NCBI GenBank assembly: GCA_013299105.1
Contig: JAAFJY010000004.1
Span: 146,423-210,422 of the forward strand
Source of the DNA: Chitinophagales bacterium
Lineage (GTDB): Bacteria > Bacteroidota > Bacteroidia > Chitinophagales > Saprospiraceae
Length of the DNA stretch: 64,000 bases
Direction of reading: 5' to 3'
Shown here: piece by piece, positions 1 to 64,000 of the stretch
Position numbering within the stretch: the first letter of the stretch is position 1
Layout of the letters: every line of letters begins with the position of its first letter
Position numbers and translations under genes: made by a program
The notes under the pieces: model-generated
The model's database searches: none
Told to the model about the DNA's origin: nothing
The model's input: the letters and a program-made list of their open reading frames with translations, nothing else

Positions 1-515
1 AATCGCGTCATCCGCGTGCTAAAAAACAAGCTTGCGAAGCAAGCAAAAACAAATAGCGGCATTTTCCAGCATAGCGTTAGACAGGACACGTCCTGTCTCT
101 ACATGGCATCCGGCGCTGTGATCATCTTTATGGTCAGCGTCATGTTGGAAGATCTGCGAAAACCTGTGCCAATCGCGTCATCCGCGTGCTAAAAAACAAG
201 CTTGCGAAGCAAGCAAAAACAAATAGCGGCACTTTCCAGCATAGCGTTAGACAGGACACGTCCTGTCTCTACATGGCATCCGGCGCTGTGATCATCTATA
301 TGGTCAACGTCATGTTGGAATATCTGCGAAAACCTGCGTCATCCTGCGTCATCCGCGTGCTAAAAAAGAGCTTGCGAAGCAAGCAAAACCAAACAGCGGC
401 ACTTTCCAGCATAGCGTTAAACAGGACGTGTCCTGTCTCTACAAGATCCGCTGCGCTGCGAATTACATCGTGGTCAACGTGATGTTTGGTGGCCTTGAAA
501 ATTCCTATCCCGCGA
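1..515. repeat. Three tandem copies of a ~170 bp palindrome-rich unit
   Basis: Copies begin near 1, 171 and 342, with a period of 170-171 bp; the third is more diverged. Each holds a short hairpin (CTTGC-GAA-GCAAG), then a longer perfect palindrome around AGACAGGAC/GTCCTGTCT, then a stretch resembling 'atggtcaacgtcatgttggaa'. The same unit recurs singly near 5723-5850 and 48459-48583, where the first hairpin becomes GCCTCGC/GCGAGGC with both arms changed together. I see no coding sense in it: the open frames across it are short and run over the palindromes. The family is unknown to me. Confidence 0.8.
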
Positions 516-590
516 AGCGGGGCAAAGCACCATCCTTGAAAGTTATTTTTTCTGCGGCGCCAAGACCAAAAAATCATTACCCAATTTTGT

Positions 591-598
591 TAGCTTTG
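591..598 (+). promoter_or_regulatory. Putative -7 promoter element of prfC (TAGCTTTG)
   Basis: TAGCTTTG matches the Bacteroidota -7 consensus TAnnTTTG and lies 23 bases before the prfC start codon. No TTTG is found 20 bases upstream, so the call rests on the -7 box alone. Confidence 0.45.
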
Positions 599-620
599 CA
601 CCCCAAAATCAAAAGCTAAC

Positions 621-2198
621 ATGAGTCTCAGCGCCGAGATCAACAAACGACGTACTTTTGGCATCATCAGCCACCCCGATGCTGGTAAAACTACCCTCAC
701 CGAAAAACTGCTGCTGTTCGGCGGTGCCATCCAGATTGCCGGGGCGGTAAAGTCGAACAAAATCAAAAAAGCGGCTACTTCCGACTTCATGGAAATCGAG
801 CGCCAGCGGGGCATCTCGGTGGCCACCTCGGTGATGGCTTTTGATTACAAGGATCTGAAAATCAATATCCTCGACACCCCTGGTCACGAGGATTTTGCGG
901 AAGACACTTACCGCACCCTCACCGCCGTAGACAGCGTGATTGTGGTGATCGACGTCGCCAAAGGCGTAGAGCCCCAAACCGAAAAACTAGTGGCCGTATG
1001 CCGCCGCCGCAACACCCCCGTCATCGTTTTTGTGAACAAACTCGACCGCGAAGGGAAAGACGCTTTTGACCTGCTCGACGAAATCGAGAAAAAATTGGGC
1101 CTCAACGTCACCCCGCTCAGTTGGCCGATTGGCATGGGGCAGCGCTTCAAAGGCGTTTACAGCATTTACGAGAAGAACCTGATCCTGTTCAACCCCCACG
1201 GCAAGCAGGAAGAGGAAGAAACCATCCAAATCACCGACCTCAAGGACCCGCGCCTCGACAAGGAGGTGACCCAAGCAGCAGCGGATACCCTGCGCGAAGA
1301 AGTCGAGGTGATCAAGGGCTTGTACCCTGATTTTGACCAGGAATATTACCTGGCAGGAGAGCTTTCGCCAGTCTTTTTTGGCTCGGCGGTCAACAATTTT
1401 GGGGTGCGCGAATTGCTCGATTGTTTCGTGGAAGTAGCCCCCGCGCCCTTGGCCCGCGAAACCGAAGAACGCGTGATTGAACCCGACGAAAACGTGTTCA
1501 GTGGCTTTATTTTCAAGATCCACGCCAACATGGACCCCAACCACCGCGACCGCATTGCCTTTTTGCGTATTTGTTCCGGGGTCTTTGAGCGCAACACCAA
1601 CTACCTGCACGTGCGCCAGGCCCGCAAGCTTAAGTTTTCGAACCCTACCTCGTTCATGGCCGATAAAAAAACGGTGATCGATGAGGCTTACCCCGGTGAC
1701 GTGATCGGCCTTTACGATTCGGGCAACTTCAAAATCGGCGACAGCCTCACCAGCGGCGAAGTGTTGCATTTCAAGGGCATCCCGAGCTTTTCACCCGAAC
1801 AGTTCCGCTACGTCAACAACGCCGATCCGCTCAAAACCAAGCAACTCGCCAAGGGGCTCGACCAATTGATGGACGAAGGCGTGGCCCAGTTGTTCAGCCG
1901 CGAGCTGGATGGCCGCAAAATCATCGGTACCGTGGGGGCCCTGCAATTCGACGTGATCCAATACCGCCTGGAGCACGAATACGGTGCCAAAGTGAGCTAC
2001 GAGCCCGTGGTCCTCAACCGCGCCTGCTGGATCAGCGGCGACGACAAAGCCATCAATGAACTGATCAGCCGCCGCCGCAAGGACATCGCCAAGGACAAGG
2101 ACGGCAAATTGGTCTTTCTCGCCGAATCAGCCTGGGCCCTGAAAATGGCGCAGGACAACCACCCGGAGGTGCAGTTTCATTTTAGTAGCGAGTTTTGA
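621..2198 (+). CDS. prfC: Peptide chain release factor 3
   Basis: RF3 is a translational GTPase that removes RF1/RF2 from the ribosome after peptide release and acts in the cytoplasm. The 525-residue product has family length. The N-terminus carries the P-loop [15 protein letters not shown], then a G2 region '[13 protein letters not shown]', G3 DTPGHEDF and G4 'VNKLDR', followed by the domain II and III regions ending at residue 525. The downstream sequence '[20 protein letters not shown]' is characteristic of RF3 rather than EF-G. It stands alone, with a repeat array before it and repeats after it. The ATG at 621 follows a TAGCTTTG box and no closer start fits. Confidence 0.97.
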
Positions 2199-2736
2199 TG
2201 GGCAGGATAGCTTGGCCGATTCGGCTTTTGTCTCTTTTGCACCTTTTGTTTCCTTTTGTGTTTCAAAAAAAAGTTCCTTTTGGAGTTTAAAAAAATGACT
2301 TGCGATTGCAAATGGATTTTTTGTTTTTCCGTGCCGAATAGGTCTGCTTCAAATCCATAAATCCCAGCTCGCTGCCGCGTCAGGAGACGCACCTTGTGGC
2401 GTCCCCGTCGGGAGACGTGGGACGAGCGGTTGAATTGGCTTTTGTTGTCTTTTACACCTTTTGTTTCCTTTTGTGTTTCAAAAAAAGTCCCTTTTGGAGT
2501 TTAAAAAATGACTTGCGATTGCAAATGGATTTTTTCGTGCCGAGCTGGTCTGCTTCAAATTCATAAAATCCCTTCTCGTCGCTGCGTCAGATGACGCATT
2601 GGCGAGCTGAAATCATGCATTAACTCACTTAAAATGGGCGCTTATTTGGCTCCCAGACCACTAGTGATCTAAGAGGTTGGATTTTTCATGCTCTTTAGGC
2701 CTCCGGACGAGGGCCGAAGCATATTCAAAAAATACC
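2199..2736. repeat. Intergenic region with a direct duplication of ~190 bp
   Basis: Two related blocks lie at about 2205-2400 and 2431-2610. Both contain 'ccttttgtttccttttgtg', 'gacttgcgattgcaaatgg' and a hairpin-rich 'gctgcgtcag' end. A partial third copy lies near 6250-6335 ('ttttgtttccttttgtggtt'). No convincing gene is seen in either strand here. The remainder (2620-2736) includes 'ccactagtgatctaag', a motif resembled near 60891. Confidence 0.65.
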
Positions 2737-2744
2737 TACCTTTG
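2737..2744 (+). promoter_or_regulatory. Putative -7 promoter element of the DUF1703 gene
   Basis: TACCTTTG is an exact TAnnTTTG match 18 bases before the start codon, which implies a very short leader. No TTTG sits 20 bases upstream. Confidence 0.5.
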
Positions 2745-2761
2745 CCTCAAGTTATTTTTTG

Positions 2762-4315
2762 ATGAAACGATTACCTACTGGGGAACAGAATTTTGCATTG
2801 ATTCGAAGCATTGGTATGCTTTATGTGGATAAAACGAAGCAAATCAATGACTTGTTGAATGGAAGCCGTTACAACTTCCTTTCCAGGCCTCGTCGTTTTG
2901 GTAAATCCTTGACCCTTTCTACCATCCAATGCATTTTTGAAGGAAAAAAAGAGCTTTTCAAGGATTTGTGGATCGAAAACAACTGGGATTGGACGCAAAA
3001 ACACCCGGTGATTCATTTGTCATTTAATGTTTTAGACTACAAGTATAATCGACTGGAAGAGGCTTTAGGCAAGTTCTTGGATGAACAAGCCCAGCATTTT
3101 GGGTTGAAGTTGAGCAACAGTACCCCCAAAGAAAAGCTAAGAGAATTGATTCTTGCCATCAATACTTTGGGGGCACCAGTAGTATTGCTCGTGGACGAAT
3201 ACGATAAACCCCTAATCGATTATCTTGACAAAGAAGAACTGGAACAAGCCAAAATCAATCGCAGCATCCTCAAAAATTTTTATGGTGGCCTAAAATCAAG
3301 CGAGGTACAGGCAGCTATGCGTTTTTTCATGATCACAGGCGTATCCAAATTCAGCCAGGTCAGCTTGTTTTCGGATTTGAATTATTTGAGTGACCTAAGT
3401 TTTGATGCTTCCATCAACACCTTAGTTGGGTACACGCAGGAAGAGTTGTTGGCTAACTTTGATGAATATTTGGGGCCCCTGAATCAAAAGTTTCCACACC
3501 TGAGTCGTACTGAATTGATTGAGAAAATTCGGATAAAGTACAATGGATACAGTTGGGATGGGGAGCAAAGGGTGTATAATCCTTACTTGATTCTATTGCT
3601 GATGAAGAACCTCCGGTTTGGCAATTTTTGGTTTCAATCGGGTACGCCCACTTTTTTAATCAAGGTGCTGAAAGAACAGCATATCTACAAAGTGGATGAT
3701 ATGCAAGTACCTGAGATTTTATTCGACAGCTACGACTTAGAAAACCTGGACGCACGGATATTGATGTTTCAAACGGGTTACTTGACTGTTAAAAAAGTGG
3801 ATTGGGAACGTGGCCGATTCACCTTAGGCTATCCTAACCAGGAGGTTGAAAATGCTTTGAACAATTACCTGATCGGCAGCCTGCTCAATCGCTTGCCAGC
3901 CGACTCACTCAGACCTGTGGAGTTGTTGGAGGAAGGATTTTTAAACAATGACCTTCCCAAAGTCATCACGGTCATCAACTCCTTGCTCAAAGACATTCCC
4001 AGCAACTTGCTGGATGACAAAACCGAGCATTTTTATCACGCATTGGTGCATTTGCATTTCCGCTACCTCGGTTCCACTTTGGACAGTGAAGTACATACTT
4101 CCGACGGTCGCATGGATGCAGTAGTACAAACCGATAGCCATGTGTTCATCATCGAGTTCAAAATGAATGTGCCTGCGCAGGTGGGTTTGGACCAGATTAG
4201 AGAGAAAAAATACGCGGATAAATACCGTTTGGGCAATAAAACGATATTGGGAGTAGGCATTAGTTTTGATACGGTGAAGAAAGCGGTGTTGGATTGGGTG
4301 GTGGAGGAAGTCTGA
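2762..4315 (+). CDS. DUF1703-type AAA ATPase with C-terminal PD-(D/E)XK nuclease-like domain
   Basis: About 517 residues. The N-terminal AAA-ATPase-like domain shows 'YVDKT' near residue 22, the Walker-A-like RPRRFGKSLT near residue 43-52 and a Walker B 'VVLLVDEYDKPL' near residue 140. The C-terminal part ends in '(A)VVQTDSHVFIIEFKMN', the E-x-K core of PD-(D/E)XK nuclease folds, so this matches the AAA-ATPase_like plus PDDEXK_9 architecture common in multiple copies in Bacteroidota. Its cellular role is not established; mobile-element or defence functions have been suggested for the family. A TTG codon directly before the ATG is in frame but the ATG is preferred. It is flanked by repeats on both sides. 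Confidence 0.9.
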   Translation: MKRLPTGEQNFALIRSIGMLYVDKTKQINDLLNGSRYNFLSRPRRFGKSLTLSTIQCIFEGKKELFKDLWIENNWDWTQKHPVIHLSFNVLDYKYNRLEEALGKFLDEQAQHFGLKLSNSTPKEKLRELILAINTLGAPVVLLVDEYDKPLIDYLDKEELEQAKINRSILKNFYGGLKSSEVQAAMRFFMITGVSKFSQVSLFSDLNYLSDLSFDASINTLVGYTQEELLANFDEYLGPLNQKFPHLSRTELIEKIRIKYNGYSWDGEQRVYNPYLILLLMKNLRFGNFWFQSGTPTFLIKVLKEQHIYKVDDMQVPEILFDSYDLENLDARILMFQTGYLTVKKVDWERGRFTLGYPNQEVENALNNYLIGSLLNRLPADSLRPVELLEEGFLNNDLPKVITVINSLLKDIPSNLLDDKTEHFYHALVHLHFRYLGSTLDSEVHTSDGRMDAVVQTDSHVFIIEFKMNVPAQVGLDQIREKKYADKYRLGNKTILGVGISFDTVKKAVLDWVVEEV

Positions 4316-4462
4316 ACGTTGAATTTTGTGGTTTTTTTGAGGGGTATGATGGGCTTTGTATGGAGATTTTGCACGAGTTCGGCATCTCGCACCCCGACCT
4401 CGTCTCCCAAACGCGCCTGTTCGGAGAACTGGGACGTTTGTAGCTTGGACGTTTGATCTGAC

Positions 4463-4500
4463 CTTGCACGAGACAAGTCATGCCATTGTCACTACAGGGC
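4463..4500. repeat. Dispersed palindromic repeat, copy 1
   Basis: The segment 'acgagacaagtcatgccat' followed by 'tgtcactaca' is nearly identical to 7123-7157. Both resemble the hairpin in the tandem units at the window start (AGACAGGAC/GTCCTGTCTCTACA). The shared end '..TGTCTCTACA' suggests one palindromic repeat family. Confidence 0.6.
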
Positions 4501-4529
4501 TGAGAATTGGGTCTTGCGAAACCTTGAGA

Positions 4530-4561
4530 TTTGCAAGGCTCCCCAAAAATCCCTACCTTTA
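4530..4561 (+). promoter_or_regulatory. Bacteroidota promoter of the small protein at 4588
   Basis: TTTG (4530-4533), a 20-base spacer and TACCTTTA (4554-4561) match the TTTG-N19/20-TAnnTTTG consensus except for the final base. The start codon is 26 bases downstream. Confidence 0.6.
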
Positions 4562-4587
4562 TACCATTCTAAAAAAACGCAAATCAC

Positions 4588-4803
4588 ATGTTTCGCTTGG
4601 ACCGCAGCGCTTTTTCGATCCATACCCATGCCACTGCGGGCAAAAACCGTGCCTATTGGTTGTCCAAAACCCCAGCGGAGCGCTTGGCTGCTGCCTGGTA
4701 CCTGATCTGTGCAGCTTGGCAGTTGGATCCCCAAGTGGAGCATCGTTTGGATCGCACGTGTTTTTCGATGCGGAAACAAGGGGGAGATGTTGTTAATGGT
4801 TAA
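4588..4803 (+). CDS. Small conserved Bacteroidota protein of unknown function
   Basis: The product has 71 residues: an N-terminal 'LDRSAFSIHTH', a core 'YWLSKTPAERLAAAWYLI' and a C-terminal repeat of the first motif, 'RLDRTCFSMRKQ'. I recognise this layout (LD+T.F.. / Y....KT..ERL.AA.YL / +LDKT.FS.RK) from short uncharacterised Bacteroidota proteins often placed next to nucleotidyltransferase-like or toxin-antitoxin genes; that is from memory, not from a search. No partner gene is present beside it here. A good promoter lies upstream. A TTAATGG/TTAATTG run begins over its stop codon. Confidence 0.6.
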   Translation: MFRLDRSAFSIHTHATAGKNRAYWLSKTPAERLAAAWYLICAAWQLDPQVEHRLDRTCFSMRKQGGDVVNG

Positions 4804-4938
4804 TTGTTAATGGTTAGTTGTTAGTGGGTTCATCAGTTCATTAAGACATTTGCGCTTGGCTAGGGTAATAGGGAAGGCTGATTTAAGGCTGCGAAAATTC
4901 AAGAAAAATCGTCAAAATCAAGTCTTGAGTATTTTTTT

Positions 4939-4970
4939 ATTGCAAAAAAGTAACAAAAATGATACCTTTA
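4939..4970 (+). promoter_or_regulatory. Putative promoter of the HTH gene at 5086
   Basis: ATTG (4939-4942), a 20-base spacer and TACCTTTA (4963-4970) fit the Bacteroidota consensus with one mismatch in each box. A leader of about 110 bases to the ATG at 5086 would result. Confidence 0.5.
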
Positions 4971-5085
4971 TATTTGGATTTGCTCGAAAAAGATGGTTTA
5001 CTGCACCAAACGGGTAATGATGAGCACCATTTTTCGTGGTGGCGAAGTACTGAATTCGATTTGGAGGCCATTAAACAGTAGAGCC

Positions 5086-5604
5086 ATGAACATCTCCCTC
5101 ACCGTTCAAGAAACCTTGATTTGGCATGATTTCCCACAATTGATCGTGGCAAAAGATAAAATTGGGGGGCTCCAGTTGGGTCTTGCCATTGATGAAACAC
5201 CTCAATACCTGTCAGTAGCCATTTCAAACAGTCGATTGCAGGACCTGAAATTATCCAAAATTGAGCTCCGCAGCGTTTTTGAAAAACCAGAATTGGGAGC
5301 CTGGTTTTTGGTGAATTTTAATGATGCGGGTGAACTTATTGCCCAAGCGATACCAGTTGAACAAGAAATCCCAGACGAGTGGCTCCCCCTACCCAACGAG
5401 TATTTGCCTTACAAACCGCTGTTGCGTCCTGAAGCTTTTGAGGCAGTAAAAATCAGCGCAGTGGCCAAAGAAGCGGGCATGAATCCAACCTTGTTGCGCC
5501 AATATTTGTCGGGGGTCAAGCAGCCTTCACGCGAGCAAGCCTTGCGGGTACAAGCTGCCCTGCACCGGGTAGCGCAGCGTTTATTGGATGTGCAGTTGGT
5601 GTGA
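5086..5604 (+). CDS. Uncharacterised protein with C-terminal helix-turn-helix
   Basis: 172 residues from the ATG at 5086. The C-terminal ~45 residues ('VAKEAGMNPTLLRQYLSGVK' then 'PSREQALRVQAALHRVA') form a Cro/XRE-like helix-turn-helix. The N-terminal ~110 residues are rich in beta strand ('GGLQLGLAIDETPQYLSVAI') and loosely recall DUF6575-type proteins, which I cannot confirm. An in-frame extension to 4993 exists, but it overlaps another short frame that ends in TAG four bases before this ATG, so the internal start is preferred. Possibly the DNA-binding half of a lost pair. Confidence 0.65.
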   Translation: MNISLTVQETLIWHDFPQLIVAKDKIGGLQLGLAIDETPQYLSVAISNSRLQDLKLSKIELRSVFEKPELGAWFLVNFNDAGELIAQAIPVEQEIPDEWLPLPNEYLPYKPLLRPEAFEAVKISAVAKEAGMNPTLLRQYLSGVKQPSREQALRVQAALHRVAQRLLDVQLV

Positions 5605-5722
5605 GGTTTTTTTGTTGTGTTGAAAACTGAGCACACTTCATGTTTTAGGAACAGAAAAGAAATAAAGTGGATATCTTTGACTTTTGATTAAGCCCTTTGC
5701 GTGGCAACGTTATAGCCAAAAT

Positions 5723-5850
5723 CATGGTCAAAATCATGCTGGAAATCAGTGAAAATCAGTTTTATCCGTTTCATCCGTGTTCCAAAAACGGCCTCGCGCA
5801 GCGAGGCAACGCAGTTGCGATTTTGTAAAATTTATTCGTGGCTTGTCATT
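5723..5850. repeat. Dispersed repeat unit related to the array at 1-515
   Basis: It contains 'atggtcaaaatcatgctgga', then 'tccaaaaacg', the hairpin GCCTCGC-GCA-GCGAGGC and 'tttattcgtggcttgtcatt'. The copy at 48459-48583 shares both the hairpin and the 'tttattcgtggcttgtca' end, so the unit is about 125 bp. It forms the upstream region of the VOC gene. Confidence 0.7.
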
Positions 5851-5861
5851 AATCACCTCCC

Positions 5862-6230
5862 ATGCAACTCAATCTCCTCGTCATCAAAACCAAACAGATC
5901 CACGAATTGGCGGAGTTTTACACCGATTTGGGCCTGGATTTTGAATACCACCAACACGAGCAGGGCATTTTCCATTATTCGACCGAACAAAACGGGATGG
6001 TATTTGAGATTTACCCTTTGCCCAAAGCGATCACTGAAGCGGATAGAAGTACCAGATTGGGTTTTGAGGTAACAGATTTGGACCAGTTGCTGGATAAGCT
6101 CAAAGCAAAAGGGGTAAAAATCGTATCCGAACCAGCCGAAAGAGCAGGCCAAAGGGTGGCGGTCGTTGAAGATTTGGATGGGCGGAAAATTGAGCTTTGT
6201 GAGAAGATGCTTGAGAATTATGAGTTATGA
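5862..6230 (+). CDS. VOC (glyoxalase/bleomycin-resistance) family protein
   Basis: 122 residues, the length of a single vicinal-oxygen-chelate domain: 'LNLLVIKTKQIHELAEFYTD' gives the first beta-alpha unit, and 'GFEVTDLDQLLDKLKAKGVK' followed by 'DLDGRKIELCE' the second. The D-x-D-G-x-x-I-E-L end supplies the usual C-terminal metal ligand (E), but the first His ligand is not obvious. The substrate is unknown. No operon partner. A dispersed repeat occupies the upstream 140 bases. Confidence 0.85.
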   Translation: MQLNLLVIKTKQIHELAEFYTDLGLDFEYHQHEQGIFHYSTEQNGMVFEIYPLPKAITEADRSTRLGFEVTDLDQLLDKLKAKGVKIVSEPAERAGQRVAVVEDLDGRKIELCEKMLENYEL

Positions 6231-6396
6231 ATTATGGGTTATGAGTGGGTGTAGGATAGGCTGGCCGAGTTGGCTTTTGTTGCTTTTGTTTCCTTTTGTG
6301 GTTCAAAAAAAGCCTTTTGGTGTTTCAAACATCCTTTGCGCTTGGTGATCGTTCAATCCGAAGTCGGGAGATGGGTCTCTTTAATGAACCCTTGGT

Positions 6397-6428
6397 TTTG
6401 CAACTTTCCCCATGATTTCGTATTTTTG
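6397..6428 (+). promoter_or_regulatory. Promoter of the antitoxin/PIN pair
   Basis: TTTG (6397-6400), a 20-base spacer and TATTTTTG (6421-6428) give a full Bacteroidota consensus promoter. The antitoxin-like start codon lies 18 bases downstream, just after AGGAG. Confidence 0.7.
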
Positions 6429-6445
6429 TAGCAAATGAAAAGGAG

Positions 6446-6688
6446 ATGTCCATACAATTTCCACTAAATGAGGTCCAGTTGAGCCTGTTGCGCTTGACCG
6501 AGGACTTGAAGGCCGAAGAACTGGATGAACTAAAGGACCTCATCATTGCGTACAAAGCAGAGCGCCTTGCCCGTATTGCAGATCAGGAATGGGTGGCGCG
6601 TGAATGGACTGAGGCGACCATGTCTCAGTTTTTGGCTACGCATATGAGGACATCCTATTTAGTAGATCAAGAAGAGAATAAACGGTGA
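6446..6688 (+). CDS. Putative antitoxin of a PIN toxin pair
   Basis: 80 residues, strongly helical and charged ('LTEDLKAEELDELKDLIIAY', 'KAERLARIADQEWVAREW'). It has no recognisable DNA-binding motif, but its size and its 4-base overlap (GTGA) with the PIN-domain gene are typical of toxin-antitoxin operons. Role by context only; in such pairs the antitoxin binds and blocks the PIN nuclease and may repress the operon. AGGAG directly abuts the ATG, so it is too close to act as a normal ribosome binding site. Confidence 0.7.
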   Translation: MSIQFPLNEVQLSLLRLTEDLKAEELDELKDLIIAYKAERLARIADQEWVAREWTEATMSQFLATHMRTSYLVDQEENKR

Positions 6689-7089
6689 AAATAGTGTTGG
6701 ATACCAATGTCTTGTTGGTCGCTATATCACCTCGTTCTCCCTATCATTGGATTTGGAAGGCTTTGCTTGCAAAAAAGTATGACTTGTATGTCACCAGTGA
6801 TATTTTAGACGAATATGCAGAGATCATTGAGCGACAAATGGGGCACTTAGCTGCGGCTGCAACCCTCGATTTGTTGATGGAATTGCCGAATGTTCATTTT
6901 GTTCAGAAATATTACCACTGGCAGTTGATAGAGGCTGATCCCGATGACAATAAATTTTTGGACTGTGCAATTGCAGCATCAGTTGAATATCTTGTTTCAC
7001 ACGATGCCCATTTCAAAGTGATTAATGAATACGATTATTTGAATATCAAATTGATAGCTGTTGAGGGATTAAAGTTGATGTTGAATTAG
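6685..7089 (+). CDS. PIN-domain toxin-like ribonuclease (COG1569 family)
   Basis: 134 residues beginning at a GTG that overlaps the upstream stop. The opening 'KIVLDTNVLLVAISPRSPYH' is the classic PIN first strand with the catalytic Asp; 'EYAEIIER' supplies the conserved Glu, and 'EADPDDNKFLDCAIAASVEY' the third acidic cluster, followed by 'LVSHDAHF'. All acidic residues expected for a Mg-dependent PIN nuclease are present. This subfamily is usually annotated as 'putative toxin-antitoxin system toxin component, PIN family'. The target RNA is unknown. Confidence 0.9.
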   Translation: MKIVLDTNVLLVAISPRSPYHWIWKALLAKKYDLYVTSDILDEYAEIIERQMGHLAAAATLDLLMELPNVHFVQKYYHWQLIEADPDDNKFLDCAIAASVEYLVSHDAHFKVINEYDYLNIKLIAVEGLKLMLN

Positions 7090-7122
7090 AGCCAGGATAG
7101 CCATTGTTTTTTCCTAACGTTT

Positions 7123-7157
7123 CACGAGACAAGGCATGCCATTGTCTCTACAAGGCT
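7123..7157. repeat. Dispersed palindromic repeat, copy 2
   Basis: 'acgagacaaggcatgccat' followed by 'tgtctctaca' matches 4463-4500 almost exactly, including the flanking 'acaaggct/acagggct'. Confidence 0.6.
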
Positions 7158-7215
7158 TCGATCGGAGCCCCTCTTTTCAACCCTTCAACATTTCTTCAAA
7201 ATTATACAAAAACAA

Positions 7216-7247
7216 TTTGGTACTTCACTTAATTCGATGTACCTTTG
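7216..7247 (+). promoter_or_regulatory. Main promoter of the ribosomal protein block
   Basis: TTTG (7216-7219), a 20-base spacer and TACCTTTG (7240-7247) form a perfect Bacteroidota consensus promoter. The transcript would begin near 7254 and carry a leader of ~107 bases before rpsL, long enough for regulation. The leader contains the GC-rich 'gaagggaggggtgtatacc' with complementary 'gcccccaa', but I cannot assign a known leader family. Confidence 0.8.
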
Positions 7248-7360
7248 CCCTCGCTTTTGAAGGGAGGGGTGTATACCGCCCCCAAATCACTCGTTAAAAG
7301 CGGGGTTTTTACTGAGGTAAAGCCCACATAATCAAGCGTTTTTAAAACAACAACAACGAT

Positions 7361-7735
7361 ATGCCTACGATTAACCAGTTGGTACGCAACGGCAGAGAAA
7401 AGGTGGTTTACAAAAGCAAGTCTCGTGCATTGAATGCATGCCCACAGAAACGTGGGGTATGCACTCGCGTGTACACGACTACGCCCAAGAAACCAAACTC
7501 TGCACTGCGCAAGGTTGCCAAGGTTCGTATGGTGAACGGAATTGAAGTGATTGCTTACATCCCAGGCGAAGGCCACAACCTCCAAGAGCACTCAATCGTA
7601 TTGGTGCGCGGCGGTCGTGTAAAAGACCTTCCAGGGGTACGTTACACCATTGTTCGTGGTGCATTGGACACTGCTGGTGTAAACAATCGCAAAAAGAGCC
7701 GTTCCAAGTACGGAACCAAAGCTCCTAAAAAGTAA
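7361..7735 (+). CDS. rpsL: 30S ribosomal protein uS12
   Basis: 124 residues with the invariant '[20 protein letters not shown]', '[20 protein letters not shown]' and '[16 protein letters not shown]' segments. uS12 forms part of the decoding centre; the Lys of [11 protein letters not shown], where streptomycin resistance arises, is wild type. First gene of the str segment, followed by rpsG after 34 bases. Confidence 0.98.
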
Positions 7736-7769
7736 TTATGTTTCTTTTCGAAACCGCTAATTCAAGGTA

Positions 7770-8237
7770 ATGAGAAAAAGAAAGCCAAAACTGAGAGTGA
7801 TCGCGCCGGATCCGCGCTATAATGATCCGATGGTGACACAATTCGTGAACAACATGATGTGGGAAGGGAAGAAAAGTACCAACCTCGCTATCTTCTATGA
7901 TGCCATGGACCTCGTTCACGACCGTACCAAGCAGGATGAACATGCCCTGTGGAAAAAAGCACTGAACAACGTTATTCCACAGGTGGAAGTGCGCAGCCGT
8001 CGTATCGGCGGAGCTACCTTCCAGATTCCTACGGAAATTCGTCCTAAGCGCAAAATGTCCATCGGCATGAAGTGGATGATCCGCTTTGCCCGTACCCGCA
8101 GTGGTAAAGGCATGGCCGAGAAACTCGCCGCCGAGGTCATCGCAGCTAGCAAAGGAGAAGGCAACGCAGTGAAGAAGAAAGAAGATACGCACCGTATGGC
8201 TGAAGCCAACCGCGCCTTCGCTCACTTCAAAGCGTAA
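7770..8237 (+). CDS. rpsG: 30S ribosomal protein uS7
   Basis: 155 residues, family length: '[20 protein letters not shown]' start, '[20 protein letters not shown]' core and '[18 protein letters not shown]' end. It nucleates assembly of the 30S head and contacts tRNA in the E site. It lies between rpsL and fusA in the standard str order. Confidence 0.98.
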
Positions 8238-8291
8238 GTCTTTCTGAAGCAGCAGTATATTCATCTTTAACAACTCCCTGGGAGTACAATC

Positions 8292-10415
8292 ATGGCAAAA
8301 GATTTAAAGTTCACCAGAAACATCGGTATCGCTGCCCACATTGATGCGGGCAAAACCACGACCACCGAGCGTATTCTTTACTATACTGGTGTCAACTACA
8401 ATATGGGTGAGGTACACGACGGTGGTGCCACCATGGACTGGATGGCGCAAGAGCAAGAACGTGGTATCACGATCACTTCCGCTGCCACCAAAGCTGAGTG
8501 GGAATGGAAGAATCAAAAATATCCGTTCAACATCATCGATACCCCAGGTCACGTTGACTTTACCGTAGAGGTGAACCGTTCCTTGCGCGTATTGGACGGC
8601 TTGGTGTTCCTGTTTTGTGCCGTTTCGGGCGTTGAACCTCAATCGGAAACCAACTGGCGCCTAGCTGACAACTATAAGGTACCTCGCATCGGTTTCGTCA
8701 ACAAGATGGACCGCTCTGGTGCTGACTTCTTCAACGTGGTGAAAGACGTTGAAACCAAGCTTGGCTCCAAAGCCGTACCCCTTCAAGTACCCATCGGTGC
8801 GGAAGAGCGCTTCAAAGGCGTGGTCGACCTGATCACCAACGAAGCCATCGTATGGAATGAGCACGATAAAGGTAAGACTTATGAGGTTATCGACATCCCT
8901 GCTGACCTCGTGGATACCGTTAAAGAGTACCGCGAGAAACTGCTGGAATCAGTAGCCGAATATGACGATAGCCTGATGGAGAAGTTCTTTGAAGACCCCA
9001 ACAGCATCTCTGCCGAAGAAATCCGCGAAGCCGTACGCAAAGCCGTATGCAACCTGGATTTCGTGCCGATGATGTGTGGTTCGGCCTTCAAAAACAAAGG
9101 GGTACAAGCCGTATTGGATGCAGTGTGCGCTTACCTGCCTTCTCCATTGGACGTTGAAGCCATCAAGGGCACCAACCCCAAAACGGAGTTGGAAGAAGTT
9201 CGCCACGCAAAAGTAGAGGAGCCTTTCGCTGCTTTGGCGTTCAAAATTGCAACTGATCCATTTGTAGGCCGTTTGGCTTTCATGCGCGTTTACTCTGGCG
9301 CTTTGGATGGTGGTTCTTACGTGCTGAATACCCGTTCGGGTGACAAAGAGCGTATTTCTCGCCTCTACCAGATGCACGCCAACAAGCAAACCCAGATCGA
9401 ACGCGTTGAAGCTGGTGACATCGTGGCTGCCGTAGGTTTCAAGGACATCAAAACTGGTGACACCTTGTGCGACGAAAAAGCACCGATCGTACTGGAATCA
9501 ATGGTTTTCCCTGAGCCAGTAATCGCCATCGCCGTAGAACCTAAGTCGCAGAAAGACCTCGATAAGCTGGGCTTGGCTTTGTCTAAGTTGGCTGAAGAGG
9601 ATCCAACTTTCCGCGTTCGCTACGACGAAGAGACCAACCAAACGGTGATCTCTGGAATGGGTGAATTGCACTTGGAAATCATCGTTGACCGTCTGCGTCG
9701 CGAATTCAAAGTAGAATGTAACCAGGGTGCGCCTCAGGTTAACTACAAAGAAGCGCTGACCCAGAAGGTTTCTCACCGCGAGCGCTTGAAGAAGCAAACG
9801 GGTGGTTCAGGTTTGTTTGCCGATATGGAATTCGAACTCGGACCTGCCGATCAAAGCTTCCTCGAAGGCGAAGACTTCAAGAATGGCAAGACTCGCTTGC
9901 AGTTCGAATGGGGTATCGTCGGTGGTTCGATCGACAAAAACTACCAGAAGCCGATTCAGGATGGTTTCAAAGCCATGATGAACAATGGTATCCTGGCTGG
10001 TTACAACATCGACAGCATGAAGGTGCGCGTATTCGACGGCTCTATGCACGCCGTTGACTCCAAGCCTATCGCTTTTGAATTGTGCGCCAAGGAAGGCTTC
10101 CGCGAAGCCGCTCCAAAGTGCCGCCCAATCTTGATGGAACCAATCATGAAGCTGGAAGTAATCACTCCCGACGAATATGCTGGTTCTGTAATCGGCGACT
10201 TGAACCGTCGCCGTGGTATGCCAAAAGGTCAAGAAGCCCGCACTGGCGGTGCCATCTCGATCCAGGCAGAAGTACCGCTTTCTGAAATGTTCGGCTACGT
10301 AACCCAGTTGCGCACCATCACTTCAGGCCGCGCCAACTCTACGATGGAATTTGCACACTACGCTGAAGCTCCAGCGGGTGTTGCTAAGAAAGTTATTGAA
10401 GAGCGTAAGAAGTAA
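8292..10415 (+). CDS. fusA: Elongation factor G
   Basis: 707 residues. EF-G is the GTPase that drives tRNA-mRNA translocation. It shows P-loop '[20 protein letters not shown]', G2 '[13 protein letters not shown]', G3 DTPGHVDF and G4 'VNKMDR', then the domain III-V region with '[20 protein letters not shown]' and '[19 protein letters not shown]'. It is closer to the canonical housekeeping EF-G than to RF3 at 621. The str segment usually continues with tuf; here rpsJ follows after a 199-base gap. Confidence 0.98.
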
Positions 10416-10501
10416 GATCAAGCTGGTGACCCGGATGCCTGAACAGTGTCCAAATCCCGCGATCTTTCAAATTACAGCATTCGCAATAGAGCCAAAAGCG
10501 A

Positions 10502-10528
10502 CGAGAGGACTGAATCCTCAGCCTCTCG
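10502..10528 (+). other. Stem-loop in the fusA-rpsJ leader
   Basis: CGAGAGG (10502-10508) pairs perfectly with CCTCTCG (10522-10528) around a 13-base loop. It sits in the 199-base non-coding stretch between fusA and rpsJ, where no tuf gene is found. No U-tract follows, so it is not a plain terminator; an S10-leader regulatory element is possible but unproven. Confidence 0.5.
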
Positions 10529-10614
10529 CCGCCCAGGTTCAAAAGATTCAAAATCCTTGGCCGGTGAAGTCCGGACAAGTTTCATTCCTTGACATACAAA
10601 GCAGATTTTCAGGC

Positions 10615-10923
10615 ATGAATCAGAAAATCAGAATCAAACTCCGGTCTTATGACCACAATCTGGTAGATAAGTCTACGGAGAAAATTGTGAAAACTGTACG
10701 CACAAGTGGAGCCGTTGTAACGGGTCCGATTCCGCTGCCCACCGAGAAGAAAATCTTTACCGTGCTCCGTTCACCGCACGTCAACAAGAAATCTCGCGAG
10801 CAGTTCCAACTGCGTACACACAAGCGCCTTATCGAAATCTACACGCCTACCCAGAAAACGGTAGATGCCCTTTCCAAATTGGAATTGCCAAGCGGCGTAG
10901 ATATTCAAGTGAAGTTGACGTAA
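10615..10923 (+). CDS. rpsJ: 30S ribosomal protein uS10
   Basis: 102 residues from the ATG at 10615 ('[20 protein letters not shown]'); a longer in-frame extension overlaps fusA and has no family match. '[20 protein letters not shown]' and '[16 protein letters not shown]' are diagnostic. It is the first gene of the S10 segment and in E. coli also partners NusB in antitermination. Confidence 0.97.
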
Positions 10924-10983
10924 TTGTTTTTTACAAAAAGTCTAACAAGTCTTTTTTAAAAAACCATTTTAAATCAAGAAGTG

Positions 10984-11610
10984 ATGAACGGACTGATTGG
11001 TAAAAAAGTAGGTATGACCAGCATCTATGACAATGCTGGTAAGAACGTGGCTTGCACCGTCATCGAAGTAGGTCCTTGCGTGGTTACGCAGGTCAAGACC
11101 GAAGACAAAGACGGCTACACCGCGCTTCAATTGGCTTTTGGCGACGCCAAAGCCAAAAACACTTCCAAGCCCCTGCAGGGCCATTTCGAAAAAGCAGGTT
11201 CAGAACCAAAACATAAGTTGGTAGAATTCCGTGATTTCTCCGCTGTGGCGAAGTCATTGGGCGAAGTCATCAATGCCAATGAGGTATTTGCTGAAGGGGA
11301 TACCGTTCACGTAGTGGGCGAAACCAAAGGCAAAGGTTTTCAGGGTGTTGTGAAGCGCCACGGATTTGCGGGTGTAGGTGGTGCGACTCACGGTCAGCAC
11401 AACCGCCAGCGTTCTCCAGGTTCGATGGGTGCGTCTTCGTTCCCTTCCCGCGTATTCAAAGGCAAGCGTTTGCCAGGCCACGCAGGTAGCGACAATGTGA
11501 AGGTGAAAAACTTGAAGGTGCTCAAAGTATTCGGTGAGCAAAACCTCATTCTGGTAAAAGGTGCAATTCCCGGTAGCAAAGGTTCCTTTGTGGTGCTGGA
11601 GAAAAAGTAA
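10984..11610 (+). CDS. rplC: 50S ribosomal protein uL3
   Basis: 208 residues from the ATG at 10984; the preceding GTG is in frame and cannot be excluded. '[20 protein letters not shown]' is the typical start and '[20 protein letters not shown]' the segment that reaches the peptidyl transferase centre. Standard S10-operon position. Confidence 0.97.
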
Positions 11611-11647
11611 TCGTTAACGGTCGCTGAGGCGAGTAAATTTTGGAACA

Positions 11648-12274
11648 ATGAAATTGGATGTTCTCAATATTCAAGGACAAAAGACCGGTAGAGCCGTTGA
11701 CTTACCCGATGACGTTTTTGGCATCGAGCCCAACGAGCATGTGCTCTATCTGGCAGTAAAACAGTACCTGGCTAACCAACGCCAAGGTACCCACAAAGCG
11801 AAAGAACGCAGCGAAGTGTCTGGTTCTACCCGCAAATTGCACCGTCAAAAAGGTACTGGTGGTTCACGTAAAGGTGACATCAACAACCCTTTGTACCCAG
11901 GTGGTGGTCGCGTGTTTGGTCCTAGACCACGCGATTACGAACAAAAGTTGAACAAGAAAGTGAAGCGCCTGGCTCGTAAGTCAGCCCTGAGCGCCAAAGC
12001 TAAAAACGGTGGCATTTTTGTCATTGAAGACCTCAAGTTCGACGCCCCCAAGACCAAGGCAATGGTGGACATTTTGAGCAAGCTCGAAGTGGCCAGCAAG
12101 AAAACCCTGGTAGTGGTTCCTGAAATGACGGAAAACGTGATGTTGTCAGGCCGCAACCTGCCTAAGTCAAAAGTGGTGCGCGCACAAGACCTCAACACTT
12201 ACGAAATCATGAACGCTAATGCATTGGTGATCTCTGAGGGTTCGATTGGTAAAATTGTAGAATCTCTGGCATAA
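11648..12274 (+). CDS. rplD: 50S ribosomal protein uL4
   Basis: 208 residues, with the tunnel-loop region '[20 protein letters not shown]' and '[20 protein letters not shown]'. In E. coli L4 represses its own operon through the S10 leader; whether that holds here is unknown. It is followed by an unusual 175-base gap holding a palindromic element, whereas rplD and rplW are normally almost adjacent. Confidence 0.97.
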
Positions 12275-12318
12275 GTCGCCTTGGCGACCGCTGTGTCAAC
12301 TGAATAAGAGAGCGTAAA

Positions 12319-12429
12319 AAAATAAGGTGGACAGGTTTGGGTTTAGTGAAAAAAGATAAGCAACTGGATGAAAGGAAGTTGTGTTCTTTTTTTACTAAAT
12401 CTCAAAAGCAAAGATGTCCACCTTATTTT
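12319..12429. mobile_element. MITE-like palindromic element between rplD and rplW
   Basis: A 15-bp perfect terminal inverted repeat, AAAATAAGGTGGACA (12319-12333) and TGTCCACCTTATTTT (12415-12429), encloses a second imperfect inverted pair (TTTAGT/ACTAAA next to the A- and T-runs, and CAACT/AGTTG). The right half plus ~12 bases beyond it recurs at 57435-57502, which shows that this is a dispersed element and not an operon-specific structure. It has no coding capacity. Read as RNA it would form a ~110-nt hairpin in the middle of the S10 operon mRNA. The parent transposon is not in the window. Confidence 0.75.
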
Positions 12430-12449
12430 AGCTCAAATACTAAATAACA

Positions 12450-12749
12450 ATGGCAAAGAAAACCGTTCTCGTTCAGCCGCTGATTACCGAAAAAACGGAA
12501 AAACAGTCTACGAAGCTGAATAAGTTCTCCTTCTTGGTACACCGCCGTGCCAACAAGGTAGAAATTCGCAAAGCCGTTGAAGAAATGTATGGTGTCAGCG
12601 TAGAAGCGGTGAACACCATGGTTGTACCTGGCAAAACCAAGTCTCGTTCAACCAAGACTGGTGTCGTTCGTGGTCGCGTTTCTGCTTACAAGAAAGCAGT
12701 TGTAACCCTGACCGAAGGCGAAACCATCGATTTCTTCGCTGAGATCTAA
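12450..12749 (+). CDS. rplW: 50S ribosomal protein uL23
   Basis: 99 residues: 'VQPLITEKTEKQSTKLNKFS' start and 'VEEMYGVSVEAVNTMVVPGK' core, ending 'KKAVVTLTEGETIDFFAEI'. It surrounds the tunnel exit and is the docking site for trigger factor and SRP. Its upstream region is the palindromic element, so expression depends on read-through or on an element-borne signal. Confidence 0.97.
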   Translation: MAKKTVLVQPLITEKTEKQSTKLNKFSFLVHRRANKVEIRKAVEEMYGVSVEAVNTMVVPGKTKSRSTKTGVVRGRVSAYKKAVVTLTEGETIDFFAEI

Positions 12750-12921
12750 GCCGCAGTTTGAGGCTTGAAAAATTGAACTGAATAAGGGCTGAATCTTTTC
12801 AACCCTTCAACCTTTCAACTTTTCCAGCTCACAACAAGGCATTTTAAAAACTATTTCCATTCGTGTCGACGAAACCAATGGTCGCGTTTCGATCCGGCGA
12901 TGAATGAAAAGACCATCAGCC

Positions 12922-13755
12922 ATGTCTGTTAAAAAGTACAATCCGATTACCCCGGGAACGCGTTACCGGGTCGGCGCAAACTTTACGGAGATCACGACCG
13001 ATACTCCTGAAAAGAGCTTGCTGAAGCCCCTGTCTAAGTCGGGTGGCCGCAACAACCAAGGCCGCATGACCATGCGTCAAATCGGTGGTGGACACAAGCG
13101 CCGCTACCGTGTGATCGACTTCAAGCGCAACAAAGACGGCGTAACTGCTGTCGTTAAAACCATCGAATACGACCCCAACCGTACGGCTTTCATTGCCTTG
13201 GTTGAGTACACCGATGGCGAAAAGCGTTACATCATCGCTCCTGACAAGTTGCAGGTAGGTGCCGAAATCGTATCTGGCGCAGGTGCTCCACCCAACGTAG
13301 GCAATGCAATGTTGCTGAGTGAAATTCCACTCGGTTCTTCGATCCACGCGATCGAGTTGGAGCCTGGCAAAGGTGCCGCTTTGGCCCGCAGCGCAGGTAC
13401 TTATGCAACCCTGAACGGTCGCGAAGGCAAATACGCCATCGTGAAATTGCCTTCTGGTGAAATGCGTCGTATCCTGATGACTTGCAAAGCAACCATCGGT
13501 ACCACTTCCAACCCCGACCACAGCCTCGAAGTATTGGGCAAAGCTGGTCGCAGCCGTTGGATTGGCCGCCGTCCACACGTTCGTGGTGTAGCGATGAACC
13601 CCGTAGATCACCCGATGGGTGGTGGCGAAGGTCGTGCTTCAGGTGGTCACCCACGCTCACGCAAGGGCTTGCCAGCTAAGGGTTACAAAACTCGTAACAC
13701 CAAAAAGAGTTCTGGTAAGCTGATTATTTCGCGTCGTAAGACCAAGAATCCGTAA
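12922..13755 (+). CDS. rplB: 50S ribosomal protein uL2
   Basis: 277 residues from the ATG at 12922 ('[20 protein letters not shown]'); the upstream in-frame ATG at 12904 adds six residues without family support. It has '[20 protein letters not shown]' and '[20 protein letters not shown]', the loop with the conserved His next to the peptidyl transferase centre. The region before it (12750-12903) holds only dispersed 'ttcaacccttcaac' sequence. Confidence 0.97.
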
Positions 13756-13827
13756 ATAAGTTAATTAGTTAACGGGAACCCGTGGCGACTGGTCCGGTAG
13801 CCCTTTAACGAAACAACATAAACGATC

Positions 13828-14097
13828 ATGGCAAGATCAATCAAGAAAGGGCCTTATGTTTTCAACAAGCTGTTGGAAAAAATATTAAAGGCTAAAGACT
13901 CGGGAAAGAAGCAGGTGATCAAAACCTGGTCACGCGCTTCGATGATCATCCCGGATATGGTGGGCGAAACGATTGCTGTACACAATGGCAAAACTTTCGT
14001 TCCGGTTTTTGTTACAGAAAACATGGTGGGCCATAAGCTGGGTGAATTTGCACCTACACGCAACTACAAGGGGCACTCCGGCAACCGCAAGAAATAA
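13828..14097 (+). CDS. rpsS: 30S ribosomal protein uS19
   Basis: 89 residues, '[18 protein letters not shown]' to '[20 protein letters not shown]'; a head protein that partners uS13. Family length and order are standard. Confidence 0.98.
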
Positions 14098-14161
14098 AAT
14101 CCACTAGCGGGGAAAGGAAAAAGCTCCGGCTTTTTAACCATCCTCACAATGAAATAGAGAC

Positions 14162-14545
14162 ATGCAAGCAGTAGCAAAACTCAATGGCGTTCCGATGTCT
14201 GCCCGCAAAATGCGCTTGGTGGTGGACAATATCCGCGGAAAGAAAGTGGATGAGGCGCTGAACATCTGCCGCTTTACCAAAAAGGAAGCAGCGGTATGGT
14301 TGGAAAAACTGATCCGCAGCGCGGTTGCCAACTGGCAAATCAAAGCGGGGGGTGCTGAAAGTGCCGACGAATATGGGCTGTACATCAGTACCGCATTCGT
14401 AGACGGTGGTACCATCATGAAGCGTTTTCGCCCAGCCCCACATGGCCGTGCGCACCGCATTCGCAAGCGTACCAACCACGTAACTATTATTGTAGAAAAC
14501 AGCGTTGCACTGGCTGAAGAGGCTGGCGCCGAAGCTGAAGCTTAA
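14162..14545 (+). CDS. rplV: 50S ribosomal protein uL22
   Basis: 127 residues: '[20 protein letters not shown]' start, then the tunnel hairpin region '[20 protein letters not shown]', where macrolide resistance maps. The short acidic tail '[11 protein letters not shown]' is an extension common in this phylum. Confidence 0.97.
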
Positions 14546-14565
14546 TCGTAAATCTCAACACAATC

Positions 14566-15510
14566 ATGGGTCAAAAGACTAATCCAATTGGCAATCGCCT
14601 GGGGATCATCAGAGGTTGGGAGTCCAACTGGTTCGGCGGTAATGATTTCGGCGCTAAAGTGGTAGAGGATGAGAAAATCCGCAACTATCTCAACGCCCGT
14701 ATCGCCAAAGGTGGCATCGCTCGCATCATAATCGAGCGCACCCTCAAGCGCATCACTGTTACCATCCATACTTCTCGTCCCGGTATCATCATCGGTAAAG
14801 GTGGCCAGGAAGTAGATCGCATCCGCGAAGAGATCAAGAAATTGACCAGCAAGGATGTACAGATCAACATCACTGAAATCCGCAAGCCGGAACTCGACGC
14901 CAACATCGTTGCCGAGTCGATTGCAAAGCAGCTGGAAGCCCGTATCAATTACCGCCGTGCCATCAAGATGGCCATCCAGTCTACCATCCGCGCTGGTGCC
15001 GAAGGTATCAAAGTCCGGATTTCAGGCCGTTTGAACGGTGCTGAAATGGCGCGTACCGAAGAATACAAAGAAGGCCGCACCCCACTGCACACTTTCCGTG
15101 CCGACATCGACTACTCTTTAAAGGAAGCTTTGACGGTTTACGGTAAAATTGGGATCAAAATCTGGATTTGCAAAGGTGAAGTCCTGGGCAAACGTGAATT
15201 GACACCTACCACTCCAACTACCAGCAACACCCAAGGTGGTGGCGGCGAGCGTGGAGACCGTGGTGGTGATCGTGGAGACCGTCGTGGCGGCGGCGATCGT
15301 GGCGGCCGTGGTGGTGACCGCGGCGGCCGTGGTGGCGACCGCGGAGGTAACTCTGGCGGTGGCGGCGGTGGTGACCGTCGTGGCGGTAACCGTGGCGGCG
15401 GTGGCGGTGGCAATCGCGGAGGTAACTCTGGCGGTGGCAACCGTGGCGGCGGTGGTGGCAATCGCGGCGGAGGCAACTCCGGTGGCGGCAACAACCAAGG
15501 CCGTCGCTAA
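14566..15510 (+). CDS. rpsC: 30S ribosomal protein uS3 with long Gly/Arg-rich tail
   Basis: 314 residues against about 210-280 usual. Residues 1-~213 are a normal uS3, with KH-domain motif '[20 protein letters not shown]' and '[20 protein letters not shown]'. From about residue 223 the chain becomes a low-complexity tail of G, R, D, N and S in repeats such as [12 protein letters not shown] and GGNSGGG, ending 'NNQGRR'. uS3 lies at the mRNA entry channel, so such a tail could contact mRNA. The coding sequence is a G+C-rich imperfect tandem repeat (about 15230-15507). A strong hairpin follows the stop. Confidence 0.96.
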
Positions 15511-15515
15511 TAGTA

Positions 15516-15576
15516 AGCTGAAGAACTAAAGTGGAAAGGCTCCAAAAAGCAGTCAAAAAAAATTAGTTCTTCAGCT
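15516..15576 (+). terminator. Strong hairpin after rpsC (attenuator or partial terminator)
   Basis: A 14-bp perfect stem, AGCTGAAGAACTAA (15516-15529) with TTAGTTCTTCAGCT (15563-15576), starts 6 bases after the rpsC stop. There is no U-tract after the right arm, so it is more likely an mRNA-stabilising or processing site than an intrinsic terminator. A new promoter follows at 15602. Confidence 0.55.
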
Positions 15577-15601
15577 GCTATAATATATCATTGCAACGCC
15601 G

Positions 15602-15609
15602 TACCTTTG
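15602..15609 (+). promoter_or_regulatory. Internal promoter before rplP (TACCTTTG)
   Basis: An exact TAnnTTTG box lies 66 bases upstream of rplP, just after the rpsC hairpin. The -33 box is poor. A small hairpin GCCAG (15609-15613)/CTGGC (15628-15632) would be at the 5' end of the new transcript. Confidence 0.5.
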
Positions 15610-15674
15610 CCAGACTTTTTCAAAAACCTGGCGAAAAACGGCATTTTGTTGAATTTTGCTAAATTTTTGCAGCG

Positions 15675-16094
15675 ATGTTACAGCCTAAAAGGACTAGATA
15701 CCGCAAGCAACATAAAGGCCGTATTCGCGGCTTGGCCTACAAAGGCGGAACTGTTTCATTTGGCAGTTTCGGATTAAAGGCCATGACCGAAGGCCGCATC
15801 ACGAACCGCCAGATTGAATCTGCACGTATCGCGATGACCCGTCACATGAAACGTGAAGGTAAAGTATGGATCCGTATTTTCCCGGACAAACCAATTACCA
15901 AGAAGCCTCAAGAAGTGCGTATGGGTAAAGGTAAAGGTGCCGTGGATCATTGGGTTGCACAGGTAAAAGCAGGTACGATCATGTTTGAATTAGATGGTGT
16001 ACCTTATGATGTAGCAGTCGAAGCTTTGGCACTGGCTGCGCAGAAATTGCCGCTGCTGACCAAAGTTGTGGTTCGCCCCGACGCTACGGTTTAA
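15675..16094 (+). CDS. rplP: 50S ribosomal protein uL16
   Basis: 139 residues: '[20 protein letters not shown]' start, '[20 protein letters not shown]' and '[20 protein letters not shown]' core. It helps position tRNA in the A site. Separated from rpsC by an unusual 164-base gap with its own promoter. Confidence 0.98.
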
Positions 16095-16236
16095 TACCAC
16101 GCATCAGCTTAGCGCTCAGATATTAGATTCCCGCTGAGAAAATTGCTCTCCTAGTGACTTCACCTGGTTTACGCAGTCTCAATGCATGGTTTCCCAATCT
16201 GATCGCGATGATTCTATATCAAAAATTTTTAAGCCA

Positions 16237-16497
16237 ATGGCAAAACAGAAGTTAGAAGGGCTAGCTGAAATGTCCGACGCCGACCTGGCGACCGAACTGG
16301 AAGGCTCCGAAGCGCTCTACCGAAAGATGAAGTTTGAGCACGCCGTCAAAGGGTTAGCCAACCCGATGGACTTGCGTGATCTGCGTCGCAACATTGCCCG
16401 CATCAACACCGAAGTGCGCAAGCGCCAGGTGGTAAATTTGAGTGCAGAGGAAGTGGCAATGCGTTCCAAAATGCGTGCAAGACGCCGTAAACAGTAA
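16237..16497 (+). CDS. rpmC: 50S ribosomal protein uL29
   Basis: 86 residues from the ATG at 16237 ('[20 protein letters not shown]'). An in-frame upstream start at 16186 adds a non-homologous 17 residues. '[20 protein letters not shown]' is diagnostic; the extra ~20 C-terminal residues ('[18 protein letters not shown]') exceed the E. coli protein (63 residues). Its stop overlaps the rpsQ start. Confidence 0.93.
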
Positions 16498-16757
16498 TGA
16501 TGATGGAAAGGAATCTGAGAAAAACGCGTGTTGGAGTTGTATCCAGCAACAAAATGAACAAGACCATTGCCGTTACGGTTGAGCGTAAATTGCGTCACCC
16601 CATCTACGGTAAGTTCGTGAAGAAGACGAAAAATTTCATTGCTCACGACGAAAACAATGATTGCAACATCGGTGATGTTGTCAAAATCATGGAAACTCGT
16701 CCCATGAGCAAACTCAAGCGCTGGCGCTTGGTGGAGATCGTCGAAAGAGCTAAGTAA
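16497..16757 (+). CDS. rpsQ: 30S ribosomal protein uS17
   Basis: 86 residues with three consecutive Met codons at the start; the third (16503, '[20 protein letters not shown]') is the most family-like. '[20 protein letters not shown]' and '[18 protein letters not shown]' are typical. Its start overlaps the rpmC stop by one base, which suggests translational coupling. Confidence 0.96.
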
Positions 16758-16831
16758 TTTATTTCCAGGCTTTACGATTCACAAACCCGTAATAACACGG
16801 AACGTGTAATCCGCTAAATCCAAAAGTCACC

Positions 16832-17197
16832 ATGGTTCAACAGGAATCCAGACTAAGAGTAGCCGATAACAGTGGAGCAAAAGAAGTGCTCTGCATCCGC
16901 GTATTGGGTGGTTCACACCGCCGTTACGCTTCGATCGGTGATAAAATTGTGGTTGCCGTAAAAGACGCTTCTCCAGGCGGCTTGAAAAAAGGCACTGTTT
17001 CTAAGGCTGTTGTAGTGCGTACCAAAAAGGAAATCCGTCGCAAAGATGGTTCCTACATCCGCTTCGATGACAACGCTTGCGTATTATTGAACAACCAAGA
17101 TGAGCCACGCGGCACCCGTATTTTCGGACCAGTTGCCCGCGAATTGCGCGATAAAGACTATATGCGCATCATTTCGTTGGCTCCTGAGGTGCTTTAA
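16832..17197 (+). CDS. rplN: 50S ribosomal protein uL14
   Basis: 121 residues: '[20 protein letters not shown]' and '[20 protein letters not shown]' are near-invariant. It forms part of the inter-subunit bridge B8 region and the RsfS binding site. Confidence 0.98.
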
Positions 17198-17223
17198 TCA
17201 TTCACCTCTAAAGACAAACAACG

Positions 17224-17577
17224 ATGGCTAATCAAAAAAATACAAGCAAGCGCCACGCACCCAAGCTGAAAATCAAAGCTGGGGACCAAGTGGTAGTTAT
17301 TGCTGGCGAATACAAAGACCTAGAGGACGTTCGTACAGTCGAAACGGTATTTCCTACCGAAAACCGTGCGATCGTTTCAGGTGTCAACGTGCGCAAAAAG
17401 CACCGCAAGGCAACGCAAGACGCCGCAGGTAGCATTGACGAGATTCTCACGCCAATCCATATCTCTAACTTGATGGTTGTAGACCCCAAGTCCAACGAAC
17501 CTACTCGCGTAGGCCGCAAGGAAGTAGATGGTAAGTTGGTGCGATATTCCAAAAAATCCGGCGAAATCATCAAGTAA
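17224..17577 (+). CDS. rplX: 50S ribosomal protein uL24
   Basis: 117 residues: KOW motif '[20 protein letters not shown]' and '[20 protein letters not shown]'. An assembly initiator of the 50S subunit. Stop TAA overlaps the rplE ATG by one base. Confidence 0.97.
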
Positions 17578-18140
17578 TGAAATACGTTCCAAGACTCAAA
17601 GACAAGTACCAGAACGAAGTCGTGAAGGAACTGATGGAACAGTTTCAGTACGGTTCGATTATGGAGGTACCTAGACTGGTTAAGATTTCGATCAACCAGG
17701 GTATCGGTGCCGCAACCCAGGATAAGAAGTTGGTTGACGTAGCAATTGACGAATTGTCTCGCATTGCGGGTCAAAAGGCAGTAGCTACCAAAGCTCGTAA
17801 CTCGATAGCAAACTTCAAACTCCGCGAATTCATGCCAATCGGTGCCCGCGTAACGCTGCGCAACGAACGCATGTTCGAATTCATGGATCGCCTCATCAGC
17901 GTTGCACTGCCTCGTGTTCGTGACTTCCGTGGAATCAATGACAAAAGCTTCGACGGCCGTGGAAACTATTCTATGGGCATCACTGAGCAAATCATTTTCC
18001 CCGAAATTGACATCGAAAAAGTTTCTCGTATGGCTGGTATGGACATTACGTTCGTAACCACTGCGAAAACCGATGCCGAAGCGTTGGCACTGCTCAAAGC
18101 AATGGGCCTTCCTTTCAAGAATCAGAAACCTACTAACTAA
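17577..18140 (+). CDS. rplE: 50S ribosomal protein uL5
   Basis: 187 residues: '[20 protein letters not shown]', '[20 protein letters not shown]' and '[20 protein letters not shown]'. It binds 5S rRNA and contacts uS13 in bridge B1b. One-base overlap with rplX. Confidence 0.98.
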
Positions 18141-18148
18141 GCGATACC

Positions 18149-18418
18149 ATGGCAAAGAAGTCAGTAATTGCTCGCGAAGCGAAGAAAGCCAAGCTGGTTG
18201 CCAAGTACGCTGAAAAGCGCAAGCAACTCAAGGAAGAAGGCAATTGGGAGGAATTGGACAAGTTGCCCCGCAACTCCAATCCGATCCGTTTGCACAACCG
18301 TTGCCAATTGACGGGCCGCCCTAAGGGTTACATGCGTGATTTCGGCCTCTGCCGCGTGAAATTCCGCGAAATGGCGCTCTCAGGTAAAATCCCTGGGATA
18401 ACCAAAGCTAGCTGGTAA
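18149..18418 (+). CDS. rpsN: 30S ribosomal protein uS14 (zinc-free form)
   Basis: 89 residues, the long form lacking the CxxC-CxxC zinc ribbon. '[20 protein letters not shown]' and '[20 protein letters not shown]' identify it. It follows rplE by 8 bases. Confidence 0.98.
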
Positions 18419-18494
18419 GAATTTTCTCACAGCTGATGAGGTTCTGCTATAACCGTAGTTAAGCAGAAAACCGATTAGCGCAACAACTGTTACA

Positions 18495-18905
18495 ATGGCA
18501 GTTTCCGATCCAATAGCAGATCTGCTCACCCGCATCCGCAACGCTCAATTAGCCGGACACCGCGTGGTTGACATTCCTGCATCCAAATTAAAGAAAGCTA
18601 TCACCGAAATTCTTTACGAACAAGGTTATATCCTCAAATACAAGTTCGAAGAAAAAACTGGTAAAGGTGGTCAGGATACCATTAAGATCGCTCTTAAGTA
18701 CGATCCGCTCACCCGCAAACCAGTGATTCGCGAATTAGGCCGTATCTCTAAGCCAGGCTTGCGCCAGTATGCAAAAGCAGGTGAGCTTCCGAGAATCATC
18801 AATGGCTTGGGCTTGGCAATCATCTCCACTTCACATGGCGTGATGTCCGATAAAAAGGCACGTGAACTCAATGTAGGTGGCGAAATCCTTTGCTACGTTT
18901 ATTAA
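18495..18905 (+). CDS. rpsH: 30S ribosomal protein uS8
   Basis: 136 residues: '[20 protein letters not shown]' start and '[20 protein letters not shown]' end. In E. coli it is the repressor of the spc operon. Confidence 0.98.
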
Positions 18906-18933
18906 TTTTTTAACGCTCCAAAACTGAACAAAG

Positions 18934-19491
18934 ATGTCTCGAGTAGGTAAGGCACCGATTCAGCTTCCAAAGGGAGTTGAAATAAGCGTAAGCAAAGGCA
19001 ATTTGGTTTCTGTAAAAGGCCCAAAAGGTCACTTGGAACAGCAAGTAGACCCAGACCTGACGCTTGAAATTGAAGACGGTGTTTTGGAAGTCAAACGCCC
19101 CACCGACCAGAAACGCCACCGCGAAGCACATGGTCTGTACCGCGCCCTGATCAATAACATGGTAACTGGTGTTTCTACCGGTTACGTGAAGCAGTTGGAA
19201 ATCTTCGGCGTAGGTTACCGTGCAGCCGTGAACGGCCAGTGGTTGGAATTGACCCTGGGTTTTTCTCACCCTATCATCTTCCACTTGCCAAGCGAAATCA
19301 AAGCTGAGGCAAAGCAAGATAAAGGTCAGAACCCCATCGTCACCTTGTCGTGCCACGACAAAGAACTGCTGGGTCAGGTGTGCGCCAAAATCCGTGCGCT
19401 TCGCAAACCAGAACCTTACAAAGGCAAAGGTATCCGCTTCGTTGGTGAAATTATTCGCCGCAAAGCCGGCAAGACCAGCGGTAAGAAGTAA
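18934..19491 (+). CDS. rplF: 50S ribosomal protein uL6
   Basis: 185 residues: 'SRVGKAPIQLPKGVEISVSK', 'VKGPKGHLEQ' and the conserved end 'RKPEPYKGKGIRFVGEIIRR'. Located near the factor-binding site. A 120-base gap separates it from rplR. Confidence 0.98.
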   Translation: MSRVGKAPIQLPKGVEISVSKGNLVSVKGPKGHLEQQVDPDLTLEIEDGVLEVKRPTDQKRHREAHGLYRALINNMVTGVSTGYVKQLEIFGVGYRAAVNGQWLELTLGFSHPIIFHLPSEIKAEAKQDKGQNPIVTLSCHDKELLGQVCAKIRALRKPEPYKGKGIRFVGEIIRRKAGKTSGKK

Positions 19492-19611
19492 TCATCTGGT
19501 TAAGAGGGTGTTTAAATTTAGGCTCGAAGTCAAACTTTAAATGTTCTCTGAATAAAATGGGACCTTGGGTTTCGCTTTTTCGCGCTACACTAAGGTCATA
19601 AATCAAGCGTC

Positions 19612-19965
19612 ATGAAATTGACCAGAAATCAAAGACAACGCCGCATCCACAATCGCGTGCGTAAAAAAGTCTCCGGTACAGCCACTCGCCCTCGCTTGTC
19701 GGTTTTCCGAAGCAACAAAGCCATCTATGCTCAGATCATCGACGATCTGACTGGACATACCCTGGCTGCGGCCTCTTCTCAAGAAGCAGGTTTCAAAGTA
19801 GAGGGCAATAAAAGTGAGCAAGCAAAAGCAGTTGGCCAATTGATTGGTGAGCGTGCTGTGCAAGCCAAAATCGCCAGTGTGGTATTTGACCGCGGCGGTT
19901 ATTTGTACCACGGACGGGTCAAAGCACTGGCAGACGGTGCCCGCGAAGCCGGCCTTCAATTTTAA
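19612..19965 (+). CDS. rplR: 50S ribosomal protein uL18
   Basis: 117 residues, '[20 protein letters not shown]' to '[20 protein letters not shown]'. It binds 5S rRNA. Confidence 0.97.
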
Positions 19966-19984
19966 ACTTCAATAGCTTACGATA

Positions 19985-20506
19985 ATGGCTAAGAGAATTC
20001 ACAATCGAGTAACGGCTACTGAATCGACCGAGCTGAAGGACAAGTTGGTACAGCTGAATCGCGTGGCCAAAGTAACCAAAGGTGGTCGTACCTTTAGCTT
20101 CGCTGCCATCGTGGTAGTGGGCGACGGTAATGGCATCGTAGGTACTGGCTTGGGCAAAGCCCGCGACGTATCAGAAGCCATCTCTAAGGCAACGGACGAC
20201 GCCAAGAAAAACCTGGTGAAAGTTCCACTGTATAAAAGCACCATTCCACACGAAGTACATGGCAAATTCAAAGCTGGCAAAGTTCTGCTAAAGCCTGCTG
20301 CTGACGGTACTGGTGTAATTGCTGGTGGTGCCATGCGTGCAGTACTGGAAATTGCTGGTGTGCACAACGTTTTGGCCAAGTCTCAGGGCTCATCCAACCC
20401 GCACAACGTGGTCAAAGCGACCATCGAAGCATTGTCTGCCCTGCGCGATCCTAGCGTGATTGCCAAGCAGCGCAATATTTCGATGGAGAAAATGTTCAAC
20501 GGTTAA
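19985..20506 (+). CDS. rpsE: 30S ribosomal protein uS5
   Basis: 173 residues: '[20 protein letters not shown]' and '[20 protein letters not shown]', with the fidelity-related loop, and '[18 protein letters not shown]'. Standard spc order. Confidence 0.98.
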
Positions 20507-20552
20507 TCGGGGCTTTTCCCGGTATTTTTTCATCCTCAAAGCACATCAAGCA

Positions 20553-20735
20553 ATGGGACAGATTAAAATCACCAAGATCAAAAGCACGATCGACCGTCCA
20601 AAGAACCAGAAGCTGACAATGGAAGCTCTGGGTCTGAACAAGATCAACTCCAGCGTAGTGAAAGACGCTACGCCTCAGATCTTGGGCATGGTTCGCGTGG
20701 TAGCTCACCTGGTCAAGGTGGAAGAGGTGAAGTAA
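20553..20735 (+). CDS. rpmD: 50S ribosomal protein uL30
   Basis: 60 residues from the ATG at 20553 ('MGQIKITKIKSTIDRPKNQK'); the longer frame that starts inside rpsE is not family-like. Normal length for L30. Confidence 0.95.
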   Translation: MGQIKITKIKSTIDRPKNQKLTMEALGLNKINSSVVKDATPQILGMVRVVAHLVKVEEVK

Positions 20736-20827
20736 CCGTACTTTTGTACCGTTACGAATAAAGTAATTTCTTTGAAAGTCTAATTTTGCTTGCTTTTAGA
20801 GTAGGCAAAGTTCAAAAAAATAGTGCA

Positions 20828-21274
20828 ATGGAATTGCATAATTTAAAACCGGCCATAGGTGCCACCAAAAGTACCAAGCGCATCGCTCGCGGTCAGGGTT
20901 CTGGTCATGGCGGCACTGCTACCCGTGGTCACAAAGGTGACGGCTCTCGTTCGGGTGCTTACACCAAGCGTAACTTTGAAGGTGGTCAAATGCCTTTGCA
21001 AATGCGTTTGCCTAAGATTGGCTTCAAAAATCCTAACCGGGTGGAATACCAGCCTGTTAATTTGAGCCAATTGCAAGCTATCGCAGATAAATTCGGCGTT
21101 GATACCATTAATGCTGATTTCTTGACTGAAAAGGGCTATATTAGCCGCACCCAAAAAATCAAAGTTTTGGGTAATGGTGAATTGACGGCTAAACTCAGCA
21201 TCCAGGCTCACGCTGTATCGGCTAGCGCCAAGGAAGCTATCGAAAAACTCGGCGGAACTATTACTGTCGCTTAA
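20828..21274 (+). CDS. rplO: 50S ribosomal protein uL15
   Basis: 148 residues from the ATG at 20828 ('MELHNLKPAIGATKSTKRIA'). 'GSGHGGTATRGHKGDGSRSG' and 'FEGGQMPLQMRLPKIGFKNP' are diagnostic. It ends 10 bases before secY. Confidence 0.97.
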   Translation: MELHNLKPAIGATKSTKRIARGQGSGHGGTATRGHKGDGSRSGAYTKRNFEGGQMPLQMRLPKIGFKNPNRVEYQPVNLSQLQAIADKFGVDTINADFLTEKGYISRTQKIKVLGNGELTAKLSIQAHAVSASAKEAIEKLGGTITVA

Positions 21275-21284
21275 CTGGCAAACG

Positions 21285-22640
21285 ATGAAAAGGTTTATAA
21301 CCACTCTTAAAAACATCTGGGAAATCGAAGAACTGCGCAAGCGGATCCTCTTCACTTTGTTGATGATCCTCATCTACCGCGTAGGTTCTTACGTGATCCT
21401 CCCAGGTGTTGACCCCAAGAAATTGGAAACAGGAGTGCAAGATACTGACAGTCTTTTGGGCTTGATCAACGCCTTCACTGGTGGTGCTTTTCAAAACGCG
21501 TCCGTATTTGCTCTGGGGATCATGCCTTACATCACCGCCTCGATCATCATTCAGTTGTTGGGCTTTGCGGTGCCTTACTTCCAGCGTTTGCAAAGCAAGG
21601 AAGGTGAATCGGGCCGCAAAAAATTGAACTCAATCACCCGCTTGCTGACGGTTGCTATTACCCTTGTTCAGGGTGGTGGGTACCTTACTTACCTCAAGTA
21701 CAACCTCAATGCCGTTGACGGCAGCATTCCATCCAGCATTTTCTGGTTCTCTGGCATCATCATTCTGGCTGCGGGTACTGTTTTTGCCATGTGGTTGGGT
21801 GAGCGGATCACTGACCGCGGTATTGGCAACGGTACTTCAATGATCATCATGGCGGGGATCATTGCCCGCTTGCCACAATCGGTGATCTTTGAGTTCCAGT
21901 CGCAGTTGGCTCGTCCACTCTTCTTTGTAGTGGAAATGGCCCTGTGGTTCGGTGTGATTTTGTTGGCCATTATGATCATTCAGGCGGTTCGCAAGATTCC
22001 GGTAACTTTCGCCAAAAAGTCCATCGGACGCGGTGATACCGCTGGACCAGCTAGTACGGAGCAGGATTTCATCCCACTCAAACTAAACGCTTCTGGTGTA
22101 ATGCCGATCATTTTTGCCCAGGCTTTGATGTTTTTGCCTGCTACCGCTGCGCAGTTCAATCGCGGTGCTGCCACTTCTGGCTTCCTTACTGCATTGAACG
22201 ACTTCACTAGCCCACTTTACAATATTATCTATTTCACTTTGATTGTGGTGTTTACTTATGTTTACACCGCTTTGATTGTGAACCCGAAGAATTACTCGGA
22301 ATACCTGAAGCGCAACAACGCATTCATTCCGGGTGTAAAGCCAGGCGAACCAACTGAAAGCTACATCGACGCGATTACCTCTCGCATTACCCTGCCAGGT
22401 GCAATTTTTCTGGGATTGATCGCCATTTTGCCGGCTTTTGCCAGCGCTATTGGTATCAACCGCGCATTTGCAGTGTTCTTTGGTGGTACTTCGCTACTGA
22501 TTTTGATCTCGGTGGTACTCGATACATTGCAGCAAGTTGAAAGCCACTTGTTGATGCGCCGCTATGATGGTCTGACCCAATCAGGTCGCATCCAGGGCCG
22601 CAACCAAGGCCGCCTGCAAGGCATCGGGGATTCGATCTAA
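21285..22640 (+). CDS. secY: Protein translocase subunit SecY
   Basis: 451 residues, with ten predicted membrane segments of the inner-membrane Sec channel. 'ILFTLLMILIYRVGSYVILP' is TM1, 'FQNASVFALGIMPYITASII' the plug/TM2 region, and 'GIGNGTSMIIMAGIIARLP' TM4-5. A cytoplasmic loop holds 'VNPKNYSEYLKRNNAFIPGV'. Typical position after rplO. Two hairpins follow (TTCAGTAG/CTACTGAA at 22652-22674 and AAAGGCGA/TCGCCTTT at 22688-22721), so transcription may be partly terminated before map. Confidence 0.98.
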   Translation: MKRFITTLKNIWEIEELRKRILFTLLMILIYRVGSYVILPGVDPKKLETGVQDTDSLLGLINAFTGGAFQNASVFALGIMPYITASIIIQLLGFAVPYFQRLQSKEGESGRKKLNSITRLLTVAITLVQGGGYLTYLKYNLNAVDGSIPSSIFWFSGIIILAAGTVFAMWLGERITDRGIGNGTSMIIMAGIIARLPQSVIFEFQSQLARPLFFVVEMALWFGVILLAIMIIQAVRKIPVTFAKKSIGRGDTAGPASTEQDFIPLKLNASGVMPIIFAQALMFLPATAAQFNRGAATSGFLTALNDFTSPLYNIIYFTLIVVFTYVYTALIVNPKNYSEYLKRNNAFIPGVKPGEPTESYIDAITSRITLPGAIFLGLIAILPAFASAIGINRAFAVFFGGTSLLILISVVLDTLQQVESHLLMRRYDGLTQSGRIQGRNQGRLQGIGDSI

Positions 22641-22651
22641 ACTTTTTACTT

Positions 22652-22721
22652 TTCAGTAGGTTTATTCTACTGAATTCGTATAACAATAAAGGCGATGGGA
22701 TGAAAAATGCCCTTCGCCTTT
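22652..22721 (+). terminator. Two consecutive hairpins between secY and map
   Basis: Stem 1: TTCAGTAG (22652-22659) with CTACTGAA (22667-22674). Stem 2: AAAGGCGA (22688-22695) with TCGCCTTT (22714-22721). Neither has a long U-tract, so attenuation or RNA processing is as likely as full termination. Confidence 0.45.
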
Positions 22722-22811
22722 CATTGCTATATCCCCCTCTTCTTCTGCTTACCTATGCTCAAACCCTCAACTTTTCAACTACTCAACTGAAAAATGAATA
22801 GTTCAAAAACA

Positions 22812-23639
22812 ATGATGTACTACAAAACCGAGGAGGAAATCGAGCTGATCCGCAAGAGCTGCTTGCTGGTTTGCCGTACCCTCGCGCATGTGGCCTCCAT
22901 CATCCGTCCGGGCATCAGTGGTTTGGAAATTGACCAGGCTGCCGAAACTTTCATTCGCGACCACGGTGCGGTGCCCGCTTTCAAAAATTTCCGTGGCAAT
23001 GCGCCTACGCCCTTTCCAGCCAGTTTGTGCGTCTCCATCAACGAAGTGGTGGTACACGGCATTCCTACGGCCAAAACCATCTTCCAGGACGGCGACATCG
23101 TATCCGTTGACTGTGGGGTTTCCTGGAATGGCTTTTTTGGCGATTCCGCTTACACTTTTCCCCTGGGCAACGTAAGCGAAGCAACCATGAAACTTTGCCG
23201 CGTCACCAATACTTCTCTGTACAAAGGAATTGCCGAGGCCGTAGCGGGCCACCGCTTAGGTGACCTGAGCTTTGCCATCCAGCACTACTGTGAACGCGAA
23301 CACGGCTACGGCATTGTGCGCGAACTGGTAGGCCACGGCATTGGCCGCAACCTGCACGAACCACCGGAAGTACCCAACTACGGCAAACGTGGCAAAGGAA
23401 TCCAATTCAAAGAGGGCCTCACCCTGGCCATCGAACCAATGGTGAACCTAGGCAAAAAAGACGTACTCACCGCTAAAGACGGCTGGACCATCTTCACCCG
23501 CGACCGCAAGCCTTCCGCTCACTACGAACACACCGTGGTGGTGCGCAAAGGCAAAGCCGAAATCCTCTCGGACCATTTCATGATCGAAGAAGAGATCGCA
23601 AAGAATACCGAGGTAAGGTATGTAGGGTTTGAGCAGTAA
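22812..23639 (+). CDS. map: Type I methionine aminopeptidase
   Basis: About 275 residues (an ATG at 22794 would add six). It removes the N-terminal Met from nascent proteins. Metal ligands are visible in order: 'VSVDCGVSWNGFFGDSAYTF' (two Asp), 'VGHGIGRNLHEPPEVPNYG' (His), 'TLAIEPMV' (Glu) and 'SAHYEHTVVV' (Glu in the closing segment). The typical neighbour after secY, but infA, rpmJ, rpsM, rpsK, rpsD, rpoA and rplQ, which usually come next in this phylum, are absent: a strong terminator and unrelated genes follow. Confidence 0.96.
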   Translation: MMYYKTEEEIELIRKSCLLVCRTLAHVASIIRPGISGLEIDQAAETFIRDHGAVPAFKNFRGNAPTPFPASLCVSINEVVVHGIPTAKTIFQDGDIVSVDCGVSWNGFFGDSAYTFPLGNVSEATMKLCRVTNTSLYKGIAEAVAGHRLGDLSFAIQHYCEREHGYGIVRELVGHGIGRNLHEPPEVPNYGKRGKGIQFKEGLTLAIEPMVNLGKKDVLTAKDGWTIFTRDRKPSAHYEHTVVVRKGKAEILSDHFMIEEEIAKNTEVRYVGFEQ

Positions 23640-23670
23640 GGCTGCGACCATGCTTTAGTAAAAGATAAGG

Positions 23671-23715
23671 AACACCCCGGATCGGCTTTTTGGCTGGTTC
23701 GGGGTGTTTTGGTTT
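23671..23715 (+). terminator. Intrinsic terminator of the ribosomal block
   Basis: AACACCCCG (23671-23679) pairs with CGGGGTGTT (23700-23708), followed by TTGGTTTTTTT. The 9-bp GC-rich stem with a U-tract lies 32 bases after map. Confidence 0.9.
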
Positions 23716-23733
23716 TTTTGTGGCAAGTGCACA

Positions 23734-23765
23734 TTTGACAAGCAAGCAAAATTTACTTATTTTTG
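23734..23765 (+). promoter_or_regulatory. Promoter of the Uma2 gene
   Basis: TTTG (23734-23737), 20 bases, TATTTTTG (23758-23765): full Bacteroidota consensus, 14 bases before the start codon. Confidence 0.7.
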
Positions 23766-23779
23766 AAAAAAAATCCAAG

Positions 23780-24460
23780 ATGTCTATCTCTGTTGCTGAC
23801 ATACTCAAAAAACCCAACGCCCTTGCGCTCGTACAAGAGGCTTCCAAAGCATTGGAGGCCGAGCAAAAAAGGCGTGCGGAATTTCGTGAATGGATTTCTG
23901 AAGACATCAAGGCAGAATTCATCAATGGGGAAGTGGTCATTCATTCTCCTGCCAAGCTGGGGCATATTGATGCTACTGGTAACCTGTGCGACTTGCTCAA
24001 AGCATTTGTTTTGCATCATAAACTGGGGAAAGTTACCAGCGAAAAATCAATGGTGGTCCTTACCCGGAATGATTATGAACCGGATATTTGTTTTTGGAGT
24101 ACGGAAAAAGCTGCTCATTTTAACCGCGACACCATGCTTTTTCCTTCGCCTGATCTAATTGTAGAAGTGTTGTCAAAAAGTACCCAAAGACACGACCGTA
24201 AAACAAAATTTGAAGACTATGCAGAACATGGGGTCCTAGAATATTGGATGGTTGACACCAAACGGCAATTAGTAGAGACCTTCCTACTGCTTACCCCAAC
24301 AGATAAGTCGTATGTGCCCAATGGTAAATTCGGCTTGAACGATGAATTAGCGAGCACCGTAGTCAAGGATTTTGTGATTCCTGTTAAAGCGATATTTGAT
24401 GACGAGGTCTATTTGGAGGTTTTGATGAAAATTCTTGCTAGTGCAACGAGAACAAAATAA
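23780..24460 (+). CDS. Uma2-family (PD-(D/E)XK-like) protein
   Basis: 226 residues from the ATG at 23780; upstream in-frame codons overlap the promoter and terminator. The core shows 'EFINGEVVIHSPAK', 'YEPDICFW', 'SPDLIVEVLSKST', 'HDRKTKFEDYAEHGVLEYWM' and 'VDTKRQLVE', the layout of Uma2 proteins (restriction-endonuclease-like fold with D...E-x-x). Uma2 genes are very numerous in cyanobacteria and some Bacteroidota, with no established role; transposon association has been proposed. Confidence 0.88.
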   Translation: MSISVADILKKPNALALVQEASKALEAEQKRRAEFREWISEDIKAEFINGEVVIHSPAKLGHIDATGNLCDLLKAFVLHHKLGKVTSEKSMVVLTRNDYEPDICFWSTEKAAHFNRDTMLFPSPDLIVEVLSKSTQRHDRKTKFEDYAEHGVLEYWMVDTKRQLVETFLLLTPTDKSYVPNGKFGLNDELASTVVKDFVIPVKAIFDDEVYLEVLMKILASATRTK

Positions 24461-24811
24461 TAGGCCATTACCAACGCGATTTTTTTGTCTAAATCAGAAT
24501 TTGCAGGATTAAAGAATTCCAGAATTACGTGCGTGATGTTGACCAAAACAAGAATTTTAAAGAATTAGAGAATTGGACCGCTTTTCACGCAGAGCGTGAC
24601 ACGGCACGCCAAGGCGTGACTCTGTGCGCTGGTCTAGGACTAACATGAAGCTGCATCGTGTCGTTCACGGCTTAGTTACAGAGCGCTTATTTTCGCTTCT
24701 CGAAAAGAGAATGAAGCCAGATCAATAGTAGATCTTGAGATGACAATTTAGCCCTTTGGCTTTCGTTTGAGAAGATGAATGTATGATTAATAACAGCGTA
24801 AACTACATATC
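24461..24811. other. Intergenic region with palindromes, no gene seen
   Basis: It holds a GC-rich palindromic stretch at about 24595-24640 (CACGCAGAGCGTG, then CACGCCAAGGCGTG, then CTCTGTGCG), and the widespread 'atcagaatttgcaggattaa' type of sequence. No promoter of the usual consensus is visible for the downstream gene. Confidence 0.5.
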
Positions 24812-25102
24812 ATGGCTCCCATTCACGCAATGTTCCTGCTCTTAATCCCACAAATAGGGTTATACATCTTGCTCGATAAGTACAACTTGAAGGATTGGAA
24901 GTTTTTGGTTTTGGGAATCTTGATCATTTTGAACTTTTCTCTCTTGCCTCGATATTTTGTATCGCAATTGCAATTAGATCATGTAAGGTGCGGAATGCCT
25001 GCATCTGCGATTGTGATTGGTTTTTGGTTTTTTGGTAATGGGATAACTATTTTAGCCCACTGTTTGTATGCAGTTTGGGCGAAAAAGAAAAGAGCGGTTT
25101 AA
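24812..25102 (+). CDS. Small predicted membrane protein, unknown function
   Basis: 96 residues with about three hydrophobic segments ('IHAMFLLLIPQIGLYILLD', 'FLVLGILIILNFSLLP', 'ASAIVIGFWFFGNGITILAH'), ending in the basic 'WAKKKRAV'. No family recognised. It stands alone between repeat-rich stretches, and codon use looks normal. Confidence 0.5.
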   Translation: MAPIHAMFLLLIPQIGLYILLDKYNLKDWKFLVLGILIILNFSLLPRYFVSQLQLDHVRCGMPASAIVIGFWFFGNGITILAHCLYAVWAKKKRAV

Positions 25103-25176
25103 CCCAGAATTGTCCCATTTTAATAAATCGAACCTTTACACACCACCCATGCTATCATTCACCTTAAAAGACCTCT

Positions 25177-25391
25177 GGTTCTTTGACAAATAGTGTGGAA
25201 AGGCATGCATTCCATTTCAGCCCTTACCAGCCCAAATACCTTAGCGTGTGCTGTCTCCTGGGCTGAATGTTGCCAGCAAATTGAAGCAATCAAAAGTCTT
25301 CAGGCCCTTGCATCAGTTCATTAATGGAACAAGATTTTTACTAAAATTCATTCTGAACAAAATACTTAACCACATGATTTGTCAAAGAACC
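25177..25391. mobile_element. MITE-like element with 15-bp terminal inverted repeats
   Basis: GGTTCTTTGACAAAT (25177-25191) and its exact reverse complement ATTTGTCAAAGAACC (25377-25391) bound 215 bp without a convincing gene. The left ~130 bp recurs diverged at 57764-57900, starting with the same 15-mer, and a near-copy of the right end sits alone at 47258-47272. The termini recall ISL3-like ends, which is only an impression. It is a likely non-autonomous transposon. Confidence 0.8.
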
Positions 25392-25471
25392 AAACCTCTT
25401 TGCAGACGAAGACTTCAACATTGTCAACAAAGCCTTGGTGTATAAAATTTTGATCTTAGACAGCGGCCATA

Positions 25472-25700
25472 TTAGTTGGTCAATTTTTGGACGGACCCGA
25501 AGCGAGCCTTTGATGCAGCAGCAAATAGAATATCTCTGCCTAAATCCAGTTCTATGACTTTTTGGGCGTACCATAATCTTAATGTCTGATCATCGAGTTT
25601 ATCGAGAAGTGTGATGTTATTACGCCAAGGAATCAGTGCAACAGTGCGTTGCGCTAATGATAAATCTGTTCACGCGGCTGCAAATTTTGCAACGAATGGA
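25472..25700 (-). pseudogene. Remnant of a DUF1016 (YhcG-type) nuclease gene
   Basis: Reading the minus strand gives 'PFVAKFAAA', a stop at 25672-25670, and then 65 open codons including 'LSLAQRTVALIPWRNNITLL', 'DKLDDQTLRLWYAQKVIELD' and 'LGRDILFAAASKARFGSVQK' before another stop. The pattern 'IPW+.N..LL.K..D...R.WYA.K.IE' is the DUF1016 N-terminal domain signature. The rest of the gene, including the PD-(D/E)XK domain, is missing. The MITE at 25177-25391 lies just downstream and may have taken part in the decay. Identification is from memory of the family. Confidence 0.65.
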
Positions 25701-25828
25701 TCGACTTCGGCCTACTCAGGATTAGTCCCACTGATTTTTCAATGATTGTAATTTCCGATACAGATTAGAAAACCCAACTACACGCACTAATTTCTTGGTC
25801 CAATTATGCCGTTTTCCGATGGCTATGC

Positions 25829-25836
25829 TACTTTTG
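25829..25836 (+). promoter_or_regulatory. Putative -7 box of the DUF3667 gene (TACTTTTG)
   Basis: An exact TAnnTTTG match 54 bases upstream of the ATG; no good -33 box. Confidence 0.4.
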
Positions 25837-25890
25837 TAGTAATCAGGCTTAGTAGTAGGCAAACTGCTAAGAAATCTCAGCTCATCTGTC

Positions 25891-26649
25891 ATGAACCACC
25901 ACTGCTTAAACTGCGATCTTGAATCCACTGGCAAATTCTGCCCCAATTGCGGGCAAAAGACCAGCACGCATCGGTATTCATTGGAGTACTTTTTGCTGAA
26001 CGACCTCGTCCGCAACCTCATTCCGATCGACAAAGGCTTTTTTTATACCATCAAAGAACTGTTCACACGCCCAGGACATAGCATCAGGGCATTTGTACAA
26101 GGCAAAAGAGCCAAGCATTTCAACTATTTCACCTTCATTCTGCTGGTCATTTCCATGAACCATTTTGCCGGAAGTCTCTCGGAGGTCAAGTTGGTCGACG
26201 TCACCAGCTATTCGATGAACAGCAATGAAGTTGTGGCCAAGTTTGAAAAAATGTCCAGAGCGTATCCACAGTTGTTCACTTTGCTGCAAATCCCCTTTTT
26301 GGCATTGTTCAGCTACCTGTTTTTTAGAAAAAGCAAGCAAAATTTGACCGAAAACCTGGTACTGAATACCTACAAAACCAGTGCCGAACTACTGCTTTCT
26401 GCCTTGTTTACCATGATTAGTGTAGTGTACAAAAATATTGCGGTATTGAGTCATCTATACAGTGTGGTTGCTGTGCTGGCACTGAGCTACTCGGTTTGGT
26501 TTTATTACCAATATTTCTCGGTTTTTGGCTACTCTAAGGTAGGTCTTTTGATTAGGAGTATACTCACAACTGTCATTATCACTTTGGTTATTTCGGCTGT
26601 TTCTGTATTTGCAATTGGAGTGCAAGATGGATTTAATGATGCAAAGTAG
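25891..26649 (+). CDS. DUF3667-type membrane protein with N-terminal zinc ribbon
   Basis: 252 residues. The start 'HHCLNCDLESTGKFCPNCGQ' is a CxxC...CxxC zinc ribbon, followed by 'FYTIKELFTRPGHSIRAFVQ' and 'GKRAKHFNYFTFILLVI', the DUF3667 signature, then about four membrane segments in the C-terminal 140 residues. The function is unknown; the family is restricted mainly to Bacteroidota. No operon partner. Confidence 0.88.
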   Translation: MNHHCLNCDLESTGKFCPNCGQKTSTHRYSLEYFLLNDLVRNLIPIDKGFFYTIKELFTRPGHSIRAFVQGKRAKHFNYFTFILLVISMNHFAGSLSEVKLVDVTSYSMNSNEVVAKFEKMSRAYPQLFTLLQIPFLALFSYLFFRKSKQNLTENLVLNTYKTSAELLLSALFTMISVVYKNIAVLSHLYSVVAVLALSYSVWFYYQYFSVFGYSKVGLLIRSILTTVIITLVISAVSVFAIGVQDGFNDAK

Positions 26650-26896
26650 TTGGCAATCAGCCTTTTGAAGCGCAGAGAACCAAAAATCTTTTGTCTGAAC
26701 TGTGATTTTTGTGATTTTTTTGACTTACCTGAGGCCAATTTGGCGATGACTATGTTAGCTGCCAAGGTTTACGCCCTCACAGGACAAGTCTTTGGCCTAA
26801 ACTTTTATCATTTCCCCCTTCATACTTCACAGTTCATCAATCATCATTCGTACTTCAAAAAGTCAACGTCAAGTGAGCCGCACTCTCACTAATAAC

Positions 26897-28162
26897 TCAT
26901 AACTCCCGCACTCCGCCTTTCATCACCAATTTCACCTTCCGTAGATCACTGATGTTTTGGCTTGGGTTGCCCTCAACGACGACAATGTCTGCGAGCAAGC
27001 CTGGACGGATATTTCCCAACTCAGCAAGCCCAAAGACCTTTGCATTGACGGAAGTCACTGATTTCAGTACTTCCAGAGGCTTCATGCCATAATTTACCAT
27101 CATTTCCAGTTCGCGCACGTTGTCTCCGTGGGTGAATACGCCTACATCGCCGCCAGCGGCAATGACTACTCCTGCATCCAGGGCTTGTTGGAAGGTTTTG
27201 CGTTTTTGTACAATGCGCTCCGGCTCTGGCTCCTGGCCTTTGCGCCAGCCTCGGTACTGCGAAATGGCATCGCCAGCGGCCAGGGTAGGGCAGAGTGCCA
27301 CTCCTTTTTCGGCCATCATTTTGAACACTTCCGGGGTGCCTGCGTCGCCGTGCTCGATGGTCGCTACTCCCGCCAAGGTGGCGCGCCTCATGCCTTCGGC
27401 GGTGCCTGCGTGGGCCACTACCACCCGGCCACTGCTCGCTGCGGTTTCGACGATCAGTTTCAGTTCTTCCAGCAAAAAAGTGGGACGAGCTTCTCCAAAC
27501 AAGCCCCAACGGTAATCGGCGTACACCTTCACCACATCGGCTCCTTTGCCGATTTGGGTACGCACGGTTTTGATCAAATCATCGTGACCGTCGGCTTCGT
27601 CCGCGCCTTGGGGTACGTCAATGTGCGCCGCAAAGCCCTTGGGGCCATAGCTGCCCGTAGCCACAATGGCTGGGCCAGCCACCAACATGCGTGGGCCAGG
27701 GATGATCCCTTTTTCAATGGCTTTTTTGAGGCCCACATCGGCATAAGCTGCTCCCTCCGAGCCCAGGTCGCGGACGGTCGTAAAGCCTGCTTCCAGGGTT
27801 TTGCGGGCGTGTACGGTGGCGCGGGTTACGCGTTCTGCTTCCGATTCAGCGAGTACCTGGTCGTTCCAACTCGTTTCGTCGTAGGGGTGCAAGAGCAGGT
27901 GCGAATGGCCCTCAATCAGCCCGGGTAAAAGGGTCGCCCCCGGAAAATCCAGTCGCTTGGCATAGGCTGGAACCTTGACTTGGTTCAAAGGCCCTGCTGC
28001 GCTGATTCGATCACCTTCAACCACCACCACCCAAGACTCATGGAAGCTTTGGCCGTCGAATACGCGTGCCGGGACGAGGAGGTAAGCGCTTCGGTTTTGG
28101 GCTGAGAGATGAATGGTAGGTAAGATCAGGACAAGGAAGCAAATGAATATTTTCTGGCGCAT
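26897..28162 (-). CDS. Exported amidohydrolase-family protein
   Basis: 421 residues from the ATG at 28162, which gives the signal peptide 'MRQKIFICFLVLILPTIHLS' then AQN; a longer frame to 28306 has no family support. 'LLPGLIEGHSHLLLH' supplies the H-x-H metal site, 'KGADVVKVYADYR' the bridging Lys region, 'VVAHAGTAEGM' and 'IEHGD' the two His strands, and 'AAGGDVGVF' the final Asp. It is related to imidazolonepropionase/prolidase-like hydrolases that act in the periplasm. The substrate is unknown. In imidazolonepropionases proper the product would be N-formimino-glutamate, but the rest of that pathway is not here. Confidence 0.9.
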   Translation of the reverse strand: MRQKIFICFLVLILPTIHLSAQNRSAYLLVPARVFDGQSFHESWVVVVEGDRISAAGPLNQVKVPAYAKRLDFPGATLLPGLIEGHSHLLLHPYDETSWNDQVLAESEAERVTRATVHARKTLEAGFTTVRDLGSEGAAYADVGLKKAIEKGIIPGPRMLVAGPAIVATGSYGPKGFAAHIDVPQGADEADGHDDLIKTVRTQIGKGADVVKVYADYRWGLFGEARPTFLLEELKLIVETAASSGRVVVAHAGTAEGMRRATLAGVATIEHGDAGTPEVFKMMAEKGVALCPTLAAGDAISQYRGWRKGQEPEPERIVQKRKTFQQALDAGVVIAAGGDVGVFTHGDNVRELEMMVNYGMKPLEVLKSVTSVNAKVFGLAELGNIRPGLLADIVVVEGNPSQNISDLRKVKLVMKGGVREL

Positions 28163-28610
28163 AAGCTTGGTGGTATTGGTACAAGTAAGGGAGTTCCAAA
28201 ATAAAAATATACCCAAGACGCATGTTTTAGGTTCTACCAAAACCCTACTGTAGTTGAAATGTTGAAGGGTTGAAATGTTGAAAAGAGGAAACCTGAATGG
28301 TGTCAAAGCACAATGGATTTGGGTATTTTATTTTTTGTTTGCCCCCTAAAAAGGTTTTGAAGATCAAACCAGAATTGCCAATTTACGAATTTTGATCTTC
28401 AATTACTGCATTTACAGTTTATGGTTGATTTTCACAACTATCCAAGCAGTTCATATTTTGCCCAAAAAGGCCGCTTTTTTGCCTCAAAACCACTTGTTGA
28501 ATGTTTACTGATGCTTCAAGTCCCAAAGCCACCACGTAATTTGACGAAATCAACCTTTCTGGCACTCAGTATGTTTTTCCCTTTAAATTCACCCACTCAA
28601 TTGTATTCAA

Positions 28611-29192
28611 GTGAAACAGGTACTGCGCCAACAAATTGAAAGAATCAGCCCACTGACCGATGAAGAGTTTGAATACATCTGGTCGCATTTTACCTATAAA
28701 AAATACAAAAAGCACCAGTTCGTCATTCAGGAAGGTCAATCTGTCGATTTCGATTATTTTATCCTGAGTGGTTGCTTGAAATCGTATAGCATTGATGAAA
28801 AAGGCAAAGAACACATCATCTTGTTTGGGATGCAGGATTGGTGGATCAGCGATTACGAAGCTTATTATTTTCAAACTCCAGCCACGGTGAATATCGACTG
28901 CGTTGAAGCCACTGAATTACTCTGCCTCAGCTATCAAAACCGGGAGAAATTATGTAAGGAGATGCATAAAGTTGAGCACTATTTTCGCAAAAAAAACAAT
29001 AAACGCAGTATAGTATTGCAAAAAAGAATATTGTCTTTGTTGAGTGACAATGCCAAAGAGCGGTATGATAAACTCCTTGAACAATACCCACAATTGTTTC
29101 AAAAAGTACCCAAACACCTGATCGCTTCCTACCTGGGGGTAAGCCGCGAAACCTTGAGCCGCCTCAACACCAAAACAAATGGTGTGATCTAG
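28611..29192 (+). CDS. Crp/Fnr-family transcriptional regulator
   Basis: 193 residues from a GTG start. The N-terminal cyclic-nucleotide-binding fold is visible ('YKKHQFVIQEGQSVDFDYFI' 'LSGCLKSYSIDEKGKEHIIL' 'FGMQDWWISDYEAYYFQ'), and a C-terminal HTH 'PKHLIASYLGVSRETLSRLN'. The Arg and Glu needed for cAMP binding are not evident, as in most Bacteroidota members. It lies directly upstream of the YceI and nitronate monooxygenase genes in the same direction and may control them. Confidence 0.92.
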   Translation: MKQVLRQQIERISPLTDEEFEYIWSHFTYKKYKKHQFVIQEGQSVDFDYFILSGCLKSYSIDEKGKEHIILFGMQDWWISDYEAYYFQTPATVNIDCVEATELLCLSYQNREKLCKEMHKVEHYFRKKNNKRSIVLQKRILSLLSDNAKERYDKLLEQYPQLFQKVPKHLIASYLGVSRETLSRLNTKTNGVI

Positions 29193-29444
29193 CTCACAAA
29201 AAAGCTGTGAGTTAGGTCCTTTCTGAAGATTACCCGATGCCTGACCTTTGTGCCATCACTTTTAAACAAAGTAAAAACTTAGCCCAACGGTTTCGAGACA
29301 AAAAAGATGATAATTTTAGTCCCATCAAGCCATTTTTTGGAGTCGATGCCCAGCATCGGCGTAAAAAAATGGTGCAGAAGGGGCAGAAATTGGCCTTTTT
29401 TGGCCGAAATGTGAGTGGGGTAAGCTTTTACTAACACAAAGTAA

Positions 29445-29975
29445 ATGGCAAATTTTCAAATTCAAAAAGCCAGCAGTGCAGTCAATTGGACAGGCAAAAA
29501 AGTACTGGGCCTACACACTGGCAGTATTGAAGTGAATCAAGGATTCCTTCAGACTCATGGTAATCTCTTGGAGGGCGGCGAAGTCGAAATTGACATGACC
29601 TCCATTGTTATTGCCGATATTGAAGATGCAAAAACCAGGCAAGAGTTTCTGGCACATCTGCGAAACGATGACTTTTTCTCAGTTGACAAATTTAAAACCG
29701 CAAAACTGGTCATCACAGGCGCTACCCAAACCGAACTCAATCTTTTTGAGGTAAATGGCAACCTGACCATCAAAGACATTACGCATCCTGTTCAATTCAA
29801 GGCCAAGGTGGAAATCCTCACTGATTATTTGCACTCAATGGGCGAGATCATCATCGACCGGACCAAGTACAACATCCGCTATGGTTCCGGCAAATTCATC
29901 AGTAACTTGGGTGACAAGCTGATCTACGATGACTTTGTGTTGCAATTCAAACTGGTCGCGCACAAGGCGAACTGA
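29445..29975 (+). CDS. YceI-family lipid-binding protein
   Basis: 176 residues forming one YceI lipocalin-like barrel: 'IQKASSAVNWTGKKVLGLHT' 'GSIEVNQGF', 'VEIDMTSIVIAD', 'HLRNDDFFSVDKFKTAKLVI' and 'NLTIKDITHPVQF'. Members bind isoprenoid chains. No signal peptide is seen, so a cytoplasmic location is likely here, unlike E. coli YceI. It ends 30 bases before the nitronate monooxygenase start; probable operon. Confidence 0.93.
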   Translation: MANFQIQKASSAVNWTGKKVLGLHTGSIEVNQGFLQTHGNLLEGGEVEIDMTSIVIADIEDAKTRQEFLAHLRNDDFFSVDKFKTAKLVITGATQTELNLFEVNGNLTIKDITHPVQFKAKVEILTDYLHSMGEIIIDRTKYNIRYGSGKFISNLGDKLIYDDFVLQFKLVAHKAN

Positions 29976-30005
29976 TTTTTGGTAGTACAAAAAATCACTG
30001 CAAGT

Positions 30006-31175
30006 ATGAAAAGGCGAAGCGCCATCAAAGCCATTGCAATCAGCAGCGCGATCGGCGCTTCGCTACCTTCGATTGCCCATTTCTCATCAACGACTCAAAA
30101 AAAGACCATGTGGAACAAAACAAAATTCACTGAACTATTGGGCATTGATTACCCGATTGTACAAGGCCCTTTTGGGGGAGGCTTGTCTTCGGTCAGCCTT
30201 GCGAGTACGGTGTCCAATGCTGGCGGTTTGGGCTCTTATGGCTGTCAACCATTTTCTGCGCAAGAAATCATCGATACCTGTTTAGAAATAAGAAAACACA
30301 GCAACCAGCCCTTTAATGTCAATTTGTGGGTCAATGACCGGGACGCCAGATTGGCTACGTTTGACGAGGAGGCTTATGCTAACTTGTGCAACTTGTTCAA
30401 GCCCTATTTTGATGAACTAGGCTTACCTGTTCCCGCCAGGCCGAGTAATTTGGGGGCCAAATTTGAAGAACAAGTAGAGGCTGTTTTTGAAGCCAAGCCC
30501 GCAGTTTTTAGTTTTGTGTACGGCATTCCTTCCGCTGAAATATTAGAAAAATGCAGGTCTTTGGGCATCAAAACAGTAGGGGCTGCTACCACCGTGGATG
30601 AAGCGATTGCTTTGGAAAATGCAGGGGTTGATGCGATCGTCGCTACTGGATTTGAAGCGGGTGGGCACCGGGTGTCTTTTTTGAGGCCTGCGGAAGAATC
30701 ACTAACTGGTACTTTTGCCTTGATTCCGCAAGTAGCGGATGCAGTAAAAATTCCCATCATTGCGGCGGGTGGAATAGCTGATGCCAGGGGGATCAAAGCT
30801 GCGTTGACCTTGGGGGCCGATGCGGTGCAAATGGGAACCGCTTTCCTGGCAACCCGGCAATCGAATGCTTCACAAGACCACAAAAACATCCTGTTTTCTC
30901 CCGAAGCCAGGCTCACTACCTTGACAAAAGTATTCACTGGGCGGCTTTCGAGGAGCATCAGGAATCGGCTTACGGAAGAGTTGAAGGCGAATGAGCATTT
31001 GTTTGCACCTTATCCCCTGCAAGGCAAATTCATGACTCACCTAAAGGCTTACCCTGCAACGGCCAATAGCAATCCAGATTTTAAGTCTTTTTGGGCTGGG
31101 CAAACGGCCTCTTTGCTGAAATACTGGGATGCCCAAGAATTGATGGCTGCAATGGTTGCGGAAATGAACAAGTAG
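30006..31175 (+). CDS. Nitronate monooxygenase-like flavoprotein with Tat-type leader
   Basis: 389 residues from the ATG at 30006. The start 'MKRRSAIKAIAISSAIGASL' looks like a short Tat signal (KRR then hydrophobic). The enzyme domain begins near residue 35 ('LLGIDYPIVQGPFGGGLSSV'), with 'GFEAGGHR' containing the catalytic His and 'PIIAAGGIADARGIKAALTL' 'GADAVQMGTAFL' binding FMN. It oxidises nitronates such as propionate-3-nitronate in known members. A start at 30108 would remove the leader. Probable operon with the YceI gene. Confidence 0.9.
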   Translation: MKRRSAIKAIAISSAIGASLPSIAHFSSTTQKKTMWNKTKFTELLGIDYPIVQGPFGGGLSSVSLASTVSNAGGLGSYGCQPFSAQEIIDTCLEIRKHSNQPFNVNLWVNDRDARLATFDEEAYANLCNLFKPYFDELGLPVPARPSNLGAKFEEQVEAVFEAKPAVFSFVYGIPSAEILEKCRSLGIKTVGAATTVDEAIALENAGVDAIVATGFEAGGHRVSFLRPAEESLTGTFALIPQVADAVKIPIIAAGGIADARGIKAALTLGADAVQMGTAFLATRQSNASQDHKNILFSPEARLTTLTKVFTGRLSRSIRNRLTEELKANEHLFAPYPLQGKFMTHLKAYPATANSNPDFKSFWAGQTASLLKYWDAQELMAAMVAEMNK

Positions 31176-31266
31176 TAGTAGGGGTTTACAATTGAAATGC
31201 CAATTGTGTGGTTTTGCCAACAAAAACGCTATATTACCTGGCATACCTTCAAGGCACAATTTTGTT

Positions 31267-32016
31267 ATGGTATCTATAAAAATCCAGAAAACCGGATTCA
31301 AAAACATCGCCCACCTGCGCGACCTCTACCTCCAGGAATCCAATTTTCAGGTGCGCTACGATTCCTACCATGCCAGAGGCTGGGCCGATTATTATGTGGT
31401 ACAAGTGGGGGAGGAGCGCATTGGCTACGCTGCGGTCAAAGGGCTGGAGGAGCGCAACGACAGAAATTCGGTTTTTGAGTTTTACCTGATCCCTTCATAT
31501 CGGCATCTAGCAGCTGCGTTTTTTGCCGCTTTTTTGTCCCAAATTAAGGTCAAATGGATCGAAAGCCAGAGCAATGATGAGCCTTTGACTGCGCTGTCGT
31601 ACGAGTTTGGCAAAAACATCAACACCGAGGTAATCTTGTTCAAAGACCAGCTTACCACCCATTTGGCCATCGAAAACGTTCAGTTTAGGAAACGGGAAGC
31701 AAGTGATCAGCTTTTTGAACACAGTTCTGAACCCGAAGGAGACTATGTTTTGATCAAAGATGGACAAGTTGTGGCCACCGGGGGCTTGCTGACCCACTAC
31801 AATTTCCCATTTGCCGACTTGTACATGGAAGTTCATCCCGAGCAGCGCCGCAAAGGCTATGGAAGTTTGCTTTTGCAAGAAATAAAAACAGCTTGCTACC
31901 AGGCTGGTCGGGTGCCTGCGGCGCGTTGCAATTTGGAGAACAAAGCTTCCAAGGCGACCTTGTTGAAGGCGGGATTTGCGGTGGCGGGGTATTTGCTGGT
32001 GGGGGAGTTGAGATAG
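31267..32016 (+). CDS. GNAT-family N-acetyltransferase
   Basis: 249 residues from the ATG at 31267. The C-terminal half is a GNAT fold with acetyl-CoA motif 'YMEVHPEQRRKGYGSLLLQE' and 'RCNLENKASKATLLKAGFAV'. The N-terminal half ('YVVQVGEERIGYAAVKGLEE') looks like a second, degenerate GNAT domain. The substrate is not predictable. Confidence 0.85.
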   Translation: MVSIKIQKTGFKNIAHLRDLYLQESNFQVRYDSYHARGWADYYVVQVGEERIGYAAVKGLEERNDRNSVFEFYLIPSYRHLAAAFFAAFLSQIKVKWIESQSNDEPLTALSYEFGKNINTEVILFKDQLTTHLAIENVQFRKREASDQLFEHSSEPEGDYVLIKDGQVVATGGLLTHYNFPFADLYMEVHPEQRRKGYGSLLLQEIKTACYQAGRVPAARCNLENKASKATLLKAGFAVAGYLLVGELR

Positions 32017-32174
32017 TCAAATTTTTCTTGGAACGCTCTCATTTTCGATGTTCTTTTGCACAGACCATGAAAATACGAGATACAAGGACTGATTCATGTT
32101 TATAGCAGCTCAAGTAATAGGGGTTTGGAAGTAGAATTTCCATCTTATGCTCAAACCTGTTGACTTCGAAGCAC

Positions 32175-32804
32175 ATGAAAACTATCGTCCTTTGGCCGCT
32201 ATTCATTTTTCTTTCCATTTTCTTCGGCCTTTATCCGCTGGTTTATTATTTCTCAGACCAGGTGTCAGATTTTTTGTCCAACAAACCTGAAGAAATACGC
32301 AATAGCTTACTTTGGCAAATCGCGTTCAACATCCACATCATTTCAGGTGGCATTTCCTTGCTGATTGGTTGGGCCCAGTTCAACAAGCGCTTGCGGACAA
32401 AGTACCTGAATGGGCATCGCCTCATCGGTAAAATTTACCTGGTAAGCTTTATCCTTTGCAATTCGGCAGGTTTGAGCATCAGTTTTTTTGCTGAAGGTGG
32501 TTGGATCGCCAAGTTGGGCTTCATTGGCTTGGCCAGTATTGCTTTGACCTGTACTACGCTCGGTTATCTGTCCATTGTAAGGGAGGATGTCCAGCAACAC
32601 CAACGTTGGATGACCTACAGCTATGCAGCTTGTTTTGGAGCGGTCACCTTGCGCTTGTGGATGCCGTTGCTGAATATGTATTTCCAGGATTTTCTGCCTG
32701 CATACCGCATGGTGGCCTGGTTAAGCTGGGTGCCCAATTTGCTGGTGGCTTATTTGATTAATTGGAGTACTTTTTCAAAAGAGAAAGTACCGCTAAGCCT
32801 CTGA
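32175..32804 (+). CDS. DUF2306 membrane protein
   Basis: 209 residues from the ATG at 32175 (a TTG at 32160 is also in frame). About six membrane segments; 'NIHIISGGISLLIGWAQFNK' and 'HRLIGKIYLVSFILCNSAG' carry the conserved His pattern of DUF2306, and 'QQHQRWMTYSYAACFGAVTL' the third. The His pairs resemble haem-binding membrane proteins; the function is unknown. Confidence 0.88.
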   Translation: MKTIVLWPLFIFLSIFFGLYPLVYYFSDQVSDFLSNKPEEIRNSLLWQIAFNIHIISGGISLLIGWAQFNKRLRTKYLNGHRLIGKIYLVSFILCNSAGLSISFFAEGGWIAKLGFIGLASIALTCTTLGYLSIVREDVQQHQRWMTYSYAACFGAVTLRLWMPLLNMYFQDFLPAYRMVAWLSWVPNLLVAYLINWSTFSKEKVPLSL

Positions 32805-32908
32805 GTTGGGCTTCTTTTTACACTTTTTTGACCATCACAACAATAATAGGCCCCTATTGAGCCGTTTTACAAGCGCATAACTAAAGTTTTTTACGGGATT
32901 ATGAAGGG

Positions 32909-32948
32909 GGTGAAAGGGGTAAAACCTGCTTTCACCTTTTCTTTTTTT
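32909..32948 (+). terminator. Intrinsic terminator after the DUF2306 gene
   Basis: GGTGAAA (32909-32915) pairs with TTTCACC (32930-32936), followed by TTTTCTTTTTTT. It lies 105 bases after the stop, on the plus strand. Confidence 0.8.
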
Positions 32949-33005
32949 GGAAAATGAAAAGTGGGCCCCCAACCACCATCGAAGACCCACTTCTTAACCT
33001 CTCAC

Positions 33006-36000
33006 CTAGCGCTTCACCACCTTCCTTGCACTCACCCTATTTCCAGCCCGCAGTTGCAGTACATAAGTGCCCGCAGGCAGGCCCTCCAGGCTCAGTTGTT
33101 GGCGTGTGGTGCCTGGACCCAGGGTCCATTTTTCTTGCTTCACTTGGCGGCCTAATAAATCCTGGATTTGCAGCCACACTTCCTGCCGCTTGTCCTGCTG
33201 TACTTCGATCATCAGGTTATCGGCGAAGGGGTTGGGGTAAATCAGCAATTGTTCGTCCTTGAGCAATTCGTCCTTGGTATTGGTCAAAATTCGGCGACCT
33301 GTGGCAAAAGGGATCCCCCAGGTATAATTGCTGCGATAAATGGTAGGGGCAGCAGTGCCCGCGTTGATTTTGTCGGTAGCCAGACTGACTTGGGCCACCA
33401 CATCCGCCCCACTCGAACTGCGGGCGTTGAAAAACACTTGGTTGTCGGTCACGTTGTAGCTGGGGAAACCGATGTCTACATTGTCTTCGTAAATGGTGCC
33501 CACATCCCCGCTTTCGAGATTGACGGCCAAAACGCTGTATTCATCCCTGGAGTCGATTTGCCCGTTGCCATTGGCATCAACGATGTAATCGAAGGTAAAA
33601 ATGTAGGGAGTATTTTTGGCAAAAGCTGGGTTGCCCACGTTTTCACCTTCTTCCAAGCCAGTGAAGATTTTCTGGATTTTGCCGTCGCCAAAAGTCCTGC
33701 TGGTATTGTTCCACACATTGAGCAGGCCCATGTCCCAGTAATTATAGGCGCTAAATCCGCTGAGTTTGATCTCGTTGTAAGCATCGTACAAGATGGTTTG
33801 ACCGCTCAGGTCCCAGTCCATGGCGTCGGCACCTACTACTTCACCACTTTGTACGCCTTCGGTAAAGGTCGGGTTGAACAGCTGAAATTCCTTGCTATTG
33901 TTGCTGCTGCGGGTCAGGTCGATGACGGTGATGCGATCGGGGCGGGTGGTGGCGATGACCGCCAAGCGATTGCCGTCTTTGGAAATAGCGATGCTTTCCC
34001 AGATGCGCTCTTTGCTCAGGGTACCCGTATCCCAGCGCGATTGCGCCCAGTCGATTTCCAGGTAGCGAATTTGTTTGCGCTTGTTGATGAACACGATTGT
34101 CTCGCCATTGTCTGAAATGCTGGGTTTTTTGCCAATGCCATCTGCAAAGGGTAAGTCCAAAACCACCCCATTGCTGGTGTTGAAAATGGTCATGCCCAGT
34201 TCATCGCCTTTTACTGCCAACACAAAGTTGGTGCCTCGGTTGGCGTTTACATCGGAAGGTGGGGCAGTAGAAGTACCTGCCACAATGCCTACTGCATCAA
34301 AAGCCTCTTCCGCCGATTTGGCCATCACATCGCCCCCACGCTCGCGGGCGGCGCGTACCACCGCAATGCGGGCATCCACAAAGCGCGAAGAGCGGGTCAA
34401 GTATTTGCTGAGGGCTGCAAAGAATACCTGCTCGGCGTTGGGTTTGCCTACTTTACCCGCAAAAACCACAAAAGCCCGATTGGGAATGCCGCTGTTGATG
34501 TGTACACCTCCGTTGTCTTCAGTGCCCGTGTAGCGTTGGCTGTATGTGGCGGGCTGCCAACCTGGATCATTCAGGCTGCGGCCACCATTGTTGGGGTTTT
34601 CCATGTCGCGTAAGGCACCACTCGGAAAGGCACTAATCTGTACCACGTCTTCGCCGATTTTCCAGTCGTCGCGGTCGATCATGGCCCCAAAAATATCGGC
34701 AAAAGACTCGTTTAGCGCTCCCGATTCGTTTTCGTAGTTCAGGTTAGCCGTGTTCTGGATCACCCCGTGAGACATTTCGTGCCCAGCCACGTCCAAGCCC
34801 CTCGCCAGGGCTTTGAGCTCGCTTTTTCCATTGCCATAAAACATGGCCTCGCCATTCCAATAAGCATTGTCGAGGGCGCTGCCATCGTCATCAGCTACGT
34901 TGATCAGGGAGATGATGTTGCCGCCCCGTCCGTTGATCGACAAGCGGTTGAAGGTTTTTTTGAAATAATCATAAGCCACTCCGGCATTGTAGTGCGCACT
35001 AATGGCGGTAGGGTTGTTCCAAGTGTTGTTGTTGCTGGTAAGGAAAAAAGCCGAGCCCTCGGCGGTATTGCGCAAGTCGAGCGTAATGACGGCCCCTTCA
35101 GGCTCGTCCGGCATTTTGGAGACTGTAGGTTGGAACATGTCTTTGCTGCCATCGAGCAAAAAATAGGTCGTGCCTACCAAGTAGGTATTGATGTTGCGCC
35201 TTACCCCCAACAAGTCGGTGGCTTGGGCGGTGGCAGGGCCGTCAACAGCGCTGGGCTTATTCAAAAGTTGGTCTTCCGCAATGCTCAAGTGGCCGTGGGC
35301 ATGGGGTTCAGTTTTGCCTACTGCATGGTTGAACTTGCATACCAAGGTGTGTTTGTGCAAAACTTCTCCCGTTTGCGCGTCCATAAAATAAGCCCAACGG
35401 GACAAAAAGCTGGGCGCAATTTCAAAATACCAGCACAAAGTTGCCTCCTCCTTGCGCACTTGTGGATGGTAAATTACCAGTTGTTTTTTGGCGATTTGCT
35501 GACCAGCGGCGAGTATTTCTTGTGGGCCAAAACTGCGGATTTTTTCGGTTTTGCCGATGTCATCCATCACCAGCTTCAAGGCATTGGCTTCATTGATTTT
35601 TGGGCTCACATTCTTCAACTGTGGGCTGGCAAAATAACGGCCATTGAACATGTACACCTGTTCGTTTTTGAGGTGCAAAAGTACTTCTGCGCCATAAACT
35701 TCTACGCCTCGGTACTGTTGGCGCAAGCGCAGGTGGCTTTGTTCGACTTCGTCTTTGCTTTCTTGAACCAGCACAAATTCAGCGCGTGGGTCGCTGAGTT
35801 TCAATTCGCGTTTGAAAAAATCGAGGTATTGTAGGCCCTTCTGGATCAGCGGAGCCCCGCGTAGTTCGGGCAAGCCGTTGGGGCTGCCCTCGATCAAAAT
35901 CGGCAATTCTGTGCTTGGATCGTAAGTGATTTGCACTGGGTTTTGCAGTTGGCGGTCTTTCAATTGGGCCTGGGGTAGGTTTTGATAGTCCAGGTTCGGT

Positions 36001-36173
36001 TGGACAGGTGACGCACTGTTTTCTTTGATCCAGTGCTTAGGTATGGTGAAGGAGTTTTTCACCGATTCGGGAATGGGGTCACTGCTGCCACGTTGGGGCG
36101 GGGTTTTGTATTGGGCAAAAACTTCGGTGCCTACAATTAGCAATACTAGTAGCAAAAGGTAGTTTTTTTTCAT
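33006..36173 (-). CDS. Secreted M4-family metallopeptidase with T9SS sorting domain
   Basis: 1055 residues from the ATG at 36173 (signal 'MKKNYLLLLVLLIVGTEVFA'; a start at 36197 is less likely). Propeptide (FTP/PepSY-like) to about residue 300, then a thermolysin-type catalytic domain with HEMSH at 465-469 and the third zinc ligand E489 in 'GALNESFADIFG', spaced as in thermolysin. Residues ~660-960 look like a beta-propeller ('AISKDGNRLAVIATTRPDRI'). The last ~80 residues ('LLIYPNPFADNLMIEVQ' to 'LPAGTYVLQLRAGNRVSARK') are a type A T9SS signal for export and surface attachment. Divergent from the AraC gene. Confidence 0.95.
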   Translation of the reverse strand: MKKNYLLLLVLLIVGTEVFAQYKTPPQRGSSDPIPESVKNSFTIPKHWIKENSASPVQPNLDYQNLPQAQLKDRQLQNPVQITYDPSTELPILIEGSPNGLPELRGAPLIQKGLQYLDFFKRELKLSDPRAEFVLVQESKDEVEQSHLRLRQQYRGVEVYGAEVLLHLKNEQVYMFNGRYFASPQLKNVSPKINEANALKLVMDDIGKTEKIRSFGPQEILAAGQQIAKKQLVIYHPQVRKEEATLCWYFEIAPSFLSRWAYFMDAQTGEVLHKHTLVCKFNHAVGKTEPHAHGHLSIAEDQLLNKPSAVDGPATAQATDLLGVRRNINTYLVGTTYFLLDGSKDMFQPTVSKMPDEPEGAVITLDLRNTAEGSAFFLTSNNNTWNNPTAISAHYNAGVAYDYFKKTFNRLSINGRGGNIISLINVADDDGSALDNAYWNGEAMFYGNGKSELKALARGLDVAGHEMSHGVIQNTANLNYENESGALNESFADIFGAMIDRDDWKIGEDVVQISAFPSGALRDMENPNNGGRSLNDPGWQPATYSQRYTGTEDNGGVHINSGIPNRAFVVFAGKVGKPNAEQVFFAALSKYLTRSSRFVDARIAVVRAARERGGDVMAKSAEEAFDAVGIVAGTSTAPPSDVNANRGTNFVLAVKGDELGMTIFNTSNGVVLDLPFADGIGKKPSISDNGETIVFINKRKQIRYLEIDWAQSRWDTGTLSKERIWESIAISKDGNRLAVIATTRPDRITVIDLTRSSNNSKEFQLFNPTFTEGVQSGEVVGADAMDWDLSGQTILYDAYNEIKLSGFSAYNYWDMGLLNVWNNTSRTFGDGKIQKIFTGLEEGENVGNPAFAKNTPYIFTFDYIVDANGNGQIDSRDEYSVLAVNLESGDVGTIYEDNVDIGFPSYNVTDNQVFFNARSSSGADVVAQVSLATDKINAGTAAPTIYRSNYTWGIPFATGRRILTNTKDELLKDEQLLIYPNPFADNLMIEVQQDKRQEVWLQIQDLLGRQVKQEKWTLGPGTTRQQLSLEGLPAGTYVLQLRAGNRVSARKVVKR

Positions 36174-36194
36174 TGTTGGTGTTGTTGAATCCTC

Positions 36195-36202
36195 CAAATT
36201 TA
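36195..36202 (-). promoter_or_regulatory. Putative -7 box of the metallopeptidase gene
   Basis: On the minus strand TAAATTTG, an exact TAnnTTTG, lies 21 bases upstream of the ATG at 36173. The -33 box is weak. Confidence 0.45.
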
Positions 36203-36300
36203 GTGTTTTTTGGGAATGTGACAGGAAAACAAGAAAGATTGGTGCAAGAAGGCAACGTAATTACAAGCTTCTTTGTCTATCTATCACACTTGAATAGCTC

Positions 36301-37116
36301 ATGCAAGTACTTCCAGCGCCTGTTTTGAGGCCATACATCAAGCATTTCATCCTGCTGAAATGCACAGACATGGCTGCCCAGCAATTTCGCTTTTTTGCAG
36401 ATGGGAGCATGAGTATGGTGTTGACTTTTCAGGACTCTACTTTGAAATTGAAGCAAGCCAATGGAGATTTGCAAAAATTGCCCCTTGGTTTTTTGTATGG
36501 CCACAACAAGCAGTACCAAGATGTTCAGATTGAAATCAACACAACTTTGGTGATCGTCGTTTTTCAACCCGCTGGGGTCAAATCCTTGTTCGATCTAGCG
36601 CCTCAGGAAATACAAGATTCATTCTTGGACTTAAAAGACTTGTTTGGCAGCATTTTGGAGGATTTGTACGAAAAAATTAACCAAACCTCAGCGATGATCC
36701 AAAAATTGGATGCGCTGAATCAATTTTTTAGCGCTTTTCTCCCCAAGAAAAGCAGGCAGGCGAATCCCATTTTATATTTTTCATTACAATACTTGATCGA
36801 AAACAAAGAGGAATGCTCCATTGCCACGCTAAGCGAAAAAGTAGGCTATTCGGAACGGCAAATTGAAAGGGTTTTTCAGGAATTCGTAGGCATCAGCCCC
36901 AAATCCTACAGCAACATCATCCGATTTCACCATTTTCTCAGCCTTCTGCGATCTGATTCCAATGGTTTCAACCTGACTGAACTATGCTACACTGCTGGAT
37001 ACTATGACCAATCTCATTTGATCAAAGAATTCAAGAAAAAAGTGGGAATCAAGCCTTCTGCTTATCTCCAAACTACCCAGAAATTAACTTCAAATTTTAT
37101 CGAAATTGTGCGGTGA
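36301..37116 (+). CDS. AraC-family transcriptional regulator
   Basis: 271 residues. The N-terminal ~120 residues resemble the DUF6597 sensor found in Bacteroidota AraC proteins ('LPAPVLRPYIKHFILLKC', 'LTFQDSTLKL'), and the C-terminal ~100 residues hold two HTHs ('ATLSEKVGYSERQIERVFQE' and 'LTELCYTAGYYDQSHLIKEF'). Divergent from the metallopeptidase and co-directional with the nitrilase gene, so either could be its target. Confidence 0.92.
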   Translation: MQVLPAPVLRPYIKHFILLKCTDMAAQQFRFFADGSMSMVLTFQDSTLKLKQANGDLQKLPLGFLYGHNKQYQDVQIEINTTLVIVVFQPAGVKSLFDLAPQEIQDSFLDLKDLFGSILEDLYEKINQTSAMIQKLDALNQFFSAFLPKKSRQANPILYFSLQYLIENKEECSIATLSEKVGYSERQIERVFQEFVGISPKSYSNIIRFHHFLSLLRSDSNGFNLTELCYTAGYYDQSHLIKEFKKKVGIKPSAYLQTTQKLTSNFIEIVR

Positions 37117-37160
37117 TTCACGATGTCGGGTTTTTACAATTTTTCCATTTTCCTGGCCCT

Positions 37161-37168
37161 TAATTTTG
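37161..37168 (+). promoter_or_regulatory. Putative -7 box of the nitrilase-family gene
   Basis: TAATTTTG is an exact TAnnTTTG match ending 10 bases before the ATG, so the transcript would be almost leaderless. Confidence 0.45.
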
Positions 37169-37178
37169 TCAAAAAAAC

Positions 37179-38120
37179 ATGCATAAGCTAAAAATATCCA
37201 CCGCCCAGTTTGAGCACAAAAGTGGCGACAAGGCTTACAACCTGAGTAGAATCGACGCTCTGGCCCAAAAAGCGGCCCAAGCAGGCTCACAAGTAGTCGC
37301 TTTTCACGAGTGTTGCATATCGGGTTATACCTTTGCTAGGGAGCTTTCACGAGAGCAAATGCTGGACTTGGCCGAGTTGATTCCGGATGGTGAAAGTATT
37401 CAAAAATTGACCGCGATTGCGCGGAAGCACGACCTGGCCATCCTGGCGGGTCTGTTTGAAAAAGAGGCAGATGGCGACTTGTACAAAGCTTACGTCTGTG
37501 TGGACAAAAATGGCCTGGTGGCCAAGTTTCGCAAGCTGCACCCTTTTATCAATCCACACGTCAAACCCGGCAATGCCTATTGCGTTTTTGAGCTCCTGGG
37601 TTGGAAATGTGGCATCCTGATCTGCTACGACAACAACATCATCGAAAATGTACGGGCTACCAAATTGCTGGGTGCCGACCTCATTTTCATGCCCCATGTG
37701 ACCATGTGTACGCCTTCTACTCGCCCCGGCGCGGGTTTTGTGGACCCCCAATTGTGGGAAAACCGCGAAAATGACCCCACTTCGCTGCGCCTGGAATTCG
37801 ATGGCATGAAGGGCCGCGAATGGCTGATGAAATGGTTGCCCGCACGTGCTTATGACAACGGCATTTACGCCATTTTTTCCAACGCCATCGGCATGGACCA
37901 CGACCAGTTGAAAAACGGCTGCTCTATGATCATCGACCCCTTTGGCGACATCCTCGCAGAATGCCGCAACCTGGGCGACGACGTAGTGACGACCACGATC
38001 AGCCCTGAAAAACTCCAACAAGCGGGTGGCTACCGCTACACCAAAGCCAGAAGACCGGAGCTTTACCGCGATATTTTGGGGCAGGAGCATGAGGCGGAGC
38101 AGAAGGTGGTGTGGCTGTAG
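37179..38120 (+). CDS. Nitrilase-superfamily carbon-nitrogen hydrolase
   Basis: 313 residues with the catalytic triad of the superfamily: E44 (AFHECC), K119 (FRKLH) and C149 (ILICYDNN). The cytosolic fold is typical: 'LKISTAQFEHKSGDKAYNLS' start and 'GADLIFMPHVT' strand. There is a ~35-residue insertion around 'PGAGFVDPQLWENRENDPTS'. The substrate is unknown; amidase rather than nitrile hydrolysis is the commoner activity. Confidence 0.92.
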   Translation: MHKLKISTAQFEHKSGDKAYNLSRIDALAQKAAQAGSQVVAFHECCISGYTFARELSREQMLDLAELIPDGESIQKLTAIARKHDLAILAGLFEKEADGDLYKAYVCVDKNGLVAKFRKLHPFINPHVKPGNAYCVFELLGWKCGILICYDNNIIENVRATKLLGADLIFMPHVTMCTPSTRPGAGFVDPQLWENRENDPTSLRLEFDGMKGREWLMKWLPARAYDNGIYAIFSNAIGMDHDQLKNGCSMIIDPFGDILAECRNLGDDVVTTTISPEKLQQAGGYRYTKARRPELYRDILGQEHEAEQKVVWL

Positions 38121-38226
38121 TTGAGTTGAGGAGTTGAGAGGTTGAGGAGTTGAGAAGAGGGGCTTCGAGTTTTGGTTTTTTAGGGAAATGTGCCGCCGGA
38201 TACTGTGTGTATTTGGCTGTACTTTT

Positions 38227-38258
38227 TTTGGGACTCACCCATATAAACAGTACCTTTA
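38227..38258 (+). promoter_or_regulatory. Promoter of tRNA-like RNA copy 1
   Basis: TTTG (38227-38230), exactly 20 bases, TACCTTTA (38251-38258). The RNA's first base (38265) is six bases after the box, about where transcription should start. Confidence 0.75.
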
Positions 38259-38264
38259 CCAAAT

Positions 38265-38339
38265 GGAGTTCGTAGTTTAACTGGAAAAACACTGAATCAA
38301 CATTTCTGAGTTGGAGGTTCAAACCCTCTCGATGCTCCT
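38265..38339 (+). ncRNA. tRNA-like RNA, tandem copy 1
   Basis: 75 nt that fold as a tRNA: D-stem GTTT/AAAC with the loop GG, T-stem GGAGG/CCTCT with the canonical TTCAAAC loop, and an acceptor stem whose outer four pairs are GGAG/CTCC with an internal mismatch further in. The anticodon stem is CTGAA/TTCTG with one T-T mismatch and the loop is TCAACAT. Position 33 is C instead of the near-universal U, so normal decoding is doubtful. CCA is not encoded, which is usual in this phylum. The body is ~90% identical to copies 2 and 3, and the variation is concentrated in the anticodon arm. Confidence 0.7.
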
Positions 38340-38381
38340 ACTTGCACTTACATGCTGAAATTCCTATCGACCAAAACAAGT

Positions 38382-38413
38382 GTTGTTTCCTACCCATATA
38401 AACAATACCTTTG
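38382..38413 (+). promoter_or_regulatory. Promoter of tRNA-like RNA copy 2
   Basis: GTTG (38382-38385), 20 bases, TACCTTTG (38406-38413), again six bases before the RNA's 5' end. The 30 bases upstream are nearly identical to copy 1. Confidence 0.75.
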
Positions 38414-38419
38414 CCAAAT

Positions 38420-38494
38420 GGAGGTCGTAGTTTAAGTGGAAAAACACTGGATAGCTAATCCTGAGTTGGAGGTTCAAATCCTTTCGATGCTCCT
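38420..38494 (+). ncRNA. tRNA-like RNA, tandem copy 2
   Basis: 75 nt, same cloverleaf. The acceptor stem pairs GGAG/CTCC and GTCG/CGAT around a single bulged G on the 3' side, giving 8 pairs instead of 7. D-arm GTTT/AAAC, anticodon stem CTGGA/TCCTG (T-T mismatch), loop TAGCTAA, T-arm GGAGG/CCTTT with TTCAAAT. The formal anticodon would be GCU, but position 33 is A. Compared with copy 1 the anticodon stem has paired changes (GAA/TTC to GGA/TCC), evidence that the fold is under selection. Confidence 0.72.
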
Positions 38495-38578
38495 AAATTA
38501 TAAAAAAACTGGCCTAAATTCTGATTGACAAGAGCAATTATCGTTTCCTACCATTACAATTAATACCATTTGCTAAAT

Positions 38579-38652
38579 GGAGGTCGTAGTTTAAGTGGAA
38601 AAATGCGGGACAGCAAATCCGAGTTGGAGGTTCAAACCCTCTCGATACTCCT
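38579..38652 (+). ncRNA. tRNA-like RNA, tandem copy 3
   Basis: 74 nt. The acceptor stem is GGAG/CTCC and GTCG/CGAT with a bulged A; D-arm and T-arm as in copies 1 and 2. The anticodon stem keeps GGA/TCC and an outer C-G with one unpaired G; the loop is CAGCAAA (formal anticodon GCA, A at position 33). The upstream box is imperfect ('taccatttg', one base too long), so this copy may be expressed by read-through. It ends 22 bases before the ATG of the SDR gene. Confidence 0.68.
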
Positions 38653-38674
38653 ACCTTAGTTTGAGCCTATTATT

Positions 38675-40036
38675 ATGGATGAATTTCCTTTCAGCCCTGC
38701 AGAATGGGAGGCTTGCCTCAAAGTATTAAAAGCGCTGCAAGAAGACCCATTTCACAATCCCGATAATCAAGCATTCAAGACACTTTTTAGCTCGATTCAC
38801 AAAAAGGTTAGGAAAGCATCGCGCAATCATGCGCTGCAGGAACAACTTGCTCGTCAGGATGCTGAGTTGATCAAAAGTACGAGCATTGTAAAAAATGCAA
38901 TCAACAATACCACCCATTATCGGCATGAAGCCCAGCGAGGCACGGCCTACGGCGAATTAAACTCGCCGGAAAATTGCTACGTTTGCAACAACCCATACCA
39001 GCAATTGCATTTTTTCTACCATCGGCTTTGTCCAGCTTGTGCTGAGGAAAACTACGCTTACCGACAACTGCCCGTCGATTTGCGAGGTTGGCAGTTCATC
39101 ATCACGGGAGGACGGGTCAAAATTGGGTACGCCACTGCGCTCAAGTGCCTGCAATCGGGAGCCAAAGTGCTGTTGACTACTCGTTTTCCCGCATTGGCCT
39201 GGGAACAATTCAGTCAGGAGCCCGATTTTCAGGAATGGCGCGATAGGCTCACGATTTATGGCTTGGACTTGCGCAACCTCAAGGCAGTGGATACTTTCTG
39301 TCAATACTGTTTTGAAAACCTTGCCCATTTAGACGTCCTCATCAACAATGCTGCACAAACAATCAAATACCCAGATACCTACTATCAGCCTTTGATTCAA
39401 CGTGAGGGACACTTATTGAAAGCACATGCCAATCCGCAACTCTTGGGCAATCCGACACCAGTAGCGGCCCCGCAAGCCCAACTAATGACACCCCAAAACT
39501 GGCAAGAACTGCCACTGAATCGCTTTGGACAGCCCATAGATTTTCGCGAAAAAAACAGTTGGAATGCAACACTTACTGAGATAGGCTTGGAAGAGTTATT
39601 AGAGGTGAACCTAATCAACCATATTTCACCTTATGTACTTATTTCAGCCTTAACTCCGCTTCTAGAGAAAAATCCCCGGCCTGAAACATTTATCGTCAAC
39701 GTCACATCGTCGGAAGGGCAATTCAGTTATTCCAACAAAACGCCTCATCATCCGCACACCAATATGACCAAAGCCGCCCTCAATATGCTGACACGCACCT
39801 CAGCAGCGGAATATGTTGAGCGCAATATTTTTATGAATGCGGTGGATGTGGGATGGGTATCAACGGGCGCGAATGAGGAAAAACGCAGCCGACTGTTTGA
39901 TCAACTCCGCATCCCGCCCCTGGATTCTGTAGATGGAGCTATGCGGACTTTACACCCCATTGTAGAAATTGCGTTCAAGGGAAGAAAAGATTTATTCGGC
40001 AAACTTTTGAAAAATTACCATGAAGTAGAGTGGTGA
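38675..40036 (+). CDS. Short-chain dehydrogenase/reductase with N-terminal zinc-binding extension
   Basis: 453 residues. Residues ~1-95 are helical; near residue 102 come 'CYVCNNPYQQLHFFYHRLCP' and 'ACAEENYAYRQ', a CxxC-x15-CxxC zinc motif. From ~140 an SDR domain follows: NAD(P) motif 'FIITGGRVKIGYATALKCLQ' (a variant of TGxxxGxG), 'LDVLINNAAQTIKYP' (NNAA), catalytic S in 'NVTSSEGQFSY', and 'NMTKAALNM' in the usual YxxxK segment, where the Tyr appears as N/H-rich sequence, so activity is uncertain. The TGA stop (40034-40036) abuts the stop of the convergent gene with no gap. It lies just downstream of the tRNA-like array. Confidence 0.85.
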   Translation: MDEFPFSPAEWEACLKVLKALQEDPFHNPDNQAFKTLFSSIHKKVRKASRNHALQEQLARQDAELIKSTSIVKNAINNTTHYRHEAQRGTAYGELNSPENCYVCNNPYQQLHFFYHRLCPACAEENYAYRQLPVDLRGWQFIITGGRVKIGYATALKCLQSGAKVLLTTRFPALAWEQFSQEPDFQEWRDRLTIYGLDLRNLKAVDTFCQYCFENLAHLDVLINNAAQTIKYPDTYYQPLIQREGHLLKAHANPQLLGNPTPVAAPQAQLMTPQNWQELPLNRFGQPIDFREKNSWNATLTEIGLEELLEVNLINHISPYVLISALTPLLEKNPRPETFIVNVTSSEGQFSYSNKTPHHPHTNMTKAALNMLTRTSAAEYVERNIFMNAVDVGWVSTGANEEKRSRLFDQLRIPPLDSVDGAMRTLHPIVEIAFKGRKDLFGKLLKNYHEVEW

Positions 40037-41929
40037 TTAGGTCTCCACCTCCAGCATGCCAAAGTATTCGTCTTTGGTCAGTGGCCGAATCCTACCTTCG
40101 GGAATGACTTGTTGATTCATTTCGCAAATCAAAACATCACCTTGCCTTTTCAGCCTTTTGATGTATGGGATTACGTTTTCGTGTACCCTAAAAGTGGAGG
40201 CAATGGCCGCCAGTGGGTCGTCTTTGTATTCGGGGGATATCCAGAGCCAATGCTCGTGTTCGGTGGATGAACACCAACATTTGACGGCATAGATTTCTCT
40301 CGTTCTTCCAAAGCCTAGGAAAAAATCCGAACCAAGCAAATTGCCATCCGCTTGGTAAATTTCGTAGATGTTGTGTTTTCGGAAAGGTACTTTTTGCCCC
40401 TGCTCATCGTAACGAAAATAATTCAGTTCGATGCCTTCAGTGGCGATGCGTTCTGCGCCTAATTTTTCCATTAATACCGAAATGCCGATGTATTGGAAGG
40501 CAAAACGCCTAAGCAACCGATTTTCGATTTTGAAAAGCTGCTCATAGGTCAGGGGTTTTATTTTGGACCAAATTTTATCAAATGCAGCCAGGATTTTGGG
40601 TCGAGCAAACTCAGGGATGTCCCATTCGCGGTCAAACTCACGGTTTTCAAAACGCTGGATGGAATCATGGCTCATTTTTAGAATGGAGACCAAAAGGGGG
40701 AGGGGATGAGTTTGGAGATCAAGAAATGAGTTCCCTTCAAATTCACTGTAAACAATGAAGTTGTTTTCACTTAGCGAAAACCCTCGTTTTGCTTGATAAA
40801 ATACGTCATCAACCTTATCTGTATAGTTTTGCCATTGTTCGTTATACGCTATCCTATCTACATGTTTAAGTTTAGGAAGCGTTTTTTCAATTAGCCGATT
40901 GTATATTTTTCGGGTAACAACCTGTTTTACGGATTCCAGTTTCGGGAGCACATAATCATAATTCCAGAGTCTTCCTCTTATTTCAGATAATTGAGGGAAG
41001 CCAAAATTATAGCTTATGTTTAAATCCCCTCCCAGAAAACGGAGTTCTGGATAAGCTGCATCAGGTACCAAATCTTGGTCTTTTATTACGGGGGGATTAA
41101 CCGTGAAATCTCCCCGAATAGAATGCAATTTTGGAAATTTCATCCAAACTGTACTATTACACCTGAATTGTTGAACGATCTCTAGCTCGGGCGCAACTAT
41201 GATGGAGTTATGGCTAATGTATAGGAGTTTTCCTACCTGTTTTAAGCTTGGAAAGAAAATATCGGTTCCAGCTACGTGCAATTTTCCCTGAATCTGTTCA
41301 AGGCGAGAAAAATCAATGTCGTAGCAAAAAAGGCTCTTATTTTCGTTACCAATTTTGACTTGGTAAGCAAATTCGAGTGAGGAAAATCGAATTCTGTCAG
41401 CATTAACTTGAATAATACCATAGATGTTTTTTGAGGTAATTTCAAGGTTTGGAGCATCAATGTTAAGGTTATAGCAACCATGTTCAGGTAAAGCATCTGC
41501 CTCAGCTTGTGTTTTAACTTCGATGAAAGGTAGTTCAAAAATGTTGGGAACAGAAGTTTCAATTTCCTTGGCTCCTTCAAATTTCCCAGCCCACAATAAG
41601 GTCGATAAATCAGTGGGCTTTAGGACGGTCAATTTCCCACCAACACGGTTCAGTTTGGGCAACTCAGCGCCTAGCTCATGCACATTACATGTACCCAAAA
41701 CGATTTGTAAAACCGGAAAACAAGCGTTTGATGCATCAATCGACAAATCACCTTTTACTTCAAGCAAGTGGGGGAAACTGCAATTGACAGCCCTAACTTT
41801 GATGTTGCCATACCACTCAGTAATCGGTAGGACGGCATTTTTTAGGTAGATTTCCAACTGGATTGGTCCATCTTGAGTAGGGAGTGAAAATGATAGATCA
41901 GTTTCTGTTTTGATGCGGATTGTTTTCAT
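40037..41929 (-). CDS. Repeat protein of unknown function with unique C-terminal domain
   Basis: 630 residues. Residues ~45-360 contain irregular ~22-residue repeats of the form F/YP.L..I.GdL.I ('FPHLLEVKGDLSI', 'LPKLNRVGGKLTV', 'FPSLKQVGKLLYI', 'FPKLHSIRGDFTV', 'YPELRFLGGDLNI'), suggesting a beta-solenoid like receptor-L or leucine-rich folds. The C-terminal ~250 residues ('GSDFFLGFGRTREIYAVKCW', 'STEHEHWLWI', 'DPLAAIASTFRVHENVIPYI') are not recognised. There is no signal peptide, so it is cytoplasmic. It is convergent with the SDR gene and preceded 82 bases upstream by a tRNA-like RNA gene on its own strand, with no terminator between. Confidence 0.75.
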   Translation of the reverse strand: MKTIRIKTETDLSFSLPTQDGPIQLEIYLKNAVLPITEWYGNIKVRAVNCSFPHLLEVKGDLSIDASNACFPVLQIVLGTCNVHELGAELPKLNRVGGKLTVLKPTDLSTLLWAGKFEGAKEIETSVPNIFELPFIEVKTQAEADALPEHGCYNLNIDAPNLEITSKNIYGIIQVNADRIRFSSLEFAYQVKIGNENKSLFCYDIDFSRLEQIQGKLHVAGTDIFFPSLKQVGKLLYISHNSIIVAPELEIVQQFRCNSTVWMKFPKLHSIRGDFTVNPPVIKDQDLVPDAAYPELRFLGGDLNISYNFGFPQLSEIRGRLWNYDYVLPKLESVKQVVTRKIYNRLIEKTLPKLKHVDRIAYNEQWQNYTDKVDDVFYQAKRGFSLSENNFIVYSEFEGNSFLDLQTHPLPLLVSILKMSHDSIQRFENREFDREWDIPEFARPKILAAFDKIWSKIKPLTYEQLFKIENRLLRRFAFQYIGISVLMEKLGAERIATEGIELNYFRYDEQGQKVPFRKHNIYEIYQADGNLLGSDFFLGFGRTREIYAVKCWCSSTEHEHWLWISPEYKDDPLAAIASTFRVHENVIPYIKRLKRQGDVLICEMNQQVIPEGRIRPLTKDEYFGMLEVET

Positions 41930-42010
41930 GCGATGGTCAATGATATGGAGTATTCTAACTTCAGAACAAGTGCTCTGGTATTTTCAGTTCCCTCATAAAG
42001 CGGTAAAATT

Positions 42011-42089
42011 AGACCTACAAGAGCCGGGCTCGAACCGACACTAACATATTAGCTGTGCGCTGTCTTCCAATTAACTTACCTTACAGGTC
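42011..42089 (-). ncRNA. tRNA-like RNA, divergent copy on the minus strand
   Basis: 79 nt on the minus strand. T-arm GTCGG/CCGGC with a perfect TTCGAGC loop; D-arm similar to the plus-strand copies (GTTAATTGGAAGAC). The acceptor is strikingly long: GACCTGTAAGG pairs with TCTTGTAGGTC for 11 continuous pairs including G-U, against 7 in ordinary tRNA. The anticodon loop is CAGCTAA, matching copies 2 and 3 (consensus YAGCWAA), again without U33. Stem GCGCA/TATGT is weak. Standard tRNA finders may report it as a low-scoring tRNA-Ser or miss it. Confidence 0.68.
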
Positions 42090-42094
42090 CGTCA

Positions 42095-42127
42095 CAAATT
42101 TAGTTGCGAAATGCTGCAAATAACAAG
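42095..42127 (-). promoter_or_regulatory. Promoter of the minus-strand tRNA-like RNA
   Basis: On the minus strand, CTTG (42127-42124), 21 bases and TAAATTTG (42102-42095) precede the RNA's 5' end by five bases, the same geometry as the plus-strand copies. Confidence 0.65.
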
Positions 42128-42155
42128 GACTACCACCTTTTTCAAAAAAATCAAC

Positions 42156-42197
42156 AAAAAAAGTGCCGCCAGCTAACAAAACCGACAGCACTTTTTT
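42156..42197 (-). terminator. Bidirectional-looking terminator of the gene at 42250
   Basis: AAAAAAGTGC (42157-42166) pairs with GCACTTTTTT (42188-42197). On the minus strand it ends in a T-run and lies 50 bases after the 42250-43167 gene, so it separates that gene from the tRNA-like promoter. Confidence 0.8.
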
Positions 42198-42249
42198 CAG
42201 AGCCTCAAGGCCCCTCTCTTCAACATTTCAACCCTTCAACATTTCAACT

Positions 42250-43167
42250 TTATTTGTTCTTCCCCCCCTTCCTAACCTTCATGTTATCACTGCCTTTCGT
42301 TGTACCCGAAGTCGGTGGCTCGTCCATGATCAGGTTTTCGAGTTTTTCGACGTAAACCAGGCCAGTTTTTTCAACTTTAAAGGCTTCGTAGCTGCCATCA
42401 CCTACCAACACCGAACCTTCTTTGTATTGACCTTTCATGGGGATCAGGTGGTCGAAGATGATCATGTTTTGGGCTTCATCCCAATTGAGGCGCACGGTGG
42501 CTTGGGCGCTGTACTCGAGCAAGAGGCGATTGACCGGGCCGTCATTGTTGGCGGTTTTGGGGAAAACCGGGGCCCCAAAAACCAGCTTATCGCCCTGAAA
42601 GCTCAATACGTCGATGAGCTTGCGACGGCGGAAAAAGGAATAAGTATCCATGCCAAAAAGCAAGTACTTCTTGCCTTCGGGGGTATCCAGGGCTTTGATG
42701 TTGTAATAAATGACCCCGTACCAGGATTCCGGCGAGAGGATGGCTTGTTGCACGTCCTCCACCTTGGCCGAACGGTCAACAAGTGGGAAAAACTTCAGCT
42801 CTGGGGTGTTCATTTGCACCGCACCATAATAATGATAGGTGCTGTCATTGACAAAAAGCTGCCAGGTGAAAATCCGAAAGGTGCTGTCGGGAGCATATTG
42901 GATCGACACCGTTTTCAGGCGATCGAATTTGTACTGGAAAGAGTTGTTGACCTTCAAAGCCCGTTTCAGGGTAATGATCATTTTACGGGTGGCCGAGAAG
43001 CGGCTATCGGGCAAAGAATCGTTCATAACCAGAAAAGCCATGATGCCCAGGGTGTCCTCGTAAAGCTTCAGTTGCTTTTGAGCGGCAGCAGGTAATTTGA
43101 CTTTTTGGGCTTGCAGGTGGTCGGGCAAACATAAAATGAGCAGCAAGCTGATCAGCAGGTAACGCAT
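42250..43167 (-). CDS. Exported protein of unknown function
   Basis: 305 residues with the signal peptide 'MRYLLISLLLILCLPDHLQA' followed by QK. The mature chain has the periodic beta-strand pattern of small periplasmic proteins ('DSTFRIFTWQLFVNDSTYHY', 'KKYLLFGMDTYSFFRRRKLI'). I recall similar uncharacterised Bacteroidota exported proteins but no domain name. The basic tail 'NMKVRKGGKNK' is unusual. Monocistronic, with its own terminator. Confidence 0.8.
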   Translation of the reverse strand: MRYLLISLLLILCLPDHLQAQKVKLPAAAQKQLKLYEDTLGIMAFLVMNDSLPDSRFSATRKMIITLKRALKVNNSFQYKFDRLKTVSIQYAPDSTFRIFTWQLFVNDSTYHYYGAVQMNTPELKFFPLVDRSAKVEDVQQAILSPESWYGVIYYNIKALDTPEGKKYLLFGMDTYSFFRRRKLIDVLSFQGDKLVFGAPVFPKTANNDGPVNRLLLEYSAQATVRLNWDEAQNMIIFDHLIPMKGQYKEGSVLVGDGSYEAFKVEKTGLVYVEKLENLIMDEPPTSGTTKGSDNMKVRKGGKNK

Positions 43168-43806
43168 AAGACGATGATTAAAGTAAGGCTGCTACAATAA
43201 ACAACAAGATATGGTGAATGGGATAACGTATTTTAGACGCAAAAAAGATGCAGGGATAACGAAAAACCAGGATCAAAATATTGTTAAAAAGCCAATGGAA
43301 AATTTTGTTGCAAAAAAATCAAGCTAAAGCTGACAAATTTTTGACCAAAGCCAGCGCTTGAAGATGAAAATAAAGCTAGTTTGCTGAAAAATATTTAAAA
43401 CTGATTATCAGTTGATTAGGTTTGAAATAAGCACAATTACTGACAATAAAAGGTGCTTGGGGATGACATCACGTGGCAAAGTTTAGTTCTCAAGCGAAGT
43501 GTTGCGTTCTACTTTTACATCACTGAAAGCAACAACCAAATTTAAAAAAGCACGCTGAAATAGCATGCAGCCATATTGAAACCAAATTTAGCTTTTTTCT
43601 CGCCCTACCAAAATCTTACCAAGTTAAAGAGATGTCGTCGAGGTTTCGATAGCAGTGTTGTGGCTGTGGTCGATCCAAACTTCGACGATTTTACAAACGC
43701 TGTTCAGCAGAGCCTGACCCTGTTGAATTTTCAATTAAAGCAAAAATTGTTCATTTCGAGGAGAAAAGTAAAGATTGGAGTTGTGGCCAATTTTTTTCCT
43801 TGGGCA
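43168..43806. other. Intergenic region upstream of the porin gene, with an inverted repeat
   Basis: AT-rich. The notable item is an imperfect 16-bp inverted repeat, TCGTCGAGGTTTCGAT (about 43633-43648) against ATCCAAACTTCGACGA (43671-43686). An 82-codon frame at 43576-43824 runs through it and ends inside the terminator hairpin, and I do not consider it a gene. Confidence 0.5.
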
Positions 43807-43878
43807 AAAAAAAGCTTCTGGTAAGTTGTGGGTAACCAGAAGCCGAATAAGAAAACGGTAATCCATTTTCAACTAAAG
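43807..43878 (-). ncRNA. Candidate small RNA (~70 nt) with own promoter and terminator
   Basis: On the minus strand a perfect promoter (43915-43884) is followed by about 35 unstructured bases and a 9-bp terminator stem, GCTTCTGGT (43843-43835) with ACCAGAAGC (43822-43814), then TTTTTTT. No annotated gene on that strand can use these signals: the neighbouring genes on the right run the other way. A short frame from an ATG inside the RNA extends past the terminator, so coding is unlikely. It lies 140 bases before the porin gene that precedes glnA; a role in nitrogen control is only conjecture. Confidence 0.65.
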
Positions 43879-43883
43879 CTGAG

Positions 43884-43915
43884 CAAAGTTACAACATTGC
43901 GCTCATTTTCTCAAA
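43884..43915 (-). promoter_or_regulatory. Promoter of the candidate small RNA
   Basis: Minus strand: TTTG (43915-43912), exactly 20 bases, TAACTTTG (43891-43884). This is a full match to the Bacteroidota consensus. Confidence 0.7.
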
Positions 43916-44015
43916 TGTATTTTGGGAAATAGTAAATGGATTATGCCCACTCTTGAGGATCTAATTGATTTTCAAGTTGTAATGATTCATTTTCTAACCC
44001 AAATTTACATCAACC

Positions 44016-45140
44016 ATGAGAATTTTTTACGGCGTATTGTCTGTGATTATGTTGGCATTGTCACTACCTACTTATGCTCAAGTCAGTGATACAACTTTGC
44101 AGGAATCTCTGGTTTCACGCTATAAGAAAGGCTGGCGTACTAAAATTGACTCAACTACTGAGACTCCACTCATCATAAGAGGTGCGGTGGATGCCTACTA
44201 CATGTCAGGAAAAGCCCCGCTGCCAACCAGCTTTACGAATGGTGCCAATAATTCCTTCTCGCTGGGCATGGCCAACTTGATTTTGAGCAAAGAAGGAACT
44301 GTAGGTTTTTGTGCGGATATCGCTTTTGGTCCTCGTGCGGAAGGGGCCAATGGTGGCTTCGACGCCGATGGCAACATCACTACACTGACTATGATTAAGC
44401 AGTTGTACGTAACTTATGCACCAACGGATCGTTTGAAGTTCACATTGGGTAATTTCAGTACTTTCTATGGCTATGAGTTGATCGATGCGCCTTTGAACGT
44501 CAATTACAGCACTTCTTACTTGTTCTCGTATGGTCCGTTCTTCCACACGGGCTTCAAGGCCAATTTGGCTTTGTCTGACAAGTTTGGGGTAATGGTGGGC
44601 GTGTTTGGCGATACGGATACCAAAATTGACGTGGTCAAAGGCAAGCACATTGGTGGTCAGTTGTCTTACATCAGCGGCAAATTGTCGGCTTATGTCAACT
44701 ACCTGGGTGGTCGCTACCTCGAAGCTACGGAAGACAATGCTGAAGTTTTCAGCAACCAGTTTGATTTGACGGCTACTTTCCAAGCCACCGATAAATTTGC
44801 GCTGGGTGTGAACGCTGCTCAACGAATGTTGAATGCGGGCGACGACAGCGATGCGGCCTGGGGTGGTGCGGCCTTGTATGCCAAGTATGCTTTCAGCGAC
44901 TCATTCTTATTCGGATTGCGCGCTGAAACGATCAGCGACAAAGATGGTTTCTTGTTTGGTGAAGAAGACAACAACATCTTTGCTCTGACCGCATCTGGCA
45001 ACATCAGCATCGGTAGCAACTTGAAGTTGATCCCAGAATTGCGTTTTGACAACGCCAAAGCGAACATTTACACGGGCTACAATGGCGATTCACTGAAAGC
45101 CAACTCAGTGTTCCTAGTAGCTGCGGTATACAGTTTCTAA
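44016..45140 (+). CDS. Outer-membrane beta-barrel (BBP2-like porin) protein
   Basis: 374 residues with the signal peptide 'MRIFYGVLSVIMLALSLPTY' AQ. The remainder is strand-rich with alternating aromatic pattern and ends in the aromatic 'VFLVAAVYSF', as barrels do. 'LKFTLGNFSTFYGYELIDAP' and 'NYSTSYLFSYGPFFHTGFKA' match the BBP2/DUF1597 porin type I know from Bacteroidota. It is 88 bases upstream of glnA in the same direction, so uptake of a nitrogen source is plausible (inference). Confidence 0.88.
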   Translation: MRIFYGVLSVIMLALSLPTYAQVSDTTLQESLVSRYKKGWRTKIDSTTETPLIIRGAVDAYYMSGKAPLPTSFTNGANNSFSLGMANLILSKEGTVGFCADIAFGPRAEGANGGFDADGNITTLTMIKQLYVTYAPTDRLKFTLGNFSTFYGYELIDAPLNVNYSTSYLFSYGPFFHTGFKANLALSDKFGVMVGVFGDTDTKIDVVKGKHIGGQLSYISGKLSAYVNYLGGRYLEATEDNAEVFSNQFDLTATFQATDKFALGVNAAQRMLNAGDDSDAAWGGAALYAKYAFSDSFLFGLRAETISDKDGFLFGEEDNNIFALTASGNISIGSNLKLIPELRFDNAKANIYTGYNGDSLKANSVFLVAAVYSF

Positions 45141-45228
45141 GCCTTGAGCTGAAGAGGGTGCCTTGTAGCCTCTGACTCAAGGCGCTCTCAACTCTGACTT
45201 GCAAACATTTTGATAAACACAAACAATC

Positions 45229-46239
45229 ATGGCAAAAGCAAAACTAGAGTACATTTGGTTGGACGGATACAAGCCGATGCAGAGCTTGCGCAGCAAAACC
45301 AAAATTGTAGACAATTTTTCTGGTAAACTGGAAGACTGCCCCATGTGGTCTTTTGACGGTAGCTCTACCGAACAGGCTCCTGGCAACTCTTCAGATTGCT
45401 TGCTCAAACCCGTTGCACTCTATCCTGACCCAACCCGCAACAATGGCTGGTTGGTGATGACCGAAGTACTCAATGCTGATGGTACGGCCCACGAAACGAA
45501 TGGTCGTGCTTTGATCGAAGACGATGACGATGATTTCTGGTTTGGTTTCGAGCAGGAGTACTTCCTCTGGAACAGCGAAGCCAACCTGCCTTTTGGTTTC
45601 CCTGAAGGTGGTTATCCTGCTCCGCAGGGTCCTTACTATTGCTCAGTGGGATACGGCAAGGCTTATGGCCGCGACATCATCGAAGAGCACCTGGACATCT
45701 GCCTCGAGGCTGGCCTGAACGTAGAAGGCATCAATGCTGAGGTAGCCACTGGCCAGTGGGAATTCCAAATTTTTGCCAAAGGTGCCAAGTCTGCTGGTGA
45801 CCAAATCTGGGTGGCCCGTTACCTGCTTGAGCGCGTTGGCGAAGCCCACGGGGTAGCCATCGAGTGGCACTGCAAGCCGGTAAAAGGCGACTGGAACGGC
45901 TCAGGGATGCACGCCAACTTCTCCAATACCGTATTGCGCACCGCTGGCAGCAAAGAAACTTACGAGAAAATCCTCGAAGCTTTCCGCCCGGTCATCAAAG
46001 AACACATCGAGGTGTATGGCCCCGACAACCACTTGCGCCTGACGGGCAAACACGAAACCCAGTCGATCGACAAGTTCAGCTATGGGGTTTCTGACCGTGG
46101 TGCTTCTATCCGTATCCCAGTGTATACGGTAGAAAAAGGCTGGAAGGGTTACCTCGAAGATCGCCGTCCGAACTCTGCCGCTGACCCCTACAAGGTGGCT
46201 GCGCGGATCATCAAGACGGTGAAGTCAGCTTCGCTCTAG
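45229..46239 (+). CDS. glnA: Glutamine synthetase, eukaryotic-type (GSII)
   Basis: 336 residues, the short GSII form rather than the ~470-residue bacterial GSI or ~730-residue GSIII. 'LEYIWLDGYKPMQSLRSKTK', 'WSFDGSSTEQAPGNSSDCLL', 'FGFEQEYFLW' and 'GDWNGSGMHANFSN' are the GSII active-site segments (metal-binding E-x-E, ammonium site and ATP grasp). It makes glutamine from glutamate, ammonia and ATP. GSII lacks the adenylylation Tyr loop of GSI, so control would be transcriptional or by feedback. Two terminators follow. Confidence 0.96.
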   Translation: MAKAKLEYIWLDGYKPMQSLRSKTKIVDNFSGKLEDCPMWSFDGSSTEQAPGNSSDCLLKPVALYPDPTRNNGWLVMTEVLNADGTAHETNGRALIEDDDDDFWFGFEQEYFLWNSEANLPFGFPEGGYPAPQGPYYCSVGYGKAYGRDIIEEHLDICLEAGLNVEGINAEVATGQWEFQIFAKGAKSAGDQIWVARYLLERVGEAHGVAIEWHCKPVKGDWNGSGMHANFSNTVLRTAGSKETYEKILEAFRPVIKEHIEVYGPDNHLRLTGKHETQSIDKFSYGVSDRGASIRIPVYTVEKGWKGYLEDRRPNSAADPYKVAARIIKTVKSASL

Positions 46240-46265
46240 TTCCTGCATAGACATATGCCATTGCT

Positions 46266-46292
46266 CGTCCCGCTCCGGCGGGACGGGTTTTT
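46266..46292 (+). terminator. Intrinsic terminator of glnA
   Basis: CGTCCCGC (46266-46273) with GCGGGACG (46278-46285), then GGTTTTT: an 8-bp GC-rich stem with a 4-base loop, 27 bases after the stop. Confidence 0.9.
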
Positions 46293-46356
46293 ACCCAACC
46301 CGGTGTAAAATCGGGGGATATATCAGTTTTTTTTTGATTGAAGAATGAAGGAGAGC
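46291..46356. repeat. Dispersed repeat, copy 1 of 3
   Basis: 'acccaacccggtgtaaaatc' then 'gattgaagaatgaaggag'. Related copies at 48309-48375 and 49730-49795 share 'cccgatgaaatt' and 'tttttcgattgaaggatgaa'. Confidence 0.5.
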
Positions 46357-46386
46357 CTGCTCATTGATTTGGGTGGGCTCTTTTTT
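46353..46386 (+). terminator. Second terminator hairpin downstream of glnA
   Basis: GAGCC (46353-46357) with GGCTC (46376-46380) followed by TTTTTT. Confidence 0.55.
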
Positions 46387-46437
46387 ACTCCGGCGAGGCG
46401 ATATTGTGTCTGTTTATTGGTGTTGATGCTAGGCAAC

Positions 46438-46860
46438 TCACCCTTTGATGATCTGGTTCGCCTTATAGATGTCTACAATGAAATTGCCCAATATTTGTCC
46501 CATCTGTTCATTGTTTTCCTTCGCCCATTGACGAACTTGGCGATCTGGAATTTTTATTATAACAGATATTTCTTCGTCTCCAAGCGTATTTTTTTCCATT
46601 TTTTCTGCCAATTGCATCTTTTCCTCCCAAGTCATTTGGAGTGGTTCTTTGCTCCAATCAACCTCATCAAAGTCAGGGTCATAAGCGATATCCTCATCAT
46701 TATAGTAGATGTTTTGTTCTGGTAGGACAATGCCGTGTTCGGCCAGTGCCAAGGCATCAACAGCCCGAACCTGGGTATCCTTCAAGTCCTCAATGACGAG
46801 CCCCCTAAGGCTTTCATTGTTTCTAGCCATTGCAATTGCTTGCTCAACTTTCACTTTCAT
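46438..46860 (-). CDS. Uncharacterised protein, partner of the brnT-like gene
   Basis: 140 residues from the ATG at 46860 ('MKVKVEQAIAMARNNESLRG'); a frame extension to 46890 is possible. It is acidic, with 'EHGIVLPEQNIYYNDEDIAY' and 'DPDFDEVDW', and a C-terminal helical segment 'KIPDRQVRQWAKENNEQMGQ' resembling a helix-turn-helix only weakly. I recall similar Bacteroidota proteins without a known function. Its start overlaps the end of the brnT remnant by 17 bases, so the two are translationally linked; an antitoxin role is possible, but it does not look like BrnA (ribbon-helix-helix). Confidence 0.6.
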   Translation of the reverse strand: MKVKVEQAIAMARNNESLRGLVIEDLKDTQVRAVDALALAEHGIVLPEQNIYYNDEDIAYDPDFDEVDWSKEPLQMTWEEKMQLAEKMEKNTLGDEEISVIIKIPDRQVRQWAKENNEQMGQILGNFIVDIYKANQIIKG

Positions 46861-47150
46861 TGTCAGCTTGTTTTGATAGACTGTTCTCAAGATAAGACTT
46901 TGTTTCTTCTTTGCTCGCTTGCCGTGCAGAAATAATTCTGATCGAAACGGACCTAAGCGTATACACCACAGCGATCAATATCTTGCCCAAGGTCTTTCCA
47001 ATCCGCAGGATTCTATATTCTGTAGGTGAATTCCCCCCGAAATTCCACAGCATTTTGATCTTCAAAAACCTCTTTTGCCTTCTCAAAGCTAATGGAGTGT
47101 TTTTGCTGATTCGACTTGTTTTTGTCTTCATCCCACTCGTATTTTTGCAT
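46844..47150 (-). pseudogene. brnT-like toxin gene broken by a frameshift in a C6/G6 run
   Basis: From the ATG at 47150 the minus strand reads 'MQKYEWDEDKNKSNQQKHSI' and 'SFEKAKEVFEDQNAVEFRG', the N-terminal half of BrnT (DUF4258-like ribonuclease toxin), then runs into a stop. The other frame continues 'NSPTEYRILRIGKTLGKILI' and 'AVVYTLRSVSIRIISARQAS', the C-terminal half with the conserved R-I-R-I-I-S-A-R. The frames meet at the six-base run 47034-47039, and the total length (307 bp) is one base over a multiple of three. Either a loss-of-function mutation or slippage/phase variation. Confidence 0.75.
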
Positions 47151-47257
47151 CTTGGTAAGATTTTGGGTGTTTTGAATTTGGGTCGCCGATTCATGATTGT
47201 TTTAGTAAATTATTTGTTTTGACTGCTTCAAAAATAAATAATTTTTAGTTATTCTTG

Positions 47258-47272
47258 ATCTGTCAAAGAACC
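47258..47272. repeat. Solo right end of the MITE type found at 25177-25391
   Basis: ATCTGTCAAAGAACC differs by one base from the right terminal repeat of that element. No left end is found within about 1 kb. Confidence 0.4.
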
Positions 47273-47283
47273 AAAACCCTTCC

Positions 47284-48129
47284 TCACGCCCCCTCCTCAT
47301 TCCGAGCCCCTTCAACTCCCAGCACAGTTTTGGCATTGAGCGAACTAACCACTTTCTTTCCGGTTTTTGACTCCAATTCCTTCAAGGCGACCTTGGCTAC
47401 ATTGCCGCCCTGTTGGGCAACTACTTTGCTCTCTTCAAATGTTTCGGGATTGACCGATTGAGAAATATCTTTGGTAGAAGCCTCCGCCAACATATTCAAG
47501 ATCAATTCGGTATTGGTCATGTTGTCGCGTAGGTTTTCTTTTTTCAAACCCTTCAATACCTTGTATTCTTTGGTGGTTTTACCCGACCATGCCTTGGTGA
47601 TGATATCGGTCAGGGTAGCAAACTGCTGCCCTTCTTGCAAGCCTGTGCGTTTCCATTCGTCAGTCAGCTCTTTGCGTACCTCAATGCTTTTAAGCCGCTG
47701 GTTAATCCAGTTTTCGCTGTATCCAAGCCTGAGATACTGCTCCAGGGCCCGATCAATGCCCAATTCCGGGTCTTGCATTTCATCTAGGCGCTCACTAGCT
47801 ACCTTTGCCAGCCACAGCTTGAATGGCTCTGCCTTTGGCGAGGGGATAGACTGTATCAACCTGAACAGTTGTTCGGTATCAGCCACATCGGTCACCCTCA
47901 TTTTGCCATCAGAAGCTAGCATTTTCAAACCGTGACAGTTTGTCACGGTTTCGTTTCCCTCTGCTTTCAGCCGTTGTTTTAACTTTCGCCAATAAGCATT
48001 GGGGTCAATACTTCCCGTCAACACGGCTATAACATCCACAATGGAAATATACCATTTTTCCTGGTCCGCATCCCAGATGGTGCGTACTTGTGTCTCTTCA
48101 AAAACTTGGATGGCGTTGTGTTGCTTCAT
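47284..48129 (-). CDS. BRO-family (phage antirepressor-like) protein
   Basis: 281 residues from the ATG at 48129 ('MKQHNAIQVFEETQVRTIWD'); the longer frame to 48189 has a less typical start. The N-terminal Bro-N domain is recognisable ('KWYISIVDVIAVLTGSIDPN' 'AYWRKLKQRLKAEG', 'MRVTDVADTEQLFRLIQSIP'). The C-terminal half is helical with 'RLGYSENWINQRLKSIEVRK'. Such proteins occur in phages and as chromosomal DinD-like genes in Bacteroidota. No other phage genes are nearby. Confidence 0.85.
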   Translation of the reverse strand: MKQHNAIQVFEETQVRTIWDADQEKWYISIVDVIAVLTGSIDPNAYWRKLKQRLKAEGNETVTNCHGLKMLASDGKMRVTDVADTEQLFRLIQSIPSPKAEPFKLWLAKVASERLDEMQDPELGIDRALEQYLRLGYSENWINQRLKSIEVRKELTDEWKRTGLQEGQQFATLTDIITKAWSGKTTKEYKVLKGLKKENLRDNMTNTELILNMLAEASTKDISQSVNPETFEESKVVAQQGGNVAKVALKELESKTGKKVVSSLNAKTVLGVEGARNEEGA

Positions 48130-48308
48130 TTTTACTGTTTTTGTAAAAATCTGGACTCGCAATATAGACTTAAATAGCGAATCGTGCAAGTTTTTGTATT
48201 AAATTTTCATAAAATGAATCAAAAATTTGACCTAACACCAACTTTTAAGGTGTGGTGCGGGTGGCTATTTCGGTAGGTTTGATCATATTTTTCCGATGAA
48301 AAGTGATG

Positions 48309-48375
48309 ACCAAATCCCATGAAATTCCAGGAAAGTCGATCGCTTGATTTTCGATTGAAGGAGAAAAAAGGGTAT
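48309..48375. repeat. Dispersed repeat, copy 2 of 3
   Basis: 'accaaatcccatgaaattcc' and 'tgattttcgattgaaggag', most diverged copy of the family at 46291 and 49730. Confidence 0.45.
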
Positions 48376-48458
48376 ATAGCTACAACAAAGCTAGTAACGT
48401 TTCAAAATTAAACGTTTCCAGTTTTTATAATTCCTAATCAGACCATGTTGTCAACGTC

Positions 48459-48583
48459 ATGGTCAACGTAATGCTGGAAATCCGCGAAAATCTGCGTCAT
48501 CCGTGTCATCCGCGTGCTAAAAATGGCCTCGCATAGCGAGGCAAAATAGTTGCGAATTGGAAAGGTTTATTCGTGGCTTGTCA
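48459..48583. repeat. Dispersed repeat unit related to the array at 1-515
   Basis: 'atggtcaacgtaatgctgga', 'catccgcgtgctaaaaatgg', then GCCTCGC-ATA-GCGAGGC and 'tttattcgtggcttgtcacc'. It directly abuts the 3' end of mmuM. Confidence 0.7.
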
Positions 48584-48584
48584 C

Positions 48585-49520
48585 CTATTGATAAATAACC
48601 TGACCCATCGCTTTAATTTGCTCCGGTCCTATTCCACAACAACCACCAATGATGTCAGCGCCCAAATCCATCCATTCTTTTGCCATCATTTCACAAGAGG
48701 TAGGTTCAGAAAGACCCGACCATGTTTTGCTCTCGGCATGGTAAACAGCTCCCGAATTGGGATACACCACTATTTTTTTCTCCCCTGATTTTGTTTTTAT
48801 GGATTGGATCAATGCTGAAATGTGCTCAGGGGAGGTACAGTTCACCCCGATCGCAAATACGGTAGGATGATGCGTAAATAAAGCAGCGCATTCTTCAATT
48901 GGCGTGCCGTCACAGGTGTGTTTACCATCCTTACAGGAAAAGGATATCCAGGCTGCTTTGCTTTTGTTTTTTAAAATAATTGACAGCACATTAGCCTCCT
49001 GAAAACTTGGAATGGTTTCAATCGCAAGCATGTCTGCTCTTGAACCATCCAACAAGTTGATTCTCGGTTCATGAAAATCCATTAGCTCCTGGTCAGTTAT
49101 CCCATAATCACCACGGTATTCCGCACCATTGGCCAAATAAGCCCCGTAAGGACCAATGCTGGCAGCGATCAAAGGTTTAGCTTGATTGGGATGTAATAGC
49201 ATGAACCGCCTCCTGGCCTCTTCCGCCAATTGAACTGATTTCAGGATCAGTGCCCTGGCAGCAGCCTGGTCATAACCGATCGCCATAAACCCAGGAATGG
49301 TGGCCTGGTAACTGGAAGTGATGATGCATTGTGCGCCTGCTTGAAGGTATGCCAAGTGAGCAAGCACGATTGCTTCCGGATTGGATTCTAATAACTTGGC
49401 GCTCCATAATTTTTGATTAAGCTCACAACCTTGCCTTTCCAATTCGTTTGAAAGACCGCCATCTAAGAGGATAGGATAGCGTACCGGGAACTCAATTGTA
49501 TTTGGGGTTTGCTGAATCAT
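48585..49520 (-). CDS. mmuM: Homocysteine S-methyltransferase
   Basis: 311 residues from the ATG at 49520 (49544 is an alternative). A (beta/alpha)8 barrel with the three zinc Cys: one in 'FAIGVNCTSPEHIS' and two in 'ADIIGGCCGIGPEQIKAM'. 'ILLDGGLSNELERQGCELNQ' and 'SIGPYGAYLANGAEYRGDYG' are typical of MmuM, which methylates homocysteine from S-methylmethionine to give methionine. Monocistronic. Confidence 0.93.
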   Translation of the reverse strand: MIQQTPNTIEFPVRYPILLDGGLSNELERQGCELNQKLWSAKLLESNPEAIVLAHLAYLQAGAQCIITSSYQATIPGFMAIGYDQAAARALILKSVQLAEEARRRFMLLHPNQAKPLIAASIGPYGAYLANGAEYRGDYGITDQELMDFHEPRINLLDGSRADMLAIETIPSFQEANVLSIILKNKSKAAWISFSCKDGKHTCDGTPIEECAALFTHHPTVFAIGVNCTSPEHISALIQSIKTKSGEKKIVVYPNSGAVYHAESKTWSGLSEPTSCEMMAKEWMDLGADIIGGCCGIGPEQIKAMGQVIYQ

Positions 49521-49729
49521 TATAGTACTCTTTGTTTTGTCCAAGGTTTGAAATTTGACGACGCGCCAACAATTTTGCTACCGCCAATGTATGTCCAGTC
49601 AATAAGCATTGCAAGTTTTTTGGATCAAATTTTCAAGCCCTCGAACGGGCTTCTGATCCGCTTCTAGCCCTGGTAGGTGATGTAGCCTATTTCGTTAGAT
49701 TTATTCGTCCTGCTGTACCGAAAAAGGGC

Positions 49730-49795
49730 TTACCCAACCCGATGAAATTTTAGAGGAGGGAGATCAGTTTTTCGATTGAAGGATGAAAGAGGGTG
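49730..49795. repeat. Dispersed repeat, copy 3 of 3
   Basis: 'acccaacccgatgaaatttt' and 'tttttcgattgaaggatgaa', closest to the copy at 46291. Confidence 0.5.
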
Positions 49796-49888
49796 TAACA
49801 CAAACAAAAAAATCAAGGGCTGTGGTCCAACGCTACAATTTTACTTGAAAGTACACCCTTTTGAAAAATAAGCTTTTACCATTTATAC

Positions 49889-49931
49889 AAAAAGCCCATT
49901 GCCATACAAGCAGTCCTGTATTGCAATGGGC
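49889..49931 (-). terminator. Orphan minus-strand terminator
   Basis: On the minus strand GCCCATTGC (49931-49923) pairs with GCAATGGGC (49902-49894), with ATACA/TGTAT pairing inside, followed by TTTTTG. No gene ends here on that strand, so an unannotated short RNA from 49940-50370 is suggested. Confidence 0.6.
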
Positions 49932-50376
49932 GAAAGAATAGAATTAATTGCTTTACAAACTATAATTTTTAACAATACAAACTATATCTACATCTACACT
50001 ACTAGGGTTAAGCACCTCAAACTAGGATGAAAACATCGTAGTCCGAGATAGAAGAGGATTGAGCTTTACCTGGAACCTTTGGATTCAGCAATTGAATGGA
50101 GAGAGGGACTTAGAAAAAGGTTCAATCGCTGATCAATTATGGCCAGGAAAGCGGTATTCTTTCACGGGGTTTCTAGTTTATACTTACTCTAGTAGAATGT
50201 TAATCCAGGTTTTGAACTATTTTTTTGAACTTGAAAGTGGTTTTTTTGACACATCATTTTAAATCATTTATTTGTTTGAAAATCAATTATTTATAATTAT
50301 CCTCTAAAAAAGTTAAAAAAAACCCTGGGAAAAAATATTTACATTCGTTCGCTTTGTATATACACTTTGGGGCCTT

Positions 50377-50946
50377 ATGAAAAACATTACGATTAGCACC
50401 TTTTTGGAAGCACACAAGCAACATGGTTCTTCGATCATGCAGGAAGTCGCGCTTTCGATGAGTCAAGTTTGTATTCGATGGACAATTACACAGCTGCAAA
50501 AATCAAATTTTGCAGCAAAGAACAAAGAAACAATCATCGAGGAAGCCCGATATATTTTTGATGAGGCGATTCTACTTACTTTTGAAAATACGGCAAAAGG
50601 TAAAATACAGGCACCTGAAAAAGACGTAAAACTCAGTACCTATGTAATAACGATTTGCCGCAATTTACTTTACAAAAAAGGATTTATCATGGAACCCCTG
50701 GACGATGATATAACTGATTTTGAAGCAGATTATGAGTTAAGCATTGCACAAAAAGAAAAACTAAAAAAGTGCAAAGAAGAACTTTCAGCAAAAGCCAGAG
50801 CCTTGGTTGACCTGGTTTTGGACGGTGTACCACATGTTCGAATCGCTGAACTGCTGGGGTACAAAAATGAAGGCGTTTCCAGGTCATCTTACAGCCAAGC
50901 ACTGACTTCCATTAGAAATTGCTTGGGCCCTAATTTTTTTGAATAA
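50377..50946 (+). CDS. RNA polymerase sigma factor, ECF-like
   Basis: 189 residues. Region 2: 'ARYIFDEAILLTFENTAKGK' to 'KLSTYVITICRNLLYKKGF', with the tryptophan of the usual FxxWL replaced. Region 4: 'LSAKARALVDLVLDGVPHVR' 'IAELLGYKNEGVSRSSYSQA'. It is the first gene of a four-gene plus-strand cluster with an anti-sigma-like protein next, so it probably drives expression of this locus and others. The exact ECF group is not assigned. Confidence 0.85.
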   Translation: MKNITISTFLEAHKQHGSSIMQEVALSMSQVCIRWTITQLQKSNFAAKNKETIIEEARYIFDEAILLTFENTAKGKIQAPEKDVKLSTYVITICRNLLYKKGFIMEPLDDDITDFEADYELSIAQKEKLKKCKEELSAKARALVDLVLDGVPHVRIAELLGYKNEGVSRSSYSQALTSIRNCLGPNFFE

Positions 50947-51033
50947 TTTTAAACGTTCATTTTTGCTTTCAGTGAAATAAAAAGAAAGCAATTTCCTGTT
51001 TACCAATCATTAACGCTCAAAAAAACCGAAGCC

Positions 51034-51837
51034 ATGGACGCGTTGAACGAACAAGAACTTGAACATTTACAGAAATGGTGGGACCACGTTCTTCCAGCTG
51101 AAGAAAGCCAGGTGCTTGCCCGGCGATACCAAGAAGATGATGCTTTTCGGAGAAGCGCCGATGAGTATCGAAAAATATTTGAAGGGCTACGCTCCATCCA
51201 ACGCGACGAGCAACGGGCTCGTTTGAAGGCTATTCCCACCGCTAAAATGTATGTTCAGCCGGTGGTCAGGCCTTGGTACTATATCGCAGCCGCCGTGCTG
51301 TTTATTGGCATCCTGTGTTCGGTTGCGTATTTCGTTTTGAGGCAAAAAACTGAAACAAATTCCGATTCACTAACTGAAAACAAAGAAAAAGAAAGCCAGG
51401 TCGAATATTCGGCCATTGAGCAGTCTAAAAATTTTCCAACCCCCGATTGGCTCCCCTCCAGCATGGGAGTTGATCAAGAGGTTTTGTTAAAAGAAGCTGG
51501 AATAGCTTACAGCGGGGCTGATTTTTCAAAGGCTAGCACACTGATGCAACAATATTTGCAAGTAGACCCTGAAAATGCTGAAGTAGTCCAAATGCTCATC
51601 GTAGCCTATTTAAAACAGGGCGAAGGCACCAAAGCGATGCCTCATATCATTCAATTAGAATCCAATTTGGAACTGGCTGGATCTGATACCTTGCTTTGGT
51701 ACAAAGCCTTGGCGAAGGTCCAGGAAAATAAAAATCAGGAGGCGATCGAGCTCTTAAATAAGTTAACCATAGAAGAGTGGGCTTATCAAAAAGATGCGAT
51801 CAAACTTTTGACAACGCTGAAAAAGGGCGAGGGGTAA
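51034..51837 (+). CDS. Membrane-anchored TPR protein, probable anti-sigma factor
   Basis: 267 residues. Residues 1-80 are a charged helical cytoplasmic part ('LEHLQKWWDHVLPAEESQVL'), one membrane segment follows at ~84-104 ('WYYIAAAVLFIGILCSVAYF'), then an extracytoplasmic TPR-like region ('GADFSKASTLMQQYLQVDPE'). The gene order sigma-then-membrane-TPR is the usual anti-sigma arrangement in this phylum, but no zinc-binding ASD motif is seen, so the role is from context. A protease in the same cluster could cut it. Confidence 0.72.
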   Translation: MDALNEQELEHLQKWWDHVLPAEESQVLARRYQEDDAFRRSADEYRKIFEGLRSIQRDEQRARLKAIPTAKMYVQPVVRPWYYIAAAVLFIGILCSVAYFVLRQKTETNSDSLTENKEKESQVEYSAIEQSKNFPTPDWLPSSMGVDQEVLLKEAGIAYSGADFSKASTLMQQYLQVDPENAEVVQMLIVAYLKQGEGTKAMPHIIQLESNLELAGSDTLLWYKALAKVQENKNQEAIELLNKLTIEEWAYQKDAIKLLTTLKKGEG

Positions 51838-52026
51838 TCAGCATTTCCCAGTTTGGTTGAAATCCTACTTATGGAGCATAAAAAATGATTTTTTGCATTA
51901 ACATTTGGCTTGGGTTGTTATAGACATGTTGTCTGTTGGTAATCATTGGGGGAAATTGCATTTCAGGGTTGTTTTGTAAATTACTCCTGGCCAACGGTCA
52001 TAGTGTCAACCGATAAATCATGCACC

Positions 52027-52851
52027 ATGCCTAACCTGCCCGTACACCCACAAACCCACCGCCTCAACTTGCAAGCTGATGCGCAAAGACGGCATCCGGT
52101 AGCCGCCTTGAGCAACCTATTCACTCCGCTGACGATCGATGGCGAGTCTACTAGTATCTACACATTCCCTGGATTTGTAGCTTCCGAGCCAGGGTTGATG
52201 AGCACCTTAATGATCCCGAGGGGTTTTGAGCGCATCGTAAGAGGAGGCAACAACGGGGCCCGAACGATTACCATATTCGATGCCCACGATAAGGATCAAG
52301 CCCTGAGCATTTTCCTCACCGAAACCCAATTGGGTATCCTAAATGAGCTTGTTCACAACCCCAATCAAAATCCCGACCTTACTCAAGGTACTGGTTCGCA
52401 TGGTTGCGTCATACTGAAGATGTTTGCAGATGAAAACATTGGACATGTGTTGTTCAAATTTGCAGGTGACATCTACAACATTGAACCACTTAAACCCCAA
52501 ACGACTTCATCACCCAGTCCTTCTCCTAGTCCTTCGGCCCCTTTTGTTCCGATTGCGGGGGAAGCACCTACCTCAGCAAGCGCTCTAAGCTTCGAAGCCA
52601 CCATCAAACGAATGTCGTCACCACCTGATGGCTGGGTTTTGGCCTTGGGTTTGCTCCCCAACTTATGCTGGGTATATGTGGCTTTTGACAGCCTCAATGC
52701 GTATGACAGGTTTGTGAACAATATTTTGAATAGTCAACAAGCAACTACTGGTAGTAACAAACAATGGGTTGATATTGGGGTTCCGATTTGGAACGAGGCA
52801 CTTCGCTGCTTTATTTCGGTTCCTGGTGATAACCCCGTGGTCGTTCATTGA
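52027..52851 (+). CDS. Unknown two-part protein in the sigma/protease cluster
   Basis: 274 residues from the ATG at 52027 (an in-frame start at 51946 is possible). Two parts are joined by a Ser-Pro linker near residue 160 ('TTSSPSPSPSPSAPFVP'). The first part is strand-rich ('FERIVRGGNNGARTITIFDA'), the second has 'WVLALGLLPNLCWVYVAFDS'. No signal peptide and no recognised domain. It ends 19 bases before the protease start, so it is probably co-translated with it and may be its substrate, chaperone or inhibitor. Confidence 0.65.
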   Translation: MPNLPVHPQTHRLNLQADAQRRHPVAALSNLFTPLTIDGESTSIYTFPGFVASEPGLMSTLMIPRGFERIVRGGNNGARTITIFDAHDKDQALSIFLTETQLGILNELVHNPNQNPDLTQGTGSHGCVILKMFADENIGHVLFKFAGDIYNIEPLKPQTTSSPSPSPSPSAPFVPIAGEAPTSASALSFEATIKRMSSPPDGWVLALGLLPNLCWVYVAFDSLNAYDRFVNNILNSQQATTGSNKQWVDIGVPIWNEALRCFISVPGDNPVVVH

Positions 52852-52870
52852 GCATATGATGTGAGCTATT

Positions 52871-54409
52871 ATGCGTAAACGCACTAAGAAAATAGCCACA
52901 GCGGTGTTATCCAGTACCTGGCCGCCTTCGCTGAGGCTATTTTCATCACCAAAACCTCATTTTCTCAAGTTGGTAAAAAATCCTGTACTTATGGATGAGC
53001 TCATCTACGCCCAGGTATCACCCCGCTCACAAGGCCTTATCTCCCTTTTTGACGCGCCTGTAATCCATTCAAAGAATGTGATGCAATTCCATTCCAACAA
53101 AGAAATCATCCAGGCGGTAGTCAAACATTTGTCCAAACTTGGTTTTGAGGTACTGGTGGTCAGCCCAATTACCCTGACCATCCGAGGCAGCAAAGAGTTG
53201 TACGAAAGAACATTTGGGCAAAACATTGTTAAACCGGACCCCGAAGACAAAGAAAGAGTTGGTACTGATTACATTTTCAAAGAAACGGGCTCGCCCGTAC
53301 TTCGCCCTAGTGGGGGATCAAATGAAAAATCTTTGAATGACGCTGATATTTTGATTGAAGGGATTGCCCTTTCTAGTGACCCATCGCTGTACGGCAATCC
53401 AAATCCTCCAATTATCCCAAATTATTGGTATCTAACTCCCGATTATTCCTTGCCCTTGGCGCTACAAGCTAATAGTGTTCACTTAGCTGGGATCAAAGGA
53501 AAGGGAATTGAAGTAGTAATGGTTGATACGGGATTTGAACCAGTATCTTATTACACCCAACGCAGTTTCAACATCCGGCCAAGTATTTTAGGTCCAGGTG
53601 CCACGCATGTAGGCATTGACGAAAATGGACATGGGACCGCAATGGCCGCCTGCGTTTTAGCGGCTGCACCCGAAGCAAGTATCAGGATGGTGAAGCGTGG
53701 CAAAGATTTTACGGGGGCCATTCATGAAGCCATCAAAGCCTCACCTAAACCCCGGATTATTTCTTGCAGCTGGGGACACGATATTATCTACAATACCCTG
53801 CCGCCAGAATACAAGCCCCTGGAAGCAGCTGTAGCTGAGGCGATTCGTCAAGGGATTACCATGATCTTTGCTGCCGGAAATGGCGACAAAGCATTCCCTG
53901 CACAGATGCCCGAAGTCATTGCAGTAGGCGGTGTATACATGCAAAAAAACATGCACGTACTTGCTAGTAATTACGCAAGTGGGTACAGAAGTGCGATTTA
54001 TCCTAATCGCATCGTGCCTGATATTTGCGGATATGTAGGACAAAAGCCCGATGCAACTTTTATTCTTTTACCGACAGCGGACGGCAGCGAATTGGATCAG
54101 CTAAACCATCATGCATTTGGTTCAACCAGTCCAAATGATGGTTGGATTATGGCCAGTGGTACTTCGGCGGCGGCGGCTCAAGTAGCAGGGGTTTGCGCAT
54201 TACTTTTGCAGGCCGACCCCAGCCTGACATCAAGAGGTTTAAAACAGTTGCTTGGCCAAACTGCTTTGGATGTAACCTCTGGTGTTAGTGCATTGGGCAC
54301 CAGAGCCAGCTATAACCTTGACCTCGCAACCGGGTATGGTTTGGTCAATGCTTGTGCTGCATACAGTAAAATCATAGGGAAGACGTGTGTGAACGGGCAA
54401 ATCCAGTAG
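52871..54409 (+). CDS. S8-family (subtilisin-like) serine peptidase
   Basis: 512 residues. Catalytic triad D219 ('EVVMVDTGFEP'), H254 ('DENGHGTAMAAC') and S432 ('MASGTSAAAAQVAG'), with the oxyanion Asn N337 ('FAAGNGD'). Residues ~40-130 resemble a propeptide ('LGFEVLVVSPITLTIRGSKE' LYERTFG), similar to kumamolisin-type pro-domains. No signal peptide is seen, so the enzyme appears cytoplasmic, which is unusual for an S8 peptidase with a pro-region. The last gene of the plus-strand cluster, facing the CHAT gene. Confidence 0.92.
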   Translation: MRKRTKKIATAVLSSTWPPSLRLFSSPKPHFLKLVKNPVLMDELIYAQVSPRSQGLISLFDAPVIHSKNVMQFHSNKEIIQAVVKHLSKLGFEVLVVSPITLTIRGSKELYERTFGQNIVKPDPEDKERVGTDYIFKETGSPVLRPSGGSNEKSLNDADILIEGIALSSDPSLYGNPNPPIIPNYWYLTPDYSLPLALQANSVHLAGIKGKGIEVVMVDTGFEPVSYYTQRSFNIRPSILGPGATHVGIDENGHGTAMAACVLAAAPEASIRMVKRGKDFTGAIHEAIKASPKPRIISCSWGHDIIYNTLPPEYKPLEAAVAEAIRQGITMIFAAGNGDKAFPAQMPEVIAVGGVYMQKNMHVLASNYASGYRSAIYPNRIVPDICGYVGQKPDATFILLPTADGSELDQLNHHAFGSTSPNDGWIMASGTSAAAAQVAGVCALLLQADPSLTSRGLKQLLGQTALDVTSGVSALGTRASYNLDLATGYGLVNACAAYSKIIGKTCVNGQIQ

Positions 54410-54410
54410 C

Positions 54411-54533
54411 GTTCTAGTGGTCCAAATGTTAATTACGCCCCAAGTTTCGCGGGCTCTTCGTCTCCGTAGCTGCCTTGCTACGAAGCCAAAGAGCCTTCCG
54501 GAACTTAGGAGCTATTTGTAATTCGTTCCACTA
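54411..54533. repeat. Imperfect ~120-bp palindrome between convergent genes
   Basis: The ends CTAGTGG (54414-54420) and CCACTAG (54527-54533) and much of the interior are inverted copies. The central stem is GGCTCTT (54452-54458)/AAGAGCC (54489-54495) with CGTAGC/GCTACG inside (54465-54482). It can act as a two-way terminator for the S8 and CHAT genes, although no long U-tract follows. The 'ccactag' ends recur near 2660 and 60891. Confidence 0.6.
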
Positions 54534-54534
54534 G

Positions 54535-57345
54535 TCAATGGATCAACACCGTTCCAGCCCAATACCTGGGATGGATGTCTTTGCCTGCCGCAAGGTAAGC
54601 TCTTTTGGCCTTGCTGATGGCGAGTGCAGAGTCATTGCCTTCTTTTTTAAAGGTGTAAAAATGCTCAATTAGGTCGGCGTTGTTGCAATTTTTTATTTCC
54701 CACAATGCAGCCATTACCGACTTGGCTCCACTTTGAAAAAATCCCCGCGACAAAGAATAAGCCCCTTCACCAGGGTAGATATTGCCCAGACCGCTGCTAC
54801 AGGCCGATAAAATTACCAACTCAGCGGATCTTTTGTGGCGACCAATTTCATACGCCAACAAAGAATCAGTTCGACCAGGGCCTAACCAAATTTTTGCATT
54901 CAAAGGATCCAGCTGGTCTGCTCCTGCATGCAGTGAAAAATGGTAGGCTTGGTACTTACTGTTGCGCCATTTTTGAAAAAAGACTTTTTTGGTACAGTCT
55001 TTACCTGAGAATGAGTCAACGCGGTATGTTTTTTGCGCAGCCAAAAATTCATCCCTTGAACAAGGTAAATCTTCATCTTTACTCAATCCAAAACCATAAT
55101 AGAAAAAAGCTATGTTATTGATTTTTTGAGGTTTGTTTTTCAGGTTATTTTCCCTGATTTTCCAAGCAGGTGTGTAAGCTATCGTCAAGTTATCGTTGGA
55201 CTTGATGAAAAAAGGACTGTGCTTGTTCAATTGTTCCACCTTGTGGGTCAATAAGGCCTCAAAGGGCACCTGGTGCAAAATGCCGTCAGGAATAATGGTG
55301 CAATTGGGGTGCTTGTCAATCTGTTGAGCAACTGGAGCTAGGAGCAACTGGTACAATTGATGCGACGAATTGATGAACGGCTGAAAATATTGATTTTCCA
55401 GGGTATCGATTCCGTTTTTCATCCCCATGACAAGGGCTTTTAAACGATCGCTTGAAATTTTTTGACGTTTCAATACGACCTGGCCTTTGTCAATGTAAAG
55501 CAAGTAAATGAATTCATTGTCCAGTTTGTATTGCAAAACTGATTCCCTGCGGCCCAGTTTATTTTGGATAACCGACGATTTCAGCAAATGGTAGCGTTGA
55601 GATAATCCGGTTTTAATTTTTGATAACTTGTAAATAGCATAAGCATGTTGGCGACTTTCTGACCAAGAAGCCTGATCTTTTTTCATCTCGGCCTGGTTGA
55701 TGCTCATTTTTAAATCCCTAACATCATCAATTGGCATGTTGTCGGGGAGGTATCGGTACAAAACATCTGCTTTGCTCCGATCAAAAAAATGGGCCGCCAG
55801 CTCTAAATACTGTTTTTTGTTGTTGGGGGAAAGGCTGTCCAATAGATATAATGCGTTTAGGGCATTGGTATAAATTTGGCCTGTTTCAGAAAAAATATTC
55901 AAGATAAAATCTTCGTCGTAATCGGAATTACTGGTAAACATCAAACGGTCACTGCGCTTAAAAGCCTCAATTGCCTTGATTAGACCATCCAAATCTCCAT
56001 TGATTTTGTATTGATTGTGAAAAAGATCTCCAATATGGGACAGCGTCCAAAACGGAAAAGAGCTTTCACTATAAACATCGGGATTCAATACCTCATCTGG
56101 CGATATTTTCTTACCACTTAACTTGGTGTCATGCACCAGATTCTTGATGAAATAAACGTAAGCCTGGCCAAAATCACCATTTGAAATGTAATCATCAGCC
56201 AAAACCGTATAACAATCATCTAATACCTGTTCGCTTAGTGCAGAGTCTTGTTCGTGGTCCTTGAGAAAATCATTGGCGTAACGGATTGAGGCGTCATAAT
56301 TTTTATTTACCCGGTAGTACCTGGCCAAGATATATGGACTTAGGTGAAACCGAAGGGGCATTTTTCTTTCTAAATTGACCATTTGGTTGATGACCTTAAA
56401 AAAAATACTGCGGTCCTCTACATTAAAGTAAGCTACTGCTAAGTGCCGATAAAATTCGATTTCTAAAGGGCTATTGAATGGTTTGATTAGCTCGATGCTG
56501 GCCCGCAAAGTATCAATCGCTGCATTCAATTTTTTTTTATCCTTTCCTGCAAAATACCTCAACAATCGGCCTTTAACACAAATAGCAGAAGCCAGCGCAA
56601 ATGAATCAACTGGGCTTTGCATTTTGGCCAAAAAAATAACATTTTGACAATGAATTTTTGCGGTCTCATAATTCCGTTTCCACAAACACGAATACATCAT
56701 GCCCAGTTCTGATTCCAGGCCATGTCTCCATAACACAGAATCTTTTTGCACAATTTCGTAGGCCGTTTCTACATTTCGATAAAAAGGAGGTATTTTTTTC
56801 TCAAACGAAAAATATTCCATCCCCAAAAAATGGTAAGCTAGTGCCGATTTCAGGTGTCTTTCTGCTCCATAAACTTTTCTGTACAGCCCAATGGCCTTGT
56901 TCAGGCACGATTTACTTAGTTTTGGAAAATATTGTCGGTATGCCAGTATCCCCTTGTTCAACCAATAATCAGCCTGGGCTTCTTTTGAAAATTGTTCTGT
57001 TTGGGGAAACAATTTTTCTGTTTTTTTAATCCACAATGCGGCCAGGCTATCTTGGTGCATTTTTAGGTGCAGGTAGGTAACTTGATTAAAGGCGTAAATC
57101 CGCTGCTCTTCGTTGAGGCGCTTACTCGCCAAAATGCCATTGAATTCGACTAAAGATTGATCAAATTGTCTCTTGTTTTTAAACAGATCCGCTTGCTCAA
57201 ACACCACCCCATTTTTAGTGTGGTGGATATAGTCTTCAATTGCAAAATCGAGACTTTTGGTTTCGTCAGAACAGGAATAACTACATAAGATGAATCCACA
57301 AAAAATGAGCCCAGACATTGTGCGGCCAATCAAAGACAAGTTCAT
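54535..57345 (-). CDS. TPR-CHAT protein with lipoprotein-like leader (caspase-like protease)
   Basis: 936 residues. An N-terminal hydrophobic segment ends in 'CSYSCSDE', a possible lipoprotein site (residue ~25). Residues ~40-560 are a TPR-like superhelix ('LAALWIKKTEKLFPQTEQFS', 'IASAICVKGRLLRYFAGK'). The C-terminal ~230 residues are a CHAT domain: 'IIPDGILHQVPFEALLTHKV', catalytic H806 in 'YHFSLHAGADQ' and C849 in 'LVILSACSSGLGNIYPGEGA', then 'ARGFFQSGAKSV'-like 'SRGFFQSGAKSVMAALWEI'. CHAT proteases are caspase relatives that cut partner proteins. It is convergent with the sigma/anti-sigma/S8 genes. Confidence 0.9.
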   Translation of the reverse strand: MNLSLIGRTMSGLIFCGFILCSYSCSDETKSLDFAIEDYIHHTKNGVVFEQADLFKNKRQFDQSLVEFNGILASKRLNEEQRIYAFNQVTYLHLKMHQDSLAALWIKKTEKLFPQTEQFSKEAQADYWLNKGILAYRQYFPKLSKSCLNKAIGLYRKVYGAERHLKSALAYHFLGMEYFSFEKKIPPFYRNVETAYEIVQKDSVLWRHGLESELGMMYSCLWKRNYETAKIHCQNVIFLAKMQSPVDSFALASAICVKGRLLRYFAGKDKKKLNAAIDTLRASIELIKPFNSPLEIEFYRHLAVAYFNVEDRSIFFKVINQMVNLERKMPLRFHLSPYILARYYRVNKNYDASIRYANDFLKDHEQDSALSEQVLDDCYTVLADDYISNGDFGQAYVYFIKNLVHDTKLSGKKISPDEVLNPDVYSESSFPFWTLSHIGDLFHNQYKINGDLDGLIKAIEAFKRSDRLMFTSNSDYDEDFILNIFSETGQIYTNALNALYLLDSLSPNNKKQYLELAAHFFDRSKADVLYRYLPDNMPIDDVRDLKMSINQAEMKKDQASWSESRQHAYAIYKLSKIKTGLSQRYHLLKSSVIQNKLGRRESVLQYKLDNEFIYLLYIDKGQVVLKRQKISSDRLKALVMGMKNGIDTLENQYFQPFINSSHQLYQLLLAPVAQQIDKHPNCTIIPDGILHQVPFEALLTHKVEQLNKHSPFFIKSNDNLTIAYTPAWKIRENNLKNKPQKINNIAFFYYGFGLSKDEDLPCSRDEFLAAQKTYRVDSFSGKDCTKKVFFQKWRNSKYQAYHFSLHAGADQLDPLNAKIWLGPGRTDSLLAYEIGRHKRSAELVILSACSSGLGNIYPGEGAYSLSRGFFQSGAKSVMAALWEIKNCNNADLIEHFYTFKKEGNDSALAISKAKRAYLAAGKDIHPRYWAGTVLIH

Positions 57346-57434
57346 ATTGCGCTAGATTAAAAAGGTCCAATTGGGGCTCGAATGAATCACGGCTTGGGTA
57401 GGAACGGTCGAAAGATTATGGTTTAGTTTCAGTC

Positions 57435-57502
57435 AGTTGTGTTCTTTTTTTACTAAATCTAAAAGCAAATATGTCCACATTATTTTAGCTCGAATACTAA
57501 AG
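57435..57502. mobile_element. Truncated copy of the MITE-like element at 12319-12429
   Basis: It matches the right half of that element ('agttgtgttcttttttta', 'ctaaatct', 'tgtccac' and 'attttagctc') at roughly 90% identity and continues ~12 bases past the inverted repeat. The left arm is missing except for 'gtttagt' (57421-57427). Confidence 0.7.
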
Positions 57503-57763
57503 GAAGCATTATTTCAAAACTTTGTATTGTTTTTTTGAGCAAAACAGGACATTTTAATTTTTTGTTTTCTATATTTACATTTCAAACATTTAAAGCAAAG
57601 CCTTGCCAGACCACAAGTAATCAAAAAAAGTGGCTGATTTTTGTCCAAACAAGCCAACTTTTAAAAGGCGATGCCGGACACCAACTGAAAGGATAGAGAA
57701 GAAAGAGCGACTTGGTTTGCAACGTGATTGACCTTTTTGACCTAAGAGTGTGTTCAAATATTT

Positions 57764-57900
57764 GGTTCTTTGACAAATAGTGTGGAAAAAGACACCTATT
57801 CCATTCCAGCCCTTACCGCCCAAATACCTTGGAGTGTGCTGCCTCCTGGGCTGATGTTGCTAGCAAATTGGACTAATCAAAAGTCTTCAGGTTCTGGTAG
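57764..57900. mobile_element. Truncated copy of the MITE-like element at 25177-25391
   Basis: It begins with the identical 15-mer GGTTCTTTGACAAAT (57764-57778) and continues with 'agtgtggaaa', 'cagcccttacc', 'cccaaatacctt' and 'atcaaaagtcttcagg'. The right terminal repeat is not found. Confidence 0.7.
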
Positions 57901-58485
57901 ATGCAACTTCTAGAGATTTTAGTTAAAAGCCAGGGGTGCTCTTGGTCCCCGGACTGAAGTCCAAGGTACACGATTTTAGCTGTAATTTCGGTCCATCCCT
58001 AAAATATAAACTGAAAATCAATTGATTATCAAATTTTTTTATCCTTTTTGAGCCACTCCGGCCCGCAAACATAGGATTGAAACAGGCAAGTATCAGGCAT
58101 AGCCCCATGAAACTTTACCTAATTTTTAGCTTGAAACTGGCAACACATCTGAAATCGTGTAACCCCCAATCTTCAGTCGGGCTAAGTAAATCTCCCCTTA
58201 TTCACATCTGAAATCTATCCAGAAATTGCATCAGGCGACTACGTGAATCAAGTGTTTTGCGCACTTTTTACAAAAGGTACTAGCCGAAAACGTGCTCATT
58301 TTTGACTTCAATCCTAAATTTAAACATCCTCTAAATCTGAGCAGGGTAAGCTTTAACCAAAAGCTACAAATAGTGGCTTTTTTTTACCAGAAAACCATAC
58401 CTGAATGACCATTCCTCCCAAAAAATCTGCATTTTTGCACGCCCTGAGAATGCTCGAAATTACTCACTTCATACTTCATGGCCCT

Positions 58486-59433
58486 ATGCAATATGTAAAG
58501 CAACTGTTTCTCATTGGCTTGCTCTCTGCGGTTTTGGCCTGCAAAACCGATAAAACCGCCGCCCTGGCCGACAGTGACTGGACGCTCACTCATGTGGAAG
58601 AAAAAGGTAAAAAGCTGGAAGTACCCGCTGGTGCCCAAATCAACCTGGCTTTCATCGACGGCAAAGCGATGGGCCGCAGTGCTTGCAACGATTACAGCAG
58701 CGATTATGTGCAAGACCACTCAAAATTGAGCCTTTTTGAGGTGTACGCCACCGAAAAATACTGCGAATATGGCAACTGGGAGGCCAATTATTTCCGCCTG
58801 CTGGGCGCTGTAGAAAAGGTAGAGTTAAAAGAAAACAACTTGACCCTAAAAGGCAAAGACGACAGCAAACTCTATTTCACCAAGCGGACCATCGAAACCC
58901 TGATGGGGGCCCAAAGCGGTGGGAAAATGCAGGAATTGCTGGCTCTTTTTCCCGAATTGCCTGCCAACAATCGTCACTTGTTCAGCATCCTGGACGGTAG
59001 CAAATACGAACAATTCCCTTTCGTGGGGGAAGAAATGCCTCGTCAGTTTTACGATTTGCTCGACGAAACAGCTGGTAGCATCATCACCCAAGGCGGTGGC
59101 GCTTACATCATTGGCAAAATTGGCAAGCAGTGCCTGATGCGCATCCCTGGCAACGTGGGCGTAAATAGTTTGGCCATTTTTCAAGAAAAAGATGGAAAAT
59201 TCAACCTGCTTTTACCCGTGGCATTCGCCGGAAAGGACCCCTACCGCCAGCAAGACGCCTGGCTGGAAGACCTGAATGGCGACGGGCGATTGGACCTGAT
59301 CACCCGTCTGGTGGGCGAAGACAGCACCGGTAAAACCGATAAACTGGTGGCTTACCTGCAAAAAGAAGATGGTGGCATTGACCGCTACCGGGGCCAATTG
59401 ACGGCATCCAAGTATGTTATGCAATCTATCTGA
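58486..59433 (+). CDS. META-domain lipoprotein
   Basis: 315 residues from the ATG at 58486 (an upstream frame to 58405 lacks a signal). The leader 'MQYVKQLFLIGLLSAVLACK' has a lipobox L-S-A-V-L-A-C with Cys 19. Residues ~30-130 form a META/HslJ-like domain ('DSDWTLTHVEEKGKKLEVPA', 'GRSACNDYSS', 'EVYATEKYCEYGN'). The C-terminal half is not recognised, but contains a possible calcium loop 'EDLNGDGRLDLI'. The stop is 10 bases before argB; possible operon by position only. Confidence 0.85.
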   Translation: MQYVKQLFLIGLLSAVLACKTDKTAALADSDWTLTHVEEKGKKLEVPAGAQINLAFIDGKAMGRSACNDYSSDYVQDHSKLSLFEVYATEKYCEYGNWEANYFRLLGAVEKVELKENNLTLKGKDDSKLYFTKRTIETLMGAQSGGKMQELLALFPELPANNRHLFSILDGSKYEQFPFVGEEMPRQFYDLLDETAGSIITQGGGAYIIGKIGKQCLMRIPGNVGVNSLAIFQEKDGKFNLLLPVAFAGKDPYRQQDAWLEDLNGDGRLDLITRLVGEDSTGKTDKLVAYLQKEDGGIDRYRGQLTASKYVMQSI

Positions 59434-59442
59434 TTACGCCTT

Positions 59443-60210
59443 ATGCAAACCTTAAACATCCTCAAAATCGGGGGCAAACTGATCGATGACCTCACCGCTT
59501 TGGCCCCGGTTTTGGAAGCATTTTTACAAAAACCTGGTTACAAAATATTGGTACATGGTGGCGGCAAAAAAGCCTCTGAATTGAGCACCCGCCTCGATGT
59601 ACCTGTAAAAATGGTCGAAGGCCGCCGGATCACCGATGCCGATTCATTGGAAGTGGCGGTGATGGTGTATGCGGGTTTGTTCAACAAGCAAATCGTAGCC
59701 CTTTTGCAAAGCCTGGGAGCCAATGCCCTGGGCCTGAGTGGAGCCGATGGCAATGTGATTTTGGCCCATAAACGCCCAGTCAAGGAAATCGACTACGGCT
59801 GGGTAGGCGACGTGGATGAGGTTGACACAGCCGCGATCGGACGCTTGTTGAGAGCCGATTTTTTACCCGTTTTTTGTGCCATCACCCACGACGGAAAAGG
59901 ACAATTGTTGAATACCAATGCCGATACAATTGCTTCCCGCCTGGCTACTGGTTTGGCTGCGGATTGGCAAGTAAAGTTGTACCTTTGTCTGGATAAAAAC
60001 GGGGTCCTCCGAGATGCCGAGGACAATGACTCGCTCATTCCACACCTCAATGAGGCGCTTTATGCCCAGTTAAATAGCGAAGGAGCGGTGCATTCCGGCA
60101 TGATTCCCAAGTTGGACAATGCCTTTGCCGCGCTTTCAAAAGGAGTAGCCGAGGTCATCATCTGCGGTCCCGAAACCCTGCTGAATGGTGGAACCCTGCT
60201 TAGTTTGTAA
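59443..60210 (+). CDS. argB: Acetylglutamate kinase
   Basis: 255 residues. It phosphorylates N-acetylglutamate in arginine synthesis (in some Bacteroidota N-succinyl-ornithine routes are used, so the acyl group is not certain). Motifs: 'ILKIGGKLIDD', 'ILVHGGGKKASELSTRLDVP', 'ALGLSGADGNVILAHKR' and 'NTNADTIASRLATGLAADWQ'. No other arginine gene is in the window, which is unusual since argB often lies in a cluster. Confidence 0.93.
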   Translation: MQTLNILKIGGKLIDDLTALAPVLEAFLQKPGYKILVHGGGKKASELSTRLDVPVKMVEGRRITDADSLEVAVMVYAGLFNKQIVALLQSLGANALGLSGADGNVILAHKRPVKEIDYGWVGDVDEVDTAAIGRLLRADFLPVFCAITHDGKGQLLNTNADTIASRLATGLAADWQVKLYLCLDKNGVLRDAEDNDSLIPHLNEALYAQLNSEGAVHSGMIPKLDNAFAALSKGVAEVIICGPETLLNGGTLLSL

Positions 60211-60250
60211 GCGTGGCCCCTTCTATTTTCAACTCAAGCACCAACATATC

Positions 60251-60595
60251 ATGAGCTTAGTTCAAGAATTTAACGAATACCGCAGCCGCATGAACGAGGA
60301 AATCCTTTCGCAGGATAACCTCGTGCTCAAGCGCTTTTTCAACCTCGATACCAATGCCTACCAAGACGGCGCTTTGGACAAAAAAACCAAAGAACTGCTG
60401 GGTCTGATCGCCTCAATGGTCTTGCGTTGCGACGATTGCATCCGCTACCACCTGGGCAAATGCTACGAACTGGGCACCACCCGCGAGCAGGTGTTCGAGG
60501 TGTTTGCGATTGCGAACCTAGTGGGCGGCTCGATTTGTATTCCGCATACGAGGAGAGCGGTGGAATACTGGAATGAGTTGGAGGCGGGTGCTTAA
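60251..60595 (+). CDS. Carboxymuconolactone decarboxylase/AhpD-like protein
   Basis: 114 residues from the ATG at 60251. The CxxC 'RCDDCIRYHLGKCYELGTTR' and the following His match the AhpD/CMD redox site. Single-domain members often act as peroxidase-linked disulfide reductases. 40 bases after argB, so possibly co-transcribed. Confidence 0.9.
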   Translation: MSLVQEFNEYRSRMNEEILSQDNLVLKRFFNLDTNAYQDGALDKKTKELLGLIASMVLRCDDCIRYHLGKCYELGTTREQVFEVFAIANLVGGSICIPHTRRAVEYWNELEAGA

Positions 60596-61204
60596 GTGAT
60601 TTGAAAAAGACTTACTTCACGTTGACTTTTTGACTTACGACTTACGAAGTGCGGGGACGATCAAAATCCTTGGGAAGATTAGAATTTGTGCCCGATGGGA
60701 AAATTTGGAGGCTAATCCCGTACTAAGCCTAAGGCATCAATAATGTTAGGCTTCTTGCGAAGCCAGGAGTCGGGGAATTCACGTGAAATAACCGATTCTA
60801 CAAATCTTATGCTTCTTTCGAAGCTGGACATTTGGGATGATTTAAGGCTCTGACGCAAAAATGCCAATGGCCTATTAGTTCGTTCCTGAACCACTAGTCA
60901 CTCTAAGTCGTACCTCAAAAAGTCAAAATTCGCTAAGCCAACGTGAGTTCTGGATGAAATTCATTGTTTTTCGGTTAATTGCGACAAAAAACTGGCTAAG
61001 GGCCGTGAATTTTAAATTTCAAAATGCTTAAACCGTGCAAACGAATGCCAAAAGTACCTCATAACTTGTCAGCGAGCCCCAAATCATATGTCGTATGTCG
61101 TATATTGTCTATCGTATGTTAAAAAGTAAACCTCAAAAACCCAGAACTCACGTTAAGTCAATCTGTTCCTCTCTATTGATTCCTAACACACCAAACAAAA
61201 ACAG
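60596..61204. other. Intergenic region, no clear gene
   Basis: A 60-codon minus-strand frame at 60712-60894 ('ESVISREFPDSWLRKKPN') looks faintly protein-like but crosses two hairpins of the type CTTC...GAAG (60749-60764 and ~60809-60822). The stretch 61085-61120 is a run of 'tcgtatgt'-like units. Confidence 0.45.
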
Positions 61205-63520
61205 ATGTCATCCTACCTAGATAAGCTCAACACCATCCAGCGCCAGGCCGTAGAAGCTACCGAGGGGCCAGTGCTGGTCGTGGCCGGACCCGGTTCTGGC
61301 AAAACGCGGGTGTTGACTTTTCGGATCGCGCATATCATCGAAAAAGGAGTGTCCCCAAGCGAGATTCTGGCCTTGACTTTTACCAACAAGGCCGCCCGCG
61401 AAATGGGTGAGCGCATCGAAAAAGTGGTAGGTCCTCAGGCCAAAAAGGTGTGGGCAGGTACTTTTCACTCGATTTTTGCCCGCATTTTGCGCGTAGAAGC
61501 AGAAAAAATCGGCTACCCCAGCAATTTCACCATTTACGATACCGAGGATACCAAAAATGTATTGGGCGCGATCCTCAAGGAAATGTCGCTGGACAAAAAT
61601 GTGTACAACATCAACACCATTCGTTCGCGCATTTCTTCGGCCAAAAGCAGTTTGATTACCCCTCGCCTTTATGCCCAAAACGAAGAGTTCAAGCTCCAAG
61701 ACCGCCAGGCCAAAATGCCTTACCTGGGCGAGATTTACCAAAAATACGGCGAGCGCTGCAAACGCGCCGGGGCGATGGATTTTGATGATTTGCTGTACCG
61801 CTTGTACGAACTGTGGCAAACCCATCCGGAAGTTTTGGAGACCTATCGCCAGCGCTTTCGCTACATCATGGTAGATGAGTTTCAGGACACCAATACTTTG
61901 CAATACAGCATCATCCGCAAGCTGATCAACTACGGGGGCAGCCCGCGCAACATCTGCGTGGTGGGCGACGATGCGCAAAGCATCTATGCCTTTCGCGGCG
62001 CAACCATCCAAAACATCCTGGACTATGAATCGGATTACCAAAAATTCCAGATCCAGGTGTTCAAACTGGAGGAAAACTACCGCTCCACCGAGCACATCGT
62101 GCAAGCGGCCAACGAGGTAATCCGCTACAACCGCAAGCAGATCCAAAAGAAAATCTGGTCGAGCCGGGGCGATGGTCACAAAATCAAGGTCATCAAAACG
62201 ATGGCGGATACAGAGGAAGGCAAACGCGTAGCCGATACCATCCTGGAGCAACGCAACCGCTATCACCTGCGCAACAGTGAGATTGCCGTATTGTACCGCA
62301 CCAACGCCCAATCGAGGGTCATTGAAGAACACCTGCGGCGCTACAATATTCCCTATCGGGTGTTTGGGGGCTTGTCGTTTTACCAACGCAAGGAAGTAAA
62401 AGACCTGATCGCTTACCTGCGCCTCGCGGTCAATCCCCGCGACGAGGAAGCCCTGCGCCGGGTCATCAACTTCCCCAAACGCGGAATTGGTGATGGCACC
62501 GTGGACAAAATCAGCGAACTGGCTGGCCAGCAAGGCATCACCATGTGGGAATGCCTGGAACAAACCGATTTTGGGCCGCGTACCCAGAAAGGCTTGACCG
62601 ATTTCATGGACATGATCAAAAAATTCATGGTCCTGGCCAAAGAAAAAAACGCCTACGAAGCCGCCCGCCTGATCGCCCAACAATCAAAACTGGTCGAAGA
62701 ATACAACCAAGACAAAAGTGTGGAGGGCCTGGGGCGAATGGAAAACATCAGCGCCCTCTTGGATGGCATCAACACCTTCGTAGAGGACGATGAATTCCTT
62801 ACCGCAGGCGACCAGACCGAAAAAGACTTGGCCACTTACTTGCAAAACATCGCCCTAGTGACCGACCAGGACAACGACAAGGGCGAAAACGACCACGTGA
62901 CCCTCATGTCGGTACACTCGGCGAAGGGCCTGGAGTTCAAGTCGGTGTTTGTGGTGGGCTTGGAAGAAAAATTGTTCCCCTCGCTCATGGCCCAGGACTC
63001 ACCCGACGGCCTGGACGAGGAGCGGCGCTTGTTTTATGTGGCCATCACCCGCGCTGAGTTGTTTTTGACCCTGACCTTTGCGCTCAGTCGTTACAAGTTT
63101 GGCCAAATGACCTACAGCGAAATGAGCCGTTTCATCGAGGAAATCCCCAAAGAACACCTCGAAAGCACGGCAGCCTTGCGCGGTGGCATCAGCAACAGCG
63201 ATTGGGACCCCAAACCCAGCACCAAGCCTAGTGTCCCCGCCAAGTCCGGCGTGAGCGGTGTGGTGGTCCCCAAGCCCAAAGCCAGCATTCCGGCCGTTTC
63301 GCCCCGCGTGGACATGAGCACTTTCCAGCCCAGCCCCAGCGAGAGCATTGAAGCGGGCATGAAGGTCATTCACCTCAAGTTCGGCGAAGGCAATGTCATC
63401 AGCGTTGAAGGTGGCAAAGACAACCGGCTGGCAACCATCAATTTTCCCTTCGCAGAAGACAGCAAGGAGAAGAAGATCATGCTGAAGTTTGCGAAGCTGA
63501 TGATAGTTGTTAATGGTTAA
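61205..63520 (+). CDS. pcrA: UvrD/PcrA-type ATP-dependent DNA helicase
   Basis: 771 residues, superfamily 1A 3'-5' helicase. Motif I 'GPGSGKTRVLTFRIAHI' (K33), Ia 'ALTFTNKAAREMGERI', II 'MVDEFQDTN' (D224-E225), III 'NICVVGDDAQSIYAFRGA', IV 'LEENYRSTEHIV', V 'LMSVHSAKGLEFKSVFVVGL', VI 'RRLFYVAITRAE'. The last ~70 residues ('GMKVIHLKFGEGNVISVEGG') form the C-terminal Tudor-like RNA-polymerase-binding element found in PcrA. A Pro/Ser-rich linker precedes it. Confidence 0.96.
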   Translation: MSSYLDKLNTIQRQAVEATEGPVLVVAGPGSGKTRVLTFRIAHIIEKGVSPSEILALTFTNKAAREMGERIEKVVGPQAKKVWAGTFHSIFARILRVEAEKIGYPSNFTIYDTEDTKNVLGAILKEMSLDKNVYNINTIRSRISSAKSSLITPRLYAQNEEFKLQDRQAKMPYLGEIYQKYGERCKRAGAMDFDDLLYRLYELWQTHPEVLETYRQRFRYIMVDEFQDTNTLQYSIIRKLINYGGSPRNICVVGDDAQSIYAFRGATIQNILDYESDYQKFQIQVFKLEENYRSTEHIVQAANEVIRYNRKQIQKKIWSSRGDGHKIKVIKTMADTEEGKRVADTILEQRNRYHLRNSEIAVLYRTNAQSRVIEEHLRRYNIPYRVFGGLSFYQRKEVKDLIAYLRLAVNPRDEEALRRVINFPKRGIGDGTVDKISELAGQQGITMWECLEQTDFGPRTQKGLTDFMDMIKKFMVLAKEKNAYEAARLIAQQSKLVEEYNQDKSVEGLGRMENISALLDGINTFVEDDEFLTAGDQTEKDLATYLQNIALVTDQDNDKGENDHVTLMSVHSAKGLEFKSVFVVGLEEKLFPSLMAQDSPDGLDEERRLFYVAITRAELFLTLTFALSRYKFGQMTYSEMSRFIEEIPKEHLESTAALRGGISNSDWDPKPSTKPSVPAKSGVSGVVVPKPKASIPAVSPRVDMSTFQPSPSESIEAGMKVIHLKFGEGNVISVEGGKDNRLATINFPFAEDSKEKKIMLKFAKLMIVVNG

Positions 63521-63566
63521 TTATTAATTGTTAATGGTTAATTATTAATGGTTAATTATTAATGGT
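63516..63566. repeat. Heptamer-type repeats (TTAATGG/TTAATTA) 5' of the four-helix-bundle gene
   Basis: A run of 'ttaatggttaattattaa' units directly follows the pcrA stop and precedes the next gene. It is the inverted counterpart of the TTAACCA array after that gene. A similar stretch occurs at 4795-4830. Confidence 0.8.
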
Positions 63567-63580
63567 TAGCTTTGGCACTT

Positions 63581-63940
63581 ATGAAAGAGAATTTGATCAA
63601 GAAGAAGAGTTTTGACTTTGCAATACGTATTGTGAAGCTATTTCAGTATTTGCAAACTGAAAAGAAAGAGTATGTGCTTTCAAAGCAAGTCATGAGAAGT
63701 GGAACGTCTGTCGGAGCGATGATTAGAGAATCAGAACATGCGGAAAGTAAATCTGATTTTATCCATAAAATGGCAATCGCCCAAAAAGAGGTAAACGAAG
63801 CCATATATTGGTTAGAGTTACTGAAAAGCACAGATTACCTAAGTATTGAAGAATTCGAAAGCATGAACAAAGACGCAGTGGAACTCATAAAATTGATCAC
63901 CAGCATCATAAAAACCACCAAAGCAAGTATAAAAAAATAA
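63581..63940 (+). CDS. Four-helix-bundle protein (23S rRNA IVP/S23 family)
   Basis: 119 residues from the ATG at 63581 (a TTG at 63572 is in frame). 'KSFDFAIRIVKLFQYLQTEK', 'SKQVMRSGTSVGAMIRESEH' 'AESKSDFIHKMAIAQKEVNE' and 'AIYWLELLKSTDYLS' are the four helices of the IVP/Avd-like family. Related to proteins encoded in 23S rRNA insertions and to Avd of diversity-generating retroelements; standalone members have no known function. It is bracketed by inverted heptamer arrays. Confidence 0.92.
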   Translation: MKENLIKKKSFDFAIRIVKLFQYLQTEKKEYVLSKQVMRSGTSVGAMIRESEHAESKSDFIHKMAIAQKEVNEAIYWLELLKSTDYLSIEEFESMNKDAVELIKLITSIIKTTKASIKK

Positions 63941-64000
63941 TTAACCATTAACCATTAACCATTAACCATTAACCATTAACCATTAACCATTAACCATTAA
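63941..64000. repeat. TTAACCA heptamer array 3' of the four-helix-bundle gene
   Basis: About eight perfect 'ttaaccattaacca' units with period 7 run from 63942 to the window end and may continue. They are reverse complements of the 5' units (63516-63566), so the gene sits inside an inverted arrangement. Confidence 0.9.

What the first reader, a model, noticed from the sequence alone, without database searches (positions are those of the whole stretch)
38227..38652. Three tandem tRNA-like RNA genes, each with its own promoter, with abnormal acceptor stems and no U33
Seen: three ~75-nt near-identical bodies at 38265, 38420 and 38579, each with a tRNA D-arm (loop GG), a T-arm with a TTCAAA[C/T] loop and an outer GGAG/CTCC acceptor. 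The acceptor has 8 pairs with a bulge or mismatch, position 33 is C or A, and the anticodon arm is the most variable part, with paired changes that keep the stem. Copies 1 and 2 have TTTG/GTTG-N20-TACCTTT[A/G] six bases before the 5' end. Established: U33 and a 7-bp acceptor are near-universal in decoding tRNAs; 8/4 and 9/3 allo-tRNAs and tRNA-like Y-RNA modules are known exceptions, but none fits this pattern as far as I can tell. Inference: a non-decoding or specially charged tRNA-like family.
Basis: partly seen in the sequence, partly recalled or inferred. Interest (0 to 1): 0.82.

Follow-up and report, generated by a model that had tools for sequence, protein, structure and literature searches.

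The report
tRNA-mimic array beside atypical dehydrogenase-fold gene
Three small tRNA look-alike genes sit next to an unusual enzyme-like gene, and the same pairing recurs in bacteria of several phyla, often beside RNA-repair genes, which points to an undescribed system that makes imitation tRNAs.

Summary
In detail: three tRNA-like bodies with bulged 8-pair acceptors and no U33 lie at 38265-38339, 38420-38494 and 38579-38652. They are not decayed host tRNAs. They belong to a family whose partner is the next gene, a 453-aa zinc-ribbon protein of SDR fold (38675-40036). In 18 of 18 other members found of the window's SDR clade (13 from a genome scan, 5 from a later sample), 1-8 tRNA-likes lie beside the SDR gene. 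The pairing recurs in Cyanobacteria, Deinococcus, Variovorax, SAR324, Armatimonadota and others, and is rare in more distant SDR relatives. The stems covary. Bodies are conserved while anticodon loops diverge: between two sister species all 4 substitutions fall in anticodon loops. 32 of 58 seven-base loops lack U33. In 11 of the 18, RNA-repair enzymes (T4-type ligases, Pnkp, RtcB, RlaP) are nearby, against 0 of 61 controls; the window has none. Best reading: decoding-defective tRNA mimics held by an SDR-fold protein, acting as bait, inhibitor or sensor in tRNA damage and repair. Module and family are well supported; the mechanism is inference (about 0.4). No record of this pairing appeared in the listings searched; one key paper was not held.

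The parts
38227..38258 (+). promoter-like element of copy 1: TTTG-N20-TACCTTTA, ending 6 bases before the RNA
   Evidence: read directly; resemblance to the Bacteroidota promoter consensus is recalled
38265..38339 (+). tRNA-like copy 1, loop TCAACAT (C33, triplet AAC)
38382..38413 (+). promoter-like element of copy 2: GTTG-N20-TACCTTTG
   Evidence: read directly
38420..38494 (+). tRNA-like copy 2, loop TAGCTAA (A33, triplet GCT); differs from the host tRNA-Ser(GCT) loop only at position 33
38564..38572 (+). weaker -7-like element of copy 3 (TACCATTTG)
   Evidence: read directly
38579..38652 (+). tRNA-like copy 3, loop CAGCAAA by hand (A33, triplet GCA)
   Evidence: the scripts took an 8-base loop for this copy
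38675..40036 (+). partner gene: 453-aa protein with basic N-terminal helix, four-Cys zinc-ribbon-like motif (C101, C104, C119, C122) and SDR fold; Thr in place of the catalytic Tyr
40037..41929 (-). leucine-rich-repeat-like protein, 630 aa; homologues flank the SDR in L095, L184, L187
   Evidence: Recep_L_domain in the L184 homologue only; no Pfam match for the window protein itself; own fold model is of low confidence

Best explanation
The window holds one copy of an undescribed RNA-protein module: an array of imitation tRNAs plus a dedicated SDR-fold zinc-ribbon protein, here also with an LRR-like protein. Shown: the RNAs keep a covarying cloverleaf, often lose U33, in many copies carry a bulged or lengthened acceptor-T domain, diverge mainly in the anticodon arm, and are tied to this SDR across phyla and, in many Bacteroidota, to RNA-repair enzymes. 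Inferred: they are made, bound by the SDR-fold protein rather than used on the ribosome, and display anticodon loops resembling a set of cellular tRNAs (Ser-GCU, Ala-UGC, Gly, Asp, Trp-CCA). An anticodon nuclease (a toxin or phage-triggered effector) engages the mimic instead of real tRNAs; the mimic acts as competitive inhibitor or bait, or its cleavage is sensed through the SDR or LRR proteins, and neighbouring ligases mend the real tRNAs. Changing nucleases would explain the fast change of the loops.
For: tRNA-like beside the SDR in all 13 other clade members of the scan and in 5 of 5 genomes with the SDR from a later sample of 395; the 19 form one clade (support 93) and none of the 5 repeats a scan member. 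R1, built from the window's three copies only, gives 51 matches at E<=3e-4 in 277 kb (26 loci), 48 of them within 1 kb of the SDR. Covariation: 96.9% of cells paired, 20 of 21 pairs with double changes. Sister species: 4 of 4 substitutions in anticodon loops, 0 in the other 204 columns, while the locus differs by 5%. Repair enzymes near 11 of 18 other clade members, 0 of 61 control SDR loci by homology. 18 of 58 loops equal a canonical loop of the window genome's tRNAs or differ from one only at position 33. SDR fold confirmed with Thr for the catalytic Tyr in 85 of 85. [quoted passage not shown]
Against: No expression, binding, charging or cleavage data. 26 of 58 loops keep U33 and could in principle decode. 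The window shows no homologue of the repair enzymes in its 64 kb; the genome's RtcB is on another contig. Repair enzymes were found near only some Bacteroidota members: not near L095-L098, L106, L108 or L187, and by homology in none of the non-Bacteroidota loci. The 11 positives include close relatives, so they are not independent, and the control search used enzymes taken from the positive loci. PADLOC found nothing for the SDR, the LRR-like or the two commonest neighbour proteins. The same paper reports that YrlA is not cut by the nuclease in question, which fits an inhibitor, not a bait. I identified no anticodon nuclease next to the arrays, but annotated only part of the neighbours. The invariant SDR residues could mean an active enzyme acting on the RNA or on an attached amino acid.
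Confidence: 0.4

Rival explanations
1. Dedicated aminoacyl carriers: the tRNA-likes are charged by host synthetases but kept off the ribosome (no U33, altered acceptor-T domain), and the SDR-fold protein oxidises or reduces the amino acid or otherwise uses the charged RNA.
For: Intact cloverleaf with acceptor; L111 encodes a CCA end after an 8-pair acceptor; anticodon triplets are a restricted set, mostly NNC, GCT or CCA; SDR fold with invariant non-classical residues H359, H361, N363, D391.
Against: Catalytic Tyr is Thr in 85 of 85, and the position of the catalytic Ser is Ala in 62 of 63 rows not labelled tRNA-like and 8 of 22 labelled ones; no synthetase or aminoacyl transferase among the 46 proteins given to Pfam, which is only part of the neighbours; loop diversification without body change is not expected of a fixed identity set.
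Confidence: 0.2
2. Substrate or maturation platform: the SDR-fold protein is a tRNA-binding scaffold that matures, stores or helps repair tRNA, and the tRNA-likes are its regulators, comparable in role to the SDR subunit of human mitochondrial RNase P (recalled).
For: Mostly conserved basic residues in the N-terminal helix (K43, K47, R50); repair neighbours; degenerate SDR active site.
Against: The 63 SDR relatives not labelled as carrying tRNA-likes share the invariant motifs, so the fold's basic job may not need them; does not explain loop divergence.
Confidence: 0.2
3. Ordinary but unusual decoding tRNAs, such as phage-type accessory tRNAs acquired with a mobile cassette.
For: ARAGORN and Rfam call many of them tRNA; 26 of 58 loops have U33; weak matches to tRNAs of phages and of a Paenibacillus plasmid tRNA cluster (best E 0.05); sporadic distribution.
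Against: U33 lost in 32 of 58 against 0 of 32 distinct host arms; bulges in T-stem or acceptor; consistent pairing with one protein family.
Confidence: 0.12
4. Decayed or selfish tRNA copies (pseudogenes, integration scars) hitch-hiking with a mobile SDR gene.
For: Patchy occurrence: SDR not found at E<=1e-40 in the 4 other genomes of the genus.
Against: Covariation, zero body changes between sister species at 5% locus divergence, recurrence across phyla.
Confidence: 0.03

Closest known systems
rsr-yrlBA-rtcBA RNA-repair operon with Y RNA (YrlA) and Ro60/Rsr
   Same: A tRNA-like noncoding RNA beside a dedicated RNA-binding protein and RNA ligase; suggested inhibitor of an anticodon nuclease (PMC7790460, passages read)
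   Different: Here the RNAs are whole cloverleaves in arrays with changing anticodon loops; the partner is an SDR-fold protein, not Ro60; no Rfam Y RNA match in the window or L086-L089
allo-tRNA and selC* tRNA (Mukai et al. 2017, through review PMC7609411, passages read)
   Same: Altered acceptor-T branch, diverse anticodons, irregular polycistrons reported
   Different: Those have 8/4 or 9/3 arms, a long variable arm and serine identity; these mostly have a 5-pair T-stem and a 4-5 base variable region
bacterial tRNA-Sec
   Same: Acceptor longer than 7 pairs in many copies
   Different: No long variable arm, and no UCA among the 58 listed triplets
phage and plasmid tRNA arrays (e.g. L090, 27 tRNAs)
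   Same: Tandem tRNA genes on mobile DNA
   Different: L090 holds tRNAs of many isotypes; no SDR among its four annotated features
T4 Pnkp/Rnl1 and RtcB/RlaP RNA-repair systems
   Same: Such enzymes lie beside the module in many Bacteroidota
   Different: The passages read do not mention a tRNA-mimic array with an SDR; Burroughs and Aravind 2016 was not held
pseudo-tRNA tRNAOther of Bacillus cereus (PMC3399842, listing only)
   Same: tRNA-like RNA outside translation
   Different: The listing mentions neither an SDR nor an array

Membership tests
decoding tRNA | U33 in the anticodon loop | tested here: not met
   0 of 3 in the window; 26 of 58 in the family; 32 of 32 distinct host arms fetched
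decoding tRNA | regular 7-pair acceptor and 5-pair T-stem | tested here: not met
   window: 8 pairs plus one extra 3' base; family: uninterrupted acceptor runs of 9 or more in 18 of 56 parsed, 0 of 27 parsed host tRNAs; T-stem bulges in 13 copies, 0 of 27 host. Many copies do fit 7 or 8 pairs
decoding tRNA | aminoacylation and ribosome use | not testable with these tools
   needs RNA work
allo-tRNA | 12-pair branch as 8/4 or 9/3 with long variable arm | tested here: not met
   T-stem 5 pairs, variable region 4 bases, one fewer in copy 3
tRNA-Sec | 8/5 branch with long variable arm and UCA anticodon | tested here: not met
   8/5-like branch with a bulge, but no long arm and other triplets
Y RNA / YrlA | Y RNA covariance model and neighbouring Ro60 | tested here: not met
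   no such Rfam match in the window or L086-L089; no TROVE hit among the 46 proteins given to Pfam
classical SDR oxidoreductase | SDR Rossmann fold | tested here: met
   model pLDDT 88.6; the Foldseek hits listed are SDRs, TMt mostly 0.73-0.81
classical SDR oxidoreductase | Tyr of YxxxK | tested here: not met
   Thr in 85 of 85 aligned sequences
RNA-repair operon | RNA ligase or end-healing enzyme in the neighbourhood | tested here: inconclusive
   11 of 18 other clade members; not in the window
known anti-phage defence system | match to PADLOC-DB models | tested here: not met
   10 proteins: no match for the SDR, LRR-like, c1 or DUF434 proteins; only a neighbouring TIR protein in L099 (ThsB-like) and a weak TPR match in L098

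The most novel reading that the evidence does not exclude
A new kind of bacterial immune or tRNA-protection system: cells keep a small changing library of decoding-dead tRNA mimics, held by an SDR-fold protein, whose anticodon loops evolve rapidly as bait or inhibitors against anticodon nucleases, coupled to RNA ligases that mend real tRNAs and in some loci to LRR proteins as sensors or effectors.
Probability: 0.3. Interest if true: 0.93.

Novelty: categorically new. Interest (0 to 1): 0.86.

Why it matters
It would add a family of structured RNAs, at present called odd tRNA genes by gene finders or missed, with a protein partner of unknown biochemistry, spread over several phyla. The anticodon loop changing while the body stays fixed is the reverse of what decoding demands, and makes a direct test possible of whether bacteria fight tRNA-cutting toxins with decoys. 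It also warns annotation pipelines that a 'tRNA' beside this SDR may not decode.

Tried and rejected
Looking for relatives by RNA sequence failed. R1 matched in 93 of 100 genomes (window's included), and the 29 loci fetched from the best places outside the window genome are all called tRNA by ARAGORN (the list of matches was cut). DNA BLAST of 395 class genomes gave, outside the window genome, only fragments of 19-21 bases in 3 genomes. Phage and plasmid searches gave only weak matches (best E 0.05, in a Paenibacillus plasmid tRNA cluster) and two viral pattern scans nothing. The partner gene solved it. Decayed host tRNA: rejected. A general '8-pair acceptor' rule: rejected as a sole criterion, since 16 of 27 host tRNAs also give runs of 8, by counting the -1:73 pair. 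Mimicry of whole host arms: not supported in the window; the nearest of 32 host arms differ at 5-7 of 17 bases, though the loop of copy 2 matches apart from position 33. The pairs were chosen for body divergence of at most 12%, so its 7.7/34/41% contrast is biased; the sister-species comparison is the cleaner test. Translations of L087 and L088 were in wrong frames and not used. The LRR-like fold model (mean pLDDT 57.8) was not searched.

Full report
WHAT IS THERE. The three bodies are real and as described. Aligned on U8-A9, the D-arm and the T-arm, each has 8 acceptor pairs with one extra base on the 3' strand, a 4-pair D-stem, an anticodon stem with a defect at its second pair, a variable region of 4 bases (one fewer in copy 3, depending on alignment), and a normal T-arm. 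Position 33 is C, A, A. Only copies 1 and 2 pass Rfam's tRNA cut-off. No fourth copy was found in the genome; the Rfam tRNA model gives 49 matches there, two of them these copies (150 of 431 candidates scored).

THE PARTNER GENE. Searches by RNA sequence found only tRNAs and fragments. The gene 22 bases after copy 3, a 453-aa SDR-fold protein, has no match at E<=1e-40 in the 4 other genomes of the genus. Its relative on a Deinococcus plasmid has a tRNA gene directly upstream. ARAGORN and model R1 together found tRNA-likes beside the SDR in L095-L109, L111, L113 and L114, ARAGORN alone in L116 and L127; Deinococcus L086 is a further case. Of the 26 loci, seven gave no R1 match: L110, L112, L115, L116, L117, L118, L175; all but L116 are empty by ARAGORN too, and L175 is cut off by its contig end. 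Numbers per locus run from 1 to 8. In L098-L104 the array begins 4-5 bases after the SDR stop codon; in the window, L095, L108 and the loci of other phyla except L106 it lies upstream.

CONTROLS. R1 over 60 other SDR loci gave 2 matches: L133, an ordinary-looking tRNA-Arg about 1.7 kb past the SDR, and L176, a viral-collection contig where two tRNA-like genes lie just upstream on the opposite strand, one with loop CCGTCAA by eye. ARAGORN adds L127 and an ordinary-looking tRNA-Leu upstream of the SDR in L170. So 57 of the 60 show no tRNA or tRNA-like within 1 kb. On an 85-row SDR tree the label needs 6 changes against 19.8 for shuffled labels, 0 of 500 as low; the 14 rows of one clade, window included, all carry it, and a clade of 53 rows carries none (L176 was entered as 'none'). 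The tree is a quick one with a warning about long branches. A fresh test followed: of 395 genomes of the phylum, 5 besides the window's have the SDR at E<=1e-90, and 5 of 5 have two to four tRNA-likes beside it. Put into the tree, these 5 join the same clade (19 rows, support 93), and none repeats a scan member: nearest scan identity 63-87%. One clade member, L106, comes from a contig labelled Acinetobacter.

RNA FEATURES. On the 53 rows aligned to R1, two of which are probably chance matches, 96.9% of cells pair and 20 of 21 pairs show double changes, above all 500 shuffles. This alignment is fitted to the model, and any set of tRNAs would covary, so it shows working cloverleaves, not their role. 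Of 72 members examined 70 were parsed and 58 have 7-base loops: U33 in 26, C in 17, A in 12, G in 3; L127 was not in this set. All 32 distinct arms of the host tRNAs fetched have U33 (30 of the 49 tRNA matches were fetched as loci). Position 36 is C in 35 of 58 and G in 1; the commonest triplets are GCT, TGC and CCA. Uninterrupted acceptor runs of 9 or more occur in 18 of 56 parsed copies and 0 of 27 parsed host tRNAs (2 and 5 not parsed); runs of 8 are uninformative because host tRNAs often pair -1 with 73. A one-base T-stem bulge appears in 13 copies (12 in Flavobacterium, 1 in Chitinophaga; a fourteenth rests on a poor parse) and in none of the 27. Promoter-like boxes lie 6-8 bases before the RNA in the window and before both copies in Variovorax L116 (TAGAAT): read by eye, not tested against chance.

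LOOPS CHANGE, BODIES DO NOT. L177 and L178 come from two species of one genus (group code g184). Their 3-kb loci are 95% identical and the SDRs agree at 435 of 453 residues. Of their three tRNA-likes, one is identical; the other two differ by 3 and 1 bases, all in the anticodon loop; 0 differences in the other 204 aligned columns. Placing 4 independent changes at random would put all of them in the 20 loop columns with probability about 6e-5 (own arithmetic); the 3 in one loop may be one event. In 75 pairs chosen for similar bodies, difference is 7.7% in body, 34% in anticodon stem, 41% in loop (the choice biases this, and many pairs share members). 13 of 58 loops are identical to a canonical loop of the window genome's tRNAs and 5 more, including window copy 2, differ only at position 33.

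NEIGHBOURS. Pfam identifies T4-type RNA ligase 1 with Pnkp (L099, L188; homologues in L101-L103), RtcB (L100, L186; homologues in L105, L185), RlaP (L105, L184; homologue in L185), a T4 Rnl2-type ligase (L184) and RLIG1 (L104, L186). So 11 of 18 other clade members have a repair enzyme near, within about 5 kb for the 13 scan loci and about 9 kb for the 5 later ones. The 11 are not independent (L099 and L101-L103 are close relatives, L184 and L185 sisters). Homology search with six of these enzymes hits 7 of 24 loci with, or close to, the module, 0 of 61 control SDR loci and 0 of 33 other loci of relatives, most of these only 3 kb long. The queries came from the positive loci, so divergent repair enzymes in controls could be missed. 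DUF434-DUF5616 relatives are beside it in 8 loci and an unnamed 'c1' protein in 11, apart from an end fragment in L096 (Pfam checked DUF434 in two). LRR proteins recur: relatives of the LRR_6 protein of L107 follow the SDR in L113, L114, L116, L127, L175 and, over 67 residues only, L086, and relatives of the window's 40037-41929 protein lie beside it in L095, L184 and L187; the L184 one matches Recep_L_domain. The window itself has no homologue of these repair enzymes.

THE PROTEIN. AlphaFold gives a confident model (pLDDT 88.6) whose listed Foldseek matches are classical SDRs. In 85 aligned sequences the four zinc-ribbon-like Cys, R147 and K149 of the TGGRxKIG motif, and H359, H361, N363, K366, D391, W394 are invariant, and the catalytic Tyr is Thr. 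Basic residues of an N-terminal helix (K43, K47, R50) are mostly shared with relatives not labelled as carrying tRNA-likes. NCBIfam gives only general SDR models far below their cut-offs, and PDB only general SDRs.

MECHANISM. Shown: a conserved RNA-protein module, cloverleaf under selection, loop divergence, link to RNA repair in part of the clade. Inferred: non-decoding, bound by the SDR-fold protein, bait, inhibitor or sensor for anticodon nucleases. PMC7824862 and PMC6514570 (passages) describe RNA repair as a response to such RNase effectors, RlaP as a partner of RNA ligases, and TROVE proteins with a tRNA-like partner as repair platforms. [quoted passage not shown]

NOVELTY. Ten full-text searches listed no paper whose title or abstract start speaks of a tRNA-like array with an SDR; several lists were cut. 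Most subscription papers are not held, and the main survey of RNA-repair systems (Burroughs and Aravind 2016) was not held, so it may mention the SDR or neighbouring genes. I rate the module categorically new because it fails the tests for allo-tRNA, tRNA-Sec, Y RNA and decoding tRNA, while noting that it may work like the Y RNA branch of RNA-repair operons.

Noticed in passing
L176:4767-4902: A contig of the viral collection has two tRNA-like genes (one with loop CCGTCAA, C33) upstream of an SDR relative, on the opposite strand; a possible virus-borne or organelle-like example.
   Followed up: partly
L086:4690-4800: Upstream of the Deinococcus tRNA-like there is a second T-arm-like stretch followed by a terminator-like hairpin, perhaps a decayed or divergent further copy.
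   Followed up: no
L106: A contig labelled Acinetobacter carries an SDR 53% identical to the window's with two tRNA-likes; either transfer between phyla or a mixed bin.
   Followed up: no
L127:4501-4579: Nonomuraea tRNA-like whose acceptor can form 9-10 pairs and which seems to end in an encoded CCA.
   Followed up: partly
L099:7137-10910: LRR-Roc-COR-TIR protein (ThsB-like TIR) just after the tRNA-like array.
   Followed up: partly
L105:7440-9539: An elongation-factor-G-like gene lies about 0.8 kb after the array; the window has an EF-G homologue at 8319-10397, 28 kb from its array.
   Followed up: no
L090:1552-4264: Paenibacillus plasmid with 27 tRNA genes in a row near a DndB gene.
   Followed up: no
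L098:8833-8985: A second pair of tRNA-likes about 3.9 kb from the SDR, so arrays can be split.
   Followed up: no
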